Assembly (NCBI RefSeq): GCF_014207985.1
Contig: NZ_JACHMI010000001.1
Coordinates: 9,159,001-9,223,000 of the forward strand
From: Nonomuraea rubra
GTDB taxonomy: Bacteria; Actinomycetota; Actinomycetes; Streptosporangiales; Streptosporangiaceae
DNA: 64,000 bases
Direction of reading: 5' to 3'
The notes beneath the pieces are model-generated. The model made no database searches. It saw only the letters and a program-made list of their open reading frames with translations, and was not told the origin of the DNA. Position 1 is the stretch's first letter. The number at the start of each line of letters is the position of its first letter. Below are positions 1-64,000 of the stretch, one piece after another. Position numbers and translations under genes: made by a program.

Positions 1-309
1 TTCGCCGGGCTGGCCGCCGCGCTCGCCGGTGACGTACCGGCCGGGCTGCCCGCCCCCCGCGTGATCCTGGACGTCAGGCTCGGCAACGAGTGGCGGGCCT
101 CCCACCTCGACGGCGCCGTGCACGTGCCGCTGCCCGAGCTCGCGGCCCGCGCCGGCGACATCCCGGCCGGGGCCGTCTGGGTGCACTGCGGCAGCGGCTA
201 CCGGGCCACCGCGGCGGCCTCGCTGCTGGCCAGGAGCGGGCGGGAGGTCGTGGTGGTGGACGACGAGTTCGCCGGCGCCGCGTCGTCCGGCCTGGCCATG
301 GCCTCCTGA
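1..309 (+). CDS. Rhodanese-domain protein, C-terminal part (5' end outside window)
   Basis: The reading frame is open from the first base, so the gene begins upstream of the window. The visible 102 residues form a rhodanese (sulfurtransferase) domain: a DVR...EW..SHLDGAVHVPL stretch is followed by the active-site loop HCGSGYRA with the catalytic cysteine, and the final helix/strand ends VVVVDDEF. In actinomycetes such a C-terminal rhodanese is often fused to a metallo-beta-lactamase fold persulfide dioxygenase, but that part is not visible. The stop (307-309) lies 33 bp before the next gene. Confidence 0.8.
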   Translation, partial: FAGLAAALAGDVPAGLPAPRVILDVRLGNEWRASHLDGAVHVPLPELAARAGDIPAGAVWVHCGSGYRATAAASLLARSGREVVVVDDEFAGAASSGLAMAS

Positions 310-314
310 CTCTT

Positions 315-334
315 GTTACCAGAATTCTGTTATC
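315..334. promoter_or_regulatory. Palindromic operator in front of the TetR gene
   Basis: A 20-bp inverted repeat (GTTACCAGAATTCTGTTATC; 16 of 20 positions are symmetric, with a perfect AGAATTCT-containing core) ends 8 bp before the TetR start codon and fills most of the 33-bp spacer. Its size and position are typical of TetR-family autoregulatory operators. The assignment to this TetR protein is inference. Confidence 0.6.
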
Positions 335-342
335 GTTGATTC

Positions 343-1035
343 ATGAGTGATCGGGAAGAGGTCCGCCGGCGCATCATCGACGCCGCGGCCACGCTGCTGC
401 GCGACAAGGGCCGCGAGGGAGTGACGACGCGCACCGTCGGCGCCGCGGCCGGCGTTCAGGCACCCACGCTCTACCGCCTGTTCACCGACATGGACGGGCT
501 GCTCGAAGCGGTGGCGGCCGACGGGTTCGCGCGCTACCTGGAGAAGAAGTACAGCCAGGAGCTGTCCGACGACCCCGTGGACGACCTGCGCCGCGGCTTC
601 GACACGCATGTCGGCTTCGGCCTGGAGAACCCGGAGCACTACCTGCTCATGTACGGCCGGCCCAGCCCCGGCTCCCGCAGGCGCGTCATCGAGCAGTCGC
701 TGGAGCGGCTTCACCAGTTGGTCCAGCGCATCGCCGTCGCGGGCCGGCTCTCCATCGGCGTCGAGGCGGCCGTCGCCATGGTGCACGCCGCGGGCGTCGG
801 CCTCACGCTCACCCTCATCGGCACCCCTCCCGAGGAGCGCGACGCCGCACTCCCCGGCCGCGTGCGCGAGGCCATCCTCGCGGCCATCACCACGGCGGCC
901 CCGGCGGACGCTCCGGGCGTGGCGCAGCGGGCCGTGGGCCTGAAAGCCGTGCTCGACGAGGTGCCCGGCCTGTATTCGCCGGGCGAGCGGGGCCTGCTCG
1001 ACGAGCTCCTGGACCGCGCCGCGAACCACACCTGA
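343..1035 (+). CDS. TetR/AcrR family transcriptional regulator
   Basis: A 230-residue one-component repressor. The N-terminal helix-turn-helix (about residues 8-55) reads RRRIIDAAATLLRDKG through GAAAGVQAPTLYRLFTDMDGL, which is the TetR signature; the rest is a helical ligand-binding domain of normal length. The ATG at 343 is chosen because the homology starts directly after it and a palindromic operator lies just upstream. The upstream rhodanese gene runs the same way and the AraC gene follows after 83 bp. Its ligand and targets beyond its own promoter cannot be read from the sequence. Confidence 0.9.
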   Translation: MSDREEVRRRIIDAAATLLRDKGREGVTTRTVGAAAGVQAPTLYRLFTDMDGLLEAVAADGFARYLEKKYSQELSDDPVDDLRRGFDTHVGFGLENPEHYLLMYGRPSPGSRRRVIEQSLERLHQLVQRIAVAGRLSIGVEAAVAMVHAAGVGLTLTLIGTPPEERDAALPGRVREAILAAITTAAPADAPGVAQRAVGLKAVLDEVPGLYSPGERGLLDELLDRAANHT

Positions 1036-1118
1036 GGCGGGCCGCCGCCGCCGCGGCGCACGATGGTTGTGCGTCCTTTTACCTGGAACGCCGCCGGCGG
1101 CGAACACGATCATCTGGT

Positions 1119-2102
1119 GTGCTCCTCAGCAATCGTGCCGTCTTCGCCAGCTCCGACCTCGACGAGGTCCGCGGCGAGGTCGCCAAGGTGTTCTGCCCGC
1201 ACCGGCTGGACCTGGCCGGGGACGCGGACCTGCTGTCGGCCCGGTTCAACTCCGTCCAGTTCGGCTCGGTCCGCGTCAGTTACCTCGACTACGGGGCCGA
1301 CGTGCACATCGAACCAGGCGACCTCGACACGTTCTTCCTGGTCATGATCCCGCTCGCCGGCCGCAGCCTGATCCGCGCCGGCGGTGAGGAGATCGTCTCC
1401 ACCCCGTCGCTGGCCTCGCTGCCGTCACCGACCCGCCACCTCGACATGCGCTGGGCCGCCGGCTGCCCCCAGCTCCTGGTCAAGTTCGAGCGAACCGCGA
1501 TCGAGCGCGCGCTGGAGCAGCTGCTCGGCGAGCGGCTCGGCGACCCGATCGTCTTCGGCCTCGGCATGGACCTGACGATGGGCTGGACCCGGTCCTGGCG
1601 GGACCTGGCCGACCTGCTCGTCAGGGAGGCCGAGCGCGACGACGGGCTGTCCGGCCATCCGCTGGCCATCGCGCACCTGGAGAACGCCCTGATCACCCTG
1701 CTGCTGACCATGCAGCCCTCCAACTACCGGGAACGCCTGACCGCGCCGGGACCGCCCGCGCTGCCCAAGGTCGTGCGCCGGGCGATGGAGTTCATCGAGG
1801 GGCACGCGCACCTCCCGCTCACCACCGCCGACGTCGCCGGCGCCGTCGCGGTCAGCAGCCGCTCCCTCCAGGAGGGTTTCCGCGCGCATCTCGGGCTGAC
1901 CCCCATGGCCCACCTCAGGCGCGTACGGCTGGAGCGGGTGCACGACGAGCTGAGGACGGCCGATCCCGCCAGGGTCACGGTGACCACCGTGGCCGCCCGA
2001 TGGGGCTTCCTGCACCAGGGACGTTTCGCCGCCCAGTACCGCGAGAGGTACGGGCAGCCGCCGTCGGAGACGCTGCGCAGGGGTTCCGCGTCAGGTGGAT
2101 GA
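1119..2102 (+). CDS. AraC family transcriptional regulator (AraC-binding-like domain)
   Basis: A 327-residue activator. Residues about 20-200 look like the AraC-binding-like sensor domain seen in FeaR/NphR-type regulators of aromatic catabolism. Residues about 215-322 hold the two-helix-turn-helix AraC DNA-binding domain (FIEGHAHLPLTTADVAGAVAVSSRSLQEGFR, then VTTVAARWGFLHQGRFAAQYRERYGQPPSE, split here only for description). It starts at GTG 1119 with no clear ribosome-binding site. It sits directly upstream of the styA/styB-like monooxygenase pair on the same strand, so it is the probable regulator of that operon. Confidence 0.88.
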   Translation: MLLSNRAVFASSDLDEVRGEVAKVFCPHRLDLAGDADLLSARFNSVQFGSVRVSYLDYGADVHIEPGDLDTFFLVMIPLAGRSLIRAGGEEIVSTPSLASLPSPTRHLDMRWAAGCPQLLVKFERTAIERALEQLLGERLGDPIVFGLGMDLTMGWTRSWRDLADLLVREAERDDGLSGHPLAIAHLENALITLLLTMQPSNYRERLTAPGPPALPKVVRRAMEFIEGHAHLPLTTADVAGAVAVSSRSLQEGFRAHLGLTPMAHLRRVRLERVHDELRTADPARVTVTTVAARWGFLHQGRFAAQYRERYGQPPSETLRRGSASGG

Positions 2103-2124
2103 GATCCGCGCTCAGCGGATGGCC

Positions 2125-2143
2125 CGGCCGGGCACGCCGGCCG
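2125..2143 (+). terminator. Hairpin after the AraC gene
   Basis: A perfect 7-bp stem (CGGCCGG / CCGGCCG) with a 5-nt loop lies 22 bp after the AraC stop and is followed by TACTTTCTT. It could terminate AraC transcription and insulate the monooxygenase genes. Confidence 0.55.
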
Positions 2144-2205
2144 TACTTTCTTGTCAGGCGCCGATCACGACCTCCACCCGAAACCTCCGAAGGGACACCT
2201 CCACC

Positions 2206-3429
2206 ATGCGCGACATCCTCATCGTCGGCGCCGGCCAGGCCGGCCTCCACCTGGCGATCGGCCTGCTCCAGCACGGCTACGACGTCACCGTGGTCTCCAA
2301 CCGCACCCCCGAGTCCATCCGCGACGGCCGGGTGATGTCCGGCCAGGCCATGTTCGGCACCGCGCAGGCCCACGAGCGGAGGCTCGGCCTGGACTGGTGG
2401 GCCGAGGTCTGCCCGCCCATCGACGGCATCGCGCTCACGGTTCCGAGCCCCGAGGGCGGCAAGGCCCTCGACTGGGCGGCGCGGCTGCACGTCCCGGCCC
2501 GCTCGGTCGACCAGCGGCTGAAGATGCCGGCCTGGCTGGGCGAGTTCGAACGGCTCGGCGGCAAGCTCGTCCTGCACGACGCCACCCCGGAAGACCTGGA
2601 AGGGTACGCGGCCCGGTACGACCTGGTGCTGGTCGCCGCCGGGAAGGGGCAGATCGCCTCGCTGTTCGAGCGGGACCCCGAGCGGTCGCCGTACGCGGCG
2701 CCGCAGCGCGCGCTGGCGGTCACCTACGTCAACGGCCTGGCTCCCCGCCCCGAGCACTCGGCGGTCTGCTTCAACCTGCTTCCCGGCGTGGGCGAGTACT
2801 TCGTCTTCCCCGCGCTCACGCACACCGGCCCCTGCGAGATCATGGTGTTCGAGGGCGTGCCGGGCGGTCCCATGGACTGCTGGGGCGACGTGCGCGGCCC
2901 GGCCGAGCACCTGGCGCGCAGCCGCCGGATCCTGGAGACGTTCTTCCCGTGGGAGGCCGAGCGTTGCGCCGGGATCGAGCTCACCGACGCCAACGCGGTC
3001 CTGACCGGCCGCTTCGCCCCCACGGTCCGCCGTCCCGTCGCCGTCCTGCCTTCCGGCGCGCCGGTGCTCGGCGTCGCCGACGTGGTGGTGCTCAACGACC
3101 CGATCACCGGGCAGGGCAGCAACAACGCCGCCAAGTGCGCGGACACGTACCTGCGGGCGATCGTGGAGCGGGGCGGGCAGCCGTTCGACGCGGACTGGAT
3201 GCGGCGGACCTTCGACCTCTTCTGGGCGCAGGCCCAGCACGTCACGAACTGGACCAACGCCCTGCTGGCGCCGGCCGAACCGCACCACCTGGCGCTCCTG
3301 GGCGCCGCGGGGGAACGTCCGGAGATCGCCTCCCGGTTCGTCAACGGCTTCGACGACCCGGCCGACTACGCCGACTGGTTCATGGACGCCGCCCGGGCCG
3401 AGGCCTACCTGAGCAGGGTCGCGGCATGA
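2206..3429 (+). CDS. styA: Styrene/indole-type flavin monooxygenase, oxygenase component
   Basis: A 407-residue FAD-dependent epoxidase of the StyA group (two-component styrene or indole monooxygenases), which inserts oxygen using reduced FAD delivered by a separate reductase. The N-terminal Rossmann motif is IVGAGQAGLHLAIGLL; the long substrate domain and the late NDPITGQGSNNAAKCA segment (the FAD-contacting GD-like region of this group) are present, and length matches the family. ATG 2206 is preferred over an earlier in-frame start at 2095 because family similarity starts at MRDILIVG and a GAAGGG ribosome-binding site lies upstream. The last four bases overlap the reductase start (ATGA), so the two are translationally coupled. 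Natural substrate unknown; indole or styrene-like alkenes are likely. Confidence 0.9.
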   Translation: MRDILIVGAGQAGLHLAIGLLQHGYDVTVVSNRTPESIRDGRVMSGQAMFGTAQAHERRLGLDWWAEVCPPIDGIALTVPSPEGGKALDWAARLHVPARSVDQRLKMPAWLGEFERLGGKLVLHDATPEDLEGYAARYDLVLVAAGKGQIASLFERDPERSPYAAPQRALAVTYVNGLAPRPEHSAVCFNLLPGVGEYFVFPALTHTGPCEIMVFEGVPGGPMDCWGDVRGPAEHLARSRRILETFFPWEAERCAGIELTDANAVLTGRFAPTVRRPVAVLPSGAPVLGVADVVVLNDPITGQGSNNAAKCADTYLRAIVERGGQPFDADWMRRTFDLFWAQAQHVTNWTNALLAPAEPHHLALLGAAGERPEIASRFVNGFDDPADYADWFMDAARAEAYLSRVAA

Positions 3430-3908
3430 GGTCGCTGCGTGACGCCCTCGGGCAGTTCGCAACCGGGGTGGCGGTGATCACGACGGCGACCGCCTGCGGG
3501 GAGCGGGCCGGCGTGACCGTCAACTCCTTCACCTCGGTCTCGCTCGATCCGCCGCTGGTGCTCTGGTGCCTGTCGAAGCGGGCGCCCAGCGCGCCGCTCT
3601 TCCTGCGCGCCGGGCGGTTCGCCGTCAACGTCCTGGCCGCCGGCCAGGACCACCTGTCCAGGCGTTTCGCCACGCCGGCCGCCGACAAGTTCGCCGGGGT
3701 GGAGCTGGTCGCCGCCCCGCTGCCGATGCTGGCAGGGACGCTGGCCGGCTTCGTCTGCCGGACGGAGCGGGTGCACGACGGCGGCGACCACCACATCTTC
3801 GTCGGGGCGGTGGAGCGCTACCAGCGAGCCGAGGGAGAGCCGCTCGTCTTCCACTCGGGCCGTTACCGGGAGTTCTGGCCCGAGCTGAGCGTGGCCGACT
3901 GCGCCTGA
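3426..3908 (+). CDS. styB: Flavin reductase partner of the monooxygenase
   Basis: A 160-residue NAD(P)H:flavin oxidoreductase of the flavin-reductase-like domain family (HpaC/StyB). The family pattern is clear: LRDALGQFATGVAVITT near the N-terminus, VNSFTSVSLDPPLVLWCLSK (flavin-binding), FAVNVLAAGQ and the C-terminal HIFVGAVE...PLVFHSGRY. It supplies reduced FAD to the adjacent oxygenase. The start overlaps the styA stop, and a bidirectional hairpin follows the stop codon, closing the operon. Confidence 0.9.
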   Translation: MRSLRDALGQFATGVAVITTATACGERAGVTVNSFTSVSLDPPLVLWCLSKRAPSAPLFLRAGRFAVNVLAAGQDHLSRRFATPAADKFAGVELVAAPLPMLAGTLAGFVCRTERVHDGGDHHIFVGAVERYQRAEGEPLVFHSGRYREFWPELSVADCA

Positions 3909-3915
3909 GCGCCCG

Positions 3916-3934
3916 GGCTCAGAACACCTGAGCC
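3916..3934. terminator. Bidirectional terminator hairpin
   Basis: A perfect 7-bp inverted repeat GGCTCAG-AACAC-CTGAGCC lies 7 bp after the styB stop. It also contains the stop codon of the 29-residue ORF on the opposite strand, so it can serve both converging units. Confidence 0.65.
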
Positions 3935-4008
3935 AGGCACCCCAGCGCGACGGCCACCACGATCGCGGCCACCATCACCACTCTCATCGGTTCGGAGATG
4001 CGCAGCAT
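3919..4008 (-). CDS. 29-residue single-pass membrane peptide (unrecognised)
   Basis: A tiny ORF with a textbook ribosome-binding site (GGAGGGA, 5 nt before ATG). It starts MLRISEPMRV and continues as one hydrophobic helix rich in V, A and I, ending CLAQVF. It lies 15 bp downstream of the 52-residue ORF on the same strand and appears to form a two-gene unit with it, behind the ABC-F gene. I do not recognise a family. The spacing, ribosome-binding site and terminator overlap support it being real. Confidence 0.55.
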   Translation of the reverse strand: MLRISEPMRVVMVAAIVVAVALGCLAQVF

Positions 4009-4023
4009 GAGGTCCCTCCAGTT

Positions 4024-4182
4024 TCACGCGCAGTACCGGACGAGCCATTCGTCCGCGTCGTAGGCCCATCGCGCGGGGTCCGGCGCGGTGGCCGGACGCT
4101 CTTCGACGGTGTCCTCCAGCCGGATCCGCTCGGGCAGCCGGGCGAAGCGGGCACTCCGCACGCCGGTGTGGTCGACAGCCAT
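4024..4182 (-). CDS. 52-residue conserved-looking hypothetical protein
   Basis: A short soluble, charged protein starting MAVDHTGVRSARFARLPE and ending in ADEWLVRYCA with a penultimate cysteine. A longer in-frame reading from 4272 exists, but the ATG at 4182 has a GGA-type ribosome-binding site and the usual codon bias. It is followed after 15 bp by the 29-residue membrane peptide. Two identical-architecture palindromes lie just upstream. Function unknown; the gene pair could be a small stand-alone unit or the tail of the ABC-F transcript. Confidence 0.5.
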   Translation of the reverse strand: MAVDHTGVRSARFARLPERIRLEDTVEERPATAPDPARWAYDADEWLVRYCA

Positions 4183-4228
4183 GATGTTCCGTTCTGAGCG
4201 GGTTGAGAACGCCGATGACGCGGCTTGC

Positions 4229-4288
4229 GTCACCGGTTCGTATGGTGACGATGATGGCAGGGCGGGCGTCACCTGTCAAGCCGGTGAC
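4229..4288. promoter_or_regulatory. Twin inverted repeats GTCACC-N9-GGTGAC
   Basis: Two copies of the same dyad, GTCACC-N9-GGTGAC, at 4229-4249 and 4268-4288, 39 bp apart, in the 111-bp spacer between the ABC-F stop and the 52-residue ORF. Identical arms and spacing but different spacers indicate a dimeric regulator bound twice. The protein is unknown. Confidence 0.6.
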
Positions 4289-4293
4289 GAGAA

Positions 4294-5907
<1,614 letters not shown>

Positions 5908-5930
5908 CGGCGGACCCCCCGATCACCAGA

Positions 5931-6083
5931 TCAGAGGGCCGGGAAGAGGACAGCGGGGAACAGGCGATGAACGCCTCGGACATGGGAGAAGACCTCGCGG
6001 GAGAGCACGGGCGCGCCGAAGCCGCCCGGTGGAGGGACAGGGATTCGGGGAACGACGACCGGGGCCGCGTCGGCGGCGGTCAT
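5931..6083 (-). CDS. 50-residue leader ORF upstream of the ABC-F gene
   Basis: An upstream ORF starting MTAADAAPVVVPRIPVPP (proline- and valine-rich) and ending LFPAVLFPAL, with its stop 23 bp before the ABC-F start. ABC-F resistance genes are commonly controlled by ribosome-mediated attenuation over such leader ORFs, and proline runs are natural stalling sites. A weak GCAGG site precedes ATG 6083. No other gene fills this spacer (5908-6191). The role is inferred from position and composition only. Confidence 0.4.
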   Translation of the reverse strand: MTAADAAPVVVPRIPVPPPGGFGAPVLSREVFSHVRGVHRLFPAVLFPAL

Positions 6084-6191
6084 GTGCGCCTGCCGGGGCC
6101 CGTCAACCTCCGGTATCACCCGGAGATGTCGTCGTCACCTGCCATGTCGCGGTCTCTCCTACCTCTTGATCGTCTTTTACCCTAGCAGCCG

Positions 6192-6731
6192 CTACGCGCC
6201 GGCGCCGCGCAGCAGGGTGTCGACCACGACGTCGGCGGCCTGGGCGGCGCTCAGCCCGGACAGGTTCTCCGCGGCCTGTTCCATCAGCGGCGGCAGGACC
6301 GTGGCCACCCAGCCGGGCGGCAGGTCGGCGCGCAGCAGGCCCTCGTCGGTGGCGCGGCGCAGGAAGACGTCCACCTCCTCGATCAGCCGGCGGCGGCGCT
6401 CGCGGAGCGTCTCCTCGCGGAGCATGCGGCTGGTCTCCACGGGCCACTTGCGGTTGACGGCGATGATGCCTTCGACGTACCGGTGCAGCGCGACCGCGAC
6501 CGGCGCCTCGTGCAACCTGGCGGCCTCGACGGCCTCCTCGACCGCGTCGTAGCGGGCTCCGTAGACCGCGGCCATGAGGTCCTCGCGGGAGGCGAAGCGG
6601 CGGTAGACCGTGCGGCGGTCCACGCCCGCCGCTGCCGCGATGGCGGAGATGGTCGCCGACGGGTCGTCGGCGAGCATGCGGGCGCCCGTGCTCAGGAGGC
6701 GTTCCAGGTTGCGCATCGCGTCTGCTCTCAC
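6192..6731 (-). CDS. TetR family transcriptional regulator
   Basis: A 179-residue TetR regulator. The HTH is clear (ISAIAAAAGVDRRTVYRRFASREDL, about residues 28-50 from this start). GTG 6731 (VRADAMRNLERLL) is preferred over GTG 6767 because family members usually begin at this point and a TATCTT -10-like box ends 7 nt before 6731, suggesting a leaderless transcript. It is divergent from the Tat-exported hydrolase at 6999 and lies upstream of the ABC-F leader on the same strand, so it could control either. Confidence 0.85.
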   Translation of the reverse strand: MRADAMRNLERLLSTGARMLADDPSATISAIAAAAGVDRRTVYRRFASREDLMAAVYGARYDAVEEAVEAARLHEAPVAVALHRYVEGIIAVNRKWPVETSRMLREETLRERRRRLIEEVDVFLRRATDEGLLRADLPPGWVATVLPPLMEQAAENLSGLSAAQAADVVVDTLLRGAGA

Positions 6732-6998
6732 CTGCCCAAAGATACTCCGCTCCAGGACAGGTGCCACTCAGCTGAGAAGGTAACCGCTGTAACCGCGGCT
6801 CCGATGAGGTGCTTACGGTGGCAGTCGAATGACTCAAGATCCCAGCCTCTGCCTGCCGCGAAGGGGACCGCTCCACGCGAGGTTCCGCCTGGCCGCCGCT
6901 CCCGGTGTCTCACCGTCATCTGACTGATGTGCCCCGGTCGGCCGCCCGGGACAGTGAGGAATGCCGCACCACCTGAGACACGACACGGAGGACTCATC
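6732..6998. promoter_or_regulatory. Divergent promoter region with CTCAGCTGAG palindrome
   Basis: The spacer between the TetR gene and the hydrolase holds a perfect 10-bp palindrome CTCAGCTGAG (6767-6776), a direct repeat GTAACCGC-T-GTAACCGC (about 6782-6798) and, on the minus strand, TATCTT close to the TetR start. This is a plausible shared operator region for TetR autoregulation and control of the hydrolase. A Shine-Dalgarno GGAGGA lies at 6987-6992. Confidence 0.5.
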
Positions 6999-8048
6999 AT
7001 GATCGATAGGCGCACCTTCGGCAAGGTCGTCGGCCTGGCGACCGGCGCGACCGTCGCCTCGCTGGCGGGCCTGGAGCAGGCGGCCTCCGCCGCCCGGAAG
7101 GCGGCCCCGCCGTCGCCGGCGGTCGCCACCGGCCCGCACCCGTCGTTCGGCTCGCTGAAGCAGGTCAAGGCCGGGCTGCTGAACATCGGTTACGCCGAGG
7201 CGGGCCCGGCCCGGGGGCCGGTGGTGATCTGCCTGCACGGCTGGCCGTACGACATCCACAGCTTCGTGGACGTCGCGCCGCAACTGGCGGCGCGGGGTTA
7301 CCGGGTGATCGTGCCCTACCTGCGCGGTCACGGCACGACGAGGTTCCTGTCCGCGAAGACGTTCCGCAACGCCCAGCAGTCGGCGATCGCCCTCGACATC
7401 CTCGCGCTGATGGACGCGCTCAGGATCGACCAGGCCGTGCTCGCCGGCTTCGACTGGGGGTCGAGGACCGCCGACATCATCGCGGCCCTCTGGCCGGAGC
7501 GCTGCAAGGCCCTGGTGTCGGTGAGCGGCTACCTCATCACGAACCTCGAGGCCAACCTCGCCCCGCTGCCGCCGAAGGCCGAGTACGCCTGGTGGTACCA
7601 GTACTACTTCGCCACCGACCGGGGCCGGCAGGCCATGGAGGACAGGGACAAGCGCAACGGCCTGGCCCGGCTCGTCTGGGACACCGTCTCGCCGACCTGG
7701 GACTTCGACGACGCCACCTTCGAGCGCACGGCCGCGGCCTTCGACAACCCCGACTACGCCGCCATCGTGCTCCACAACTACCGCTGGCGGCTGAGCCTGG
7801 CCGCGGGCGAGCGCCGTTACGACGCCGTCGAGCGGCGGCTCCAGGCGCGGCCGCACATCAAGGTGCCGACGATCACCCTGGACGCCGAGCTCGACCCCTT
7901 CACCGCCGCGCCGGGTGACGGCTCGGCCTACCGGGAGATGTTCACCGGCGCCTACGAGCACCGCACGCTCAAGGGCATCGGGCACAACCTGCCGCAGGAG
8001 GCGCCCACGGCGTTCGCCCAGGCCGTCGTCGACGCGGACCGCCTCTGA
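6999..8048 (+). CDS. Tat-exported alpha/beta hydrolase (epoxide hydrolase/haloalkane dehalogenase-like)
   Basis: A 349-residue hydrolase. The first 33 residues form a Tat signal (DRRTFGKVV, then a hydrophobic stretch and an Ala-rich cleavage region), so it acts outside the membrane. The alpha/beta fold has the oxyanion motif LHGWPYD, the RGHG loop, a nucleophile elbow in which GFDWGS places an aspartate as nucleophile (as in epoxide hydrolases and dehalogenases, not the serine of esterases), and a late GIGHNLPQEAP with the catalytic histidine. ATG 6999 has GGAGGA upstream. It is divergent from a TetR regulator. Substrate unknown. Confidence 0.85.
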   Translation: MIDRRTFGKVVGLATGATVASLAGLEQAASAARKAAPPSPAVATGPHPSFGSLKQVKAGLLNIGYAEAGPARGPVVICLHGWPYDIHSFVDVAPQLAARGYRVIVPYLRGHGTTRFLSAKTFRNAQQSAIALDILALMDALRIDQAVLAGFDWGSRTADIIAALWPERCKALVSVSGYLITNLEANLAPLPPKAEYAWWYQYYFATDRGRQAMEDRDKRNGLARLVWDTVSPTWDFDDATFERTAAAFDNPDYAAIVLHNYRWRLSLAAGERRYDAVERRLQARPHIKVPTITLDAELDPFTAAPGDGSAYREMFTGAYEHRTLKGIGHNLPQEAPTAFAQAVVDADRL

Positions 8049-8098
8049 GCCCGCCTCCGCCTTCGGCCACCCCCACGTGGTCGCCGGCGTGGCGCCGG

Positions 8099-8446
8099 TC
8101 AGGACGGCGCCTCCCAGACGGGGCGGATCTCGAGGCCCGCGCCCAGCGGGCAGTGACGCGCGATCTCCTCGGCCTCCTCCAGGTCCGCGCACTCGACGAG
8201 GTAGTAGCCCGCCAGATCCTGGCTCAGCGCCACGAACGGCCCGGGGGCCGAGACCGGCCCCCGGTCCGAGGGACGCAGCGACCTGGCCTCCGTGGCGGGC
8301 TTCAGTGCCTCCCCCGTGAACGCGATGCCGCGTTCCCGCAGGTATTGGGCGAACGCCGCGTGCTCGGCCAGCGCCGCCCCCATCTCTTCCTCCGAGACCG
8401 ACTCCCAGTAGTTCTCCGGATCGAAGAGCAGCAGTGCGAACTTCAT
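8099..8446 (-). CDS. YCII-related (DGPF) domain protein
   Basis: A 115-residue single-domain protein starting MKFALLLFDPENYW, with the YCII/DGPF pattern: HAAFAQYLRERGIAFTGEALKP, then GPFVALSQDLAGYYLVECADLEEAEEIARHCP (described in two parts). The fold is a ferredoxin-like dimer; such proteins are usually encoded beside ECF sigma factors or extracytoplasmic stress genes, but here the neighbour is a divergent LAL regulator. ATG 8446 has a GGAGG site; the longer in-frame reading is not supported. Role unknown. Confidence 0.85.
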   Translation of the reverse strand: MKFALLLFDPENYWESVSEEEMGAALAEHAAFAQYLRERGIAFTGEALKPATEARSLRPSDRGPVSAPGPFVALSQDLAGYYLVECADLEEAEEIARHCPLGAGLEIRPVWEAPS

Positions 8447-8488
8447 CGTGAACCTCCTCAGTCCTGACGACGAACGAGCATGCCCGAA

Positions 8489-8512
8489 ATGGACAGGCGG
8501 GCACCTGTCCAT
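8489..8512. promoter_or_regulatory. 24-bp inverted repeat in the YCII / LAL intergenic region
   Basis: ATGGACAGG-N6-CCTGTCCAT is a perfect 9-bp dyad between the YCII start (8446, minus) and the LAL start (8607, plus). A CATAAT -10-like box lies at 8545-8550 facing the LAL gene. It is a candidate operator for one of the two divergent genes. Confidence 0.5.
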
Positions 8513-8606
8513 GACCGGATCAGGCGAACCGTAGCGCCCCGGTGCATAATTGGGATGAGCCGAATTCCCAGGTCTGGCTCACTTTGACCTGCACGGGGTG
8601 GTGAAT

Positions 8607-11366
8607 GTGAGCGGCGCTCCCCGGCTCGGCCTGCGCGGCAGGCGCAGCGAGTGCCAGGCGCTGGATCGGCTGGTCGCCGAGGCCAGGGAGGGCCGCAGCC
8701 AGGTGCTGGTGCTGCGCGGCGAGGCGGGGGTCGGAAAGTCCGCGCTGGTGGACTACCTGATGGCGAACGCCACAGGGTGCCAGACCCTGCGGGCGGCCGG
8801 CGTCGAGTCCGAGATGGAGCTGGCGTTCGCCGGGCTGCACCAGTTGTGCCTGCCGATGATCGGGAAGCTCGATCGGCTGCCCGCCCCGCAGCGGGAGGCC
8901 CTGGCCGTCGCGTTCGGCCTCAGCGCGGGCAGCGTGCCGGACCGTTTCCTGGTCGGCCTGGCGGTGCTCAGCCTGCTGGCCGAGGTGGCGGAGAAGCAGC
9001 CGCTCGTCTGCGTGGTGGACGACGCCCAGTGGCTCGACCAGGTCTCCGCGCAGACGCTGGCCTTCGTCGCGCGCCGGCTGCTCGCCGAGCGGGTGGCGCT
9101 GGTGTTCGCGGTGCGCACCTCGACGGCCGGTCCGGGCGGCGACCAGCTGCGGGGGCTGCCGGAGCTGGCGGTCAGGGGCCTGGGCTACGACGACGCTCGC
9201 GCGCTGCTGGACTCGGTGGTGCCCGGGCGGCTGGACGAGCGGGTCAGGGACCGGATCGTCGCCGAGACCCGCGGCAACCCGCTGGCGCTGCTGGAGCTGC
9301 CCCGGGGGCTGACGGTGGCCGAGCTGGCCGGCGGGTTCGGGCGGCCTGACGCGCGACCTCTGGCGAACAAGATCGAGCAGAGTTTCGTGCGCCGGATCGA
9401 GGAGCTTCCGGGCGCGACGCAACGGCTGCTGCTGGTGGCGGCCGCCGAGCCGGTGGGGGACGTCTCGCTGCTGCGACGGGTGGCCGGGCGGCTCGGGATC
9501 AGCGCGGACGCCGCGGCGGCGGCCGAGAGTGCTGGGCTGATCGAGTTCGGCACGCGGGCGCGATTCCGCCATCCGCTGGTGCGCTCGGCGGCGTACCGGG
9601 CGGCGGACCCCGAGGAACGCCAGGACGTGCACCGTGCGCTGGCCGAGGCGACCGACCCGGACTCCGACCCGGACCGCCGCGCCTGGCATCGCGCCCACGC
9701 GGCGGTCGAGCCCGACGAGGCCGTGGCCGGCGAGCTGGAGCGCTCAGCCGGCCGGGCCCAGGCGCGCGGCGGCCTGGCGGCGGCGGCCGCGTTCCTGAAG
9801 CGCGCGACCGAGCTGACGCCCGATCCCGCCAGGCGCGGAGCGCGGGCGGTGGCCGCCGCGCAGGCCACCTTCGAGGCCGGGGCTCCGGACGTGGCGCTCG
9901 AGCTGCTGTCCGCCGCGGAGATGAGCCCGCTGGGCGAGCTCCATCGCGGGCGGCTGATCCGGCTCCGCGCCCAGATCGTCTTCGCCCGCAGGCGCAGCGG
10001 TGACGCGGCGCCGTTGCTGCTCGACGCGGCCGGACGGCTGGAACGGACCGACGAGGGGCAGGCGCGCGAGGCCTACCTGGAAGCGATCGGCTCGGCGGTG
10101 TTCGCCGGCCGCCTCGGTGAGCCGGGCCTGCTGCGGCGGGTGGCCGAGGCCGCCCGCACCGCGCCGCGCGGCCCGCGGCCGCCGCGGCTCGCGGACGCGC
10201 TGCTCGACGGCCTGGCGACCCGGTTCGCCGACGGTTACGTCGCGGGGGCGCCGCTGCTGAGGCGCGCGTTGCGGGCGTTCCGGCAGGACGCGGGACGCCG
10301 CGGGGACGACATCATGCGCTGGCTCTGGCTGGCCTGGCCCGCCGCCGGCGACATGTACGACGACGAGACCTGGCACGAGCTGGCCGCGCACGCGGTCCGT
10401 ACGGCCCGCGAGGCCGGCGCGCTATACTTCCTGCCCCTGGCCCTGACCTACCGCGCCGCCGTGCACGTGCACGCCGGCGAGTTCGGCGCGGCCTCCACCT
10501 TGATCGAGGAGTCCGACGCGCTGCTGAGGGTGACCGGCAACTCGCACCTCGGTTACGCCTCGCTGCTGCTGCACGCCTGGCGCGGCGCGAACGCCGAGGT
10601 GGTGGGCGTGGTCGACGCCGGCGCCGAGTGGGCGAGCACCTGGAAAGAGGGCCGGGCGATCGGCGTGCGCCCCTACCTGAACGCCGTCGTGTACAACGGT
10701 CTCGGCCGCTTCCACGACGCCCTGGCCGGCGCGGAGGAGGCGTACGCGTTCGACGACCTGGGGGTGTTCGGGTTCTCCCTCGTCGAGCTGGTCGAGGCCG
10801 GAGCCCGCGCCGGAGCCCAGGAGGCGGCGGCGACCGCGCTGCGGCAGCTCGAGGAGCGGACCCTCGCCAGCGGCACCGAGTGGGCGCTCGGCCTGCTGGC
10901 CAGGTCGAGGGCGCTGCTGTCCGGCGGCGCGACCGCCGACCGCCTGTACCGGGAGGCCATCGAGCACCTCCGGCGCAGCCGGGTCGCCGTACACCTCGCC
11001 CGCACCCACCTGGTGTACGGGGAGTGGCTTCGCCACGAGAACCGGCCCGCCGAAGCGCGCGAGCACCTGCAGACCGCCTACGAGCTGTTGAACGGTTTCG
11101 GCGCCAGGGCCTTCGCCGACCGTGCCCGCCGCGAGCTCCTGGCCCTCGGCGAGCCGGTACGCCGTCAGGCGGCCGAGGAGCAGCACGTCCTCACGGCGCA
11201 GGAGGCGCAGATCGCCCGGCTGGCCGCCGGCGGGAAGACGAACTCCGAGATCGGCGCCGAGCTGTTCATCAGCCCGCGTACCGTCGAGTGGCACCTGCGC
11301 AAGGTGTTCACCAAGCTCGACGTGGACTCGCGCAGCAAGCTGCGCGGGATGCTGACCGGCTCCTGA
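8607..11366 (+). CDS. LAL-type LuxR transcriptional regulator (AAA ATPase + LuxR HTH)
   Basis: A 919-residue large ATP-binding LuxR regulator. The N-terminal AAA module has Walker A GEAGVGKSAL (about residue 38) and Walker B-like PLVCVVDDAQWLD (about 132), then a helical/TPR-like middle region. The C-terminal LuxR HTH is complete (LTAQEAQIARLAAGG, SEIGAELFISPRTVEWHL, KVFTKLDV). GTG 8607 is preferred because GGGGTGG lies 5 nt upstream; GTGs at 8598 and 8601 are in frame. Its stop codon lies at the edge of a 28-bp tandem duplication. These regulators usually activate secondary metabolism or sugar pathways; the target here is not evident. Confidence 0.9.
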   Translation: MSGAPRLGLRGRRSECQALDRLVAEAREGRSQVLVLRGEAGVGKSALVDYLMANATGCQTLRAAGVESEMELAFAGLHQLCLPMIGKLDRLPAPQREALAVAFGLSAGSVPDRFLVGLAVLSLLAEVAEKQPLVCVVDDAQWLDQVSAQTLAFVARRLLAERVALVFAVRTSTAGPGGDQLRGLPELAVRGLGYDDARALLDSVVPGRLDERVRDRIVAETRGNPLALLELPRGLTVAELAGGFGRPDARPLANKIEQSFVRRIEELPGATQRLLLVAAAEPVGDVSLLRRVAGRLGISADAAAAAESAGLIEFGTRARFRHPLVRSAAYRAADPEERQDVHRALAEATDPDSDPDRRAWHRAHAAVEPDEAVAGELERSAGRAQARGGLAAAAAFLKRATELTPDPARRGARAVAAAQATFEAGAPDVALELLSAAEMSPLGELHRGRLIRLRAQIVFARRRSGDAAPLLLDAAGRLERTDEGQAREAYLEAIGSAVFAGRLGEPGLLRRVAEAARTAPRGPRPPRLADALLDGLATRFADGYVAGAPLLRRALRAFRQDAGRRGDDIMRWLWLAWPAAGDMYDDETWHELAAHAVRTAREAGALYFLPLALTYRAAVHVHAGEFGAASTLIEESDALLRVTGNSHLGYASLLLHAWRGANAEVVGVVDAGAEWASTWKEGRAIGVRPYLNAVVYNGLGRFHDALAGAEEAYAFDDLGVFGFSLVELVEAGARAGAQEAAATALRQLEERTLASGTEWALGLLARSRALLSGGATADRLYREAIEHLRRSRVAVHLARTHLVYGEWLRHENRPAEAREHLQTAYELLNGFGARAFADRARRELLALGEPVRRQAAEEQHVLTAQEAQIARLAAGGKTNSEIGAELFISPRTVEWHLRKVFTKLDVDSRSKLRGMLTGS

Positions 11367-11426
11367 CGCGGGCTCCGGGCCTACGCGCTCATGACGCGGG
11401 CTCCGGGCCTACGCGCTCATGACGCG
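11364..11426. repeat. 28-bp tandem duplication spanning a convergent gene junction
   Basis: Two perfect 28-bp copies (11364-11391 and 11392-11419) plus the first 7 bases of a third. Copy 1 starts at the LAL stop codon and copy 2 holds the stop codon of the converging glycosyltransferase, so the duplication left both proteins intact. Confidence 0.9.
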
Positions 11427-12059
11427 TCGCATGTCGGCGATGGCGCGCAGCGTCCCGCGCACGGTGCCGGTCACCTTGGAACGTCCCGTCCTGGGCAGGT
11501 AGTCCACCTCGACCTCGGCGATCCGCCACCCGGCCGCGGCGGCACGCAGCACCATCTCCAGCGGGTAGCCGAAGCGGCGGTCGGTCAGCTCCAGCGCCAG
11601 CAGCGCCGAACGCCTGGCGGCCCGCATGGGGCCGAGATCGTGCAGCGGCGCCCCCGTACGGCGGCGCAGGTTCGCGGCGAGGACGGCGTTGCCCAGCCGG
11701 GCGTGCGGCGGCCAGGCGCCCGCGGCCTTCGGGACGCGCCGGCCGAGCACGAGGTCACCGCGCCCGCCGAGCACCGGCGCGGCCACCCGGGGCAGCTGGG
11801 CAGGGTCGAGCGAGGCGTCGGCGTCCATGAAGCAGACCAGCTCGGCCGAGGAGGCCAGCAGCCCGGCGTGGCAGGCGGCGCCGAACCCGCGCCTCGGCTC
11901 GTGGACCACCTCGGCCCCGTGATCGCGGGCGACCTGCGCGGAACGGTCGGTGGAGCCGTTGTCGGCCACGATGGGGCGGTAGCCGTCGGGCATGCGGCCG
12001 AGCACCCAGCCGAGCGCGGCCTCCTCGTTCAGGCACGGCAGGATCACGTCGATCGTCAT
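11409..12059 (-). CDS. Family 2 glycosyltransferase (DPM/DPG synthase-like)
   Basis: A 216-residue GT-A transferase. It starts MTIDVILPCLNEEAALGWVL and has the nucleotide-sugar motif VADNGSTDRS, the metal-binding DADASLD and a C-terminal membrane-proximal amphipathic region but no full transmembrane tail. The group transfers sugars to polyprenyl phosphate or similar acceptors. Its start overlaps the epimerase stop by four bases (ATGA), so the two are co-translated; the divergent trio on the plus strand (membrane transferase, DUF2064, methyltransferase) probably belongs to the same glycan pathway. TAG stop lies within a tandem duplication. Confidence 0.88.
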   Translation of the reverse strand: MTIDVILPCLNEEAALGWVLGRMPDGYRPIVADNGSTDRSAQVARDHGAEVVHEPRRGFGAACHAGLLASSAELVCFMDADASLDPAQLPRVAAPVLGGRGDLVLGRRVPKAAGAWPPHARLGNAVLAANLRRRTGAPLHDLGPMRAARRSALLALELTDRRFGYPLEMVLRAAAAGWRIAEVEVDYLPRTGRSKVTGTVRGTLRAIADMRRVMSA

Positions 12060-13150
12060 GACCCGGCGAACTCCCTCATGCCCGCCTCGAAGCCGACCTC
12101 GGCGCGGAACCCCAGCTCGGCCGCCGCCCGTCCGGGCGAGGCGACGATGTGCCGGACGTCGCCCAGCCGGTACTCGCGCGTGACCAGGGGGCTGGGCCCG
12201 CCCCGCTCCGCGGCCAGCGCGCGGGCCATCTCTCCCACGGTGCGGGGAGTGCCGGAGGCGATGTTCCAGGCCCGCAGCTCGCCCGGCCGGACCGGTGCGG
12301 CCAGGGCGGCAAGGTTCGCCCTGGCCACGTCGCGCACGTGGACGAAGTCGCGGAGCTGGCGGCCGTCCTCGAACACCTTCGGCGCCCTGCCTGCCGCCAG
12401 CTCGGAGCGGAAGATCGCGGCCACGCCCGCGTAGGGGGTGTCGCGGGGCATGCGCGGGCCGTACACGTTGTGGTAGCGCAGCGCCGCCACCCTCCCGCCG
12501 GTCTCCCTGGCCCAGTTGGCGGCCAGGTGCTCCTGCGCGAGCTTGCTCGTGGCGTAGGCGTTGCGTGGGTCGGTGGGGGCGTCCTCCTCGATCTCCGCGC
12601 AGCGCAGGGGCTCGCCGCACCGCGGGCACGCGGGGTCGAACCGGCCCCGCTCCAGGTCGTGCACGGCCCGGGGACCCGGCCTGACCTGGCCATGAATGGC
12701 GCAGGCGTAGCGGCCCTCGCCGTAGACGACCATCGAGGAGGCCAGGACCAGGCGTTCGATCCCGTGCCTTGCCATGGCGGCGAGGAGGACGGCGGTACCG
12801 TACACGTTGACCGAGGCGTAGTCGGGCAGGTCGGCGACGTCCACCCCGAGACCCACCTTGGCGGCCTGGTGCACGACGGCGCCGACGCCCGGCAGCAGCG
12901 TGTCCAGGAGGGCGGCGTCGCGCACGTCCCCGCAGTGCCGCTCCAGGCCGGTCTCGCGCGCGTCGGCGCTGTGGCGCAGGTCCAGGCCCGCGTCGCGCAT
13001 GTCCGCACCGTGCCGCGGGTCCAAGCTCGCGTCACGCACGTCGGCGCTGTGCCGTAGGTCCAGGCCGATGACGTCGAGGCCCGCGGCGCGCAGGGTCTCG
13101 GTCACGTGCCCGCCGATGAAACCGGCCGAGCCGGTGACCATCACTCTCAC
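12056..13150 (-). CDS. NAD-dependent sugar epimerase/dehydratase with a repeat insertion
   Basis: A 364-residue extended SDR enzyme. The Rossmann motif GSAGFIGGHV opens the protein; SSMVVYGEG and the catalytic YATSK follow, then the RYHNVYGPRMP substrate loop typical of UDP/dTDP-glucose 4-epimerase relatives. Two oddities are visible. A CPRCGEPLRC zinc-ribbon-like loop sits before the catalytic tyrosine, which is shared by a known subgroup. Residues 30-81 are a 13-residue repeat in nearly four copies placed between the second and third strands. It heads a two-gene operon with the GT2 enzyme. Confidence 0.9.
   Translation of the reverse strand: MRVMVTGSAGFIGGHVTETLRAAGLDVIGLDLRHSADVRDASLDPRHGADMRDAGLDLRHSADARETGLERHCGDVRDAALLDTLLPGVGAVVHQAAKVGLGVDVADLPDYASVNVYGTAVLLAAMARHGIERLVLASSMVVYGEGRYACAIHGQVRPGPRAVHDLERGRFDPACPRCGEPLRCAEIEEDAPTDPRNAYATSKLAQEHLAANWARETGGRVAALRYHNVYGPRMPRDTPYAGVAAIFRSELAAGRAPKVFEDGRQLRDFVHVRDVARANLAALAAPVRPGELRAWNIASGTPRTVGEMARALAAERGGPSPLVTREYRLGDVRHIVASPGRAAAELGFRAEVGFEAGMREFAGS
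12908..13063 (-). repeat. 39-bp in-frame coding repeat (about four copies)
   Basis: Encodes a 13-residue unit (LDLRHSADVRDAS and variants) at epimerase residues 30-42, 43-55, 56-68 and a diverged 69-81. The unit appears to duplicate a native segment between Rossmann strands (the diverged copy ends in the family-typical GDVRDAA). Confidence 0.8.
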
Positions 13151-13198
13151 GCCGCCGACGGTAACCCTCCGCCCGGGGCGGTCTGAAGCGACGTAAGC

Positions 13199-13222
13199 GG
13201 TCCGTAAGGGTTGTTACGGACC
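13199..13222. promoter_or_regulatory. Perfect 24-bp operator GGTCCGTAA-N6-TTACGGACC
   Basis: A 9-bp perfect inverted repeat with a 6-bp spacer in the 130-bp gap between the divergent epimerase (minus) and membrane glycosyltransferase (plus). A further half-site-like GTAAGCGG lies immediately to the left. The position suits a single regulator controlling both arms of the glycan cluster; no regulator gene is adjacent. Confidence 0.65.
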
Positions 13223-13280
13223 TCGAACGGCGGTGGCCGCGGCGGTCCCGGCCGGGCTCCGGCGTGCGAGGCTGCCGCCT

Positions 13281-14831
13281 GTGAGCCGGTACCAGCTCGC
13301 CGTCGGCGGGATTCTCGCGGCCCTGGCAGCCGTCCTGGTCAGGACGGTGACCGAGCCCTCCGGGCTGGGCTGGTACCTGACGGCGTGGGCGCTGTTCGCG
13401 TCCGCCGTTTGGGTGGCGCGGCGGGTTCCCGAGCGCCGGCTCGGCCCGCTGGTCGTGGCCGGCGGGATCGTGCTGGCCGCGACCGGGCTGGCGGCGCCGC
13501 CGAGCAACAGCACCGACTCCTTCAGGTACGCCTGGGACGGCCGGGTGCAGGCCGCGGGCGTCTCCCCCTACGATCACCCGCCGTCCGCCCTGGAGCTCGC
13601 GGGGCTGCGCGACGGCTGGCTCTTCCCCGCCGATTGCGCCGCCCGCTATCCCCTGCCGGACGGCGGCTGCACGCGGATCAACCGCCCCACGGAGCCGACC
13701 ATCTACCCGCCGGCGGCGCAGGGCTACTTCCTGCTGGTGCACTGGCTGTCGCCGGAGGGTTCGCGGCACAAGGCCCTGCAGGTGGGCGGCTGGGTGATGG
13801 CCGTGCTGGCGCTGGCGGCGCTGTGCCGGGTGGCGGGGGCCCGGCGGGCGGCGTACTGGGCGTGGTGCCCGGCGGTGCCGGTGGAGGCCGTGAACAACGC
13901 GCACGTGGACATGCTGGGCGTGCTGCTGGTGGTGCTGGCCTTCTGCGCCGTCGGCGCCGGCCGGGCCCGGGGGGCGCTGCTCGGCGCCGCCATCGCGGCC
14001 AAGCTGCTGCCGGCGACAGCGCTGCCCGGCGCCCTGTCCGGCGCACTGTCCGGCGCCCTGTCCGGAGGGCTCACGGGCCGACACACGGGCGGGCCGATGG
14101 GCCGACCCGCCGGGCGGCTCACGGGTGGCGGGGTGTGGCGGCGCGTGGCCGTCACCGTGGTGCCCGCCGCGCTCGTGGTGGGGCTGTCCTACCTGCCGTA
14201 CGTCCTGGCCTCGGGCGGCTCCGTGCTGGGCTACCTGCCGGGATACCTCCAGGAGGAGCGCTACGACGGGGGTGGCGGCCGGTACGCGGTCCTGCGGCTG
14301 GTGCTGCCGGACTCGTGGGCCCCGTACGCGGCGGTCGCGGCCCTCGGCCTGATCGCCCTGTTCGTCCTGCGGTACGGCGATCCCGACCGGCCCTGGCGCG
14401 GCGCGCTGCTGGTCAGCGGCTCGCTCCTGCTGCTGTTCACCCCCGGCTACTCCTGGTACGCGCTGCTGGTCGTCGCGCTGGTCGCCATGGACGGCCGGTG
14501 GGAGTGGCTGGGCGTGGCCCTGGCAGGCGCCGTCGCCTACGCCGCCGGCCCCGGCTCGCAGTTCTACGCGGCCGCCGCCCTGGCCGTACTGATCGGCTGG
14601 GCCGCACGCCTGCGCCACCGTGCTGATGGCCGGGCCGCGCGCCCGAGCCACCGTTCTGATGGCCGGGCCGCCTGGCCGCCTTCCGCCCGTATCCCTGTGA
14701 GGACTGAGCACACTGAGCGCCCAGATAGTGATCATCGCGAAGGAACCGTTGCCGGGGCGGGTCAAGACGCGGCTGAGCCCGCCGTACAGCCCGGCCGAGG
14801 CCGCGGCGCTCGCCGAGGCGGCGCTGCGTGA
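13281..14831 (+). CDS. Polytopic membrane glycosyltransferase (GT-C, GT87-like)
   Basis: A 516-residue integral membrane protein with about ten hydrophobic segments. The first periplasmic loop has NSTDSFRYAWDGRV and YDHPP followed by NRPTEPTIYPPAAQ, the acidic-loop pattern of polyprenyl-phosphate-dependent mannosyltransferases. It starts at GTG 13281. Two repeat expansions are visible: a GALSGALSG/TGR-rich loop near residues 250-285 and a HR.DGRAA duplication near residues 445-465. The last 35 residues (from about 14728) are read out of frame over the next gene, so the C-terminus may have been extended by loss of an earlier stop. Confidence 0.82.
   Translation: MSRYQLAVGGILAALAAVLVRTVTEPSGLGWYLTAWALFASAVWVARRVPERRLGPLVVAGGIVLAATGLAAPPSNSTDSFRYAWDGRVQAAGVSPYDHPPSALELAGLRDGWLFPADCAARYPLPDGGCTRINRPTEPTIYPPAAQGYFLLVHWLSPEGSRHKALQVGGWVMAVLALAALCRVAGARRAAYWAWCPAVPVEAVNNAHVDMLGVLLVVLAFCAVGAGRARGALLGAAIAAKLLPATALPGALSGALSGALSGGLTGRHTGGPMGRPAGRLTGGGVWRRVAVTVVPAALVVGLSYLPYVLASGGSVLGYLPGYLQEERYDGGGGRYAVLRLVLPDSWAPYAAVAALGLIALFVLRYGDPDRPWRGALLVSGSLLLLFTPGYSWYALLVVALVAMDGRWEWLGVALAGAVAYAAGPGSQFYAAAALAVLIGWAARLRHRADGRAARPSHRSDGRAAWPPSARIPVRTEHTERPDSDHREGTVAGAGQDAAEPAVQPGRGRGARRGGAA
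14606..14690 (+). repeat. 36-bp duplication in the C-terminal tail of the membrane transferase
   Basis: Two imperfect copies encode HRADGRAARPS and HRSDGRAAWPPS. They precede the region where the frame runs on over the DUF2064 gene. Confidence 0.6.
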
Positions 14832-15342
14832 CAGCGTGCGCGCCGTGGCCGCGACGCCTGCGACCCAGCGGGTGCTCGCCCTGGACGGGTTGCCCGGCCG
14901 CTGGCTGCCACCGGGGTTCGTGGTGGTGCCGCAGCGCGGGGCGGGCCTGGACGAGCGCCTGGCGGCGGCCTTCGCCGACGCCCACCGTCTGCGCCCTGAC
15001 CCCGTCGTGCTGATCGGCATGGACACCCCGCAGGTCACGCCCGCCCTGCTCGGCGAGGCGGGGCGGGCGCTGGAGCGGCACGACGCGGTGTACGGCCCGG
15101 CGGCCGACGGCGGCTTCTGGCTGCTCGGCCTGCGGCGTCCGGACCCGGCGCTGCTGCTGGGGGTGCCGATGTCGCATCCGGAGACCGGCAAGCACCAGCT
15201 CGACCGCCTCGAACGCGCCGGCCTGGACGTGCACCACCTGCCCGAGCTGACGGACGTCGACACCGCCGCCGACGCCGCCGCCGTCGCCGCCGACGCGCCC
15301 TCCTCCCACTTCGCCGCCGCACTGCGGGAGCTGGGCCGGTGA
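14728..15342 (+). CDS. DUF2064 / TIGR04282-type glycosyltransferase
   Basis: A 204-residue nucleotidyl/glycosyl-transferase fold protein related to CofC. MIIAKEPLPGRVKTRL at the start and LIGMDTPQVTPALL in the middle are the family hallmarks; FWLLGLRRPDP and MSHPETGKHQLDRL follow. GTG 14728 is the first standard start after an in-frame TGA; CTG 14713 would add the usual few residues before VIIAK and is possible. It overlaps the membrane transferase by 104 bp and the methyltransferase by 4 bp (GTGA). This family is generally found with class I methyltransferases and GT2 enzymes in glycan clusters, as here. Confidence 0.85.
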   Translation: MIIAKEPLPGRVKTRLSPPYSPAEAAALAEAALRDSVRAVAATPATQRVLALDGLPGRWLPPGFVVVPQRGAGLDERLAAAFADAHRLRPDPVVLIGMDTPQVTPALLGEAGRALERHDAVYGPAADGGFWLLGLRRPDPALLLGVPMSHPETGKHQLDRLERAGLDVHHLPELTDVDTAADAAAVAADAPSSHFAAALRELGR

Positions 15343-15950
15343 TCGGCGAGATCTACGCCGACGCGCTCGCCGGGGAGAGCGTCGAGATCGAGTACGTCGA
15401 CGGCACCCGTGTGCCGCTGGAGGCCGCGCGCTGGTTCGAGCCGATCGACGGCGACGAGGAGTTCCTGAGCCGCTGCGCCAGCCCCACGCTGGACATCGGC
15501 TCCGGTCCCGGGCGACTCACGGTGGCTCTGACCAGGCGCGGGCTCCGTTCGCTCGGCATCGACATCACCCCGCGCGCCGTCGCCCTGACCCGCCGCGCCG
15601 GCGGGTTCGCCCTGCTCAGGGACGTCTTCGAGGACCTCCCCCACAGCGGCCGCTGGGCCACCGCGCTGCTCGCCGACGGCAACATCGGCATCGGCGGCAA
15701 CCCGGCGGCGCTGCTGCACCGGGTCAGGCAGCTCCTCCGGCCGGGCGGCGCCGTGCTGGCCGAGGTCGCGCCGCCCGGGACCCGGAGCCGGGTGGACCGG
15801 CTCCGGCTACGCCGGGGGCCGGTGGCCGGGCCGTGGTTCGGCTGGGCGACCGTCTCGGCGGACGACATCGGGCGCGTCGCGCTGGCCGGGGGGTTCGCGG
15901 CGGCCGGCTGCTGGACGGCACACGACCGCTGGTTCGCACGGCTCTCCTAG
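15339..15950 (+). CDS. Class I SAM-dependent methyltransferase
   Basis: A 203-residue methyltransferase. The SAM-binding motif I is LDIGSGPGRL (about residue 50), followed by LGIDITPRAV (motif for the ribose-binding acidic residue is D) and the post-motif ALLADGNIGIGGNP. The N-terminal YADALAGESVEIEY is typical of the group found with DUF2064 transferases. It is translationally coupled to the DUF2064 gene (GTGA). Acceptor unknown, probably a sugar or lipid-linked intermediate. Confidence 0.85.
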   Translation: MIGEIYADALAGESVEIEYVDGTRVPLEAARWFEPIDGDEEFLSRCASPTLDIGSGPGRLTVALTRRGLRSLGIDITPRAVALTRRAGGFALLRDVFEDLPHSGRWATALLADGNIGIGGNPAALLHRVRQLLRPGGAVLAEVAPPGTRSRVDRLRLRRGPVAGPWFGWATVSADDIGRVALAGGFAAAGCWTAHDRWFARLS

Positions 15951-15953
15951 GAC

Positions 15954-16023
15954 GGGCCGGCGAGGGCTCGACAGGTTCGGTACGTGCAGGGCCGGAGAGG
16001 GCTCGGCAGGGCCCGTACGTGCG
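15954..16023. repeat. 35-bp imperfect tandem repeat in a spacer
   Basis: Two copies (15954-15988, 15989-16023) fill most of the 113-bp spacer between the methyltransferase and the kinase. Each copy ends in a GTACGTGC sequence. Confidence 0.7.
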
Positions 16024-16063
16024 GGATCGCCGTGGAATGGCCGAGCGTGTATCGTCGAGAACC

Positions 16064-18277
16064 ATGTTCCGCCCCCTGCGTGCCGGCGAGCCGACCCGAC
16101 TGGGTGACTATCGCATCATCGCAGGTCTCGGCGAGGGCGGGCAGGGAGTCGTCTACCTGGCAGAGGACGCCTCGGGCGAGCGGGTGGCGATCAAGGTGCT
16201 GCACGCCAGGCTGGCGGGTGACACCGAGGCGCGGGAGCGGTTCCTGCGCGAGGTCGACGCGGCCATGCGGGTGGCGGCGTTCTGCACGGCCCGCGTGCTG
16301 GACGTGGCGGTCGACGGCGACAGGCCGTACATCGTGTCGGAGTTCATCGACGGGCCGTCGCTGGAGGACTCCGTCCGCGAGCACGGGCCCAGGTCAGGAG
16401 GCGCGCTCGACCGCGTCGCGGTCAGCACCGCGACCGCGCTGGCGGCCATCCACCGGGCCGGGGTCGTCCACCGTGACCTCAAGCCGTCGAACGTCCTGCT
16501 GGGCTCCGACGGCCCCCGCGTGATCGACTTCGGCATCGCGCGGGCGATCGACATGACCCTCACCGGCGGCTCGGTGGGCACCCCGACGTACATGGCGCCC
16601 GAGGTGATCGCCGGCGAGCCGGGGCAGCCCGCGTCCGACGTGTTCAGCTGGGCGGTGACCGTGGGTTTCGCCGCGACCGGGCGCCCGTCGTTCGGCCGGG
16701 ACACGGTGCCCGCGGTGATGTACCGCATCCTCAACGCCCCGCCGGATCTGGACGGCGTGCCCGAGCCGCTGCGTGCCCTGCTCGCCCGCTGCCTGGCCAA
16801 GGCGCCGCAGGAACGTCCGACGGCGGCGGAGGCGCTGCACCTTCTCCTCGGCCACGACCGGACCGCGCCCAGACCCGTCACCGGTCCCTCGGCCGCGGCA
16901 TCCCCTGGCACGGCGGCCCCACCGGCCGGAACTCCGCCGGCCGGAGCCCCGGTGGCCGGAGCACCACCGACCGGAGCGGCACCCGCGTGGGATCCCACCG
17001 CCGTGACGCCGGCCGGGCCCCCGCACGCCGGGCCCTCCTACACCGGGCCCACCTATGCCGGGCCCTCGCATGCCGGACCCGCCGGAACGCCACCGCCGGG
17101 ACCGCCGCCCACGGGCGAGCAGCCGCCCGGCGGCTCCCGCAAGAGATCCAAGCTCGTGGTGGTCGGCGCGGCGGCCTCCGTGGCGGTGCTCGTGAGCGTG
17201 ATCGTGGTGGCCCTGCGCTGGGGCGACGGCGGCTCCCCCACGGCGTCCGGCCCCTCGGCCACGCCGGCCACGACGACCGCCACCACGCAATCGGCGACCC
17301 CCAGCGTCACCGCCCGCCCGTACGGCAGGAGGGTGGCCCGGGCCACGCTCGGCGGCGAGGTCAACACGGTGGCCGTGAGCACCTACGACGGGCAGCGCGC
17401 CGTGCTGGCAGGCAGCACCAAGGGCGTGGCCAAGGTGTGGAAGTTCGGCACGCGCGCCGGTGAGCTCGCCACGATCCAGAACTCCGGCGGCGAGGAGACG
17501 GGCGCCGCCATCGACGTGGGCGAGGTGGACGGGCAGGCGGCCACGTTCAGGCGGTTACAGAACGGCGGGGTCGTCGTCTCCGGCGCGGCCGGCGACGAGC
17601 CGCTCGGGCCCATCTACCAGGGCCACCAGAAGATCGTCTACGCGCTCGCGCCCGCGCAGGTGGCGGGCAAGACGGTGGTGGTCAGCGGCGACGAGGCCGG
17701 GAAAATCCATGTATGGGACCCGAAGACGGGCAACGACTCCGGGCCCCAGCCCAAGGCGGCGGGCGGCGACCCGGTGTTCGGGGTCGCGACCGGCACGATG
17801 GACGGGCACCCCTTCGCGGTGATCGCGTCGGCCGACGACACCGCGCGGGTGTGGGACCTGGAGACCGGCGCCATGGGCGCGACCTTCCGCGGCCACGGCG
17901 ACGACGTCTTCACCGTGGCGACCGCCTCGCTGGACGGCGCGCCGGTGGGCATCAGCGGCGGCGCCGACCGCCTGGTCCGCGTCTGGGACCTGCGCAGCGG
18001 CCAGGAGATCGCCTCGTTCTCCGGCCACACCGCCGAGGTCGCCGGCCTGGCGGTGGGCAGGGTGAAGGGCCGCGCGGTGGTCGCCTCGGGCGGGTTCGAC
18101 GGGACGATCCGCGTCTGGGACCTGCGCAGCGGCGAGCAGCTCGGCGACCCGCTGAAGGTTCCGGGCGGGCGCGTCTACTCGGTGGCGGTCGCCGAGGACG
18201 CCGGGGAGACCTGGCTGGCCGCCGGCGACCGCGGCGGCACCATCACCGCCTGGAGCCTCGGCCCGGCCTCCCCCTAG
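16064..18277 (+). CDS. Membrane Ser/Thr protein kinase with extracellular WD40 sensor
   Basis: A 737-residue PknB-type kinase. The cytoplasmic catalytic domain (about 15-275) has the glycine loop GLGEGGQGVV, Lys44 in VAIKV, HRDLKPSN (136-143), DFG (155-157) and APE. A long Pro/Ala/Gly-rich linker with several AGP/TGP tandem units follows, then one membrane helix (about 362-384) and a C-terminal region of seven WD-type blades with VWDLRSG/VWDLETG endings, predicted outside the cell. ATG 16064 directly precedes the conserved MFRPLRAGEPTRLGDYRI start. A WD40 propeller as the external sensor of such kinases is a recognised actinobacterial design. Confidence 0.92.
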   Translation: MFRPLRAGEPTRLGDYRIIAGLGEGGQGVVYLAEDASGERVAIKVLHARLAGDTEARERFLREVDAAMRVAAFCTARVLDVAVDGDRPYIVSEFIDGPSLEDSVREHGPRSGGALDRVAVSTATALAAIHRAGVVHRDLKPSNVLLGSDGPRVIDFGIARAIDMTLTGGSVGTPTYMAPEVIAGEPGQPASDVFSWAVTVGFAATGRPSFGRDTVPAVMYRILNAPPDLDGVPEPLRALLARCLAKAPQERPTAAEALHLLLGHDRTAPRPVTGPSAAASPGTAAPPAGTPPAGAPVAGAPPTGAAPAWDPTAVTPAGPPHAGPSYTGPTYAGPSHAGPAGTPPPGPPPTGEQPPGGSRKRSKLVVVGAAASVAVLVSVIVVALRWGDGGSPTASGPSATPATTTATTQSATPSVTARPYGRRVARATLGGEVNTVAVSTYDGQRAVLAGSTKGVAKVWKFGTRAGELATIQNSGGEETGAAIDVGEVDGQAATFRRLQNGGVVVSGAAGDEPLGPIYQGHQKIVYALAPAQVAGKTVVVSGDEAGKIHVWDPKTGNDSGPQPKAAGGDPVFGVATGTMDGHPFAVIASADDTARVWDLETGAMGATFRGHGDDVFTVATASLDGAPVGISGGADRLVRVWDLRSGQEIASFSGHTAEVAGLAVGRVKGRAVVASGGFDGTIRVWDLRSGEQLGDPLKVPGGRVYSVAVAEDAGETWLAAGDRGGTITAWSLGPASP

Positions 18278-18286
18278 GCCATCGGC

Positions 18287-19645
18287 TCATCCCGCCACCT
18301 CGAACAGCGCGTTGAGCTGCTGGTTGAGGCCGGTGAGCGAGGAGGCGGGGGCCTCGCCGAGGAAGAGGGCGTCCAGGGCGGGCCGCATCAGGGCGGTGAT
18401 GTCGGCCGCGTTCGAGGTCACCGGCAGGGGGAACGTGGTGCCGTTCCTGATGTGGTCGGTGAAGGCCGAGACGTCCAGGTTCCGCTCGGTCCGGTTGTAC
18501 TGGATGGCCAGCTCGGTGCCCGTGGGCCGGGCCGGGAACACCACGCCGGTCCGGCCGATGATGTTCTGGCACTCCTCCCCCGACAGGAATTTCACCCACT
18601 TCGCGGCGTTCTCCGGCTGCTTGGAGAACGTCGTGATGGAGTCGGCCAGGCCGTTGAACATGGAGGCCCGCTTCCCCGTCGGCCCGATCGGGGTCGGCGC
18701 CACGCCGATGTCGAGCTTGTTGCCGCTGGCGTCGGTGAGCTTGGTGAACGAGGAGATCGTCCACGAGCCGCTCAGGCCCATCGCGGCGAGGCCGGACTGG
18801 ATCTGCGTGTCGGCGGTGATCGCGTTGTTGCCGCCGATCGCGGCGAAACTGGCCATGTAGCCCTTCCGGACCAGGCCGAAGTACCAGCTCAGGGTGTCCT
18901 GCACGACGGGGTCGTCCAGGTTGAAGCGGGTGCCCCAGGGGTTCTGGTCGGTGGGCTGCCAGCCGGCGCTGCCGGTGAAGGCCGACCACTGCGTCTGTCC
19001 CCAGTTGTCGCCGCCGCTGCCGTTCGCGGCCAGCCCGTACGTCTTGACCCGCGTCCTGTCGAAGCCCGGCTCGTCGCCGCGGACGCCGTTCTGGTCGATG
19101 GTCAGGCGTGCGATCGTCTTCTCGAAGGTGCCGCCGTCGCGCGGGTTCCAGGTCAGCTCGTCCAGGGTGGCGGGGTCGATGCCGGCGGCCCTGAGCGCGG
19201 CGGCGTCGTAGAAGATCGCGATGGTGTCCCAGTCCTTCGGGGCGCCGTAGCGCTTGCCGTCCTTGCCCTTCCACAGCTCGGCCAGGCCCTGCTGGTAGTC
19301 GGAGTCCTTGATGTCGCTGGTGGGGCCGAGGTCGTCGAGCGGGCGCAGCACCTGCAGGTCGACGAACTGGGGGAACTTCGCGAGCTGGTCGGTGAAGACG
19401 TCCGGGGCGGTGTCGGCGATGAAGCTGGCGGTCAGCTTGGACCAGTAGTCGTCCCAGCCGTACTGGGAGATGTGGATGCGCAGGCCGGGGTTCTGCTGCT
19501 GGAAGGCGTCCGCGCACTTCTGGTAGCCGGGCTGCTGGGCGGAGTCCCAGAGCCAGTATTCGATGGTGCCGGTGGCGCCGCCGCTGCCGCCCCCGCCGCA
19601 GGCGGTGGTCAGCAGGAGCGCGGTCAGGAGGAGTCGTCTGAGCAT
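18287..19645 (-). CDS. Sugar ABC transporter substrate-binding lipoprotein
   Basis: A 452-residue extracellular solute-binding protein (family 1). The signal peptide ends in the lipobox LTTAC, so the protein is anchored by a lipidated Cys17 region; the mature part starts with IEYWLWDS and has the classic RLTIDQNG, GIDPATLDEL and late PENAAKWVKFL segments. It binds oligosaccharides for the two permeases upstream. Its ATG shares a base with the permease stop (TGATG). No ATPase gene is present, so a shared MsiK-type ATPase elsewhere probably energises it. It converges with the kinase gene, 9 bp away. Confidence 0.92.
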   Translation of the reverse strand: MLRRLLLTALLLTTACGGGGSGGATGTIEYWLWDSAQQPGYQKCADAFQQQNPGLRIHISQYGWDDYWSKLTASFIADTAPDVFTDQLAKFPQFVDLQVLRPLDDLGPTSDIKDSDYQQGLAELWKGKDGKRYGAPKDWDTIAIFYDAAALRAAGIDPATLDELTWNPRDGGTFEKTIARLTIDQNGVRGDEPGFDRTRVKTYGLAANGSGGDNWGQTQWSAFTGSAGWQPTDQNPWGTRFNLDDPVVQDTLSWYFGLVRKGYMASFAAIGGNNAITADTQIQSGLAAMGLSGSWTISSFTKLTDASGNKLDIGVAPTPIGPTGKRASMFNGLADSITTFSKQPENAAKWVKFLSGEECQNIIGRTGVVFPARPTGTELAIQYNRTERNLDVSAFTDHIRNGTTFPLPVTSNAADITALMRPALDALFLGEAPASSLTGLNQQLNALFEVAG

Positions 19646-20541
19646 CACTTGATCCCGCTGAAGCCGATGGAGTTGACGATGCGGCGCGCGAAGAAGAGGA
19701 ACAGCAGCAACATCGGCAGCGCCGCCACCAGCGTGGCCGCCATCAGGCCGGCCCAGTCGGGCCCCGCCTGCGGCTTCTGCGACTTGAACACGCCGAGGGC
19801 CACGGTGAGCACGCGCGAGTTGTCGGTGTAGCTGACCATGAGCGGCCAGAAGTACTCGTTCCAGGAGGTGATGTAGGTGAGGATCGACAGCGTGGAGATC
19901 GGCGCGGCCGAGATCGGCAGGATGAGCCGGAAGAAGATCCGTGTCTTCGAGGCGCCCTCGACCAGCGCGGCCTCCTCGACCTCGCGCGAGATGCCGAGGA
20001 AGAACTGGCGCAGGAAGAACACCGCGAACGGCGTCATCAGCATGCTGGGCAGCGCGATGCCGAGCACGGTGTCGATCAGGCCGAGCTCCTTGATGAGCAC
20101 GAAGTTCGGCAGCAGCGTGAAGATCGCCGGGATCATCAGGCCGCCCAGGAAGACGGCGAAGACCTTCTCGCGGTGCCGCCAGCGCAGCCGGGCGAAGGCG
20201 TAGGCGGCCATCGCGGAGAAGAACACCTGCCCGGCGGTGACCATCGTGGCGACCAGCACCGAGTTGAGCAGGTAGCGCCAGAACGCGATCGGCTGCCCCG
20301 CGCCGCCCGCGTCGATCGCCTCCTGCCCGGTCTGGAGGCCGAAGACCCGCTCGAAGCCGCCCCACGAGAACTGCACGGGCAGCAGGCTGTCGCCGCCCGC
20401 GTAGAGGGCGTTGTTGTCGGACAGCGCGGTACGCAACATCCAGTAGAACGGGAAGAGGCTGGCGAACATCACCAGGATCATGAACGCCCAGGCGAGGGTG
20501 CGGCGGACGCCGAACGGCGGTTTCCCGGTCGTGGTCGCCAC
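19645..20541 (-). CDS. Sugar ABC transporter permease (MalG type)
   Basis: A 298-residue inner-membrane permease with six helices. The EAA loop is EEAALVEGASKTRIFFRLILP (only part listed here: EEAALVEGA...ILP), the docking site for the ATPase. The N-terminal FPFYWMLRTALS is typical of MalG-like subunits. It starts at GTG 20541, one base before the stop of the partner permease. Confidence 0.92.
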   Translation of the reverse strand: MATTTGKPPFGVRRTLAWAFMILVMFASLFPFYWMLRTALSDNNALYAGGDSLLPVQFSWGGFERVFGLQTGQEAIDAGGAGQPIAFWRYLLNSVLVATMVTAGQVFFSAMAAYAFARLRWRHREKVFAVFLGGLMIPAIFTLLPNFVLIKELGLIDTVLGIALPSMLMTPFAVFFLRQFFLGISREVEEAALVEGASKTRIFFRLILPISAAPISTLSILTYITSWNEYFWPLMVSYTDNSRVLTVALGVFKSQKPQAGPDWAGLMAATLVAALPMLLLFLFFARRIVNSIGFSGIK

Positions 20542-20542
20542 G

Positions 20543-21460
20543 TCACCCTCCCGCCAGGTCGGAGGTGCCGGCCCGGGTGAGCCGGTACTGCACGAACGTG
20601 ATGATCATCAGTACGACGAGCAGCGCCACGGACATCGCCGAGGCGTAACCGAACTGGAAGCGGCTGAACGCGATCTCGTAGATGTAGTACTGGAGCACCC
20701 TGGAGGAGTCGACCGGCCCGCCCCTGGTGGTGATCGCCACGGTGTCGAACACCTGGAACGACCCCACCACGCTGATGATCAGCACCACCGCCATGACGGG
20801 CCGCAGCAGCGGCAGCGTGATGCTGCGGAACATGCGCAGCTCGCTCGCGCCGTCCATGCGGCCGGCCTCGTACAGGGTCTCCGGGATCGTCTGCAGGCCG
20901 GCGAAGATCAGCAGCGCGGTGTAGCCGACGTGCCGCCAGACGTTGATCAGCGCCATGGTCGGGATGACCCAGGCGGAGTCGGCCAGGAAGCCGATCCGGT
21001 CCATCCCGATCAGCTCCAGCACCCTGTTGCCGATGCCGAGCTGATAGTCGAGGATCCACAGGAAGACCAGCGCCGCGACGACGTTCGAGACCAGGTACGG
21101 CGTCAGCACCATGCCGCGCAGCCACGTCCTGCGTGTCAGCCGCTGCATCATCACCGCGATGACCAGCGCCAGCGCCGTCTGGACGGCGATGTTGACGACC
21201 ACGTAGTACACGGTCACGCCCAGCGCGTTCCAGAACACCGGGTCCTGGACCATGCGCACGTAGTTGTCGAGCCCGTTCCAGCGGGCGGGGGTGAGCAGGT
21301 TGAACCTGGTGAAGCTCAGGTAGATGCCCCGCAGCGTCGGCCAGAGCAGGAAGACCAGGAAGCCGATGAGCGCGGGAAGGATGAACAGGAGCGCCAGCCG
21401 CGTGTCGTCTCGCGCTCCCTTGGCGGTGCCGATCGTCGCCGGCCTGGTGGGGGTGGCCAT
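20543..21460 (-). CDS. Sugar ABC transporter permease (MalF type)
   Basis: A 305-residue permease, first gene of the transporter operon. It starts MATPTRP at 21460, supported by AGGAGG five bases upstream; the longer reading from 21481 is not. The EAA loop reads YEAGRMDGASELRMFRSITLP (first part YEAGRMDGA). Helices start at LALLFILPALIGFLVFL. It is divergent from the LacI regulator, which is its probable repressor. Confidence 0.92.
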   Translation of the reverse strand: MATPTRPATIGTAKGARDDTRLALLFILPALIGFLVFLLWPTLRGIYLSFTRFNLLTPARWNGLDNYVRMVQDPVFWNALGVTVYYVVVNIAVQTALALVIAVMMQRLTRRTWLRGMVLTPYLVSNVVAALVFLWILDYQLGIGNRVLELIGMDRIGFLADSAWVIPTMALINVWRHVGYTALLIFAGLQTIPETLYEAGRMDGASELRMFRSITLPLLRPVMAVVLIISVVGSFQVFDTVAITTRGGPVDSSRVLQYYIYEIAFSRFQFGYASAMSVALLVVLMIITFVQYRLTRAGTSDLAGG

Positions 21461-21568
21461 GGTTCCTCCTTCGCCGGTCACCGTAGACCCTGCGGCGGGC
21501 GGTTTCTACCCCGTGCTGCGCGTTCGACCGATTCTCCGGACTTACCGTGAGGTGCTAATCGCGCGCGG

Positions 21569-22591
21569 GTGACCCTGCGGGACGTCGCCGAGCGGGCGCT
21601 CGTCTCCCCCACGACCGTGTCCTTCGTCCTGTCGGGCCGCCGCGACATGCGCATCTCCCCCGCCACCGAGGAACGGGTGCTCCAGGCGGCCAGAGCCCTC
21701 GGCTACCGCCGCACAGCCCCGGCGATCGGGGTCGTCTCCGACGCCACCGGCCACACCGCCGGCGAGATCCTGCGGGGCTGTGTCGCCGCGGCCGGCGACC
21801 ACGGGCACGCGGTGCTCGCGGCCCATGGCGCGGACCGCCCTCAGGCGCTGGCGGCGCGGGGTGTGCGCGGGTTCGTTCACGTGAGCACGGCGACGGCGGC
21901 GTACGCGGCGCCCCTGGCCCTGCGCGGCCGGCGGCTCGTCACGGTCCGCACCGCCGGCCCGGCACCGCGCACCCCGGCCGTCCTCACCGACGACACCCAG
22001 GCCCCGGCCGTCCTCACCGACGGCACCCGGGCCCCGGCGGTTCTCGCCGACGACGCCCAGCCGCCGGCCGTTCTCACCGACGACACTCAGGCGGGCCGGG
22101 CCGCGGTGGCCGCGTTGACCGCGGCCGGCCACACCACCGGCATCTGGCTGGCCGGCCAGGCTCTCCCTGGCTCGGGCGCCCGGCGCCTGTCCGGCATCCG
22201 TACGGAGCTCCGCTCGGCCGGATCGCGGCTGGCCGGCCACGTACGGTGCGACTGGACACCGGACGAGGCCCGCACGGCGCTGGCCCACCTGTTCGGTACG
22301 GGGGTGCGCCCGACGGCCCTGATCGCGATGAACGACCGGGTGGCGATGGGTGCCTACCAGGCGGCCGGCGCGGCCGGGCTGAGCATCCCGCACGACGTGT
22401 CCGTGATCTCCTTCGGCGACTCCGACCTCGCCCGGTGGCTGCATCCCGGGTTGTCGAGCGTGGACCTGGCGTACTTCGGCGCCGGGCGGCTGGCGGTGGA
22501 GTTGCTGCTGGCCGAGAGGGTACGGGCCGGGGCGCACCGGCTGCCGGCGGAACTGCGCGCCAGGCAGTCGGTGGGGCCACCGTCCCGCTGA
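21569..22591 (+). CDS. LacI family transcriptional regulator with internal repeat
   Basis: A 340-residue sugar-responsive repressor. The HTH is at the extreme N-terminus (MTLRDVAERALVSPTTVSFV), followed by the hinge helix region RVLQAARALGY. The periplasmic-binding-protein-like domain ends ISFGDSDLARWLHPGLSSVDL. Residues 136-175 are four copies of a 10-residue unit (PAVLTDDTQA and variants) that multiply the normally single V-x-DD element at the start of the second subdomain. Divergent from the sugar ABC transporter (108-bp gap), which it probably controls. GTG start. Confidence 0.9.
   Translation: MTLRDVAERALVSPTTVSFVLSGRRDMRISPATEERVLQAARALGYRRTAPAIGVVSDATGHTAGEILRGCVAAAGDHGHAVLAAHGADRPQALAARGVRGFVHVSTATAAYAAPLALRGRRLVTVRTAGPAPRTPAVLTDDTQAPAVLTDGTRAPAVLADDAQPPAVLTDDTQAGRAAVAALTAAGHTTGIWLAGQALPGSGARRLSGIRTELRSAGSRLAGHVRCDWTPDEARTALAHLFGTGVRPTALIAMNDRVAMGAYQAAGAAGLSIPHDVSVISFGDSDLARWLHPGLSSVDLAYFGAGRLAVELLLAERVRAGAHRLPAELRARQSVGPPSR
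21974..22093 (+). repeat. 30-bp in-frame coding repeat, four copies
   Basis: Four consecutive 30-bp units encode PAVLTDDTQA, PAVLTDGTRA, PAVLADDAQP and PAVLTDDTQA inside the LacI sensor domain. The final copy runs into the family-typical GRAAV. Confidence 0.9.
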
Positions 22592-22673
22592 TGCCGTCAG
22601 GTGCACCAGGACCCATCGCATGGACGGTGCCGGCCCTGGGCGTGGCGGGCTGTTACCAAGATGCAAGCAAAAT

Positions 22674-22719
22674 TGCAGATCTGCATCATTGTCCGTCGTG
22701 CGCACCCCGGGGGGATAAT
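22674..22719 (+). promoter_or_regulatory. Candidate promoter/operator of the orphan gene (leaderless)
   Basis: A perfect 12-bp palindrome TGCAGATCTGCA (22674-22685) overlaps the upstream side of a promoter-like pair: TTGTCC (22689-22694) and GATAAT (22714-22719), 19 bp apart. GATAAT ends 6 nt before GTG 22726, the spacing seen in leaderless actinobacterial genes. Confidence 0.5.
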
Positions 22720-22725
22720 AAAAGC

Positions 22726-23031
22726 GTGAATAGCGCACCCCCCGAAAAGGGCAAATGGTTCGAACACGCACTGGAATGGGAATCCGATCCGGAGCATGGC
22801 GAACGGCCCGCGCGTTGCATGATCACCCAAATAGCCGAAACCGTGAGCTCAGCGCTCCCCCAGGTGTGTTACCGGCGCGTGGACGACCCCGGCGGGTATC
22901 GCCCGAGCTCCATTGATATCGACCTTTTCCCCCATATCTTGCATCGCTGGCTCACCCCCGAAGAATGCGAGCTGGCACAAAAGCAGGCCCGATTCCTCAA
23001 GAACGGCTTCCTCACCTCAGATCTCATGTGA
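22726..23031 (+). CDS. Orphan protein of 101 residues, AT-richer than its surroundings
   Basis: Starts VNSAPPEKGKWFEHALEW, contains MITQIAETVSSALPQVCYRR and ends FLKNGFLTSDLM. I recognise no family. It is soluble, moderately charged, with two cysteines. Its codon choice includes many A/T-ending codons (AAA, ATA, GAA, GAT) unlike neighbours, suggesting recent acquisition or an undomesticated gene. It has its own promoter-like sequence, a palindrome at that promoter and a perfect terminator hairpin 30 bp after the stop, so it looks like a complete monocistronic unit. A longer upstream reading overlaps the LacI gene and is rejected. Confidence 0.55.
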   Translation: MNSAPPEKGKWFEHALEWESDPEHGERPARCMITQIAETVSSALPQVCYRRVDDPGGYRPSSIDIDLFPHILHRWLTPEECELAQKQARFLKNGFLTSDLM

Positions 23032-23060
23032 CGAGGCGTCAGCAGGACGCCGCATACACG

Positions 23061-23089
23061 AGCCGGCCTGGACGAGCGTCAGGCCGGCT
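23061..23089 (+). terminator. Perfect 10-bp terminator hairpin
   Basis: AGCCGGCCTG-N9-CAGGCCGGCT, 29 bp after the orphan gene stop. No U-run follows, as usual in actinomycetes. Confidence 0.75.
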
Positions 23090-23153
23090 TCAGCGCGTCC
23101 GGCACCCGGCCCTCCGGGGGGTCGATGACGCGCCGCATGCCCGGAAGATCGGC

Positions 23154-23179
23154 TTTCACTCTGAGTGAAAAGGAGGTGA
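23154..23179 (+). promoter_or_regulatory. 17-bp palindrome abutting a full-length Shine-Dalgarno
   Basis: TTTCACTCTGAGTGAAA (23154-23170) is perfectly symmetric around a central T. It is followed at once by AAGGAGGTGA, the complete complement of the 16S rRNA tail, yet no ATG or GTG of a long frame lies at the usual distance; the MFS start is 71 nt further on. It could be an operator, an RNA hairpin that hides the ribosome site, or both. Confidence 0.6.
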
Positions 23180-23216
23180 CATTTCGCAGCACTTGCCGCA
23201 ATGTTGGGAGTCGTCG

Positions 23217-23270
23217 ATGAGTTTCGTCAGCGGTGCCGGTCAGTCTGTGTATGACAACGACTTCGTATGA
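23217..23270 (+). CDS. Possible 17-residue leader peptide overlapping the MFS start
   Basis: ATG 23217 has GGGAG 6 nt upstream and encodes MSFVSGAGQSVYDNDFV, stopping 20 nt inside the MFS frame. The same frame is open back to an ATT triplet four bases after the strong GGAGG at 23172. It may couple or gate translation of the MFS exporter. Evidence is positional only. Confidence 0.25.
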   Translation: MSFVSGAGQSVYDNDFV

Positions 23271-24780
23271 GACCGCAGGCCGCGAGGCCGGCCATGACCG
23301 CATAGTGTCCGACAGCCCCGATCGAGGTGCCGTGTCCCGCTCACAGCTCGACTCCACCACCGACCCCGAGGCCGCCGCCACAGGTCGTACCCCGCCCGTG
23401 ATCCGGTTGCTGGTGCTGGCCACGTTCGTGGTCATCCTCAACGAGACGATCATGATCAACGCGATCCCGCGGCTGATGACGGCGCTGCACATCACGGAGC
23501 AGACCGCGCAGTGGCTCTCGACCGCGTTCATGCTGACCATGGCCGCCGTGATCCCGATCACCGGCTGGTTCCTGCAGCGGGTCTCCACCCGCAGCGCGTA
23601 CGTCACCGCCATGGGCCTGTTCCTGCTCGGCACGGCCCTGGCCATCGTGGCGCCCACGTTCGAGGTGCTGCTCGGCGCCCGCATCGTCCAGGCGTCCGGC
23701 ACGGCCGTGATGATGCCGCTGCTGATGACCACGCTGATGCAGGTGGTGCCCGAGTCCGACCGGGGCCGGGTGATGGGCAACGTCACCCTGGCCATCTCGG
23801 TCGCGCCCGCGATGGGGCCGACGGTCTCCGGGGTGATCCTGCAGTTCGGGACGTGGCGCCTGCTGTTCGCCGTGGTGCTGCCCATCGCCGCGCTGATCGC
23901 CTGGGGCGGCCTGCGGCGGCTCAAGAATGTCGGGGAGCCGCGCACCGGCACCATCGACTGGTTCAGCGTGGTGACCGCGGCGGCCGGGTTCGGCGGCCTG
24001 GTGTACGGGCTGAGCAGGTTCGAGGGCGGCGACGTACGGATGGCCGCGGCGATCGTGGCGGCCGGCGTGGTCACCATCGCGGTCTTCGTGGTGCGGCAGC
24101 TGTCGTTGCAGAAGCGCGGCGTGCCGCTGCTGGACCTGCGCACCCTGCGCCACCGCACCTACACGGTCGCGCTGATCATGATGTCGGTGGCGTTCATGTC
24201 GATGCTCGGCTCGATGATCCTGCTGCCGCTGTACCTGCAGAACGTGCGCCAGCTCAGCGCGCTGGAGACCGGGCTGCTGGTGATGCCGGGCGGCCTGGCG
24301 ATGGGGCTGCTCGGCCCGAGCGTCGGCCGGCTGTTCGACAAGTTCGGCGGGCGGGTGCTGGTCGTCCCCGGCGCGGTCGGGATCATGCTCGCGCTGGCCG
24401 GCTTCACCCAGGTCTCGATGACGACGCCGTTCTGGCAGCTTCTCGGGATGCACGCGCTGCTGATGGTGAGCCTGGCCGCGACGTTCACCCCGGTGTTCAC
24501 TCTCGGGCTCGGGGCGGTGCCGCCGCGGCTCTACTCCCACGGCAGCTCGATCCTGAGCACGTTGCAGCAGGTGTCGGCGGCCTTCGGCACCGCGCTGGTG
24601 GTGACCGTGATGAGCGCGCGGGCCGACGCGCTGAAGTCCTCGGGCGTCACCGAGGCGCTCGCCAGCCTCGGCGGCATGCGGCTGGCCTTCGTCATCGGCG
24701 CGGTGCTGTCCGTGGCCGTGGTGGTCACCGCCCTGCTGCTGCCGGCCAGGGCGGACCACTCCGCCGAGGCGGAAGGCTAG
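23251..24780 (+). CDS. MFS drug exporter, DHA2 (14-helix) type
   Basis: A 509-residue major facilitator protein. After a polar N-terminal tail of about 45 residues come paired blocks of helices with motif A-like RVMGNVTLAISVAPAMGPTVSG (given only as landmark: PAMGPTVSG is motif C, typical of proton-driven exporters) and FDKFGGRVLV. Length and the extra central helices fit the EmrB/QacA-like DHA2 group. ATG 23251 is the first start in frame; GTG 23308 would remove part of the tail. Its 3' end overlaps the convergent AraC gene by 56 bp. Substrate unknown. Confidence 0.85.
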   Translation: MTTTSYETAGREAGHDRIVSDSPDRGAVSRSQLDSTTDPEAAATGRTPPVIRLLVLATFVVILNETIMINAIPRLMTALHITEQTAQWLSTAFMLTMAAVIPITGWFLQRVSTRSAYVTAMGLFLLGTALAIVAPTFEVLLGARIVQASGTAVMMPLLMTTLMQVVPESDRGRVMGNVTLAISVAPAMGPTVSGVILQFGTWRLLFAVVLPIAALIAWGGLRRLKNVGEPRTGTIDWFSVVTAAAGFGGLVYGLSRFEGGDVRMAAAIVAAGVVTIAVFVVRQLSLQKRGVPLLDLRTLRHRTYTVALIMMSVAFMSMLGSMILLPLYLQNVRQLSALETGLLVMPGGLAMGLLGPSVGRLFDKFGGRVLVVPGAVGIMLALAGFTQVSMTTPFWQLLGMHALLMVSLAATFTPVFTLGLGAVPPRLYSHGSSILSTLQQVSAAFGTALVVTVMSARADALKSSGVTEALASLGGMRLAFVIGAVLSVAVVVTALLLPARADHSAEAEG

Positions 24781-25696
24781 CGAGGCGGTAGTCGCGCGGG
24801 GACACGCCTGCGATCCGCTTGAACGCGTTGCTCAGCGCGCTCACCGAGCCGTATCCCACGTCGTTCGCGATCGCCGCCACCGTCTCGTCGCCGCGGCGCA
24901 GGCGGTCGGCGGCCAGCTCGATCCGCCAGCCGGTCAGGTACTCCAGCGGCCCCCGCCCGACGACCTGCTTGAACCGGGCGGCCAGCGTCGAGCGGGACAC
25001 CGCCGCCACGCCGGCCAGCTCGGCGACCGTCCAGGCGTGGGCGGGCCTGGCGTGCATGGCACGCAGGGCAGGGGCCACGACCGGGTCGGCGAGCCCCGCC
25101 AGCCAGCCGGACGTCCCGCCGGAACCGGCGGTCATCAGGTGCAGGCGCAGCAGGTGGATCAGCATGACCAGGGCGAGGTGCTCGGTGACCAGGGTGGCGG
25201 CGAGCGGGCGCTCGCGCAGCTCGGCGTCGATCAGGTCGAGCGCCCAGCGTACGGTCGCGGCCTCGGGAGTGCCGCCGGGCACGTGGATCACCGGCGGCAG
25301 CACGTCCAGCAGCAGCTCCCGGGCGCGCTCGCCGAAGCCGAACCGGCCGCCGACGAAGACCACGTCCTCGCCCTCCCCCGCGCGGGCCACGCCGCCGGTG
25401 GCGGCGGCGAAGACGGGGCCGGCCGGGAGCGGGCGCACCCCCGGCTCGCTGGCCAGGGTGAAGGCGCGCGGCTGGACGAGCAGGAAGCAGTCGCCCTCGG
25501 CCAGCGGGATCGGCTCCGGCACGCCGTCCACGGTGAGCAGGCAGCGGCCGCGGCGTACCGCGTTGAACTTGATCCCCTCAGGGGGATCGAACGACAGCGC
25601 CCACCGGCCACCGGCGACCAGCCCGACCGACAGGCGGCTGGTCGTGCCGATGAGCGTGAGGACGTCTTCGAGGGGGTCGGCTTGCTGGACGTTCAC
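24725..25696 (-). CDS. AraC family transcriptional regulator (cupin sensor)
   Basis: A 323-residue regulator. The first 190 residues form a cupin-type ligand domain (GRCLLTVDGVPEPIPLAEGDCFLL region; a cupin_6-like family common in AraC proteins that control oxidoreductases). The last 100 residues form the AraC HTH pair (WTVAELAGVAAVSRSTLAARF and VAAIANDVGYGSVSALSNAF). GTG start. It is divergent from an SDR oxidoreductase with a 60-bp shared promoter and likely controls it; its tail overlaps the MFS 3' end. Confidence 0.9.
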   Translation of the reverse strand: MNVQQADPLEDVLTLIGTTSRLSVGLVAGGRWALSFDPPEGIKFNAVRRGRCLLTVDGVPEPIPLAEGDCFLLVQPRAFTLASEPGVRPLPAGPVFAAATGGVARAGEGEDVVFVGGRFGFGERARELLLDVLPPVIHVPGGTPEAATVRWALDLIDAELRERPLAATLVTEHLALVMLIHLLRLHLMTAGSGGTSGWLAGLADPVVAPALRAMHARPAHAWTVAELAGVAAVSRSTLAARFKQVVGRGPLEYLTGWRIELAADRLRRGDETVAAIANDVGYGSVSALSNAFKRIAGVSPRDYRLASLPPRRSGPPWPAAAGR

Positions 25697-25756
25697 GCAA
25701 CCATGGTGGACTCACGAGTATTCCAAGTCCAAATCGGGGTCCCTACGGTGGTGGTA

Positions 25757-26665
25757 ATGACGCGCATCACCACTCCCTTCAACGCCAAGACCACCGCTGC
25801 CGAGATCCTCGCCGGGGTCGATCTGACCGGGCGCAGGATCATCGTGACCGGCGGCACCTCCGGGATCGGCCTGGAGACCGTACGGGCCCTGCGAGGAGCC
25901 GGGGCCGAGGTCACGGTCGCCAGCCGGAACCCGGCCGGCGACGGGCGGGCACTGGACCTGAGCGATCCGGGGTCGGTGCGCTCGTTCGTGGCCGGGTGGA
26001 GCGGGCCGGTGCACGCGATCGTGGCGAACGCCGGGATCATGGCCCTGCCTGACCGCCAGGTCGCCGCCAACGGCTGGGAGCTGCAACTGGCGACGAACTT
26101 CCTCGGGCACTTCGCGCTGATCACCGGGCTGCACGACAACCTGCGGCAGGCCGGGGACGCGCGGGTGGTCACGGTCAGCTCGGGGGCCCAGCTACGGGAG
26201 CCGTTCGACTTCGACGACCCGCACTTCGAGCGCCGCCCGTACGACCCGTGGGTGGCCTACGCGCAGTCGAAGACCGCCGACGTGCTGCTCGCGGTCGGCA
26301 TCGCCCGCCGCTGGGCCGGCGACGGCATCGCCGCCAACGCCTTCGAGCCCGGCTACGTGCACACCGGCCTGCAGCGCCACCTCGACGACGGCACCAAGCG
26401 GGCGATGGGCATCCTGGACGACGAGGGGAACCTGCTGACCCCCGGCTACTTCACCACCCCGGAACAGGGCGCGGCCACCGCGGTGCTGCTCGCCGCCTCC
26501 CCCCTGATGGACGGGGTGACCGGCCGCTACTTCACGCACGACAACCAGGAGGCCGAGGTGGTGCCCGGCGGCCCCGACGTGATGACCGGCGTCGCCGCCT
26601 GGTCGGTGGACCCGGCCGCCGCCGACCGCCTCTGGGACTACGCCCGGGAGGCTGGCCTAGAGTAA
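25757..26665 (+). CDS. Short-chain dehydrogenase/reductase
   Basis: A 302-residue NAD(P)-dependent oxidoreductase similar to retinol dehydrogenase/WW-domain oxidoreductase-like SDRs. Cofactor motif TGGTSGIG (about residue 32), NAG at ANAGIMAL, catalytic Ser in VTVSSGA and YAQSK. ATG 25757 is used; GTG codons two and one codon earlier are also in frame. Divergent AraC gene suggests substrate-inducible expression. Confidence 0.9.
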   Translation: MTRITTPFNAKTTAAEILAGVDLTGRRIIVTGGTSGIGLETVRALRGAGAEVTVASRNPAGDGRALDLSDPGSVRSFVAGWSGPVHAIVANAGIMALPDRQVAANGWELQLATNFLGHFALITGLHDNLRQAGDARVVTVSSGAQLREPFDFDDPHFERRPYDPWVAYAQSKTADVLLAVGIARRWAGDGIAANAFEPGYVHTGLQRHLDDGTKRAMGILDDEGNLLTPGYFTTPEQGAATAVLLAASPLMDGVTGRYFTHDNQEAEVVPGGPDVMTGVAAWSVDPAAADRLWDYAREAGLE

Positions 26666-26671
26666 TGTTCG

Positions 26672-27385
26672 GTGATTGTGGGAGCTGAGAACAGCGGGCC
26701 GGTCGAGTACCGGCAGAACCGGTTCCGTACGCCGCCAGGGGCCACCGAGATCCTGCTGGTCAGGCACGGCGAGTCCGAGCCTGCCCGCGCCGACCGGCCG
26801 TTCCCCCTGGTCGACGGCCAGGGCGACCCCGGGCTCGCGCCCGAGGGGCACGAGCAGGCGGAGCGGGTGGGGCTGCGGCTGGCCGCCGAGCGCGTCGACG
26901 CGATCTACGTCAGCTCGCTGCGGCGTACGTCCCAGACGGCCGCGCCGCTCGCCGCCCGGCTGGGCCTGACGCCGGTGACGGACCCCGAGCTGCGCGAGGT
27001 GCACCTCGGCGAGTGGGAGGGCGGGCTGTTCCGGCGCATGGTCGCCGAGGGGCACCCCGTCGCCAAGCGCATGGCCGCCGAGGAGCGCTGGGACGTGATC
27101 CCGGGCGCCGAGCCGGCCGAGGCGTTCGCCGAGCGGGTGCGCAAGGTGCTCGGCAGGCTCGCCGCCGCCCACCCCGACCAGCGGGTCGTCGTGGTCACCC
27201 ACGCCGGGGTGATCGCCGAGGCGCTGGCCGCGGCCACCGGGTCGCGGCCGTTCGCGTTCCTCGGCGCCGACAACGCGTCGATGTCACACCTGGTGCTGGC
27301 CGAGGCCCGGTGGATCCTGCGCCGCTTCAACGACACCGCGCACCTCGACGGGGCCTTCTCCACCACGGCCGCGCTGCCCACCTGA
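26672..27385 (+). CDS. Histidine phosphatase family protein (phosphoglycerate mutase-like)
   Basis: A 237-residue branch-1 histidine phosphatase. The catalytic LVRHGESEP lies near residue 30, the second-half VVVVTHAGVIAE near residue 170, and the acid/base region ELREVHLGEWEGG in between. GTG 26672 follows a TAGAGT -10-like box by 8 nt, which overlaps the stop of the SDR gene, so transcription may be leaderless; GTG 26678 is an alternative. Its 3' end overlaps the converging NUDIX frame by 102 bp. Substrate unknown. Confidence 0.88.
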   Translation: MIVGAENSGPVEYRQNRFRTPPGATEILLVRHGESEPARADRPFPLVDGQGDPGLAPEGHEQAERVGLRLAAERVDAIYVSSLRRTSQTAAPLAARLGLTPVTDPELREVHLGEWEGGLFRRMVAEGHPVAKRMAAEERWDVIPGAEPAEAFAERVRKVLGRLAAAHPDQRVVVVTHAGVIAEALAAATGSRPFAFLGADNASMSHLVLAEARWILRRFNDTAHLDGAFSTTAALPT

Positions 27386-27829
27386 CGACTCGATCAGCAG
27401 GCGGTGCGGCTCCAGCAGGCCGTCGGGGAGGTCGCCGGGGGCGCACCAGCGGGCCTCCAGGATCTCCAGCGGGTTCAGCCGCATGGTGCCGCCGCCGGCG
27501 TACTCGGCCGCGTACGCGATCTCGATCCTGAGCTTGAACCCGCTCCTGAGGTGCACCAGCTCCCCCACGCTCACCTCCAGGCCGGTCTCCTCGCGCACCT
27601 CGCGGACGACCGTCTGCTCGAACGTCTCCCCGCGCTTGGCCCCGCCCGTCGGCAGCCCCCACTGCCGGTGCTCGGGCCAGAAGCGGTGCCGCAGCAGCAG
27701 CACGTTGCCGTCGCGGTCGCGGACGACGCCCGTGACGCCGACCATGAACTTGGCCTGGGACAGGTAGAGCAGCCGCCACTGCATCGACCCGCGGATGCCG
27801 AGCCACAGCCGGGCGAGCAGCCTCTTCAC
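27284..27829 (-). CDS. NUDIX hydrolase
   Basis: A 181-residue NUDIX enzyme hydrolysing a nucleoside diphosphate-X compound. The NUDIX box is complete: GGAKRGETFEQ followed by REVREETGLEV. The domain ends at about residue 148 (LLEPHRLLIES); the remaining 33 residues are low-complexity and are read antisense to the histidine phosphatase gene, suggesting a run-on C-terminus after loss of an earlier stop. GTG start with GGAGGA upstream; 16 bp downstream of the Gfo/Idh/MocA gene, probably one operon. Confidence 0.87.
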   Translation of the reverse strand: MKRLLARLWLGIRGSMQWRLLYLSQAKFMVGVTGVVRDRDGNVLLLRHRFWPEHRQWGLPTGGAKRGETFEQTVVREVREETGLEVSVGELVHLRSGFKLRIEIAYAAEYAGGGTMRLNPLEILEARWCAPGDLPDGLLEPHRLLIESSGGQRGRGGEGPVEVRGVVEAAQDPPGLGQHQV

Positions 27830-27845
27830 CGGTGTCCTCCGCCGC

Positions 27846-28919
27846 TCACGCCGCCCACGCCTCCTTGCCGGTGGTGACCGGGCCGCCGGTCCTGGCCGAC
27901 TCCCCGATGGCGAGGCTGATCAGGTGGTCCTGGCAGGCCTCGGCCAGCGGGTACGGCGCCGGGCCCTCCTGCCGGGCCCAGGCGCCCGTACGCTCCAGGA
28001 TGTCGGCGACCGCGATGTCGTCGTCGGACAGGCCCGCGCCGTCGAACGGGTTGCGGTAGACCACGCGGCCGTCGAAGCTGATGTGCTTGAGGTCGCGGAA
28101 CTCCAGGCTGAGGTCCACGCCGGTGTCGCGCCGCACCAGGTGCGACTCCACCGGCGTCACCGGGTCGAGCAGCCGGACCACCCTGTCGTCGACCAGCTCG
28201 CCGGTCGAGCCGCGGACCACGATGCGGCGCATCCGCAACGGGTTCCACCACTGGTTGTCGGTGAAGTCGTACAGGCCCATCCGGCCGCCGAAGTCGAGGG
28301 TGGCGAGGGTGGTGGTGCGCCGCTGCGGCGTGCCGTCGCCCGTCCAGCCGCCGGGCCCCAGCGGGTCGGCGAGCGGCGCCTCGAACGCGCCCGCGCGCAC
28401 CTCGGCGGCCTCGAACCCGACGCCCAGCAGGCCGCGGATCATGGACACGGCGTGGTAGAGGTGGGTCGAGGAGACCTGGACGGAGGTCGGCTCGCCGATC
28501 ACGCCCGCGCGCACGAGTGCCAGCCGGGCCGCGTGCCCCGGCATCAGCAGGTACTGCTCCGCCACCTGCACCAGGCCGGTGGCGCCGACGTCGCGCCACA
28601 GCTCGCGCAGCCCGGCCAGGTCCGGCGCGGGCGGCGTCTCCGCCAGGACCGGCGTCCCGTGCTCGACCACCGCGCGGATCGCGCCCGGCATCGCGGGCCA
28701 CGGCACCGCGGCGGTGACGTAGTCGGGCCGCTCGTGCCGCAGCAGCTCGCCGACCGACCGGAAGGCCGGAACGCCCCACTCCGCGGTGATCTGACTGCCC
28801 CGCTCCTCGCCGCGGGTCACGACGCCGCTGACCCGCAGCCGGTCGGGCATCGCCGCGGCCAGCCGCAGGAAGAACCGGGTCCGCCGCCCGCTGCCGATCG
28901 CGCCGAACGTCGTGGTCAT
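27846..28919 (-). CDS. Gfo/Idh/MocA family oxidoreductase
   Basis: A 357-residue NAD(P)-dependent sugar/inositol-type dehydrogenase. The N-terminal Rossmann fold starts MTTTFGAIGSGRRTRFFLRL; residues 90-100 hold VLAETPPAP, where most members have EKP, so the usual catalytic lysine is replaced. The C-terminal alpha/beta sheet domain has LDFGGRMGLYDF. It precedes a NUDIX gene by 16 bp. Because the EKP lysine is missing (ETP), activity on the common substrates is doubtful. Confidence 0.85.
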   Translation of the reverse strand: MTTTFGAIGSGRRTRFFLRLAAAMPDRLRVSGVVTRGEERGSQITAEWGVPAFRSVGELLRHERPDYVTAAVPWPAMPGAIRAVVEHGTPVLAETPPAPDLAGLRELWRDVGATGLVQVAEQYLLMPGHAARLALVRAGVIGEPTSVQVSSTHLYHAVSMIRGLLGVGFEAAEVRAGAFEAPLADPLGPGGWTGDGTPQRRTTTLATLDFGGRMGLYDFTDNQWWNPLRMRRIVVRGSTGELVDDRVVRLLDPVTPVESHLVRRDTGVDLSLEFRDLKHISFDGRVVYRNPFDGAGLSDDDIAVADILERTGAWARQEGPAPYPLAEACQDHLISLAIGESARTGGPVTTGKEAWAA

Positions 28920-28996
28920 CAGGGCCAGACCTCCTAGGGGAGCCGGAACGCTTCGGCAGCAGCGTACTCGGACGCCGCGGGGGTCGCGGGAGCGCG

Positions 28997-29857
28997 TCAG
29001 CGGGCCAGGCGGCCCAGCAGCGCCGAGGCGGCCGTGATGCCGGCGGCCGCGGCCACGATCAGCACCGCGAAGTCGAGCGGCAGGTGCGAGGGGATGCCCA
29101 GCAGCAGCCCGCGCAGCGCGTCCACCTCGTAGGTGAGCGGGTTGATCGCGCTGACGGCCTGCAGCCAGCCCGGCATGGCCGACGTCGGGTAGAGCGCGTT
29201 CGAGGCGAAGAACAGCGGCATCGTGATGGCCTGGCCGATGCCGAGCAGGCGGTCGCGGGTGCGTACGATGCCGGCGATCGTCACCGACAGGCAGGAGAAG
29301 AACGCCGAGCCGAGCAGCACCGCCACCAGCACCCCCAGCAGGTGCAGCGGGTTGAGGTCCAGGGCCACGCCCAGCAGCGCGGCGATGAGCACCACCACCA
29401 CGGCCTGCACGATCGCCTTCACCCCCGCCGCGAACGCCTTGCCCGCCACCAGGGCGGCCCGCGGGGTCGGCGTGACCAGGAGCTTGGTCAGGACGCCCGA
29501 GTCGCGCTCCCAGATGATGTGGATGCCGTAGAAGATGGCGATGAACATCGTGGACTGGGCGATGATCCCCGGCGCCAGGTAGTCGCGGTACGGGATGCCG
29601 CCCGTCGGGATCACGTTGATGCGGGTGAACGTCTCACCGAAGATCAGCAGCCACAGCGCGGGCTGGATGGCGCGGGTGTACAGCTCGGTACGGTCGTGGC
29701 GCAGCTTCTGCAGCTCCACCACGCACATCGCGGCGACCCTGGCCGGGATCAGCCGCCACGCGGGCCGGGAGCGCGGCGGGACGAGCAGCAGCCCGAGCCC
29801 CGCGGGAGCCGGGCCGCTAGCCGACGCGGGCTGCGGTGTTGCGGGTGCGGCGGACAT
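28997..29857 (-). CDS. ABC-2 type multidrug exporter permease (DrrB-like)
   Basis: A 286-residue membrane subunit with six helices, in the daunorubicin-resistance DrrB group. RAIQPALWLLIFGETFTRI opens the membrane part, and the family motif PLFFASNALYPTSAMPGWL followed by NPLTYEVDALRGLL is present. It overlaps the ATPase gene upstream by 41 bp, so the pair is translated together as an efflux pump under the MarR regulator. Confidence 0.92.
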   Translation of the reverse strand: MSAAPATPQPASASGPAPAGLGLLLVPPRSRPAWRLIPARVAAMCVVELQKLRHDRTELYTRAIQPALWLLIFGETFTRINVIPTGGIPYRDYLAPGIIAQSTMFIAIFYGIHIIWERDSGVLTKLLVTPTPRAALVAGKAFAAGVKAIVQAVVVVLIAALLGVALDLNPLHLLGVLVAVLLGSAFFSCLSVTIAGIVRTRDRLLGIGQAITMPLFFASNALYPTSAMPGWLQAVSAINPLTYEVDALRGLLLGIPSHLPLDFAVLIVAAAAGITAASALLGRLAR

Positions 29858-30749
29858 CGCGGAACTCCCCCCTGTCGAGATCGTCCAGGCTGCCGCCGGC
29901 GACGTCGCGGAAGACGTCCTCCAGCGTCGGGGACGTGCCGTCGCCGAGGCGGGCGCGCAGGTCGTCGGTGAGGCGGCGCGGCGTGCCGAGCGCGCGCACC
30001 CGCCCCTGGTGCATGAGCGCCACCCGGTCGCAGTACTGGTCGGCCTCGTCCATGTAGTGCGTGGTGACCAGGACGGTCATCCCGCTGGCGGCGCGGATCG
30101 CCATGATGTGGTCCCACACGCCGGTGCGGGCGATGGGGTCGAGCCCGATCGTGGGCTCGTCGAGTATCAGCAGGCGCGGCGCGCTGACCAGCGCCTGAGC
30201 CAGCTCCAGGCGGCGTACCATGCCGCCGGAGTACGTGCCCGCCATCCGGTCGGCGGCCTCGGAGAGCCCGACGGCCTCCAGCGCCTGGGCGACCCGGTCG
30301 GCGCGCTCGCGGCGGGGCACGTCGAAGACGCGGGCGAAGAGCGAGACGTTCTCGCGGCCGGTCAGGCTGCTGTCGGCGGACAACTGCTGGGGAACGTAGC
30401 CGAGCAGCCTGCGCACCGCCATCCGGTCGGTGGTCACGTCGTGCCCGAAGACCCGCACCATGCCGGGCGGGACGGGCAGCAGGGTGGTCACGCAGCGGAT
30501 CGCGGTGGTCTTGCCCGCGCCGTTGGGGCCGAGCAGCCCGAACACCTCCCCGGCCGCCACCGTCAGGTCGAGCCCGTCCACAGCGGTCGCCCGGCCGAAC
30601 GCGTACCGCAGCCCCGTCACCGTGACCGCCTCCTCGCGCGGCTCGTCACCGTTCGCCGCCACCCTGTGCGGCTGGTCACCGTTCGCCGCCGCCGTGTGCG
30701 GCTGGTCACCGTTCGCCGCGACCTCGCGCGGCTCCTCGTCGTCGCTCAT
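29817..30749 (-). CDS. ABC exporter ATPase (DrrA-like) with N-terminal repeat
   Basis: A 310-residue ATPase. Walker A GPNGAGKTTA, Q-loop YVPQQL, signature YSGGMVRRLELA, Walker B LLILDEPTIGLD and H-loop VTTHYMDEAD are all present, with the C-terminal GTSPTLEDVFRD of the DrrA group. Before the domain the protein has about 40 extra residues built from a 10-residue unit (AANGDQPH and variants). ATG 30749 overlaps the MarR stop (ATGA). Confidence 0.93.
   Translation of the reverse strand: MSDDEEPREVAANGDQPHTAAANGDQPHRVAANGDEPREEAVTVTGLRYAFGRATAVDGLDLTVAAGEVFGLLGPNGAGKTTAIRCVTTLLPVPPGMVRVFGHDVTTDRMAVRRLLGYVPQQLSADSSLTGRENVSLFARVFDVPRRERADRVAQALEAVGLSEAADRMAGTYSGGMVRRLELAQALVSAPRLLILDEPTIGLDPIARTGVWDHIMAIRAASGMTVLVTTHYMDEADQYCDRVALMHQGRVRALGTPRRLTDDLRARLGDGTSPTLEDVFRDVAGGSLDDLDRGEFRDVRRTRNTAARVG
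30630..30731 (-). repeat. 30-bp in-frame coding repeat at the ATPase N-terminus
   Basis: Three and a half copies of a 10-codon unit (PREVAANGDQ, PHTAAANGDQ, PHRVAANGDE, PREE) extend the ATPase N-terminus. Confidence 0.85.
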
Positions 30750-31201
30750 TCCGCCGTCACCTCCTCTCGCAGGCTGTCGGCCAGCCTTCGCAGTGCCGGG
30801 AGCGCGGCGGCCAGGGCGGCCCTGTCGTCCTCGCCGAGCAGCTCCAGGTGCTCGCGGACGATCGCCGCCCGCCGCTCCTGCCACGCCCGCAGCCGCGCCT
30901 CGGCCTCGGGAGTGGGCAGCAGCCGGACCGAGCGGCGGTCGTCGCTACGGGTCTCGCGGCGCATCAGGCCGGCGGCCGTGAGCTGGTTGACCAGCGTGGA
31001 CACCGAGTTGCCCGCCAGGTAGAGCTCCTTGGCCGCGGCCGAGACGCTGATGCCCGGGTTCGACTCGACCAGCCTCAGCAGCTCGGCCTGCGCGCCCCGC
31101 AGCGGCGGCACGGCCATCTGCCGGCGCACCCTGCGCCGGATCAGCCGGTTCAGCCCGCCGATGACGGCGGCAAAAGCGTCGGGCAGGTCTTCCGCACTCA
31201 T
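30746..31201 (-). CDS. MarR family transcriptional regulator
   Basis: A 151-residue winged-helix repressor. The DNA-binding part reads RGAQAELLRLVESNPGISVS, AAKELYLAGNSVSTLVNQL and the wing RSDDRRSVRLLPT. ATG 31201 is chosen; the ORF extends further upstream without support. First gene of the exporter operon (ATGA overlap with the ATPase), so it probably senses the exported compound and represses its own operon. Confidence 0.9.
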   Translation of the reverse strand: MSAEDLPDAFAAVIGGLNRLIRRRVRRQMAVPPLRGAQAELLRLVESNPGISVSAAAKELYLAGNSVSTLVNQLTAAGLMRRETRSDDRRSVRLLPTPEAEARLRAWQERRAAIVREHLELLGEDDRAALAAALPALRRLADSLREEVTAE

Positions 31202-31400
31202 ATCCGAAATGTTAGCTCTGCTTAGGAGGTATTGGGAAGTGCCCAGGTCAGCCCGGATATACCCGAACCAAAGCCGTACACGCATGGGGTCCGGGCAAGC
31301 ATGCGGGGCGCCGCAGGCGGCGCAGCACGGGCGGCGCAGGAGCGCGAGCGGCGCAGGAGCGCGAGCGGCCGGAGGGAGTGGCCGGGCAGCGTCGTACGGC

Positions 31401-31490
31401 GCGGTGCGGGCGGCGCGGTGCGGGCGGCGCGGTGCGGGCGGCGCGGTGCGGGCGGCGCGGTGCGGGCGGCGCGGTGCGGGCGGCGCGGTG
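31401..31490. repeat. 14-bp tandem repeat, six copies
   Basis: Unit GCGGTGCGGGCGGC repeated perfectly at 31401, 31415, 31429, 31443, 31457 and 31471, with 6 bases of a seventh. Confidence 0.95.
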
Positions 31491-31610
31491 AGACGGTGGG
31501 CAGGCGCGTAGGCGGGATGCGGCAGCCGGCAGAAGGCCGGCCGGGCAGCGAGGCCGGGGTCGGCCCGGGCAGGTGGCGTGGCGGTGCGGTGGGGCAGCGG
31601 GCGGCGCGGT

Positions 31611-31636
31611 GGGTGGGTGGGTGGGTGGGTGGTGGG
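31611..31636 (+). repeat. (GGGT)5 array, predicted G-quadruplex
   Basis: Five consecutive GGGT units followed by GGTGGG, directly next to the GntR stop codon (31637-31639, minus strand). Single-base loops between G-triplets favour a very stable parallel G-quadruplex on the plus strand; the GntR transcript would carry the C-rich complement. Confidence 0.8.
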
Positions 31637-32266
31637 TTAGGCGTCCGGGGTGTCGGCGTAGATGCGGAGGCGGAGTTCGCGGGCCTTGGTCATGTGCTCG
31701 CGCGCCAGCCCATAAGCCCGATCCGCATCCCGCCCCCCGATGGCGTCGATGATCTCCGCGTGCTCGGCGATCGCCTCGTCCCACCGCCCGGGCGCCGACA
31801 GGGTGGTCTGCGGGTAGCGGGTGAGGTGGTTGTTGAGCCGGGTGAGGAGGTCGACGATGGTCCCGTTGTGGCTGGCCGCCCAGATCGCCTCGTGGACGGC
31901 ACGGTTGGCCTCGGCCATGGCCGCCGGGTCCGAGGACGCGGTGGCGATCATGGACTTGTGGACGCGGGCGAGGCGGACGAGGTCGAAGTCGCTGCGGCGC
32001 TGGGCGGCGCCGGCGGCGGCGGTGGCCTCGAGCGCGATGCGCGCCTCGTAGATCTCCAGGATCTCCTCGGGGCTGCGGGTGCGCACCCGCATGCCGCGGT
32101 CCGCGCGTTCGACCAGGCCGTCCTGCTGGAGCCGGCGCAGTGCCTCGCGTACGGGGGTGCGGCTGGTGCCGTAGCGCTCGGCGAGCGTGAGCTCGACGAG
32201 GGACGCGCCCGGGGCCAGCGTGCCGTCGACGATCTCGGCTCTCAGGCGGTCGTAGACCTCGGACAG
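31637..32266 (-). CDS. GntR (FCD/FadR-type) regulator of the tricarballylate locus, CTG start
   Basis: A 209-residue regulator. The winged helix (SEVYDRLRAEIVDGTLAPG, then LTLAERYGTSRTPVREALRRL) is followed by an FCD sensor domain (EILEIYEARIALEATAA, IWAASHNGTIVDLL). No ATG, GTG or TTG lies in this frame before the HTH; ATG 32092 would delete it. CTG 32266 sits 5 nt after GGAGG and is the best start. It lies just downstream of tctA, with its own operator (GCATAC-N4-GTATGC) in the 56-bp spacer; a similar site precedes tcuA, so it probably represses uptake and catabolism until the acid is present. Confidence 0.85.
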   Translation of the reverse strand: MSEVYDRLRAEIVDGTLAPGASLVELTLAERYGTSRTPVREALRRLQQDGLVERADRGMRVRTRSPEEILEIYEARIALEATAAAGAAQRRSDFDLVRLARVHKSMIATASSDPAAMAEANRAVHEAIWAASHNGTIVDLLTRLNNHLTRYPQTTLSAPGRWDEAIAEHAEIIDAIGGRDADRAYGLAREHMTKARELRLRIYADTPDA

Positions 32267-32303
32267 GGTGTCCTCCTCACCTCGCAGCCGTACCGGAGCT
32301 GAA

Positions 32304-32319
32304 GCATACCGTTGTATGC
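32304..32319. promoter_or_regulatory. GntR operator GCATAC-N4-GTATGC (gntR promoter)
   Basis: A perfect 6-bp dyad with 4-bp spacer, 38 bp upstream of the GntR start and 2 bp from the tctA stop. It matches the architecture of the site in the tctC/tcuA promoter region. Confidence 0.65.
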
Positions 32320-32321
32320 AG

Positions 32322-33839
32322 TCACTTGGGCTCCCCGCCCGCGCGCGCCAGCGTGCTGCGCCGCCTGCGTACGACCGGCAGCAGCACCGGCACGAGCAGC
32401 GACAGCGCCGCCGCGATCCAGAGCACGATCGTGATCGGCCCGGAGACCAGGATGGACGGGTTGCCCTCCGAAAGGATGAGCGCCCGGCGCAGCTGCTGCT
32501 CGGCGATCGGCCCGAGGATCAGCCCGACCACGGCGGGCGCCGGCGGGATGCCCGCCTCCCGCATGAGCAGCCCGAGCAGGCCGAGCGCGCACAGGACGAC
32601 GAGGTCCGCGGCGGTGCCGCCGGCCGCGTACGCGCCGAGGGCGGAGAACATGAGCACCGCGGCGTAGATCAGGTGGGGAGGGATGGTGAGCAGCCTGGCC
32701 CAGACCTTCGCCAGCGGGAGGTTGAGCAGCAGCAGCATCACGTTGCCGACGTACAGGCTGGCGATCAGGGTCCACACCAGCGGCCCCGACTCCTCGAACA
32801 GCGCGGGCCCCGGCTGCAGCCCGTACGACTGGAACGCGGTGAGGATCACCGCGGCGGTGGCCGAGGTGGGCAGCCCGATCGTCAGCAGCGGCACGAGCAC
32901 GCCGGCCGCGGCGGCGTTGTTGGCCGCCTCGGGCCCGGCGACCCCTTCGATGGCGCCCCGGCCGAACTCCTGGCGGTGCCGCGACAGCCGCTTCTCCACG
33001 GTGTAGCTGAGGAACGTGGGGATCTCGGCGCCGCCGGCGGGCAGGCTGCCGATGGGGAAGCCGAGCGCGGTGCCGCGCAGCCAGGCGGGCCAGGAGCGGC
33101 GCAGGTCGGAGCGGGAGAGCGTGGCGCGTTCGCGCAGCGGCTGCACGGTGGAGCGGCCGATGCCGGTCATGACGCGGGCGAACGTCTCGCCGAGCGCGAA
33201 CAGGGCGACCACGACGATCACCACGTCGATGCCGTCGAGCAGCGACTCCATCCCGAACACCAGCCTGGGCTGCCCGGTCTGGGAGTCGATGCCGATCAGG
33301 CCGATGGTGATGCCGACGAGGAGGCCGGCCAGGCCCTTGAGCAGGTTCGGGCCGAGGAGGGCGCTGACGGTGGTGAAGGCGACCGCCATCAGGGCGACGT
33401 ACTCGGGCGGGCCGAAGCCGGTGGCGAACCCGGCGACGGCGGGCGCCAGGAAGGTCAGGGCGACGGTGCCGATCGTGCCGGCCACGAAGCTGCCGATCGC
33501 CGCCGTGGCCAGTGCCGCGGCAGCGCGGCCTGCCCGGGCCATCTTGTTGCCCTCGATGGCCGCGATGATGGAGGCGCTCTCGCCAGGGGTGTTGAGCAGG
33601 ATCGAGGTGGTGGATCCGCCGTACATGCCGCCGTAGTAGATGCCGGCGAAGAGGATGAGCGCGGCGGAGGCCTCCAGCCTGAACGTGATCGGCAGCAGCA
33701 GCGCCACGGTGAGGGCGGGGCCGATGCCGGGCAGCACGCCGACCGCCGTGCCGATCGTCACTCCGATCAGCGCCCACAGCAGGTGCATCGGGGTCAGCGC
33801 GCCGGCGAAGCCCTCCAGGAGGAGCATGATCTGCTCCAT
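32322..33839 (-). CDS. tctA: Tripartite tricarboxylate transporter large membrane subunit
   Basis: A 505-residue, about 12-helix TctA protein, the secondary-transport channel subunit. Family motifs: [20 protein letters not shown] near residue 40, [19 protein letters not shown] near residue 70 and its inverted-repeat partner in the second half ([12 protein letters not shown]). It works with tctB and the periplasmic-type binder tctC encoded upstream (order C-B-A) to import citrate-like tri- and dicarboxylates using an ion gradient. Starts 1 bp after the tctB stop region. Confidence 0.93.
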
Positions 33840-33840
33840 G

Positions 33841-34365
33841 TCAGAACCCCCAGGGTCCGGTGGGCAGGGTGAGCCCGATGAGGCGGTCGAAGGTCAGGAA
33901 GGCCAGGGCCGCCAGCGCCCATCCGCCGGCGTAGAGCCGCCAGCCGTGCGGCGCGCCGAGCAGCAGGGCCGTGACGACGAAGAGGGCGGCCGAGGCGGCC
34001 ACGTACCCGATGAACGGGAGCACCGCGGCGAAGGCCACGAGCGCGGCGGCCAGCCCGCCCACCCGCAGCGCGGCGTGGCTGCGCAGCGGGTGCCCGCGGA
34101 CGGCCGAGCGCAGGTCGCGCAGGGAACGCCACATCAGCCAGAACCCGGTGAGCGCGAGCAGCACGCCGAGCGCGAACGGCATCACGGCGGGGCCCATCGC
34201 GCTGCCGTCGCCGGGCAGGCGGCGCGCGTCCACGATCATCACCGGCCCGGCCACGACCATGAGGCCGCCGAAGATCGCCGAGCTGAGCGCGGTCCTCCTG
34301 TCGCAGGACAGGTCCGGCTCCGGCTCGGCGGCCGCTGTGGCCTGCTCGTTCATCCCGGTGGTCAT
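33841..34365 (-). CDS. tctB: Tripartite tricarboxylate transporter small membrane subunit
   Basis: A 174-residue, four-helix TctB protein. After a polar N-terminus (MTTGMNEQ...) helices start at [18 protein letters not shown]; the [14 protein letters not shown] segment is typical. ATG 34365 overlaps the tctC stop (ATGA). The longer frame upstream is the antisense-free extension into tctC and is not used. Confidence 0.88.
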
Positions 34366-35366
34366 GATCGCCCCAATCCGATCTCCTTGAGAATCTGCGC
34401 CACCCGGCTCTGCTCCGACTTGACGAACTCCTCGAACTCCGGGCCTGCCAGGGTGGCGTCGCCCCAGCCCCGGTCGGCGAGCGCCTGACGCCACTCGTCG
34501 GTCCGGGTCATGTCGAGCAGCAGCTGCTCCAGCGCGCGTTCCTGCTCGGGCGTGATGCCCTTCGGCGCGACCACGCCGCGCCAGTTCTGCAGCTCCACGT
34601 CGAGCCCCGACTCGCGCAGGGTGGGCACGTCGGGCAGCGCGGGCAGCCGGTCCGGGCTGGACACCGCGAGTGCCCGCACCTGCCCGGCCTTGATCTGCGG
34701 CATGACCTCCGACACCCCGGAGATGCCGAGGGTCGAGCGGCCGGAGAGCAGGGTGGTGAGCGCCTCGCCGCCGCCGGAGTGGGCGACGTAGCTGACCTTC
34801 GCCGGGTCGGCGCCGACGGCCTTGGCCATCAGCCCGGCGAGGATCTGCTCGACGCCGCCGGCCGAGCCGCCGGAGATCGACACGGCCGGCAGGTCGGCGC
34901 GCATGGCCTCGGCCGCCGCCTTCATGTCCTTGAGCGGGGAGTTCGCGGCGACCACGACGACCTGGTAGTCGGTGGTGAGCCGGGCCAGCGGCACGGTCTC
35001 GGCGAGCGAGTGCGGCGAGTCGTTGGTCTCCACCGCGCCGATCATGATGAGGCCGGTCGTCATGAGCTGGCTGGGGTCACCGTTCAGCCGGACGAACTGG
35101 CTGAGGCCGATCGTGCCGCCCGCTCCCGCGACGTTGTACACCTCGCTGCGGCCGGCCAGGTCGCGCAGGGCGGCCTGCATCTCCCGCGAGGTCTGGTCCC
35201 AGCCGCCGCCGGGCGCTGCGGGCGCCATGATGCGTAGTTGCCTGCCGTCGAGCGCGCGGGCCACCGCGGAGCCGGCCCGCTGGTCGTCCGCCGGTGCCGT
35301 GACGATGAGCGCACCGGTCGCGAGCAGCGCGACCACGAGCGGGGCCCACCGCCTGATCGCTGTCAT
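34362..35366 (-). CDS. tctC: Tripartite tricarboxylate transporter substrate-binding protein
   Basis: A 334-residue extracytoplasmic binding protein of the Bug/TctC family. A signal anchor (RRWAPLVVALLATGALIVTA) is followed by the family hallmark IMAPAAPGGGWDQTSREM and NVAGAGGTIGL, which form the carboxylate-binding loops. No lipobox cysteine is seen. Start ATG 35366 follows a GAAGAG-type site; GTG 35378 is also possible. First gene of the tctCBA operon, divergent from tcuA across a 97-bp operator region. Confidence 0.9.
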   Translation of the reverse strand: MTAIRRWAPLVVALLATGALIVTAPADDQRAGSAVARALDGRQLRIMAPAAPGGGWDQTSREMQAALRDLAGRSEVYNVAGAGGTIGLSQFVRLNGDPSQLMTTGLIMIGAVETNDSPHSLAETVPLARLTTDYQVVVVAANSPLKDMKAAAEAMRADLPAVSISGGSAGGVEQILAGLMAKAVGADPAKVSYVAHSGGGEALTTLLSGRSTLGISGVSEVMPQIKAGQVRALAVSSPDRLPALPDVPTLRESGLDVELQNWRGVVAPKGITPEQERALEQLLLDMTRTDEWRQALADRGWGDATLAGPEFEEFVKSEQSRVAQILKEIGLGRS

Positions 35367-35410
35367 CAAGCTCTTCACCGCTCCCCGGATCCCGTTGTCA
35401 GAATTTATGG

Positions 35411-35426
35411 TGTACGACTGTATACA
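35411..35426. promoter_or_regulatory. GntR operator GTGTAC-N4-GTATAC in the tctC/tcuA promoter region
   Basis: Same dyad length and spacer as the site at the gntR promoter, with an embedded TGTATACA. It lies between the divergent tctC and tcuA starts, so one bound dimer could control both. Confidence 0.6.
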
Positions 35427-35463
35427 CTCACATGCAATTGAGAACAAGACTTTGGAGGACACG

Positions 35464-36933
35464 ATGCAACCCGACGAGTTCGACGTGGTGGTGGTCGGCG
35501 GGGGCAACGCCGGGTTCAGTGCCGCGCACGCCGCCGCGGAGCGCGGGCGCCGCGTTCTCCTGCTGGAGAAGGGCCCCGAGGAGGGGGCGGGCGGCAACAG
35601 CTACTACACCGCAGGAGCGTTCCGCGTCGTGCACGACGGGCTCGGCGGCCTCGCCGGCCTGCTCGACCCCGACGACCGGCACGCCGGCACCGTGCTGCCC
35701 GCGTACCCGGCGGCGGAGTTCGCGGCGGACATGGCCAAGGTCACCGGTGGTCGCAACGACAAGGCGCTCACCGAGGTGCTGATCGCCGAGAGCGCCCGGA
35801 CGCTGCGCTGGCTGCACGGCAAGGGGTTGCGCTTCCGCCTGATGTACGAGCGGCAGGCGTACCCGGGCGGCGACGGGCGGCAGATCTTCTGGGGCGGGCT
35901 GGCCGTCGGCAGCACCGGCGGTGGCAAGGGCCTGATCGAACAGCACACGCGGGCGGCACGGCAGGCCGGGGTGGAGCTCCGCTACGGCGTGCGAGCCCGC
36001 GAGCTGACGCTCGACGGCGGCCGCGTGACCGGTGTGACCTGGGAGGACGCGGAGGGCCGCGGCGGCGTGGTGCGCGCGGAGTCGGTGGTGCTCGCGGCCG
36101 GCGGGTTCGAGGCCGACGCCGGGATGCGCCGCGAGCACCTCGGGGAGGGCTGGCAGCGGGCGAAGGTGCGGGGCACGCCGTACAACACCGGTGACATGCT
36201 GGCGGCGGCGATCGCCGCCGGCGCGGGGACGCACGGCGACTGGGGCACCTGCCACAGCGTCGCCTGGGACGCCTGGCACGCGGAGAACGAGAGCAACCGC
36301 GAGCTCACCAACCGGCTCACGCGCGGCGGCTACCCGCTGGGCATCGTGGTCAACGCCGACGGGCGGCGCTTCCTCGACGAGGGCGCCGACTTCCGCAACC
36401 TCACCTACGCCAAGTACGGCGCGCGCATCCTCGCCCAGCCGGGCGGCGTGGCCTTCCAGCTCTTCGACGCCACCACGCGGCCCAAGCTGCGGGTCGAGGA
36501 GTACGACATGCCGGGCGCGTCCGTCGTGACAGGGCAGACGATCGAGGAGATGGCCGCGGGCATGGGCGTGGACGCGGCGGCGCTGCGTGGGACGGTCGAG
36601 GAGTTCAACGCCTCGATCGACCGGTCGGTGCCGCTCGACCTGTCCGTGCTGGACGGGCGCGCGGCCGCCACGACGCCGCCGAAGTCGAACTGGGCCATCC
36701 CGCTGGAGGTGCCGCCGTTCTACGCGTTCCCGGTGACATGCGGCATCACGTTCACCTTCGGCGGGCTGCACGCCGACACCCACGGCCGGGTGCTCGACGG
36801 CGGCGGCGACCCCATCCCCGGGCTGCTGGTCTGCGGCGAGATGCTCGGCGGCCTGTTCAGCGGCAACTACCCGGGCGGCACGGGCCTCACCTCAGGGGCC
36901 GTCTTCGGCCGCCGCGCCGGCTCGCTGGCCTGA
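35464..36933 (+). CDS. tcuA: FAD-dependent tricarballylate dehydrogenase
   Basis: A 489-residue flavoprotein of the fumarate reductase/succinate dehydrogenase flavoprotein family, subgroup TcuA, which oxidises tricarballylate to cis-aconitate. Rossmann motif DVVVVGGGNAGFSAAHAA, LLLEKGPEEGAGGNS, and the C-terminal GGLHADTHGRVLDGGG with GNYPGGTGLTSGAVFGR. ATG 35464 has GGAGG upstream. It is divergent from tctCBA, giving import plus oxidation in one locus. No tcuB electron-transfer gene is present nearby. Its last 42 bp overlap the converging TetR gene. Confidence 0.9.
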   Translation: MQPDEFDVVVVGGGNAGFSAAHAAAERGRRVLLLEKGPEEGAGGNSYYTAGAFRVVHDGLGGLAGLLDPDDRHAGTVLPAYPAAEFAADMAKVTGGRNDKALTEVLIAESARTLRWLHGKGLRFRLMYERQAYPGGDGRQIFWGGLAVGSTGGGKGLIEQHTRAARQAGVELRYGVRARELTLDGGRVTGVTWEDAEGRGGVVRAESVVLAAGGFEADAGMRREHLGEGWQRAKVRGTPYNTGDMLAAAIAAGAGTHGDWGTCHSVAWDAWHAENESNRELTNRLTRGGYPLGIVVNADGRRFLDEGADFRNLTYAKYGARILAQPGGVAFQLFDATTRPKLRVEEYDMPGASVVTGQTIEEMAAGMGVDAAALRGTVEEFNASIDRSVPLDLSVLDGRAAATTPPKSNWAIPLEVPPFYAFPVTCGITFTFGGLHADTHGRVLDGGGDPIPGLLVCGEMLGGLFSGNYPGGTGLTSGAVFGRRAGSLA

Positions 36934-37599
36934 TCCGGAGGCATCAGAGTCACCCTCAGGTGGCCTCCCCGGGCGGTCCAGGCCGGCCGCGAGGGCGGCG
37001 ATGGCCTGGTCGATCTCCTCGCGCAGGACGGCCATGGGCGGCGCCTCCTCGGAGTCGCCGGCGTGCTCCAGCCACCGGCCCAGCACCACGCGCAGCGCCG
37101 TGAGCGCCGTCGCCGCGCACAGCGCCGGATAGATCCCGGCCGGGGCGGGACTGAGGCGCCCGGTGATGGCGTCGGCGAGCGCCTTCTCCTGGGCGGCCAG
37201 CACGGCCAGCTCGTGAGGCCGCAGCGACGGCGTCCTGCGGATGAGCCGGCTCGCCCTGATGTAGTCGTGGCCGGCCGCGTGGTCCCGGTCGACGACGGTG
37301 AGCACCGCCTCGCGCAGCGCCCGCAGCACCGACTCGCCGGCGGGCCTGGCGCGGAACTCGGCGATGACCGCCTCCGCCCCGGCCGCGGCGGCCGCCACCA
37401 CCGCCTCCTCCTTGCTGGAGAAGTAGTTGAAGAACGTGCGCAGCGCGATGTCGGCCTCGGAGGCGATCTGCTCGACGGTGACGTGCTCCACGCCGTGTCG
37501 CAGCGCCAGCCGCAGGGCCGCCTCGCGCAGGGCGGCCCTGGTCGCCTGCTTCTTGCGCTCCCGGCGCCCGGTCACGGGAACGGGCTCGTTCAGGCCCAC
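36892..37599 (-). CDS. TetR family regulator of the P450 operon
   Basis: A 235-residue TetR protein. HTH: RKKQATRAALREAALRLAL and VEQIASEADIALRTFFNYFSSKEEAV (quoted as landmark EADIALRTFFNYF). GTG 37599 overlaps the P450 stop by 10 bp; GTG 37575 is also possible, and neither has a clear ribosome site, so translation is probably coupled. The C-terminal 20 residues are read opposite the end of tcuA. The perfect inverted repeat upstream of the P450 gene is its likely operator. Confidence 0.85.
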   Translation of the reverse strand: MGLNEPVPVTGRRERKKQATRAALREAALRLALRHGVEHVTVEQIASEADIALRTFFNYFSSKEEAVVAAAAAGAEAVIAEFRARPAGESVLRALREAVLTVVDRDHAAGHDYIRASRLIRRTPSLRPHELAVLAAQEKALADAITGRLSPAPAGIYPALCAATALTALRVVLGRWLEHAGDSEEAPPMAVLREEIDQAIAALAAGLDRPGRPPEGDSDASGSGQRAGAAAEDGP

Positions 37600-38903
37600 G
37601 TGACCGGCAGGGAGTGCACGCCGAAGATGAGCATCTCGTTGCGCAGCGGCACCTGGTCGGCGCGCACGGCAAGGCGCAGGCCCGGCATCCGGGTGATCAG
37701 CTCGGTCAGGCCCACCTTCATCTCCGCCCGGGCGAGCTGCTGGCCCAGGCACTGGTGGATGCCGTGGCCGAAGGCCAGGTGCGAGGTGCGGGGCCGGTGC
37801 ACGTCCAGGCGGTCGGGGTCGTCCCAGTGACGGGGGTCGCGGTTGACCTCGGGCGTAGCGATGATCACCGTGGCGCCCGCCGGGATCTTCACCCCGGCGA
37901 TCACGACGTCCTCGACGGCCACCCGGCTGACGCCCAGCTGGATGATGGACAGGTATCTCAGCAGCTCCTCGATCGCGTTGTCCATCAGCGCCGGGTCGGC
38001 GCGCAGCGCGGCGAGCTGGTCGGGGTGCTCCAGCAGCGCGAAGGTGCCCAGGCCGAGCATGTTGGCGGTGGTCTCGTGGCCGGCGCCGAGCAGCACCAGG
38101 GCCATGTCCGTGAGCTGGGCGTCGGTCAGCGGCGGGTCGGCGTCGTGGACGAGGCCCGACAGGATGTCGTCGCCCGGGTTCTCCCGCTTGGCCGCCACCA
38201 GGCCCTGGATGAAGCCGTACAGCTCGAGGCCGGCCCGCATCCGCTCGTCGTCGGGGGTGGTGGAGTTCAGCGCGATGGCGGTGCGCTCCTGGAACTCGGC
38301 CCGGTCGGCGTAGTCGACGCCGAGCAGCTCGCAGATGGCCAGCGAGGGGATCGGCAGCGCGTACGCGGGCACGAGGTCGGCCTCGGTGCCGTCGGCCCGC
38401 ATGGCCTCGATGTGCTCCACGGCGATCTCGCGCAGCCGTGACTCCAGCGCGCGCATCCGCCGGACGGTGAACTGGCCGGTCAGCAGCCGCCGCAGGCGCG
38501 TGTGCTCGGGCGGGTCCATGAAGACGAACATCCCGTCGGCGCGGCTGTCCACCTTCGGCGCGACGGCGGTGCCGCCCTCGCCGCTTCCTGAGGCGGCGGC
38601 GAGCTGCTCGACCTCGTGCGGCTGCAGTTTGGTGACGTCGGGGTACCGCACCCGGTCGGCGCTGAAGCGGGGGTCGGCCAGGACGGCGCGGGCCTCGTGC
38701 AGGCCGGTGACCATCCAGGTGGGGGCGCCGTTGAGGAGCTGGAGCGGCTGGACCGCTCCCTGGCCGCGCCGCTGCCGTACGCCGGGCGGCGGGTCGAACG
38801 GGCAGCCGCCCCGGTCCACCAGGTCCGCCGGCAACATGCGGCGGATCCCCGTCGGGGACTCCGTCACGCGCCGGCCGTCGGTCTGCTCGTCGGAAATCGC
38901 CAT
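37590..38903 (-). CDS. Cytochrome P450
   Basis: A 437-residue bacterial class I P450. I-helix oxygen-binding motif LLGAGHETTAN (about residue 255), K-helix ExxR as EELLR (about 300) and heme ligand loop FGHGIHQCLGQQLAR with the axial cysteine (about 365-372). These patterns resemble CYP105/CYP107 oxidases that hydroxylate macrolides, terpenoids or xenobiotics. No ferredoxin gene is adjacent. ATG 38903 is preferred over GTG 38909. Operon with the downstream TetR gene. Confidence 0.93.
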   Translation of the reverse strand: MAISDEQTDGRRVTESPTGIRRMLPADLVDRGGCPFDPPPGVRQRRGQGAVQPLQLLNGAPTWMVTGLHEARAVLADPRFSADRVRYPDVTKLQPHEVEQLAAASGSGEGGTAVAPKVDSRADGMFVFMDPPEHTRLRRLLTGQFTVRRMRALESRLREIAVEHIEAMRADGTEADLVPAYALPIPSLAICELLGVDYADRAEFQERTAIALNSTTPDDERMRAGLELYGFIQGLVAAKRENPGDDILSGLVHDADPPLTDAQLTDMALVLLGAGHETTANMLGLGTFALLEHPDQLAALRADPALMDNAIEELLRYLSIIQLGVSRVAVEDVVIAGVKIPAGATVIIATPEVNRDPRHWDDPDRLDVHRPRTSHLAFGHGIHQCLGQQLARAEMKVGLTELITRMPGLRLAVRADQVPLRNEMLIFGVHSLPVTWA

Positions 38904-38945
38904 CACCACGTCCTCGTCTCGATCGTCGCCGCCACTCTACACACG

Positions 38946-38985
38946 AAACGTGCACGACGCGCATCAATGCATGTCGTGCACGTTT
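38946..38985. promoter_or_regulatory. Perfect 13-bp inverted repeat (40-bp operator) between P450 and DUF3817 genes
   Basis: AAACGTGCACGAC-N14-GTCGTGCACGTTT. Each arm itself contains the 8-bp palindrome CGTGCACG, with centres 26 bp apart, so two TetR dimers could bind side by side. It lies 43 bp upstream of the P450 start and about 67 bp upstream of the divergent DUF3817 gene. Confidence 0.7.
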
Positions 38986-39051
38986 GTCCGATGAAGTCGC
39001 GGTCCTCTACAGCTTGTAGAGTGAGCGCGATACCGGGTGAAAGGGTGGATC

Positions 39052-39348
39052 GTGCTGCATTGGTTCCGGGCTGTGGCGGTGGCCGAGGCGTGCTCGTGGG
39101 CGGGCCTGCTCGTCGGGATGTTCTTCAAGTACGTGACCGAGACCGGCGAGCTCGGCGTGAAGATCTTCGGCCCGATCCACGGGGCGCTGTTCGTCCTGTA
39201 CGTGGCCGGGGTGCTGCTGTCGGCCCGGGAGGCGGGCTGGAGCCGGGGCGCGGTGGTGCTCGGGCTGGCCTGCGCGGTGCCGCCGTTCACGTCGCTGTGG
39301 TTCGAGCGGCGGATGGCGGCGCGCACGGCGGCCGGGCAGCTCGCCTGA
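39052..39348 (+). CDS. DUF3817 membrane protein
   Basis: A 98-residue protein with three hydrophobic helices and the DUF3817 signature: FRAVAVAEACSWAGLL, FKYVTETGELGVKIFGPIHG, then PPFTSLWFERR at the C-terminus. GTG 39052 is preferred because AAGGGTGG lies just upstream; GTG 39037 is in frame. A TAGAGT box is at 39017-39022. Function of the family is unknown. Converges with an SDR gene 5 bp away. Confidence 0.85.
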   Translation: MLHWFRAVAVAEACSWAGLLVGMFFKYVTETGELGVKIFGPIHGALFVLYVAGVLLSAREAGWSRGAVVLGLACAVPPFTSLWFERRMAARTAAGQLA

Positions 39349-39353
39349 CCTGA

Positions 39354-40130
39354 TCAGAGGGCCGGGAGCGGTGTCCCGGTCAGCTCGGCGCAGGCCGCGA
39401 GCAGGCCGTCCTGGAGGTCCGGGGAGTGGACCGCGGGATGCGTGTCGGCCTGGGCCTTGTGGTAGAGGTACGCGCCGCTCACCGTGGCGGCCGGCTCGCC
39501 GCTCACGGCCAGCCAGGCCTGGGTCAGGTGCGCCTGGCCCAGGTCGTCGGGCGCGCCGGGCCCGCCCATCTTCGTCGGGACCCACCCGGGCGTGACCGCG
39601 TTCGAGAGCACCTGCGGCCAGTGCCGGGCGACCGCGAAGGCCAGCAGCACGTCGTGCAGCTTGGAGTCCGCGTACGCCTGCGCCGGGACCCAGGCCCGCT
39701 TCTCCCACTGCAGGTCGGACAGGTCGGGGTCGCCGCTGCGGTGCATGCCCGAGCTGAGGTACACCAGCCGCCGCGGCGGCGTGACCAGCGCGGTCAGCAG
39801 GTACGGGGCCAGCACGTTGATCGCGAACACGTGGCTGAGCCCGTCGGCCGTCGTGATCTTGTGGTGCTCGCGGTACCCGACGGCCGCGTTGTGGATCACC
39901 GCGTCGAACGGCCCCGACTCGTTCGCCTGCCGCGCCACCGAGCGCATCTCCTCGATGCTGGACAGGTCACCGGTCAGCACCCCGGCGGCACCCGGGGCGG
40001 CGGCTCCGGCGTCGGCCGCCCGCCGCGCGTTCCTGGCGTGCAGCACGACCTCGTGCCCCTCGCCGATGAGCAGCTGGGCGGCCATCAGGCCGAGCCCGTC
40101 GGCGGATCCGGTGATCAGGACGCGTGACAT
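39354..40130 (-). CDS. SDR family NAD(P)-dependent oxidoreductase
   Basis: A 258-residue SDR. MSRVLITGSADGLGLMAAQ carries the TGxxxGxG cofactor loop, NAA replaces NAG (IHNAAVGYR), and the active site has YLSSGMH with AYADSK, where the usual YxxxK tyrosine is intact (Y-A-D-S-K). Its first gene neighbour upstream is the divergent kdp operon 189 bp away. Substrate unknown. Confidence 0.87.
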   Translation of the reverse strand: MSRVLITGSADGLGLMAAQLLIGEGHEVVLHARNARRAADAGAAAPGAAGVLTGDLSSIEEMRSVARQANESGPFDAVIHNAAVGYREHHKITTADGLSHVFAINVLAPYLLTALVTPPRRLVYLSSGMHRSGDPDLSDLQWEKRAWVPAQAYADSKLHDVLLAFAVARHWPQVLSNAVTPGWVPTKMGGPGAPDDLGQAHLTQAWLAVSGEPAATVSGAYLYHKAQADTHPAVHSPDLQDGLLAACAELTGTPLPAL

Positions 40131-40261
40131 GGGTCTCCTCGTTCGGGCAGCGTGAACATCGCAACGGCATCCTTCCCGTAGCAGGCCCGTCAATATTCGG
40201 CCTGGCGCCGTATGAAACCCGTCAAGAACGGCAAAACCCCTCAAATCTCGGCGTTTTCTGG

Positions 40262-40300
40262 TGATGCGGCCGCCGCGAGAGCGCGGCGGCGATCTCATCA
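40262..40300 (+). promoter_or_regulatory. Hairpin in the kdp operon leader
   Basis: A perfect 9-bp stem GCCGCCGCG-AGAG-CGCGGCGGC (40269-40290) is nested in an outer TGATG/CATCA pairing (40262-40266 with 40296-40300). It lies just before the GAGGAG ribosome site of the first kdp ORF, so it could regulate leader transcription or initiation. Confidence 0.55.
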
Positions 40301-40318
40301 TCGAGCCGAGGAGTGGGG

Positions 40319-40402
40319 ATGGCAGACGTCGTCTTCGTCGCCCTGACGATCGCGATCTTCGTGGTCTTCGGGCTGGTCGTGAAGGCGGTGGAGCGGCTGT
40401 GA
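40319..40402 (+). CDS. 27-residue membrane peptide leading the kdp operon
   Basis: Starts [20 protein letters not shown] and ends KAVERL: one hydrophobic helix with a basic C-terminus. GAGGAG lies 7 nt before ATG. Its stop overlaps the kdpF start (GTGA), so it is translated as part of the operon. It is not KdpF, which follows. Possibly an additional small subunit or a regulator of pump assembly; no function is established here. Confidence 0.7.
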
Positions 40403-40488
40403 GCGCCGTGAACGCCACCGGACTCGTGGTCGTCGTGGCCCTGGTGATCTTCATGGTCGCGGCCCTGCTGTTCCCGGAGCGCTTCTGA
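40399..40488 (+). CDS. kdpF: Potassium-transporting ATPase small subunit KdpF
   Basis: A 29-residue single-helix peptide ending in the family-typical LFPERF. KdpF stabilises the KdpFABC complex in the membrane. GTG start overlaps the preceding small ORF, and the stop overlaps the kdpA ATG (TGATG). Confidence 0.9.
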
Positions 40489-42149
40489 TGAGCACGACCG
40501 CCGCGGGGATGCTCTTCGTCGCCTCCCTGATCGTCGCGCTCGCCCTGACGCACAAGCCGCTCGGCGACTACATGTACCGCGTCTACGCCACGAAGCAGCA
40601 CAACATGGTCGAACGCGGCATCTACCGGCTGCTCGGCGTGCGTGCCGACGCCGAGCAGAGCTGGGGCGTCTACGCGCGCAGCCTGCTGGCGTTCTCGCTG
40701 ATCTCGATCCTGGCCGTGTACGGCATCCAGCGCCTCCAGGACAAGCTGCCCCTCAGCATCGGGATGGCTCCGGTCACCGACCACATCGCCTGGAACACCG
40801 CGATCAGCTTCGTCACGAACACCAACTGGCAGGCCTACTCGGGCGAGTCCACGATGGGCCACCTGACCCAGATGGCCGCCCTCGCCGTGCAGAACTTCGT
40901 CTCGGCGGCGGTGGGCATGGCGGTGGCGATCGCCCTGGTACGCGGGTTCGCCCGCCGCAAGTCGGGCACGATCGGCAACTTCTGGGTGGACCTGGTCCGC
41001 GGCTCGCTCCGCGTCCTGCTGCCGCTCGCGTTCATCGGTGCGCTCGTGCTGGTCGCGGGCGGGCTGATCCAGAACCTCGCCGGCCCGCACGAGGTCACCA
41101 CGCTGACCGGCGGCACCCAGGCGATCACCGGGGGCCCCGTCGCCTCCCAGGAGGTGATCAAGGAGCTGGGCACGAACGGCGGCGGCTTCTACAACGTCAA
41201 CTCCGCCCACCCCTTCGAGAACGCCGCCACCTGGACGAACTGGTTCGAGATCTTCCTGATCCTGCTGATCCCGTTCGCGCTGCCGCGCACGTTCGGCCGC
41301 CTGGTCGGCCAGGTCAGGCAGGGCTACGCGATCCTCGCCGTGATGGGCGTCCTCGCCCTCGCGAGCGTCCTGCTCACCAACGCCTTCGAGCTGTCCGGCG
41401 GCGCGACGGTGCCGCAGGCGGCAGGTGCGGCGATGGAGGGCAAGGAGGTGCGCTTCGGCGTCTCGAACTCCGCGACCTTCGGCGCCGCCACCACCCTGAC
41501 GAGCACCGGCGCGGTGAACTCCTTCCACGACAGCTACACCCCGTTCGGCGGCATGATGACGCTGTTCAACATGATGCTGGGCGAGGTCGCGCCCGGCGGC
41601 GTCGGCGCGGGCCTGTACGGCATGCTGATCCTCGCCGTGATCACCGTGTTCGTGGCCGGGCTGATGGTCGGCCGCACTCCGGAGTACCTGGGCAAGAAGA
41701 TCGGCGCCCGCGAGATCAAGCTGGCCTCGCTCTACTTCCTCGTCACCCCGGTGCTGGTGCTGGTCGGCACCGCGTTCGCGATGGGCTCGCCCGAGCGGCG
41801 CGCGAGCATGCTCAACGGCGGCCCGCACGGCCTGTCCGAGGTCCTGTACGCCTTCACCTCCGCCTCCAACAACAACGGCTCCGCCTTTGCCGGCCTCACC
41901 GTCAACACCCCCTGGTACGACGTGGCGCTCGGCCTGTGCATGGCCTTCGGCCGGTTCCTGCCGATCATCCTGGTGCTGGCGCTGGCCGGGTCGCTGGCCG
42001 CGCAGTCACCCGTCCCCGAGGGCGCGGGCACGCTGCCGACGCACCGGCCGCAGTTCGTCGGCATGGTCGTCGGCGTGACGATCATCCTGGTCGCCCTCAC
42101 CTTCCTCCCCGCATTGGCGCTGGGCCCGATCGCAGAAGGACTGTCCTGA
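40488..42149 (+). CDS. kdpA: Potassium-transporting ATPase subunit A
   Basis: A 553-residue channel-like subunit that selects potassium, with ten helices and four pore-loop repeats. Visible landmarks: [11 protein letters not shown] near the N-terminus, [15 protein letters not shown] (first pore loop region), [20 protein letters not shown] (second), and [14 protein letters not shown] (late loop). Length and order are those of the family. Translationally coupled to kdpF and followed by kdpB after 1 bp. Confidence 0.97.
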
Positions 42150-42150
42150 C

Positions 42151-44250
<2,100 letters not shown>

Positions 44251-45057
44251 ATGGAACGCCTGCCCGGTTGGCTCCGCCAGCACCTCGCCGCCCTCCGGGC
44301 GGTCGCCGTCCTGACCGTGCTGCTCGGCCTGATCTACCCGCTGGTCACCACCGGCGTCGCCCAGGCCCTGTTCGACCACCACGCCAACGGCTCCATGGTC
44401 GCGAGCGGGCACGGCAGCTCGCTCATCGGCCAGTCCTTCACCGACGCCGCCGGCAACCCGGTCAGGAAGTACTTCCAGTCCCGCCCGTCCGCCGCCGGCG
44501 ACGGCTACGACCCCACCTCCACCAGCGCGAGCAACCTCGGCCCCGAAGACGTCATCGACACCCCGGACCGGCCGTCGCTGCTCACCCAGGTCTGCACCCG
44601 CTCCAAGGCGGCCGGGGAGCTGGAGGGCGTCAGCGGCGCCCGCCCGTTCTGCACCCCGGACGGCGTCGGCGCGGTGCTGAAGGTCTTCCCCGCCGGGGCC
44701 GTCAGCGTCAACCAGGCCTGTCCCGCCACGCCCTTCGTCACCAGCTACCAGGGGCTGAAGGTCGAGTGCGCGAAGCCGGGCCAGGACTACGCGGCCGGCC
44801 GCACCGTCCCGATCCGGGGCGACGCCACGGCGGTGGTCCCCGCCGACGCGGTGACCGCCAGCGGCTCCGGCCTGGACCCGCACATCTCCGTCGCCTACGC
44901 GCGGCTCCAGGCCCCCCGCGTCGCCAGGGAGCGCGGCCTCGACCCGGCCAGGGTGGAGCAGCTCATCCAGCAGCACACCACGGGCCGGGCGCTCGGCTTC
45001 ATCGGCGAGCCCGCGGTGAACGTGCTCGAACTCAACCTGGCACTCGACGGGAGGTGA
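44251..45057 (+). CDS. kdpC: Potassium-transporting ATPase subunit C
   Basis: A 268-residue KdpC with an N-terminal helix (LRAVAVLTVLLGLIYPLVTTGVAQ, landmark IYPLVTTG), the GSSLIGQSF motif and FQSRPSAAGDGYDP. It is about 60-70 residues longer than the usual KdpC (about 190-200) because of an insert between residues about 110 and 190 that carries four cysteines, an actinobacterial variant. The C-terminal DPHISVAYARLQAPRVA and VNVLELNLALD are family signatures. Confidence 0.95.
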   Translation: MERLPGWLRQHLAALRAVAVLTVLLGLIYPLVTTGVAQALFDHHANGSMVASGHGSSLIGQSFTDAAGNPVRKYFQSRPSAAGDGYDPTSTSASNLGPEDVIDTPDRPSLLTQVCTRSKAAGELEGVSGARPFCTPDGVGAVLKVFPAGAVSVNQACPATPFVTSYQGLKVECAKPGQDYAAGRTVPIRGDATAVVPADAVTASGSGLDPHISVAYARLQAPRVARERGLDPARVEQLIQQHTTGRALGFIGEPAVNVLELNLALDGR

Positions 45058-45058
45058 C

Positions 45059-47578
45059 GTGAGAGGGCGGCTACGGGTCTACCTCGGGGCGGCGCCCGGG
45101 GTCGGCAAGACGTACGCGATGCTCAGCGAGGGCCGCCGCGGCCTGGAACGCGGCAGGGACGTGGTCGTGGGCCTGGTCGAGACCCACGGCCGCCCCCGCA
45201 CCACTGCCCTGCTCGAAGGCATGGAGGTCATCCCGCGCAGGACCGTCGTCTACCGGGGAGCCACCTTCACCGAGCTCGACGTGGACGCGGTGATCGCGCG
45301 CAGGCCCAGGGTGGCGCTGATCGACGAGCTGGCCCACACCAACGTGCCCGGCTCCCATCACGCCAAGCGCTGGCAGGACATCGACGACATCCTGGACGCC
45401 GGCATCGACGTCATCTCCACGGTCAACATCCAGCACCTGGAGTCCGTCAACGACGTCGTCCAGGAGATCACCGGTGTCCCGCAGCGCGAGACCGTGCCCG
45501 ACGAGGTGGTTCGCCGCGCCGACCAGATCGAGCTGGTCGACATGTCACCCGAGGCGCTGCGCCGCCGCATGGCCCACGGCAACGTCTACGCGCCGGAGAA
45601 GGTCAGCGCGGCCATGGCGAACTACTTCCGCGTCGGCAACCTCACCGCGCTGCGCGAGCTCGCCCTGCTGTGGGTGGCGGGCAAGGTGGACGACCAGCTC
45701 GACCGCTACCGCGCCGACCACGGCATCGAACGCACCTGGGAGACCAGGGAACGCGTGGTCGTCGCACTCACCGGCGGCCCCGAGGGCGACACGCTGGTCC
45801 GCCGGGCCGCCCGCATCGCGGCCAGGACGAAGGGCGCCGACCTGCTGGCCGTGCACGTGACCAGCGCCGACGGGCTGGCCGGCGCCGACCCGGCCAGCCT
45901 CGCCCGCCAGCGCGCCCTGGTCGAGAGCATGGGCGGCACCTACCACCAGGTCGTCGGCGACGACATCCCGCGCGCGCTGCTCGACTTCGCCCGCGGCGTC
46001 AACGCCACCCAGCTCGTCCTCGGCGCCTCCCGCAGGGGCCGGTTCGCCCAGGTGCTCGCGCGGGGCGTGGGCGTGGAGACGACGGCGCTGTCCGGCGGCA
46101 TCGACGTGCACATGGTCACCCACGAGGCGGCCAAGAAGGGCCGTCGCCGCGTGCACGGCAAGGCCGCGCTGACCCGCGAGCGGCGGATCCTGGGCTGGAT
46201 CGTGGCGGTGGCGGGCATGCCGGCGCTGACCGCCGCGCTCTCGCCGTTCCGCGACGTGATCTCGCTGCCCAGCGAGATCCTGCTGTTCCTGTGCCTGGTG
46301 GTCGGGGTCGCGCTGATCGGCGGCATGTGGCCGGCGATCGTCGCGGCCGTGGGCGGCTCGCTGCTGCTCAACTGGTTCTTCACCCCGCCGATCGGGCGGA
46401 TCACCATCGCCGATCCGGAGAACCTGCTCGCCCTGATCGTGTTCGTCCTGGTCGCGGCGGCGGTCAGCACGATCGTGGACCTGGCCGCCCGGCGCACCCG
46501 CCAGGCCGCCCGCGCCAGTTCCGAGGCCGAGGCGCTGTCCACGCTGGCCGGGCACGTCCTGCGCGGCGAGGCCGCGCTGCCCTCCCTCCTGGGACGGCTG
46601 CGCGAGACGTTCGGCCTCGACTCCGTCACCCTGCTCGAACGCACCGGCGAGCCCACCCCCGACGACCAGGCGGAACCCTCGGCCTGGCGCATCATCGCCA
46701 CCTCCGGCGCCGCCCCCTGCACCGCGCCCGCCGTGGCCGACACCGACGTCGTGATCAGCGACGACCTGGTGCTCGCCGCCCGCGGCAAGCTCCTGGACGC
46801 CAGTGACCGCCGGGTGCTGGAGGCGTTCGCCGCCGAGGCCGCCGTCGCGCTCCGCCAGGAACGCCTGCAAGAAGAGGCCGAGCTGGCCAAACCGCTGGCC
46901 GAAGCGGACAGGATGCGCACCGCGCTGCTCGCCGCCGTCAGCCACGACCTGCGCACCCCGCTGTCGGCCGCCAAGGCCGCCGTCGAGAGCCTGCGCAGCC
47001 AGGACATCACCTGGACCGGCGAGGACCGCGACGAGCTGCTCGCCACCGCCGACGAGTCCCTGGCCCGGCTCGACCGGCTGGTGGAGAACCTGCTCGACAT
47101 GAGCCGCCTGCAGGCCGGCGTGCTGGGCCTCGCCCTGCAGCCCGTCGCCCTGGAGGAGGTCGTGCCCCGGGCGATCGACGACCTCGGCCCCGCGCGGGAC
47201 CGCGTCGAGGGCGACATCTCCGTCGAGCTGCCCGAGATCGTCGCCGACCCGGCCCTGCTGGAGCGCGTGCTGGTGAACCTGATGGCGAACGCCGTGCGCC
47301 ACAGCCCGCCGGAGCACCGGGTGCTGCTCACGGGCAGCCGGCACGACGACGTGGTCGAGCTCCGGATCATCGACCGCGGCCCCGGCGTCCCGCCCGAGGA
47401 TCACGAGCGCATCTTCCTGCCGTTCCAGCGGCTCGGCGACCGCGACAACGGCACCGGCGTCGGCCTCGGCCTCGCCCTGTCGCGCGGGCTGACCGAGGCC
47501 ATGGGCGGCACGCTCATCCCCGAGGAGACCCCGGGAGGAGGCCTCACGATGATCGTCAGGATGCCCGTGAGCCCCTGA
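45059..47578 (+). CDS. kdpD: Osmosensitive potassium sensor histidine kinase KdpD
   Basis: An 839-residue sensor. N-terminal KdpD domain with Walker A GAAPGVGKT and ALIDELAHTNVPGS; a universal-stress-like domain (about 230-350); four helices (about 375-480); a GAF-like region; HisKA with phosphorylated His in VSHDLRTPL (about 630); HATPase with NLMANAVRHSP and DRGPGVPPED, GTGVGLGLALSRGL. GTG start 2 bp after kdpC. The usual response-regulator gene kdpE does not follow; a TetR gene does. The partner must lie elsewhere or signalling differs. Confidence 0.95.
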   Translation: MRGRLRVYLGAAPGVGKTYAMLSEGRRGLERGRDVVVGLVETHGRPRTTALLEGMEVIPRRTVVYRGATFTELDVDAVIARRPRVALIDELAHTNVPGSHHAKRWQDIDDILDAGIDVISTVNIQHLESVNDVVQEITGVPQRETVPDEVVRRADQIELVDMSPEALRRRMAHGNVYAPEKVSAAMANYFRVGNLTALRELALLWVAGKVDDQLDRYRADHGIERTWETRERVVVALTGGPEGDTLVRRAARIAARTKGADLLAVHVTSADGLAGADPASLARQRALVESMGGTYHQVVGDDIPRALLDFARGVNATQLVLGASRRGRFAQVLARGVGVETTALSGGIDVHMVTHEAAKKGRRRVHGKAALTRERRILGWIVAVAGMPALTAALSPFRDVISLPSEILLFLCLVVGVALIGGMWPAIVAAVGGSLLLNWFFTPPIGRITIADPENLLALIVFVLVAAAVSTIVDLAARRTRQAARASSEAEALSTLAGHVLRGEAALPSLLGRLRETFGLDSVTLLERTGEPTPDDQAEPSAWRIIATSGAAPCTAPAVADTDVVISDDLVLAARGKLLDASDRRVLEAFAAEAAVALRQERLQEEAELAKPLAEADRMRTALLAAVSHDLRTPLSAAKAAVESLRSQDITWTGEDRDELLATADESLARLDRLVENLLDMSRLQAGVLGLALQPVALEEVVPRAIDDLGPARDRVEGDISVELPEIVADPALLERVLVNLMANAVRHSPPEHRVLLTGSRHDDVVELRIIDRGPGVPPEDHERIFLPFQRLGDRDNGTGVGLGLALSRGLTEAMGGTLIPEETPGGGLTMIVRMPVSP

Positions 47579-47621
47579 CCGGCTCGTAGCCGGGCTCTAG
47601 AGTTCCACTAAGGTTGCCGGC

Positions 47622-48257
47622 GTGAGCGACGGCAAGAGGCCCGGCAAGAAGGCGCAGAAGTCCGCGGAGACCCGGCGGCGGGTGCTGGCCGCCGCAGGCG
47701 ACCTGTTCGTGGCGCAGGGGTACGGCGCGACCACGTTGCAGGAGGTGGCCGACAGGGCGGGCGTGGCCGTGCAGACGGTGTACTTCGTGTTCGGCAACAA
47801 GCGCCGGCTGCTCAAGGAGCTCGTGGACGTCACGATCGCGGGCGACGACGAGCCGGTGGCGACCCTCGACCGGCCCTGGTTCCGCGAGGCGCTGGCCGCC
47901 GGCACCGCCGCGGAGCATCTGCTGCGCTACGTGGCGGGCACGCGGGCCGTGCTGGAGCGGGTGGCGCCGATGGCCAGGGTGCTGGAGGTGGCCGCGGCCA
48001 CCGACCCCGAGGTCCCGCTGCTGTGGCCGGACGCGGAGGACCCGCGGCACGTCGTGGCGACGGCGGCGGCGCGCAGCCTCATGGCCAAGCCGGGCGCGCG
48101 CGGGGACGTCCCGGTGGAGCACGCCGCCGACCTGCTCTACGGGGTGCTGAGCCCGGACCTGTACCTGCTGTTCGTGCGCGAGCGCGGCTGGGCGCCGGAA
48201 CGGTTCGAGCGCTGGGCGTACGAGACCCTGCTGCGTGACCTCGTAGAACATGAGTGA
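47622..48257 (+). CDS. TetR family transcriptional regulator
   Basis: A 211-residue regulator downstream of kdpD. HTH: ETRRRVLAAAGDLFVAQGYG and LQEVADRAGVAVQTVYFVFGNKRRLL (landmark GVAVQTVYFVFGNK). GTG 47622. 43 bp separate it from kdpD, so it may be independent. Target not evident; a weak AGCCG-TAAG-CGGCT hairpin follows its stop. Confidence 0.87.
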   Translation: MSDGKRPGKKAQKSAETRRRVLAAAGDLFVAQGYGATTLQEVADRAGVAVQTVYFVFGNKRRLLKELVDVTIAGDDEPVATLDRPWFREALAAGTAAEHLLRYVAGTRAVLERVAPMARVLEVAAATDPEVPLLWPDAEDPRHVVATAAARSLMAKPGARGDVPVEHAADLLYGVLSPDLYLLFVRERGWAPERFERWAYETLLRDLVEHE

Positions 48258-48387
48258 CGCTCAGCCGTAAGCGGCTTTGACACAGCCTTGTCACGATCGC
48301 CGTAACGGTAGGTCGCCTTCCCCTCATGCTCTGTTATGGTCCCCTCTTGTCCGCAATTGGGATGACCTTTACCTACATAGGAGGAAC

Positions 48388-49251
48388 ATGAGGGGCAAGA
48401 ACAGAGCAACCACCCTGACCGCGGCCGTGGCGCTCGCCGCCGCGCCCCTGCTGGGCGTAGCCACCCCGGCGACAGCCGAGAGCACGGCCACGCGGACCGT
48501 GCAGAACCAGGCGCTCGACTGGCTCTCCCTCGACGCGCTCAGCGGCTCGAAGCTGGTGCAGCGGGTCAAGGAGCTGCTGGGCAAGGGGTACGTGCCCCAG
48601 GCCCTGAGCGTGAGCAACGCGGCCAGCCCGCAGTACACGTCCCTGTGGGTCAAGGACACCACCCGCAAGGTGAACGTGCTGCAGGGCCTGTCCGCCACCC
48701 AGCTGCCGCAGCGGATCGCCGAGCAGGCGAAGCTGGGCTTCCTGCCCAAGCTGATCACCGGCACGGGCACGGGCCCGAGCGCGATCTTCGCGGTGGTCTT
48801 CGAGAAGACCACGCAGCTCGTCAAGTCCGAGCTGGCACTGACGAAGGAGACCCTCGTCAAGGTCAACGCCGAGCTGAGCGCCGCCGGCTACAGCCTCGCC
48901 TCGCTGGACGTGTACGGCACGGTGGAGAAGCCGCTCTACGCCGCCGTCTGGGTGACGGGCGCGGTCGCCGGCACCCTGCAGGTGACGCTCGGCCAGACCG
49001 TGGAGCAGCGCGGCCAGGAGCTGCTGGCCAAGGCCAGGCAGGGCCTGCGCCCGGTGCTCATGGCCGTCGGGCCCGGCAAGCTGTACTCCACGGTGTGGGG
49101 CAAGGGCAGCACGACCGGCGTCAAGGAGTACCTGAGCCTGTCGAAGGTGACCTACACGGTCAAGGCGGCGCAGCTCAAGACGCTGGGTTACCGGCCGCAG
49201 ATCCTGAGCGCCGAGGACGGCGTGATCGCGTCGGTCTGGAGCAAGAGCTAA
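48388..49251 (+). CDS. Secreted protein built of five BTRD1-like repeats
   Basis: A 287-residue exported protein. Sec signal to about residue 30 (ending TPATAES). The rest is five units of about 45-50 residues, each ending in an aromatic-rich strand: GYVPQALSVSN...YTSLWVKD, GFLPKLITGTG...FAVVFEK, GYSLASLDVYG...YAAVWVTG, GLRPVLMAVGP...YSTVWGKG, GYRPQILSAED...IASVWSKS. This is the bacterial tandem repeat domain 1 pattern (as in polyglycine hydrolases and some beta-lactamase-like enzymes), here without any catalytic domain. AGGAGG precedes ATG; TTGACA at 48277-48282 may be the -35 box. A perfect terminator follows. Confidence 0.75.
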   Translation: MRGKNRATTLTAAVALAAAPLLGVATPATAESTATRTVQNQALDWLSLDALSGSKLVQRVKELLGKGYVPQALSVSNAASPQYTSLWVKDTTRKVNVLQGLSATQLPQRIAEQAKLGFLPKLITGTGTGPSAIFAVVFEKTTQLVKSELALTKETLVKVNAELSAAGYSLASLDVYGTVEKPLYAAVWVTGAVAGTLQVTLGQTVEQRGQELLAKARQGLRPVLMAVGPGKLYSTVWGKGSTTGVKEYLSLSKVTYTVKAAQLKTLGYRPQILSAEDGVIASVWSKS

Positions 49252-49269
49252 CGGGCACCGCGCTGGAGG

Positions 49270-49306
49270 GCCGAGTCCGGCACAGGATCAGTGTGCCGGA
49301 CTCGGC
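49270..49306 (+). terminator. Perfect 15-bp terminator hairpin
   Basis: GCCGAGTCCGGCACA-N7-TGTGCCGGACTCGGC, 18 bp after the stop of the secreted repeat protein. The strongest hairpin in the window. Confidence 0.85.
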
Positions 49307-49439
49307 TTCCACGATAGTGCAGGTCAGCCACACCCAGAACATAAAACGGTTACACACCAACGACCAGGAGCTCTCACCCAGCCAAGAGCCTTACTGGATA
49401 TGCCCTGCACCATCTCGACTCGTGGCATGGCAGAATGCG

Positions 49440-49460
49440 TGGAAGCGTTTACATCGCTTC
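49440..49460 (+). promoter_or_regulatory. LacI-type operator (GAAGCGTTTACAT) before the dehydrogenase
   Basis: GGAAGCGTTTACATCGCTTC, with GAAGCG/CGCTTC arms, 28 bp upstream of GTG 49488. It shares the 13-mer GAAGCGTTTACAT with the PL11 promoter at 56333 and the AAGCGnTT core with 54404 and 56444. Confidence 0.65.
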
Positions 49461-49487
49461 TCGCGTCAACCAGAAGGAGACCACTCC

Positions 49488-50495
49488 GTGCCACGGCGAC
49501 CCGTCGCGGTCTTCGCCATCGCGCCCTGGGCCTTCCCCGGCGTCTTCCCGCCCGACGTCCTCGCCCGGCTGCGCCGCTCCGCGGACGTGACCGACGCGGT
49601 GCGGCTCACCTCCTTCGACGGGCCCGCCGCGGCCGAGGCGCTGGCCGGAGCGGAGATCCTGCTCACCGGCTGGGGCTGCCCGCGCATCGACACGCGGGCC
49701 GTCGCCGCCGCGCCCCGGCTGCGGGCCGTGCTGCACGCGGCCGGCAGCGTCAAGGCCCTGGTGGACCCCGCCGTCTTCGAGCGCGGGATCACCGTGTCGT
49801 CCGCGGCGCAGGCCAACGCCGTGCCCGTCGCCGACTACACCGTCGCCGCGCTCGTCCTGGGCGCCAAGCTCGCCTTCGGCCGCGCCCGCCACTACGCCGG
49901 CGGCCGGGACAGGGCCCTCTGGCAGCCGGGCGACGGCACCGGGCTGTACGACTGCACGGTCGGGGTGATCGGCGCCTCCCGCATCGGCCGCCTCGTCCTG
50001 CAGCGGCTGCGCGCCTTCGACGTACGCGTCCTGCTGTCGGACCCCACGATCACCCCCGCCGAGGCGGCGCTGCTGGGCGCCGAGCTGGTGGACCTCGACG
50101 ACCTGTGCCGGCGCGGCGACCTGGTCACGGTGCACGCGCCCGCGCTGCCGGAGACCCACCACCTGCTCGACCGGCGCAGGCTCGCCCTGCTGCCGGACGG
50201 CGCCGTGCTGATCAACACCGCGCGCGGCTCGCTGGTGGACACGCGGGCCCTCACCGAGGCGTGCGCGTCCGGCCGGATCTCGGCCGTGCTCGACGTCACC
50301 GACCCCGAGCCGCTGCCGCCCGGCCATCCGCTCTTCGAGCTGCCCAACGTGCTCATCACCCCGCACCTGGCCGGGGCGCAGGGCCGCGAGCTGCGCCGCC
50401 TCGGCGAGTTCGCCGTCACCGAGCTCGAACGGCTGCTGGCCGGCGACCCCCTGCGCGGCCAGGTGCTGCCCGAGCAGCTCCCGTACTCGGCCTGA
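49488..50495 (+). CDS. D-isomer-specific 2-hydroxyacid dehydrogenase
   Basis: A 335-residue NAD(P)-dependent dehydrogenase. NAD-binding motif VGVIGASRIGRLVLQRL (GxSxIG), catalytic Arg in NTARGSLVDTRAL, Glu in DVTDPEPLP and His in NVLITPHLAGA. GTG 49488 is supported by AGAAGGAGA. It carries the same LacI-type operator as the pectin lyase genes, so it may process a sugar acid or be a pathway reductase in rhamnogalacturonan use. Upstream 49252-49487 holds only the terminator and this operator. Confidence 0.88.
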   Translation: MPRRPVAVFAIAPWAFPGVFPPDVLARLRRSADVTDAVRLTSFDGPAAAEALAGAEILLTGWGCPRIDTRAVAAAPRLRAVLHAAGSVKALVDPAVFERGITVSSAAQANAVPVADYTVAALVLGAKLAFGRARHYAGGRDRALWQPGDGTGLYDCTVGVIGASRIGRLVLQRLRAFDVRVLLSDPTITPAEAALLGAELVDLDDLCRRGDLVTVHAPALPETHHLLDRRRLALLPDGAVLINTARGSLVDTRALTEACASGRISAVLDVTDPEPLPPGHPLFELPNVLITPHLAGAQGRELRRLGEFAVTELERLLAGDPLRGQVLPEQLPYSA

Positions 50496-50511
50496 CTCCC
50501 CCGCGGCCCCC

Positions 50512-51054
50512 TCAGGCCTCGGGGACGTAGGTCAGGTAGAGCACGCCGGTCTTCCACGTCTCGTTCCTGACCAGCTTCAGCGGGTGGGTGGGGGTGTCCT
50601 CGAACAACCGCTGGCCGCGGCCGACGACGATCGGGTGGACCAGCAGGTTCAGCTCGTCGAGCAGCCCGTTGGCCAGCAGCCACCGCACGGTCGTGGCCGA
50701 GCCGGCGACCTGGATGTCGCCCTCCACCCGCTCCTTGATCTCGCGCAGCCGGGCCGCGACGTCGCCGGAGACGATCGTGGTGTTGGCCCAGTCCGCGCGC
50801 TCCAGCGAGCTCGTCACGACGTACTTGGGGGCCTCGTTGTACCGCGCGGCGATCTCCGGGTCGGCGTCCGTCGCCGTCCAGTACGCCGACCACTCGTCGT
50901 ACAGCTTGCGGCCCATGAGGAAGCCCGCCGCGCTCTCCATGCCCGCCTGGACCATGGTGCCCATCTCGTCGCACCAGTACGGGAAGTGCCACTGGTCCGG
51001 CGACTCCACCACGCCGTCGACCGAGATGAAGAAACTCGAAACGATCTTAGCCAT
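50512..51054 (-). CDS. Dihydrofolate reductase-like (RibD C-terminal) family protein
   Basis: A 180-residue RibD_C protein starting MAKIVSSFFISVDGVVESPD. FLMGRKLYDEW, KYVVTSSLE, IQVAGSATTVRWLLANGLLDEL and PIVVGRGQRLF are the family landmarks; such proteins bind NADPH but their substrates are mostly unknown. The longer frame upstream of 51054 is not supported. Confidence 0.9.
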   Translation of the reverse strand: MAKIVSSFFISVDGVVESPDQWHFPYWCDEMGTMVQAGMESAAGFLMGRKLYDEWSAYWTATDADPEIAARYNEAPKYVVTSSLERADWANTTIVSGDVAARLREIKERVEGDIQVAGSATTVRWLLANGLLDELNLLVHPIVVGRGQRLFEDTPTHPLKLVRNETWKTGVLYLTYVPEA

Positions 51055-51116
51055 GGCCAGGAGGTTAGACGGGAGCGGCCGCCGCGGTCTTGTACAGAAA
51101 CGACATCCGGGACGGG

Positions 51117-51599
51117 CTAGGCCGGGGCGACGTACTCCAGGTCGATCGAGTCGGTGTGCGAGCTCCAGCTCAGGTCCAGCCGCCAGCACCCCGCGCGCGG
51201 CAGGTCGATGCCCGAGGGGCCGGGACCGCCGCTGACCTTGGTGCGCACGGGCGTGCCCGCGCCCTCCAGGCGGGCCTCGATCCGCAGCGGATCGGACGGG
51301 ACCACCGGCAGCCTCGACACCCAGAGGATCTTGTTGCCGCGGCCCGGGCGAGGCGGGCTCGCCAGCGGATACCCGAACAGCACGGCCACCATGTCACCCC
51401 GGCTGCTGAACACGTGGTGGGGCGCCGCGTCCGGGCTGAAGCCGGCCCGCGCCCACTCCGGCAGCTCGCCCTGGACGACCTTCGACGCGCACGGGGCCGC
51501 CGCCCGGCTCGGCGCCGGCGTCACGGGGGCTCCCCCGCCCGCGCAACCCGCCACCGCGAGCAGCAGAGCCACCGCCATGACCGCACTCGATCGCGACAC
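51117..51599 (-). CDS. Hypothetical lipoprotein
   Basis: A 160-residue protein with a signal peptide ending in lipobox LAVAGC (Cys19) and a Ser/Pro/Ala linker. The mature part is a beta-rich domain with two further cysteines (ACASK, AGCWRLDLSWS) that may form a disulfide, and ends EYVAPA. No family recognised. GTG start; 63 bp from the exo-lyase gene, same strand, possibly co-transcribed. Confidence 0.75.
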   Translation of the reverse strand: MSRSSAVMAVALLLAVAGCAGGGAPVTPAPSRAAAPCASKVVQGELPEWARAGFSPDAAPHHVFSSRGDMVAVLFGYPLASPPRPGRGNKILWVSRLPVVPSDPLRIEARLEGAGTPVRTKVSGGPGPSGIDLPRAGCWRLDLSWSSHTDSIDLEYVAPA

Positions 51600-51662
51600 T
51601 GCCGGCCTCCGTGGCGGCGGGAAACGGGATCAGGTGACCACCGTACTCCCGCCGCGCCGTTT

Positions 51663-54374
51663 TCAGATGTGCTCGCCGACGAGCGCGAGGCACTGGAAGG
51701 CGGCCAGGCCGAACTGCGCGCTGGCGTTCGTGCTCAGGTCCGCCTCGTCGACGGGGTTCAGCACGGCGGGCCCCTCGACGCGCCTGGCGCCGAACGGGTG
51801 GTTGTCCGGGTAGCCGGCGTGGCCGGTACGCAGCTCCTGCCAGGCCCGCTCGGCCAGGGCCTGGTCGCCGAGCTGCCTGGCCGCGTAGGCGGTGGCCCGC
51901 GAGTACGCCTGGCGCAGGTTGAGGTTGCCCCAGTCGGCCCCGGTGACCTCCTTCTGCTCGGCCTTGGTGGCGTTGTAGAGGCGGCAGAACTCCAGCCACT
52001 TGGCCTTCACGGCCTGGTCGTCGATCAGGCCGATCAGCTCCGTCATGACCTCGATGAGGCCGAAGACCGAGCTGAGGCTGCCGATGCTCACCGACTTCTC
52101 CGTCATCGGGTTGAACCGGCCGTCGGCGAGGTTGTACGTGACGCCGGCCTGCACCCAGCCGTTGGGCAGCGCGGCGATCGTGGTGGCGCCGTTGACCAGC
52201 TTGGTCCGGGCGATCGGGTCGCCGCCCCGCTCCCACTCGGCCAGCCACGCCATGGCCAGCGAACCCCAGTCGGTGGTCTGCCCGACGCCGAGCGCCTTGG
52301 GGTCGGGGTCGAACGGCTCACCGCCGTTGATCTTGCGGCCGGGGTCGAGGACGAGGAAGGTGCGGTCGGAGTCGATCAGGTCGTGCATGACGTCGCCGAT
52401 GCGCTCGTCGGCGGTCAGGAAGTAGTAGAAGCGCTTGTAGCCGGCGTTGCTGATGCGGACCTGCTTGGCGCTGTCGGCCCAGTGCAGGATGCCGTGCCGG
52501 GTGCCCAGGCCGCGCCACTTGCCGAGGTGGTACATGTCCACCTCGCTGGTGTGGCGGGTCATCGCCTCGGCGAAGCGGAACGCCTTGGCGTCGCCGGTGC
52601 GCAGGTAGTGGTACCAGAGCCACAGGTCCGTGGACAGCTCCGAGTTGTCCCAGGCGTAGCCGCCCACGTCGTAGCGCCAGACGTGCCGGTCGCCGTCGTA
52701 GCTGTGCATGATGTCGCCGTAGTCCCAGAAGCCGTACCAGGAGCGCTGGTCCACCTGCTCGCGGTGGTACTTGTGCATCAGGTCGAGCTTGTCCTCCAGC
52801 GCGGCCTTGGCCGGGACCGAGCGGTCCACGGGCGACCAGGAGCCGAACACGCCGGCCGCGTGGTTGTGCTGCGGCGGGCTGGTCAGCAGGGGCGGGGTGG
52901 CGTTGGCGGCGGCGAGCTGCGCGAAGCGCTCGCTCGAAGGGGTGCCCCCCAGCGCCCAGAACGTCAGCTCGGTGGTGCGGGCGACCCCGTACGGCGTGCC
53001 GAAGCCGGGCTCGTAGTCCTCGTAGGTGATCTCCAGGGCGTCGAGCTGCTCGGGATAGGTGTCCTGGCCCAGTCCGTCGTGGTAGAAGCGCAGGTCCATG
53101 GCGCCGGCGCGGGGCGACCACATCCAGACGGTGGCCTGCGCCTCGCCGGTGGCGGCCCCGGTGATCTCCAGCTCGGTCGGGTGGAGCTGCCAGAAGTTGC
53201 GCATGCCGAACGCCAGCCCGCCGGTCGGGCCGCCGACGTAGGCCAGGCCGGAGGCGCGGCGGCCCCCGTCCACGCGGATCCACGAGTGGCCCGGCCCGGT
53301 GCGCTTGTGGATCTCGAACCCGTGCGCGGTGAGCTGGCTCAGCCGGTAGTCGCCCCAGGCCGGGATCCAGTGCAGGCGGGTGGTGACGCGCTGGTCCCAG
53401 GTGGCCGGGTCGGGGGTGGCCTTGCCCTGGTACTGGGCCTGCCGGACGGCCTGGCCCGGGTCGCGGCGCAGGCCGGTGATGCCGCGTACGGCCTCGGCCA
53501 GCACGCCGTCGCCCTCGCCGGCGAAGCGGACGTGCCGGTCGTGCGGCTCGCCGCGCATCGGCACGGCGAAGCGCACGCCGAGGCCGTTGATGAAGTCCTT
53601 GTTCTCGTTGCCGTCGTAGACGAAGGTGTGCACGACGCGGACGGCGTCCGAGCCCGCGTACAGGTAGCAGCGCACCGTGAACGGCAGCCACTCGCGGCGC
53701 CCCTTCTTGTGCCTGCCCTCTACCCTGACCACCGCCCGCACGGGCCCGGACTGCTCGACGTGCACCGAGGAGATCCGGCTGGTGAACGATTCGCTCTTGC
53801 CCGGCTCCTCGGGCTTGTCCTGGCGGGAGGCGACCAGGCGGCCGTCCTTGGCGATGACCGTGCCGCCCCGCGTGATCGACGTGATGACGTGCTCGCCGGA
53901 GCGTGCGAACGCCACGGTGACCACGCCGGTGTCCACGGTGACCTGCCCGCCGTCGGTCTTCACGACCACCGGCGCGGCGGGCCTGGCGGCCGTGCCGGCG
54001 CCGAGCCGGTACGTCTCGGCCCGCGGCTCCGCTCCGCTGATCGCGTGGGCGGTCCACTTCACCGAGCCGTCCGGCCAGTAGCCGATCGGCCACGTCTGCA
54101 CCGGCACCTGCGCGCCGGCCTCGGTGGTCAGCGTGAACTCCTGGCCTGGCGCGAACGCGCCGCGCGGCCACGGCACGCCCCACGTCGTGCCGCCGGTCAC
54201 CTCGGCGGGGGCGCCGCCTTCCAGCCACTTCAGCGGGATCGGGTCATGGCCGTGCACCTCGGCCGGTGTCGGGGCGGCCTGCGCGGCGGCCGGGCTCGCG
54301 CCGCGTAGGGCCAGCGCCGCCGCGGTTCCCGCGGCGGTCGTGGTGAGCATGGTGCGTCGGCTGATGTCAACCAC
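51663..54374 (-). CDS. Tat-exported exo-rhamnogalacturonan lyase-like protein (PcRGLX type, PL26-like)
   Basis: A 903-residue secreted protein starting VVDISRRTMLTTTAAG, a Tat signal with RR. Following the signal are a RIFT-barrel-like region (PIPLKWLEGGAP...GVPWPRGAF), a central beta-sandwich and a C-terminal alpha/alpha toroid rich in aromatic and His residues (QPHN... region: PPQHNHAAGVFGSW; SWYGFWDYGD). This order fits the fungal exo-rhamnogalacturonan lyase PcRGLX group. It would release disaccharides from pectin backbone. GTG 54374 has AAGGAGAC. An AAGCGCTT operator lies 30 bp upstream. Confidence 0.8.
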   Translation of the reverse strand: MVDISRRTMLTTTAAGTAAALALRGASPAAAQAAPTPAEVHGHDPIPLKWLEGGAPAEVTGGTTWGVPWPRGAFAPGQEFTLTTEAGAQVPVQTWPIGYWPDGSVKWTAHAISGAEPRAETYRLGAGTAARPAAPVVVKTDGGQVTVDTGVVTVAFARSGEHVITSITRGGTVIAKDGRLVASRQDKPEEPGKSESFTSRISSVHVEQSGPVRAVVRVEGRHKKGRREWLPFTVRCYLYAGSDAVRVVHTFVYDGNENKDFINGLGVRFAVPMRGEPHDRHVRFAGEGDGVLAEAVRGITGLRRDPGQAVRQAQYQGKATPDPATWDQRVTTRLHWIPAWGDYRLSQLTAHGFEIHKRTGPGHSWIRVDGGRRASGLAYVGGPTGGLAFGMRNFWQLHPTELEITGAATGEAQATVWMWSPRAGAMDLRFYHDGLGQDTYPEQLDALEITYEDYEPGFGTPYGVARTTELTFWALGGTPSSERFAQLAAANATPPLLTSPPQHNHAAGVFGSWSPVDRSVPAKAALEDKLDLMHKYHREQVDQRSWYGFWDYGDIMHSYDGDRHVWRYDVGGYAWDNSELSTDLWLWYHYLRTGDAKAFRFAEAMTRHTSEVDMYHLGKWRGLGTRHGILHWADSAKQVRISNAGYKRFYYFLTADERIGDVMHDLIDSDRTFLVLDPGRKINGGEPFDPDPKALGVGQTTDWGSLAMAWLAEWERGGDPIARTKLVNGATTIAALPNGWVQAGVTYNLADGRFNPMTEKSVSIGSLSSVFGLIEVMTELIGLIDDQAVKAKWLEFCRLYNATKAEQKEVTGADWGNLNLRQAYSRATAYAARQLGDQALAERAWQELRTGHAGYPDNHPFGARRVEGPAVLNPVDEADLSTNASAQFGLAAFQCLALVGEHI

Positions 54375-54403
54375 AGGGTCGTCTCCTTGCGCGGGCCGAG
54401 CCC

Positions 54404-54420
54404 GGTAAGCGCTTTCCAAA
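54404..54420 (-). promoter_or_regulatory. LacI-type operator GTAAGCGCTTTCC before the exo-lyase
   Basis: GGTAAGCGCTTTCCAAA contains the palindrome AAGCGCTT and lies 30-46 bp upstream of the exo-lyase start, inside the 82-bp spacer to the PL11 gene. Same core as the other three sites in this locus. Confidence 0.6.
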
Positions 54421-54456
54421 GGTGCGCCGGGCCCGGCTGTTCCTTGAGATGGGGGG

Positions 54457-56262
54457 TCAGCTACCGGCGTAGGCGATGTTCGGCCGGGGCGGCGTGGTCA
54501 TGCCGTTGCCGAGGTAGTAGTCGGTGTGGTGGTCCTGCAGGTAGCCCTTGACGGTCAGGTCGTTGCGGTAGGCCGGGTTGTGGGCGAGCGTGTAGAGCCG
54601 GGTGGCCGTCGGCCTGTCCGTGGTGAAGACGACCAGCTCGTCGTGGTCGGACGAGGGCATCACGACCTCCTCGCGCCAGTCGCCGAGGATGTCACCGATC
54701 AGCGCGGGGTACTGGGTGCCGACGTTGACCGCGCCGTGGTTCCAGGTGGTCACCAGCCTCGACACGCCGCCGGTGGCCGGGTCCCACTTCTCGATCTTGC
54801 CGTCGTTGAACAGCTCCATGCCGAGGTCGCCGTCCCAGAACACGCCCAGGTGCGGCCACGGGCCGGTGGCCTGGGTGAGCGTGTTGCCGCGGGCGTTGTA
54901 GACGCCCGAGAAGGACCAGACCTCCATGCCGGGGAAGCGCGGGTCGATGTCGCCCGCCATGCCCCGCCCGACGTCGCCGACGCCGTCCTCGACGTGCCGC
55001 CAGAGCATGGTGCCCTGCTGCGCGCCGTAGTAGTACTCGCGCAGGCCGCTGGGGTTGTCCTGCTGGACGCCGTACCCTTCCAGGCCCGGCCTGGACGGGT
55101 CCAGGTCCCCGATGTGGAACCTGTCGCCGTGCACGACGCCCTCGTCGGCCAGGGAGTAGCGCAGGGTCCCGTCGCCGTTGAGCACGAACCCGATCTCGGC
55201 GACCTCGTCCCTGCCGTCTCCGTCCACGTCGATGATCCGGGTGTTGTGCCCGTCGGCGTGGTCCGCGCCGCCGCGCAGCCACTTCCACTGGTTGGTCAGC
55301 CTGCTGCCGTCGAACCTCAAGGCGGTGAACATGAGGTTGAAGCCGCCGTCACCGACCCGGTTCTTCATGTACGCCACCAGGCTGGGCGTCACGCCGTCGA
55401 GGTGGCCGACGCCGAGGCGGGCCGGCATCGGGCCGTCCGCCAGGTAGTCCGCGGGCACCGGGGCGGTGGCGCGGGGCGCGCCGGTCCGGCCGTCGAGGAT
55501 GGCGATGGCCTGCCGGGTGTCGTCGGGGGCGGTGTACCTGCTGCCGTCGCCGAACGTGACCCCGTTGGCCACGCGCACCGCGACCTCGGCGCGGCCGTCG
55601 CTGTCGAGGTCGTAGACGGTCACGCCGTCCCAGTGGCCCACGTCGATGACCGACGAGCCGCCCTCGATGTTGTCCTGGTCGGTGCTGTTCGGCCCCAGGT
55701 TCGCCGACCACAGGAAGGTGCCGTCGCCGCGGTAGGCCTCGATCGTCTGGGGGCTGGTCTGCCGGTCCACCACGTAGTCGTAGGCGCCGTCGCCGTCGAG
55801 GTCGCCGACCCAGACGAACTTGATCGGGCCGCCGGGCCGCAGCGGCACGCGGACCACCGGCTCGGCGGCGTGGTTCGCGGTCAGCAGGAAGGACTTGCTG
55901 GCGGGCTGCCAGACGCCGTCGACGATCGGGCGTACGTAGTAGCTGTTGCGCCGCGTGAGGTCGGCCGTGGAGTCCACGAAGTTGGTGCCGCCGGTCAGCG
56001 GGTCGGTGTTGAGCTTGACGGCCGCGCCGCCGGCGGTGGACCGGTAGACGTTGAAGGCGATCCCGGCCGGGTCCAGGCCGAGCAGCCGCCACGTGATCAG
56101 GACCTCCGTGGCGCTCCTGCGGACGGCCACGACCCCGCGGTCGAGGTTCTCCATCGGGCGGGCGGCCGCGGCGGCGGCGGGCGGCGGGGCGGCGACCGGA
56201 GCGGCGCCGAGGAGGAGCAGCGCCGTGGCGGCGACGGCACGTAAGCGGTTCGTGGCGTTCAT
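54457..56262 (-). CDS. Rhamnogalacturonan lyase, PL11 family
   Basis: A 601-residue secreted endo/exo-acting lyase of the YesW/YesX type. A Sec signal of about 33 residues is followed by a fibronectin-III-like N-terminal part (VAVRRSATEVLITWRLLG) and an eight-bladed propeller with repeated calcium-binding DxDGDGxxD motifs: GDLDGDGAYDYVVD, YDLDSDGRAEVAV, DVDGDGRDEVAEIG. The late GDILGDWREEVV and TLAHNPAYRNDLTVKGY are typical. ATG 56262 has GGAGGTC. Cleaves the rhamnose-galacturonate backbone; operon or coregulated with the exo-lyase. Confidence 0.92.
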   Translation of the reverse strand: MNATNRLRAVAATALLLLGAAPVAAPPPAAAAAARPMENLDRGVVAVRRSATEVLITWRLLGLDPAGIAFNVYRSTAGGAAVKLNTDPLTGGTNFVDSTADLTRRNSYYVRPIVDGVWQPASKSFLLTANHAAEPVVRVPLRPGGPIKFVWVGDLDGDGAYDYVVDRQTSPQTIEAYRGDGTFLWSANLGPNSTDQDNIEGGSSVIDVGHWDGVTVYDLDSDGRAEVAVRVANGVTFGDGSRYTAPDDTRQAIAILDGRTGAPRATAPVPADYLADGPMPARLGVGHLDGVTPSLVAYMKNRVGDGGFNLMFTALRFDGSRLTNQWKWLRGGADHADGHNTRIIDVDGDGRDEVAEIGFVLNGDGTLRYSLADEGVVHGDRFHIGDLDPSRPGLEGYGVQQDNPSGLREYYYGAQQGTMLWRHVEDGVGDVGRGMAGDIDPRFPGMEVWSFSGVYNARGNTLTQATGPWPHLGVFWDGDLGMELFNDGKIEKWDPATGGVSRLVTTWNHGAVNVGTQYPALIGDILGDWREEVVMPSSDHDELVVFTTDRPTATRLYTLAHNPAYRNDLTVKGYLQDHHTDYYLGNGMTTPPRPNIAYAGS

Positions 56263-56330
56263 GATGACCTCCGTGGTCACGAGGGGGGTGCCGGGCGGGG
56301 GTCGCGTAACCCGGTCGAAACCCACGAGGG

Positions 56331-56347
56331 TTGAAGCGTTTACATAG
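56331..56347 (-). promoter_or_regulatory. LacI-type operator (GAAGCGTTTACAT) before the PL11 lyase
   Basis: TTGAAGCGTTTACATAG, 69 bp upstream of the PL11 start; shares an identical 13-mer with the operator at 49442. Confidence 0.65.
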
Positions 56348-56443
56348 ACGGGATGGGACCACGAACGCTGTGTGAAGTCAAGATCTCTGTCATGCCTGGC
56401 CCGAAGGGTTTGACGGCTGGCGGCGCGTGCGCCATCATCGCGT

Positions 56444-56457
56444 GCAAGCGGTTTACG
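56444..56457 (+). promoter_or_regulatory. LacI-type operator (GCAAGCGGTTTACG) before the MFS gene
   Basis: AAGCGGTTTAC core about 100 bp upstream of the MFS start. A full Shine-Dalgarno (GAAGGAGGTG) follows at about 56458-56468 but no standard start codon of the MFS frame lies near it; an in-frame TAA at 56473 precludes it. Confidence 0.5.
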
Positions 56458-56547
56458 CGAAGGAGGTGCGGATAAGGATTCGGATATCGGTCCGGCCGCA
56501 TCTCGATATTGGACCCGCCGGTCACGGCTCTGGTGTGCTCGGTTCCC

Positions 56548-57720
56548 GTGACTGTCGCCGCCCCCGTCTCCCCTCCGCCCTCCGTGGACCCCGCAGGCCG
56601 CCGGGTCGTCGTCACGGTGGTCGCCATCCAGCTCGCCTGCTGCCTGGGCTTCTTCTCGGTGATGGCGCACCTGGTCGCGCACCTGCGGCACGACCTCGGC
56701 CTGATGGCGGGCACGGCGGGGCTGATCCTCGGGGCGCGGACCGGGCTGCAGTTCGCGCTGCTGCTGCCGGTGGGGGCGCTCACCGACCTGATCGGCGCGC
56801 GCCGTACCGGGGTGATCGCCTGCTTCGTACGCGCGGCGGGCTTCGCCCTGCTCGGGACGGCCGAGAGCGTCGGCGCGCTGCTCTGCGCGGCCGTCGTGGT
56901 CGCCGTGGGCGGCGCGCTCTACAACCCGGCGGCGCAGAGCCTGCTGGCCGGTGCCGGGCCGCACCAGGCCGGGGGCTTCGCCGCGTACGTCACCGCGCAA
57001 CACGTCGCCACCGTCGCCGGGCCGCCCGTGGGGCTGGCGCTGATCTCGCTGGAGCCCGGGTTCGCGCTGCTGACCGGGGCGGCCGCGGCCACGTGGGCGG
57101 TCTCCGGCGTGCTGTTCCTCCTGCTGCCCAGGACCGGGCGGCGGCCCGCCGCCTTCCGCGGGGTGCTGCCCGGCGTGCGGGCCGTGCTCGGCGACCGTTC
57201 CTTCCTGCTCTTCGCGCTGATGACCGCGCCCACGACGCTGCTGGCCGGGCACATCATGACGGCCGTGCCGCTGCTCGGCTTCGCGCCGGGCGCGGCCACG
57301 CTCAGCTTCTGCGCCCTGGCCGCGGTCGCCGCCGCTGCCCAGCCGTTCGTCGCCGCCGGGCGGCGGGGCGAGCGGCCCTGGGTGCTGCGGGCCGGGCTGC
57401 TGTGCGCGGCGGCGGCGTTCCTCGTGCTCGCGCCGCTCGACGGCACCGAATTGGGGCCGCTGATGGTCGCCGCCGTGCTGAACGGCGTGGCCAACGGGCT
57501 GATCCAGCCGTCGATCTTCCAGCGCGTCACCCGGCACGCGCCGCCCGAGCGGTTCGGGTCGTACTACGGGGTGCTGGCGTGCTGTGCCGGGCTGTTCTCG
57601 TTCGTGTGCGAGGTCGTGGTGGGGCAGCTGTTCGACCTGGGGCCGGCGGGGGCGACGGCGGCGCTCGTCGGGGTCGCCTCGTTCGCGCTGCTGGCCGCGT
57701 TCGGCACCCGGGGCCCGTGA
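56548..57720 (+). CDS. MFS transporter (12 helices)
   Basis: A 390-residue major facilitator protein. Landmarks: VVTVVAIQLACCLGFFSVMAHLVAHL at the first helix, LPVGALTDLIGARRTG (motif A, loop 2-3) and GVANGLIQPSIFQRVTRHAP between later helices. GTG 56548 is used; TTG 56509 and GTG 56533 are in frame and equally possible. Its AAGCGG operator suggests co-regulation with the pectin genes, so it may import a breakdown product, but no substrate motif is readable. Confidence 0.82.
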   Translation: MTVAAPVSPPPSVDPAGRRVVVTVVAIQLACCLGFFSVMAHLVAHLRHDLGLMAGTAGLILGARTGLQFALLLPVGALTDLIGARRTGVIACFVRAAGFALLGTAESVGALLCAAVVVAVGGALYNPAAQSLLAGAGPHQAGGFAAYVTAQHVATVAGPPVGLALISLEPGFALLTGAAAATWAVSGVLFLLLPRTGRRPAAFRGVLPGVRAVLGDRSFLLFALMTAPTTLLAGHIMTAVPLLGFAPGAATLSFCALAAVAAAAQPFVAAGRRGERPWVLRAGLLCAAAAFLVLAPLDGTELGPLMVAAVLNGVANGLIQPSIFQRVTRHAPPERFGSYYGVLACCAGLFSFVCEVVVGQLFDLGPAGATAALVGVASFALLAAFGTRGP

Positions 57721-57734
57721 ACGAGAGTCACGGG

Positions 57735-58796
57735 TTACGGCTGCGGGTCGGGGGCGAGGGGCGGGCCGTCGGGGAGGCCGGCGGGGTCGCGCCAGGTGGC
57801 CAGGAACCGCTCGGCCACCGCGCTCGACCCGGCGAACGGCCCGTCCGGATGCTCCAGCGCCTCGGCGGTGAGCCGGGCGATCCGCTCCTCCACGACGGCG
57901 CGCGCCGAGGCGGCGTCGCGGACCCGGCCGGTGCGGTCGGCGAGGTAGCCGATGGTGGCGCCGGCGCCGCAGACGAAGTCCGCCAGCGTGACCACGCCCC
58001 GCTCCCGCAGCGTGCGCAGCCCCGCCGCCGTGTAGGGCACGTTCGCCGCCGGGGCGATCAGGCCGGCGCGCACCCGGGAGGCCCGCTCGGCGGTCAGCGT
58101 CCCGGTGCGCGCGCCGGGCACGAGCACGTCGGCGGCCACCTCGTACAGTGCCTCCGGCGGGAGCACGGGCAGCCCGAGCCGGCCCACGCAGGCGTCGCCG
58201 TGCTCGGCACGCAGCCGTGCCAGCCGGTCCACGTCGAGCCCCGCCGGGTCGGCGACGCAGCCGTACAGGGTGGACAGCGCGACGACCCGCCCGCCACGCA
58301 GCGCGGCCTCGCGGACGACGGCGCCGCCCACCTTGCCGAACCCCTCCACCGCCAGCGTCCGCCCCGCCAGCCCGCCCAGTGCGGTCTCCGCCGCGACCAC
58401 CACGCCCAGGCCGGTCACGATCGTGTCCACCAGCTCGCCGCCGACCTCCTGGTGCATCAGCGAGTCGGCGCGGTAGTCGGGCAGCGAGGCGAAGTCCTGC
58501 GTGCGGGTGCCCAGGTCAGAGGCGGTGAGGAACTCGCCCTTCTCGATCAGCGGGGTGATCTCCTCGCAGTAGCGCGCCAGGGTGACCTCGCGCTCCGCGT
58601 CCGTGGCCCGCAGCACCGCCTTGGCCCCGCCGATCCGCTCCCCCAGCACGGCCAGCTTGTACGTCATCGCCCGCGCCAGCAGCCCCGCCTCACCGGGGGT
58701 GACGTCAGGGGCGAGCCGCGTACCGCCCGCACTCGTCGGGCAGTCGAGGTCGAAGGCGACGTAACCGTCCACGGAGACGAGCTCCACGATCCTCAT
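57735..58796 (-). CDS. Glu/Leu/Phe/Val dehydrogenase family protein
   Basis: A 353-residue amino-acid dehydrogenase-like protein. N-terminal substrate domain: VAFDLDCPTSAGGTRLAPDVT, then KLAVLGERIGGAKAVL with the catalytic-type lysines (TYK; GGAK). C-terminal NAD domain: GRTLAVEGFGKVGGAVVREA. Length is like leucine/valine dehydrogenases (about 350), and the usual glycine-rich substrate loop is changed to STSAGG-like PTSAGG. ATG 58796 with GAGGGG upstream. Substrate uncertain. Convergent with the MFS gene, 14 bp apart. Confidence 0.83.
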   Translation of the reverse strand: MRIVELVSVDGYVAFDLDCPTSAGGTRLAPDVTPGEAGLLARAMTYKLAVLGERIGGAKAVLRATDAEREVTLARYCEEITPLIEKGEFLTASDLGTRTQDFASLPDYRADSLMHQEVGGELVDTIVTGLGVVVAAETALGGLAGRTLAVEGFGKVGGAVVREAALRGGRVVALSTLYGCVADPAGLDVDRLARLRAEHGDACVGRLGLPVLPPEALYEVAADVLVPGARTGTLTAERASRVRAGLIAPAANVPYTAAGLRTLRERGVVTLADFVCGAGATIGYLADRTGRVRDAASARAVVEERIARLTAEALEHPDGPFAGSSAVAERFLATWRDPAGLPDGPPLAPDPQP

Positions 58797-59008
58797 GCGC
58801 ACCCCTCATCCCCGGCCCGATACCGCGAATATCGGCGAGACGCGGCCGTAGGTCAAGGTCCATTGCGGATCACCGCCGGGAACCCCGGGGCCCGCTGCTG
58901 GGATCTTGCCCTTTGTAGTGGCTGTGTAGGAACTCTCTGGCGGCCGCTCACATGCTTGATCGCAGCGGGCGCCACCAGCGCGCCCCCGGAAGAACCAGGG
59001 AGATCCCT
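58797..59008. promoter_or_regulatory. Promoter region of the peptide cassette
   Basis: A 212-bp spacer between the divergent dehydrogenase and the peptide gene. A promoter-like TTGCCC (58906-58911) with TAGGAA 15 bp further (58927-58932) points toward the peptide; it is not a consensus pair. The leader ends with GGGAG 6-7 nt before ATG 59009. Confidence 0.4.
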
Positions 59009-59086
59009 ATGGTCAAGACCGCCCGTCGCTACGCGAAGTACGCCATCAGCACCCTCTCCACCGCCATCTTCGTGCTGAACGGCTGA
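59009..59086 (+). CDS. 25-residue precursor-like peptide
   Basis: Begins MVKTARRYAKYAI and ends FVLNG. The N-terminal half is basic (KxxRRxxK), the second half hydrophobic with Ser/Thr, a shape like a membrane-inserted peptide or a small signal/pheromone precursor. A GGGAG ribosome site lies at the right distance. A strong hairpin follows 14 bp after the stop, then the ligase gene. Position and size are those of a product peptide followed by its processing enzymes; a C-terminal Gly (after Asn) is a natural adenylation target. No known family. Confidence 0.65.
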   Translation: MVKTARRYAKYAISTLSTAIFVLNG

Positions 59087-59100
59087 CGAGGACGAGTGAA

Positions 59101-59125
59101 CCCCCGGGAGGGTGTCTCCCGGGGG
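59101..59125 (+). terminator. Perfect 10-bp hairpin between peptide and ligase genes
   Basis: CCCCCGGGAG-GGTGT-CTCCCGGGGG. It lies 14 bp after the peptide stop and 25 bp before the ligase start, on the same strand. Such a hairpin usually lowers read-through so that the short upstream gene is made in excess of the downstream enzymes. Confidence 0.75.
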
Positions 59126-59150
59126 ACACCCACGACCGGAGGGACGAGGC

Positions 59151-60551
59151 GTGTTCGGGACCGCGGTACGCCAGCTTGGCTACGCCTGGTCGATGATGTC
59201 GGGGCGCAGGTTCCGCTTGCGGGACGTGAACGCGCTGGTCGACGACATGCGGGAGACCCTGGAGACGTTCGGCTCGCCCGGTGAGGGAGCCGACGACCTG
59301 CTCGCGGGCAACGACCCCGAGCTGCAGGAGGACCTCACCCGGCGGCGGCTGCGGCGCACGGTGCGGCACGCGGCGGCCGAGAGCCCCTACTACCGGCACC
59401 GGTTCGCGGCGACCGGGGTGGACCCCGCCTCGATCACGCCGCACACCCTGGCCTCGATCGCCCCCACCACCAAGGCCGACCTGCGCGGCCGGCCCGCGGC
59501 CTTCGTCTCCGACCGGGCGAAGCCGGCCGTGCTGGCGCACACCACGGGCACGACGGGGACGCCGACGCTCGTCTGGTTCTCCGCGTACGAGATCGAGCTG
59601 ATGTCGGCGCTGTCGGCGCTCGCGCTCATGATGGCCGGCAACCTGCGCTCCGACGACGTGTGGGCCAACGCGATCAGCTCCCGCTCCATCGCGCAGATCC
59701 TCACCGAGCGGGCCGTCACCCGTACCGGGGCGGCGTTCGCGCACCTGGGCGCCATCGACCCGGCGGCGACGCTCGACCGGCTGGCGACGCCGCTGCACGT
59801 ACCCGGCAAGCGCCCGCAGATCACCCACCTGAACCTGACCGCCTCCTACCTCGCGGCGCTCGTCCAGGAGGCCGACCGGGGCGGCTGGAAGGCCGGCGAC
59901 TTCGCCCTCACCACGATCTGGTCCGGCGGCGAGGTGCTCACGGACGCGCTGCGCGAGCGGGCGGAGCAGGTGTTCGGCGCGGAGGTCCGCGACGGCTACT
60001 CCATGACCGAGATCGCGCCCGTCTCCGGCCGGGTCTGCCCCGGCGGTCACCTCCACCTGCCGCCCGACCAGGGCCTGATCGAGATACTCGACCCCGTCAC
60101 GCTGGCCCCGGCCGCTCCCGGGGAGATCGGCACGATCGTGGTGACGCCGTACTCGACGTTCCGCGACACCACGCTCCTGCTCAGGCACGTCACCGGCGAC
60201 CTGGTCAGGACCCTGCCCGAGGGCCAGACCCCCACCTGCGCGCTGGCCGCGCTGCCCGCCACCTCCCGCGTGCTCGGCCGCAGGTCGCCCGGCGGGCTCA
60301 CCACGCGGGACGTGCTCGACCTGCTGCAGGCCGAGCACGCGCTGCCGCTGCCCACCCGGTACGCGCTGGACGGCGAGCTGCTCTACGTGGTGGCGGGCAA
60401 GCACGACCCCGGCCTGCTCGGGCGGCTGGAGGAGCGGGCGCACGGGCTGCCGCTGACCGGCATCGTCCTGGTCGAGACCGCCGAGGACCTGCCCGCGCCC
60501 TGCCGGCTCCGCGCCGACCTGCTGGAGCTCAGCTTCGAGCGAGGACTGTGA
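59151..60551 (+). CDS. PaaK-like adenylate-forming enzyme (phenylacetate-CoA ligase family)
   Basis: A 466-residue ANL-superfamily enzyme. ATP loop HTTGTTGTPTLVWFS (residues 130-144), GYSMTEIAPV (A5-type) and the adenylate-closing VTGDLVRTLPEG (A7) are present, with the N-terminal region (YYRHRFAATGVDP) of the PaaK/CapK group. It would activate a carboxylate as AMP ester, with CoA or another nucleophile as acceptor. GTG 59151 has GGAGGG at 59138. The stop overlaps the protease start by one base (TGATG). Whether it adenylates the peptide or a small acid cannot be told. Confidence 0.85.
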   Translation: MFGTAVRQLGYAWSMMSGRRFRLRDVNALVDDMRETLETFGSPGEGADDLLAGNDPELQEDLTRRRLRRTVRHAAAESPYYRHRFAATGVDPASITPHTLASIAPTTKADLRGRPAAFVSDRAKPAVLAHTTGTTGTPTLVWFSAYEIELMSALSALALMMAGNLRSDDVWANAISSRSIAQILTERAVTRTGAAFAHLGAIDPAATLDRLATPLHVPGKRPQITHLNLTASYLAALVQEADRGGWKAGDFALTTIWSGGEVLTDALRERAEQVFGAEVRDGYSMTEIAPVSGRVCPGGHLHLPPDQGLIEILDPVTLAPAAPGEIGTIVVTPYSTFRDTTLLLRHVTGDLVRTLPEGQTPTCALAALPATSRVLGRRSPGGLTTRDVLDLLQAEHALPLPTRYALDGELLYVVAGKHDPGLLGRLEERAHGLPLTGIVLVETAEDLPAPCRLRADLLELSFERGL

Positions 60552-61522
60552 TGACCCCGAACGTCCTGGCGCTGTACGCGCTCGTCGCCCTGACCGTCGC
60601 GCTCGCCGCCGGCTACCTGGGCCGTTACGTCATCCCCCGCCCGCCGGTCGGCCGGATGGTCGGGGCGGACATCGCGGTCATGGTGACCGCGCTCGTCGTG
60701 ATGCCGTTCGCGTACCTGCACGTGCCCGTCGGGGTCGTGGTGTCCGTCTTCGGGCTGGTCGTCATGACGCTGACGCAGCTCATGCTGGCGCCCGTGCTGG
60801 GCGGCCGGTGGGCGATGATCGCGGCGCCGGCGCTGTGCGCGGCCGACGTCGCCGCGTACGCCGCCGGATGGCCGCTCGCGCTGCTCGTCGTCAACGACGC
60901 GCTGCTGATCCTGCTCGTGGTCGGCGTGGTGAACCTGTGGGCACAGGCGGCCGTCACGCCCGCGCAGGTGGCCGCCCTGGCGGCGGCGCTCACCGTGTAC
61001 GACACCCTGGCCACCGGGCTCAGCTCGCTCACCGTCGACTTCGTGCAGCGCATGCAGGGGCTGCCGTTCTCGCCCGTGCTGGCCACCTCCTACGGCGCGA
61101 ACCCGTCGCTGATCGGGCTCGGCGACTGCCTGATGTTGTCGATCTGGCCGGTCGTGGCGCTGCGGGCGTACGGGAAGGTGGCCGCGTGGTCGGCGGCGGG
61201 GCTGGAGGCCGTGCTGCTGGCCGTGTCCATCGCCTTCGTCCTCACCGGCGGCCGGCCGATGCCGCTGCTGACCGTGCTCGGGCCGCTGATCTTCGTACAG
61301 TGGCTGTACTGGCGGCGGTGGCAGGCCAGCAGGACGCCGGCGCCGACCCGGCCCGAGGTGAACCGGGCGCTGGAGCTCGCGGACGCGCCCGCCGGGGTGT
61401 GGGTCGCGCTGTCACCGGCGGGCGCACCGGTCGCCGAGGGCGCCACGCCGGGGCTGGCGCGCCGGGAGGCGCGGCTGGCCGGAGCCCAGGGCTCACCCGT
61501 GGTCTGGCGCCTCCAGGAGTAA
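60551..61522 (+). CDS. GxGD-type intramembrane aspartyl protease (presenilin/SPP-like)
   Basis: A 323-residue protein with about eight or nine hydrophobic helices. Two helices carry the diagnostic aspartates: LTVYD (Y150-D151) and IGLGD (G189-L190-G191-D192), 41 residues apart, the YD/GxGD pair of presenilin and signal peptide peptidase proteases. A degenerate PAL-like MPLL...GPL lies near residues 237-246. The remaining C-terminal 65 residues are cytoplasmic and charged. It is translationally coupled to the ligase, and its natural substrate would be a single-span peptide such as the one encoded first in the cassette. Confidence 0.7.
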   Translation: MTPNVLALYALVALTVALAAGYLGRYVIPRPPVGRMVGADIAVMVTALVVMPFAYLHVPVGVVVSVFGLVVMTLTQLMLAPVLGGRWAMIAAPALCAADVAAYAAGWPLALLVVNDALLILLVVGVVNLWAQAAVTPAQVAALAAALTVYDTLATGLSSLTVDFVQRMQGLPFSPVLATSYGANPSLIGLGDCLMLSIWPVVALRAYGKVAAWSAAGLEAVLLAVSIAFVLTGGRPMPLLTVLGPLIFVQWLYWRRWQASRTPAPTRPEVNRALELADAPAGVWVALSPAGAPVAEGATPGLARREARLAGAQGSPVVWRLQE

Positions 61523-61578
61523 CCCGTCCAGAACGGTCACTCCGCCAGGCCACCTCCAGGAGCCCCCCGGCAGTGCGG

Positions 61579-64000
61579 TCACTCCGCCAGGTACTTCGCC
61601 ACCTGCCTGGCCTCTGCCGCGTCGCCGAACAGGGCGAGGGAGCCGCGCCACGCCGCCGCGGACTCCTCGGGGCGGCCCAGCAGGGCGTGGGCGCGGCCGA
61701 GCTCCTTGAGCGTGCGGGCCCGCCACACCTGGGGGCCGTCGGCGCCGAGCCGTTCCAGCGCGGACCGCAGCAGCCCCAGTGCCTGGCCGGCGTCACCCTG
61801 GCGCAGGCGGACGACGCCCAGGGCGTGCCCGGCCAGCGCCTCGCCGAGCGTGTCGCCGCACTCCACGAACAGCCGCAGGCTCGCCACCAGCGTCTCGGCC
61901 GCCTCGTCGAAGCGGCCCAGCGCGCCCAGCGCCTCGCCGAGGCGGCGCAGCACCTTGCTCATCTCGCCCCGGTCGCCGGCGGCCTGCGCGGTCAGCAGGC
62001 TCTCCCGGTAGCACTCGACGGCCTCCGCCGTCTCCCCCTGCTGGTAGAGGGCGGTGCCGAGGGCACGCAGCAGGTTGCCGCGGATGGTGTGGTCCTCGTC
62101 GCTGGTCACCTCCACCCGCGCCCTGGCGATCTCCTCGGCGCGGGCGTGCTCGCCCCGCTCGATGTGGATCCAGACGGGCCAGGTCCACGCGTACTCCAGG
62201 CCGGCGGTGTCGGCGCGGGCGGCCAGCAGGTCGATCGAGGCGTACGCGTCGGCCAGGGCCTCGTCGAGCCGGCCCATCCCGTGGCGGGCGGCGGCCCTGC
62301 TGATCAGCGCGTACGCGGCGCCGTGCGGGTCGCCGGCGCGGCCGAGGTCGGCCAGCAGCCCGGCGCACTCCGCCTCGCCGCGCTCGTAGCGGCCCCGCTC
62401 GATGTGCACCGCGGCCAGCAGGAGCCGGGCCCGCAGCGTGGCGCACCCGTCGCCCATCCCGATCACGATCCGCTGCACCTGCTCGGCGTCGTCCAGGAAG
62501 CGGTCCATGAGCAGGTAGCCGGTGAGGTGGTGGGCCAGCTCCGCGGCGGCGGCCACCAGGCCCAGCTCGGCCGCCGTGGTGAGGGCGAGCATCAGCGTGC
62601 GCCGCTCGGCCGCCAGCCACGCCGCATTCGCCCGCACGCCGTCCCTGGACCGCGGCACGCTCGCCCGCACGTCCTCCACGGACCGCGGCACGCTCACCGG
62701 CAGGTCGTCCGCCGGGCGCGGTGCGGTTCCGTGCACGCCGGGGGCCGCTTCCGGCTCGCGCGGGTACGGCGGGGACAGGGGGATGGGCATGTGGCGGGTC
62801 GCGGCCCTGGTGCGGCGCAGGCATTCCAGCACGTGCCTGGTCAGCGCCTCGCGCCGGCGAGCCGGGGACTCCTCCGCCTCGGCCCGTTCGCGCGCGTACA
62901 CCCTGAGCAGGTCGTGCAGCCGGTAGCGGGGCTGCCCGGCGCCGTCCACCTCCGTCGAGGTGAGCATCCCTCGCGCGACCAGCGTCTCCAGCGCCGCATC
63001 CGCCTCCAGCCCATGCGCCACCGCCACCACCCCCGTCCCCGGGCCGGCTGTCTCCGGCGGTGGCGGGCCGAGCAGGGCGGCGACCGACCACTCGGCGACG
63101 CTGTCCAGCCCCGCCAGGCCCAGCAGCCGGAACGCGTGGCGGGCCGATTCCGGCAGCGCCGCGTAGCTCGGCTCGAACGTGGCCCGCACGTCCAGCCCGC
63201 CGACGACCAGCTCGTCCAGCCCGCGCCCGGCCAGACGGGTGGCGAACTCGCTGACCGGCCACACGGGGCGGGTGGCCAGGCGGGCGCCCGCGACCCGGAT
63301 GGCCAGCGGGAGGCGTCCGCAGGAGCGCAGGATCTGCTCGGCCGCGCCGGGTGCCATGCCGATGCGGTCGGGGCCCGCCACGTGTTCGAGCAGCTTCCTG
63401 GCGTCCTGCTCGCCGGGGAGGTCGAGCGTGAGACGTACGGCGCCCTCCAGGGCGGGCAGCCGCGAGCGGGAGGTCACCAGGACGGCGCCGCGCGGAGTGC
63501 CGGGCAGGAGGTGGCGGAGCTGGGCCTCCTCGACCGCCTCGTCCAGCACGACGAGCACCGCCCGGTCGGCCAGCCGCTGGCGCAGCAGGCGGGCGCGCTC
63601 CTCGGCCGTGGCCGGGATGGCCGCGCCGTCCAGGCCGAGGGAGCGGAGCAGCATGTCGAGCAGTTCGCCCGGCTCGCGGGGGCCGCGTTCGTCCTGGCCG
63701 AGCCGGACGAAGAGCTGCCCGTCGGGGTAGTCGGAGCGCAGCAGGTGGGCCAGGTGCACGGCGAGTGTCGTCTTGCCGATGCCGGGCAGCCCGGACACGA
63801 TCACGATGGGCGGGCTGAGCCGGTCCTCCCCCGACCGCAGCAAGGCCGTCAGCTCGGCGATCTCCGCTTCGCGCCCGACGAAGTCCGCGGTGTCGGCGGG
63901 CAACTGGCACAACCGCCGTAACGCCGCGGGCATCGCGGGCCAGGGCCCCACCTCCTCCACCCCATCCGGCAACGGCTGCGGCTCGGGCGGCGCACCGGGC
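61579..64000 (-). CDS. AfsR-like NB-ARC/TPR regulator, N-terminus outside window
   Basis: The frame is open to the window end, so the gene is 5'-truncated; 807 residues are visible. FVGREAEIAEL and the NB-ARC P-loop SGLPGIGKTTLAVHLA lie near the visible N-terminus, followed by VLVVLDEA (Walker B), LVTSRSR, and a C-terminal row of TPR repeats (ALGTALYQQGETAEAVECYRESL type). The preceding QLPADTADFVGRE linker matches SARP-AfsR proteins, so a DNA-binding domain probably lies outside. Around residues 440-475 (counted from 63972) is a short 11-residue duplication (VSVPRSVEDVR, ASVPRSRDGVR). It converges with the protease gene (56 bp); a role in the peptide system is possible but unproven. Confidence 0.87.
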   Translation of the reverse strand, partial: PGAPPEPQPLPDGVEEVGPWPAMPAALRRLCQLPADTADFVGREAEIAELTALLRSGEDRLSPPIVIVSGLPGIGKTTLAVHLAHLLRSDYPDGQLFVRLGQDERGPREPGELLDMLLRSLGLDGAAIPATAEERARLLRQRLADRAVLVVLDEAVEEAQLRHLLPGTPRGAVLVTSRSRLPALEGAVRLTLDLPGEQDARKLLEHVAGPDRIGMAPGAAEQILRSCGRLPLAIRVAGARLATRPVWPVSEFATRLAGRGLDELVVGGLDVRATFEPSYAALPESARHAFRLLGLAGLDSVAEWSVAALLGPPPPETAGPGTGVVAVAHGLEADAALETLVARGMLTSTEVDGAGQPRYRLHDLLRVYARERAEAEESPARRREALTRHVLECLRRTRAATRHMPIPLSPPYPREPEAAPGVHGTAPRPADDLPVSVPRSVEDVRASVPRSRDGVRANAAWLAAERRTLMLALTTAAELGLVAAAAELAHHLTGYLLMDRFLDDAEQVQRIVIGMGDGCATLRARLLLAAVHIERGRYERGEAECAGLLADLGRAGDPHGAAYALISRAAARHGMGRLDEALADAYASIDLLAARADTAGLEYAWTWPVWIHIERGEHARAEEIARARVEVTSDEDHTIRGNLLRALGTALYQQGETAEAVECYRESLLTAQAAGDRGEMSKVLRRLGEALGALGRFDEAAETLVASLRLFVECGDTLGEALAGHALGVVRLRQGDAGQALGLLRSALERLGADGPQVWRARTLKELGRAHALLGRPEESAAAWRGSLALFGDAAEARQVAKYLAE

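Follow-up and report, generated by a model that had tools for sequence, protein, structure and literature searches.

A three-gene actinomycete cassette linking a short hydrophobic peptide to a presenilin-fold membrane protein and a PaaK-related ANL protein: a putative peptide-processing system

Actinomycetes of the genera Nonomuraea and Streptomyces carry a compact gene cassette, which encodes a short hydrophobic peptide, a PaaK-related protein of the ANL superfamily and a membrane protein with a predicted presenilin/signal peptide peptidase (SPP) fold. The cassette described here lies in a window, that is, the whole stretch of 64,000 nucleotides that was analysed, within the 12.88-Mb genome of Nonomuraea rubra. 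With a probability of roughly 0.6, we propose that the three genes form one dedicated peptide-processing cassette, in which a membrane peptide would be cleaved and acted on by the ANL protein to give a small product under the control of a SARP regulator. The cassette is new as a system, each of its parts is of a known fold or family, and its function is putative. A search of the open-access literature (PubMed Central, judged by the title and the start of the abstract) found no description of the trio or of an actinomycete presenilin-type family. If the proposal is true, the ancient presenilin protease family gains a natural and testable bacterial substrate. Moreover, the cassette would then represent a way of maturing peptides that lies beyond the known enzyme sets, with an ANL branch that does without the catalytic lysine.

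Organisation of the cassette

The features of the cassette are listed in Table 1. The layout and coordinates given in a preliminary description of this DNA were confirmed: a 25-residue open reading frame with a ribosome site of its own is followed after a spacer of 64 bp by the ANL gene, whose TGA overlaps the ATG of the membrane protein gene by one base. If the alternative in-frame GTG at position 60548 were used, the overlap would be four bases. The stop-start overlap of the two enzyme genes was also present in 10 of the 12 other loci in which it was measured, the exceptions being L021 and L022. By eye, a purine-rich stretch precedes the peptide start in the 20 loci compared. Six spacers of less than 40 bases between the peptide and the ANL gene were disregarded because the ligase starts had been mis-set. 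The cassette is adjoined by a divergent gene for a Glu/Leu/Phe/Val dehydrogenase (57735-58802, minus strand), which was grouped at five loci only, so that local synteny is the probable reason for its presence.

Table 1 Features of the cassette and its surroundings in the N. rubra window
Feature	Position	Strand	Remarks
TGTAG-N6-TGTAG direct repeat, candidate SARP operator	58914..58929	+	11-bp period; exact match
Ribosome site of the peptide gene, AGGGAG	58997..59002	+	Read from the sequence
Peptide gene, 25 codons	59009..59086	+	ATG 59009, TGA 59084-59086; product MVKTARRYAKYAISTLSTAIFVLNG, basic-then-hydrophobic, putative substrate
GC-rich hairpin	59100..59126	+	Directly 3' of the peptide gene; no T run in the window; may act as a partial terminator or stabilise the mRNA
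PaaK-related ANL-superfamily protein, 466 aa	59151..60551	+	GTG start after GGAGGG; TGA 60549-60551; no conserved A10 lysine
Presenilin/SPP-fold GxGD protein, putative intramembrane aspartyl protease, 323 aa	60551..61522	+	ATG 60551, stop 61520-61522; nine predicted membrane helices and a small soluble C-terminal domain
YD motif codons (Y150-D151, helix 6)	60998..61003	+	D151 unchanged throughout both alignments (86 sequences; 44 diverse sequences)
GLGD motif codons (G189-D192, start of helix 7)	61115..61126	+	G189, G191 and D192 unchanged throughout both alignments (86 and 44 sequences)
AfsR-type SARP regulator (Trans_reg_C, BTAD, NB-ARC, TPR)	61579..64000	-	Convergent; runs past the window end; probable cassette regulator

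Occurrence and linkage of the three genes

The peptide, the ANL protein and the membrane protein are encoded together in all 25 loci from Nonomuraea and Streptomyces that were counted as intact. The preliminary description had named as evidence against its reading a ligase/protease pair usually found apart from each other; instead, the pair accompanies the peptide in each of these loci, and three remnants lack the peptide. When the first 59 genomes were searched with the membrane protein, 11 were matched, including the genome of the window itself. The ten other genomes contributed 11 loci, ten of which have a matching short open reading frame 5' of the ANL gene, while the eleventh (L023) is a remnant made up of ligase and membrane gene. 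Among 150 Streptomyces genomes, the genus being assigned from an 87% match to a Streptomyces plasmid protein, nine were matched by a Streptomyces homologue of the membrane protein. Four of these matches are cassettes (L046-L049) and three represent a second subfamily (L051-L053) with membrane proteins that share about 34% identity with the Streptomyces query; L050 is a fragment only. The last match, in genome G434 (L054), was taken as chance, as it reached an E value of 5.7e-4 with no ligase or membrane match by tblastn. Cassettes were also found on two records of linear Streptomyces plasmids, L033 (NZ_CP108387) and L034 (NZ_CP109493), and the cassette can thus be mobile.

The remnants, found in genomes G024 (L023) and G449 (L050) and in N. 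gerenzanensis (L035, NZ_LT559118), were counted as decayed and stand outside the 25 loci. The intact set includes L016 and L049, where the membrane protein match is split into two pieces at its C-terminal end, and L024, whose contig ends inside the membrane gene. The remnants L023 and L035 still adjoin a homologue of the SARP gene. The Nonomuraea genome G026 carries two diverged cassettes with different peptides (L020 and L022), whose membrane proteins are 60% and 46% identical to that of the window.

Searches across the class gave few matches, namely in 2 of 394 genomes with query A1 and in 5 of 296 genomes with query P0059. In each search one match was the genome of the window, and the others were weak (E 1.7e-5 to 7e-4). 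The homologue searches, which scored the 8000 best candidates, are consistent with linkage: judged by eye, more than 20 sources seem to be common to the lists obtained with the membrane protein and the ANL protein, one of which was represented by its best 120 of 187 entries.

The short peptide

A profile built from 12 peptides matched 16 places at E values of at most 3.5e-10, spread over 15 of the 54 Nonomuraea genomes searched, and the next-best match had an E value of 0.065. Eleven of these places are loci already known, and the remaining five, once retrieved, all had the ANL and the membrane gene behind the peptide. Taken together, the ANL gene lies 3' of the peptide at 16 of 16 places and the membrane gene at 15 of 16, the contig-end locus L024 accounting for the difference. 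At strong E values, the 54 genomes contained no orphan peptide. The uncorrected pN/pS ratio, based on 18 of the 25 peptides, was 0.37 among nine Nonomuraea sequences, 0.40 among six and 0.18 among three from Streptomyces, and on these comparisons the peptide coding sequence is under purifying selection. The profile places, the ANL gene behind each of them and the pN/pS ratios argue that the short reading frame is not a product of chance. It is conserved in the relatives examined, which removes the objection, anticipated in the preliminary description, that no such frame would be found there.

The alignment of all 25 peptides, in which the second subfamily was placed by hand, gives the core consensus [YQ]-x-[KR]-[YF]-[AV]-x-[SG]-[TA]-[LM]-[STA]-[TSA]-[AVT]-x-F. 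The Phe that closes the core is present in 25 of 25 peptides, and Ser/Thr residues lie within the hydrophobic part. For instance, the Streptomyces peptide at L046-L049 reads MVKHYxKYAxSTLxAxMF and that of the second subfamily MSAIKxxAKQFKYVxGAMTAVFF. A search for conserved C-terminal residues, as had been suggested, led to the opposite picture: the conserved core stops at the invariant Phe, and the tail of 3 to 6 residues beyond it is the most variable part, which differs even among close relatives (IFVLNG versus IFVLQV). The tails at L051-L053 contain a Cys (TCSAS or SCSAS). Judged by eye, the hydrophobic stretch comprises only about 12-17 residues, and the peptide may therefore not span the membrane.

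The membrane protein

On the predicted structure, the membrane protein almost certainly has the fold and the catalytic dyad of the presenilin/SPP type. The model contains nine membrane helices in a presenilin fold. SPPL2a, presenilin or archaeal presenilin homologue (PSH) structures account for all of its 23 best fold matches, and Foldseek is in agreement. Identity to these structures is 12-20% in the 23 family rows of the fold comparison. The YD and GLGD aspartates noted earlier from a single sequence turned out to be invariant, both in an alignment of 86 of the 97 homologues and in a separate set of 44 sequences chosen for diversity. D151 is preceded by Y150 in at least 90% of the 44 sequences and lies on a helix formed by residues 137-157; G189, G191 and D192 lead into the next helix of the model (190-207). 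In addition, P245 is invariant and occurs in the last helix as [LF]GP. With this predicted fold and the invariant aspartates, a non-protease membrane protein devoid of the YD and GxGD motifs, the other counter-case raised in the preliminary description, was not what was found.

The protein shares the predicted fold and the YD/GxGD motifs with the A22-type GxGD proteases human SPPL2a, presenilin-1 and the archaeal PSH MCMJR1. However, it is bacterial, differs in sequence to the extent given above, has xGP in place of PAL, carries an additional soluble segment at the C-terminus in subfamily 1 and is genetically linked to a candidate substrate. The A22 models of Pfam matched none of the 86 members at an E value of 1, and PF06550 gave no match in the N. 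rubra genome or in any of 296 genomes from the phylum. A profile search of PDB sequences with the 86 members did not retrieve presenilin, and the relationship was seen by fold comparison only. Pfam, NCBIfam and PADLOC yielded weak and implausible matches or none for the membrane protein and the peptide, and those relatives of the membrane protein that carry a source name in the homologue lists are all labelled hypothetical or uncharacterised. The C-terminal piece (61352-61522 in the window) is a small soluble alpha/beta domain in subfamily 1 and is not aligned in subfamily 2 or at L022. An assignment of this piece to DUF5678 was not built on, since the matches were weak and confined to 19 of the 86 members (best E 2.9e-4), with P0059 below the family cut-off.

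The PaaK-related ANL protein

The second gene encodes a protein with an AMP-binding domain (PF00501, 2.9e-15), whose closest sequence relatives of known structure are PaaK enzymes. The family profile matched 4r1l with an E value of 9.1e-34 and AjiA1 with 3.6e-20, the latter being aligned over positions 61 to 388, and the Pfam, NCBIfam and PADLOC models recorded for the protein are AMP-binding and PaaK-like. The claim that the ATP motifs are complete is incorrect on one point. The P-loop TTGTTGTPT, A5 (MTE), A7 (TGD) and the A8 Arg are all kept, and among 38 chosen sequences T132-G133-T134, T286-E287 and D350 are invariant, G349 is found in at least 90% and R377 (A8) in 35. The A10 lysine, however, is not conserved: with the A10 region itself located by eye, Lys occurs in fewer than 40% of the 38 sequences, which cover both subfamilies, at every alignment column beyond residue 220. 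The sole invariant Lys among these sequences is K108, and in the C-terminal part R386, R403, R454 and E459 are the charged residues that do not vary.

The A10 Lys is described as a key catalytic residue that is highly conserved in aryl-CoA ligases (PMC8388817). Its absence as a conserved residue makes ordinary adenylation doubtful and weakens the earlier claim that the ligase activates a carboxylate, and we do not class the protein as a working CoA ligase. The PaaK-family enzymes AjiA1 and NatL2 act in benzoxazole pathways and are reported to do so without domain alternation (PMC8388817). The cassette protein resembles the PaaK family in the profile match and in the P-loop, A5, A7 and A8 motifs, but differs in having no conserved A10 lysine, in a divergent C-terminal domain and in its coupling to the peptide and the membrane protein. 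By analogy with AjiA1 and NatL2, the joining of an acyl group to an amine or a hydroxyl is a possible activity.

Proposed mechanism and alternatives

In the proposed mechanism, the peptide would insert into the membrane with its basic N-terminus inside, and the presenilin/SPP-fold protease of the cassette would cut or trim it inside the hydrophobic segment, which is rich in Ser/Thr. The PaaK-related protein, which is taken as cytosolic, would then act on the peptide or on the released fragment, for example by attaching an acyl group or by converting the new C-terminus to an activated form. The end product would be a small and possibly modified peptide, perhaps a signal, subject to AfsR-type SARP control in most Nonomuraea copies. 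The steps differ in strength. Cleavage of the cassette peptide by the protease is well motivated and probable. A dedicated enzyme-substrate unit is the best supported reading, since the peptide resembles a bare signal peptide, proteases of this fold cut inside membrane segments and the genes of the two enzymes mostly overlap. Whether the ANL relative acts on the peptide or its fragment is evenly balanced, and a signalling role of the product is put forward tentatively. Beyond the trio, the neighbour families recurring in both genera are one group of STAND proteins and some groupings that are short or due to chance, so that the grouped neighbours offer no evident exporter or receptor. The physiological substrates of the archaeal homologue MCMJR1 were described as unknown in 2010 (PMC2947513); here a candidate substrate, the peptide, is encoded in the same cassette, which allows a direct test of whether a small presenilin relative cleaves it.

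The protease could also free the variable tail together with a few core residues as a species-specific signal, as in the enterococcal pheromone systems, with the rest of the peptide serving as a leader and the ANL protein confined to an accessory task, for instance capping or self-protection. This outcome is unlikely, although several observations speak for it. The tail is the most variable part of the peptide, also among close relatives, one genome (G026) has two diverged cassettes with different peptides, and signal-peptide-like precursors processed by an intramembrane protease are likewise found among the Eep-dependent pheromone and inhibitor peptides. In the enterococcal plasmid pCF10, prgQ encodes an inhibitor precursor. 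A terminator that the transcript passes separates the prgQ start from the remainder of the operon (PMC7117660), an arrangement that recalls the hairpin of the cassette. However, Eep is a site-2 type metalloprotease encoded elsewhere, whereas the protease linked to the cassette has an aspartyl-type presenilin/SPP fold. Moreover, a receptor or importer family is not evident among the grouped neighbours, and the ANL partner that is present in all intact loci would be left unexplained; to our knowledge, no ANL partner exists in Eep-type systems.

A variant of the processing mechanism starts from the carboxypeptidase-like trimming reported for archaeal PSH (PMC9282858). The protease might trim the tail back to the invariant Phe, and the PaaK relative, akin to phenylacetate-binding enzymes, might join this aromatic C-terminal carboxylate to another molecule without the A10 lysine. 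The dedicated substrate of 22-29 residues would thereby become a C-terminally conjugated actinomycete signal sensed by the AfsR-type regulator. We regard this joint reading as quite unlikely.

It is improbable that the peptide stays uncut and serves the protease or the ANL protein as a small subunit with a regulatory or structural role. The long conserved core and the strict co-occurrence would suit such a subunit, and membrane enzymes commonly have small single-span partners, but a signal-peptide-like peptide next to a presenilin-fold protein fits a substrate better and the variable tail would be odd. A toxin/immunity unit, in which a membrane-active peptide toxin is inactivated or matured by the protease and the ANL relative, is very improbable. 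The size and composition of the peptide do resemble those of small membrane-acting peptides, and remnants persist in some genomes (L023, L035 and L050). However, no antitoxin was recognised, the three proteins had no PADLOC match, and region 58800-59200 had no Rfam match above the cut-off.

Regulation of the cassette

Returning to the processing cassette, we infer that an AfsR-type SARP probably regulates it in most Nonomuraea copies. The SARP gene of the window encodes Trans_reg_C (PF00486, 2.2e-10) and BTAD (PF03704, 6.9e-36) domains and an NB-ARC domain (PF00931, 1.7e-12). By BLAST, a homologue adjoins 14 of the 16 Nonomuraea cassettes; L022 lacks it and the contig of L024 ends before the site. 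It was not grouped at eight of the nine Streptomyces loci, and the gene grouped at the ninth (L049) encodes a STAND protein. SARP sites consist of direct repeats with a spacing of 11 or 22 bp (PMC10936776). The TGTAG-N6-TGTAG repeat upstream of the peptide gene has no second exact match in the window; when one mismatch is tolerated, 0.39 matches are expected and at least one occurred in 31 of 100 shuffles. Chains of TGTAG-like pentamers spaced by 11 bp precede the peptide in 13 of the 16 Nonomuraea loci, each of them reached by at most 1 of 500 shuffles, with variants such as TGTAT/TGTAA at L018 and TGTGG at L079. No such repeats were found upstream of the peptide at L021, L022 and L078. The arrangement resembles AfsR/afsS of Streptomyces, where afsS encodes a small protein. 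AfsR, a SARP with NOD and TPR, has the same architecture, and 11-bp direct repeats lie upstream of the small open reading frame (PMC10936776), but in the case described here the repeat sequence is TGTAG and the target is the cassette.

The hairpin was examined in 20 of the 25 intact loci. It starts 6 to 18 bases past the peptide stop in 18 loci and has a stem of at least 10 pairs in 19, the exception being L020 with only 7 pairs. In ten of the loci it beats all of 100 shuffles and in the other ten it does not. The stem sequences differ among the three peptide groups, and on visual inspection no long T run accompanies the hairpins, with a short one at L052. The hairpin could hold the peptide mRNA above the enzyme mRNA. 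It is hardly credible that the short frame is an attenuation leader for enzymes acting on something else, with the hairpin as attenuator: the stems behind it would suit this role, but an amino-acid sequence rather than a single-codon run is conserved (pN/pS 0.18-0.40), the core residues persist across divergent genera and long T runs are missing. One Rfam match below the cut-off, to a mammalian element, was taken as chance. In subfamily 2, an IclR-type gene (PF09339, 3.6e-10) lies divergently at L053; the neighbour at L052 falls outside the group of this gene and that at L051 within it.
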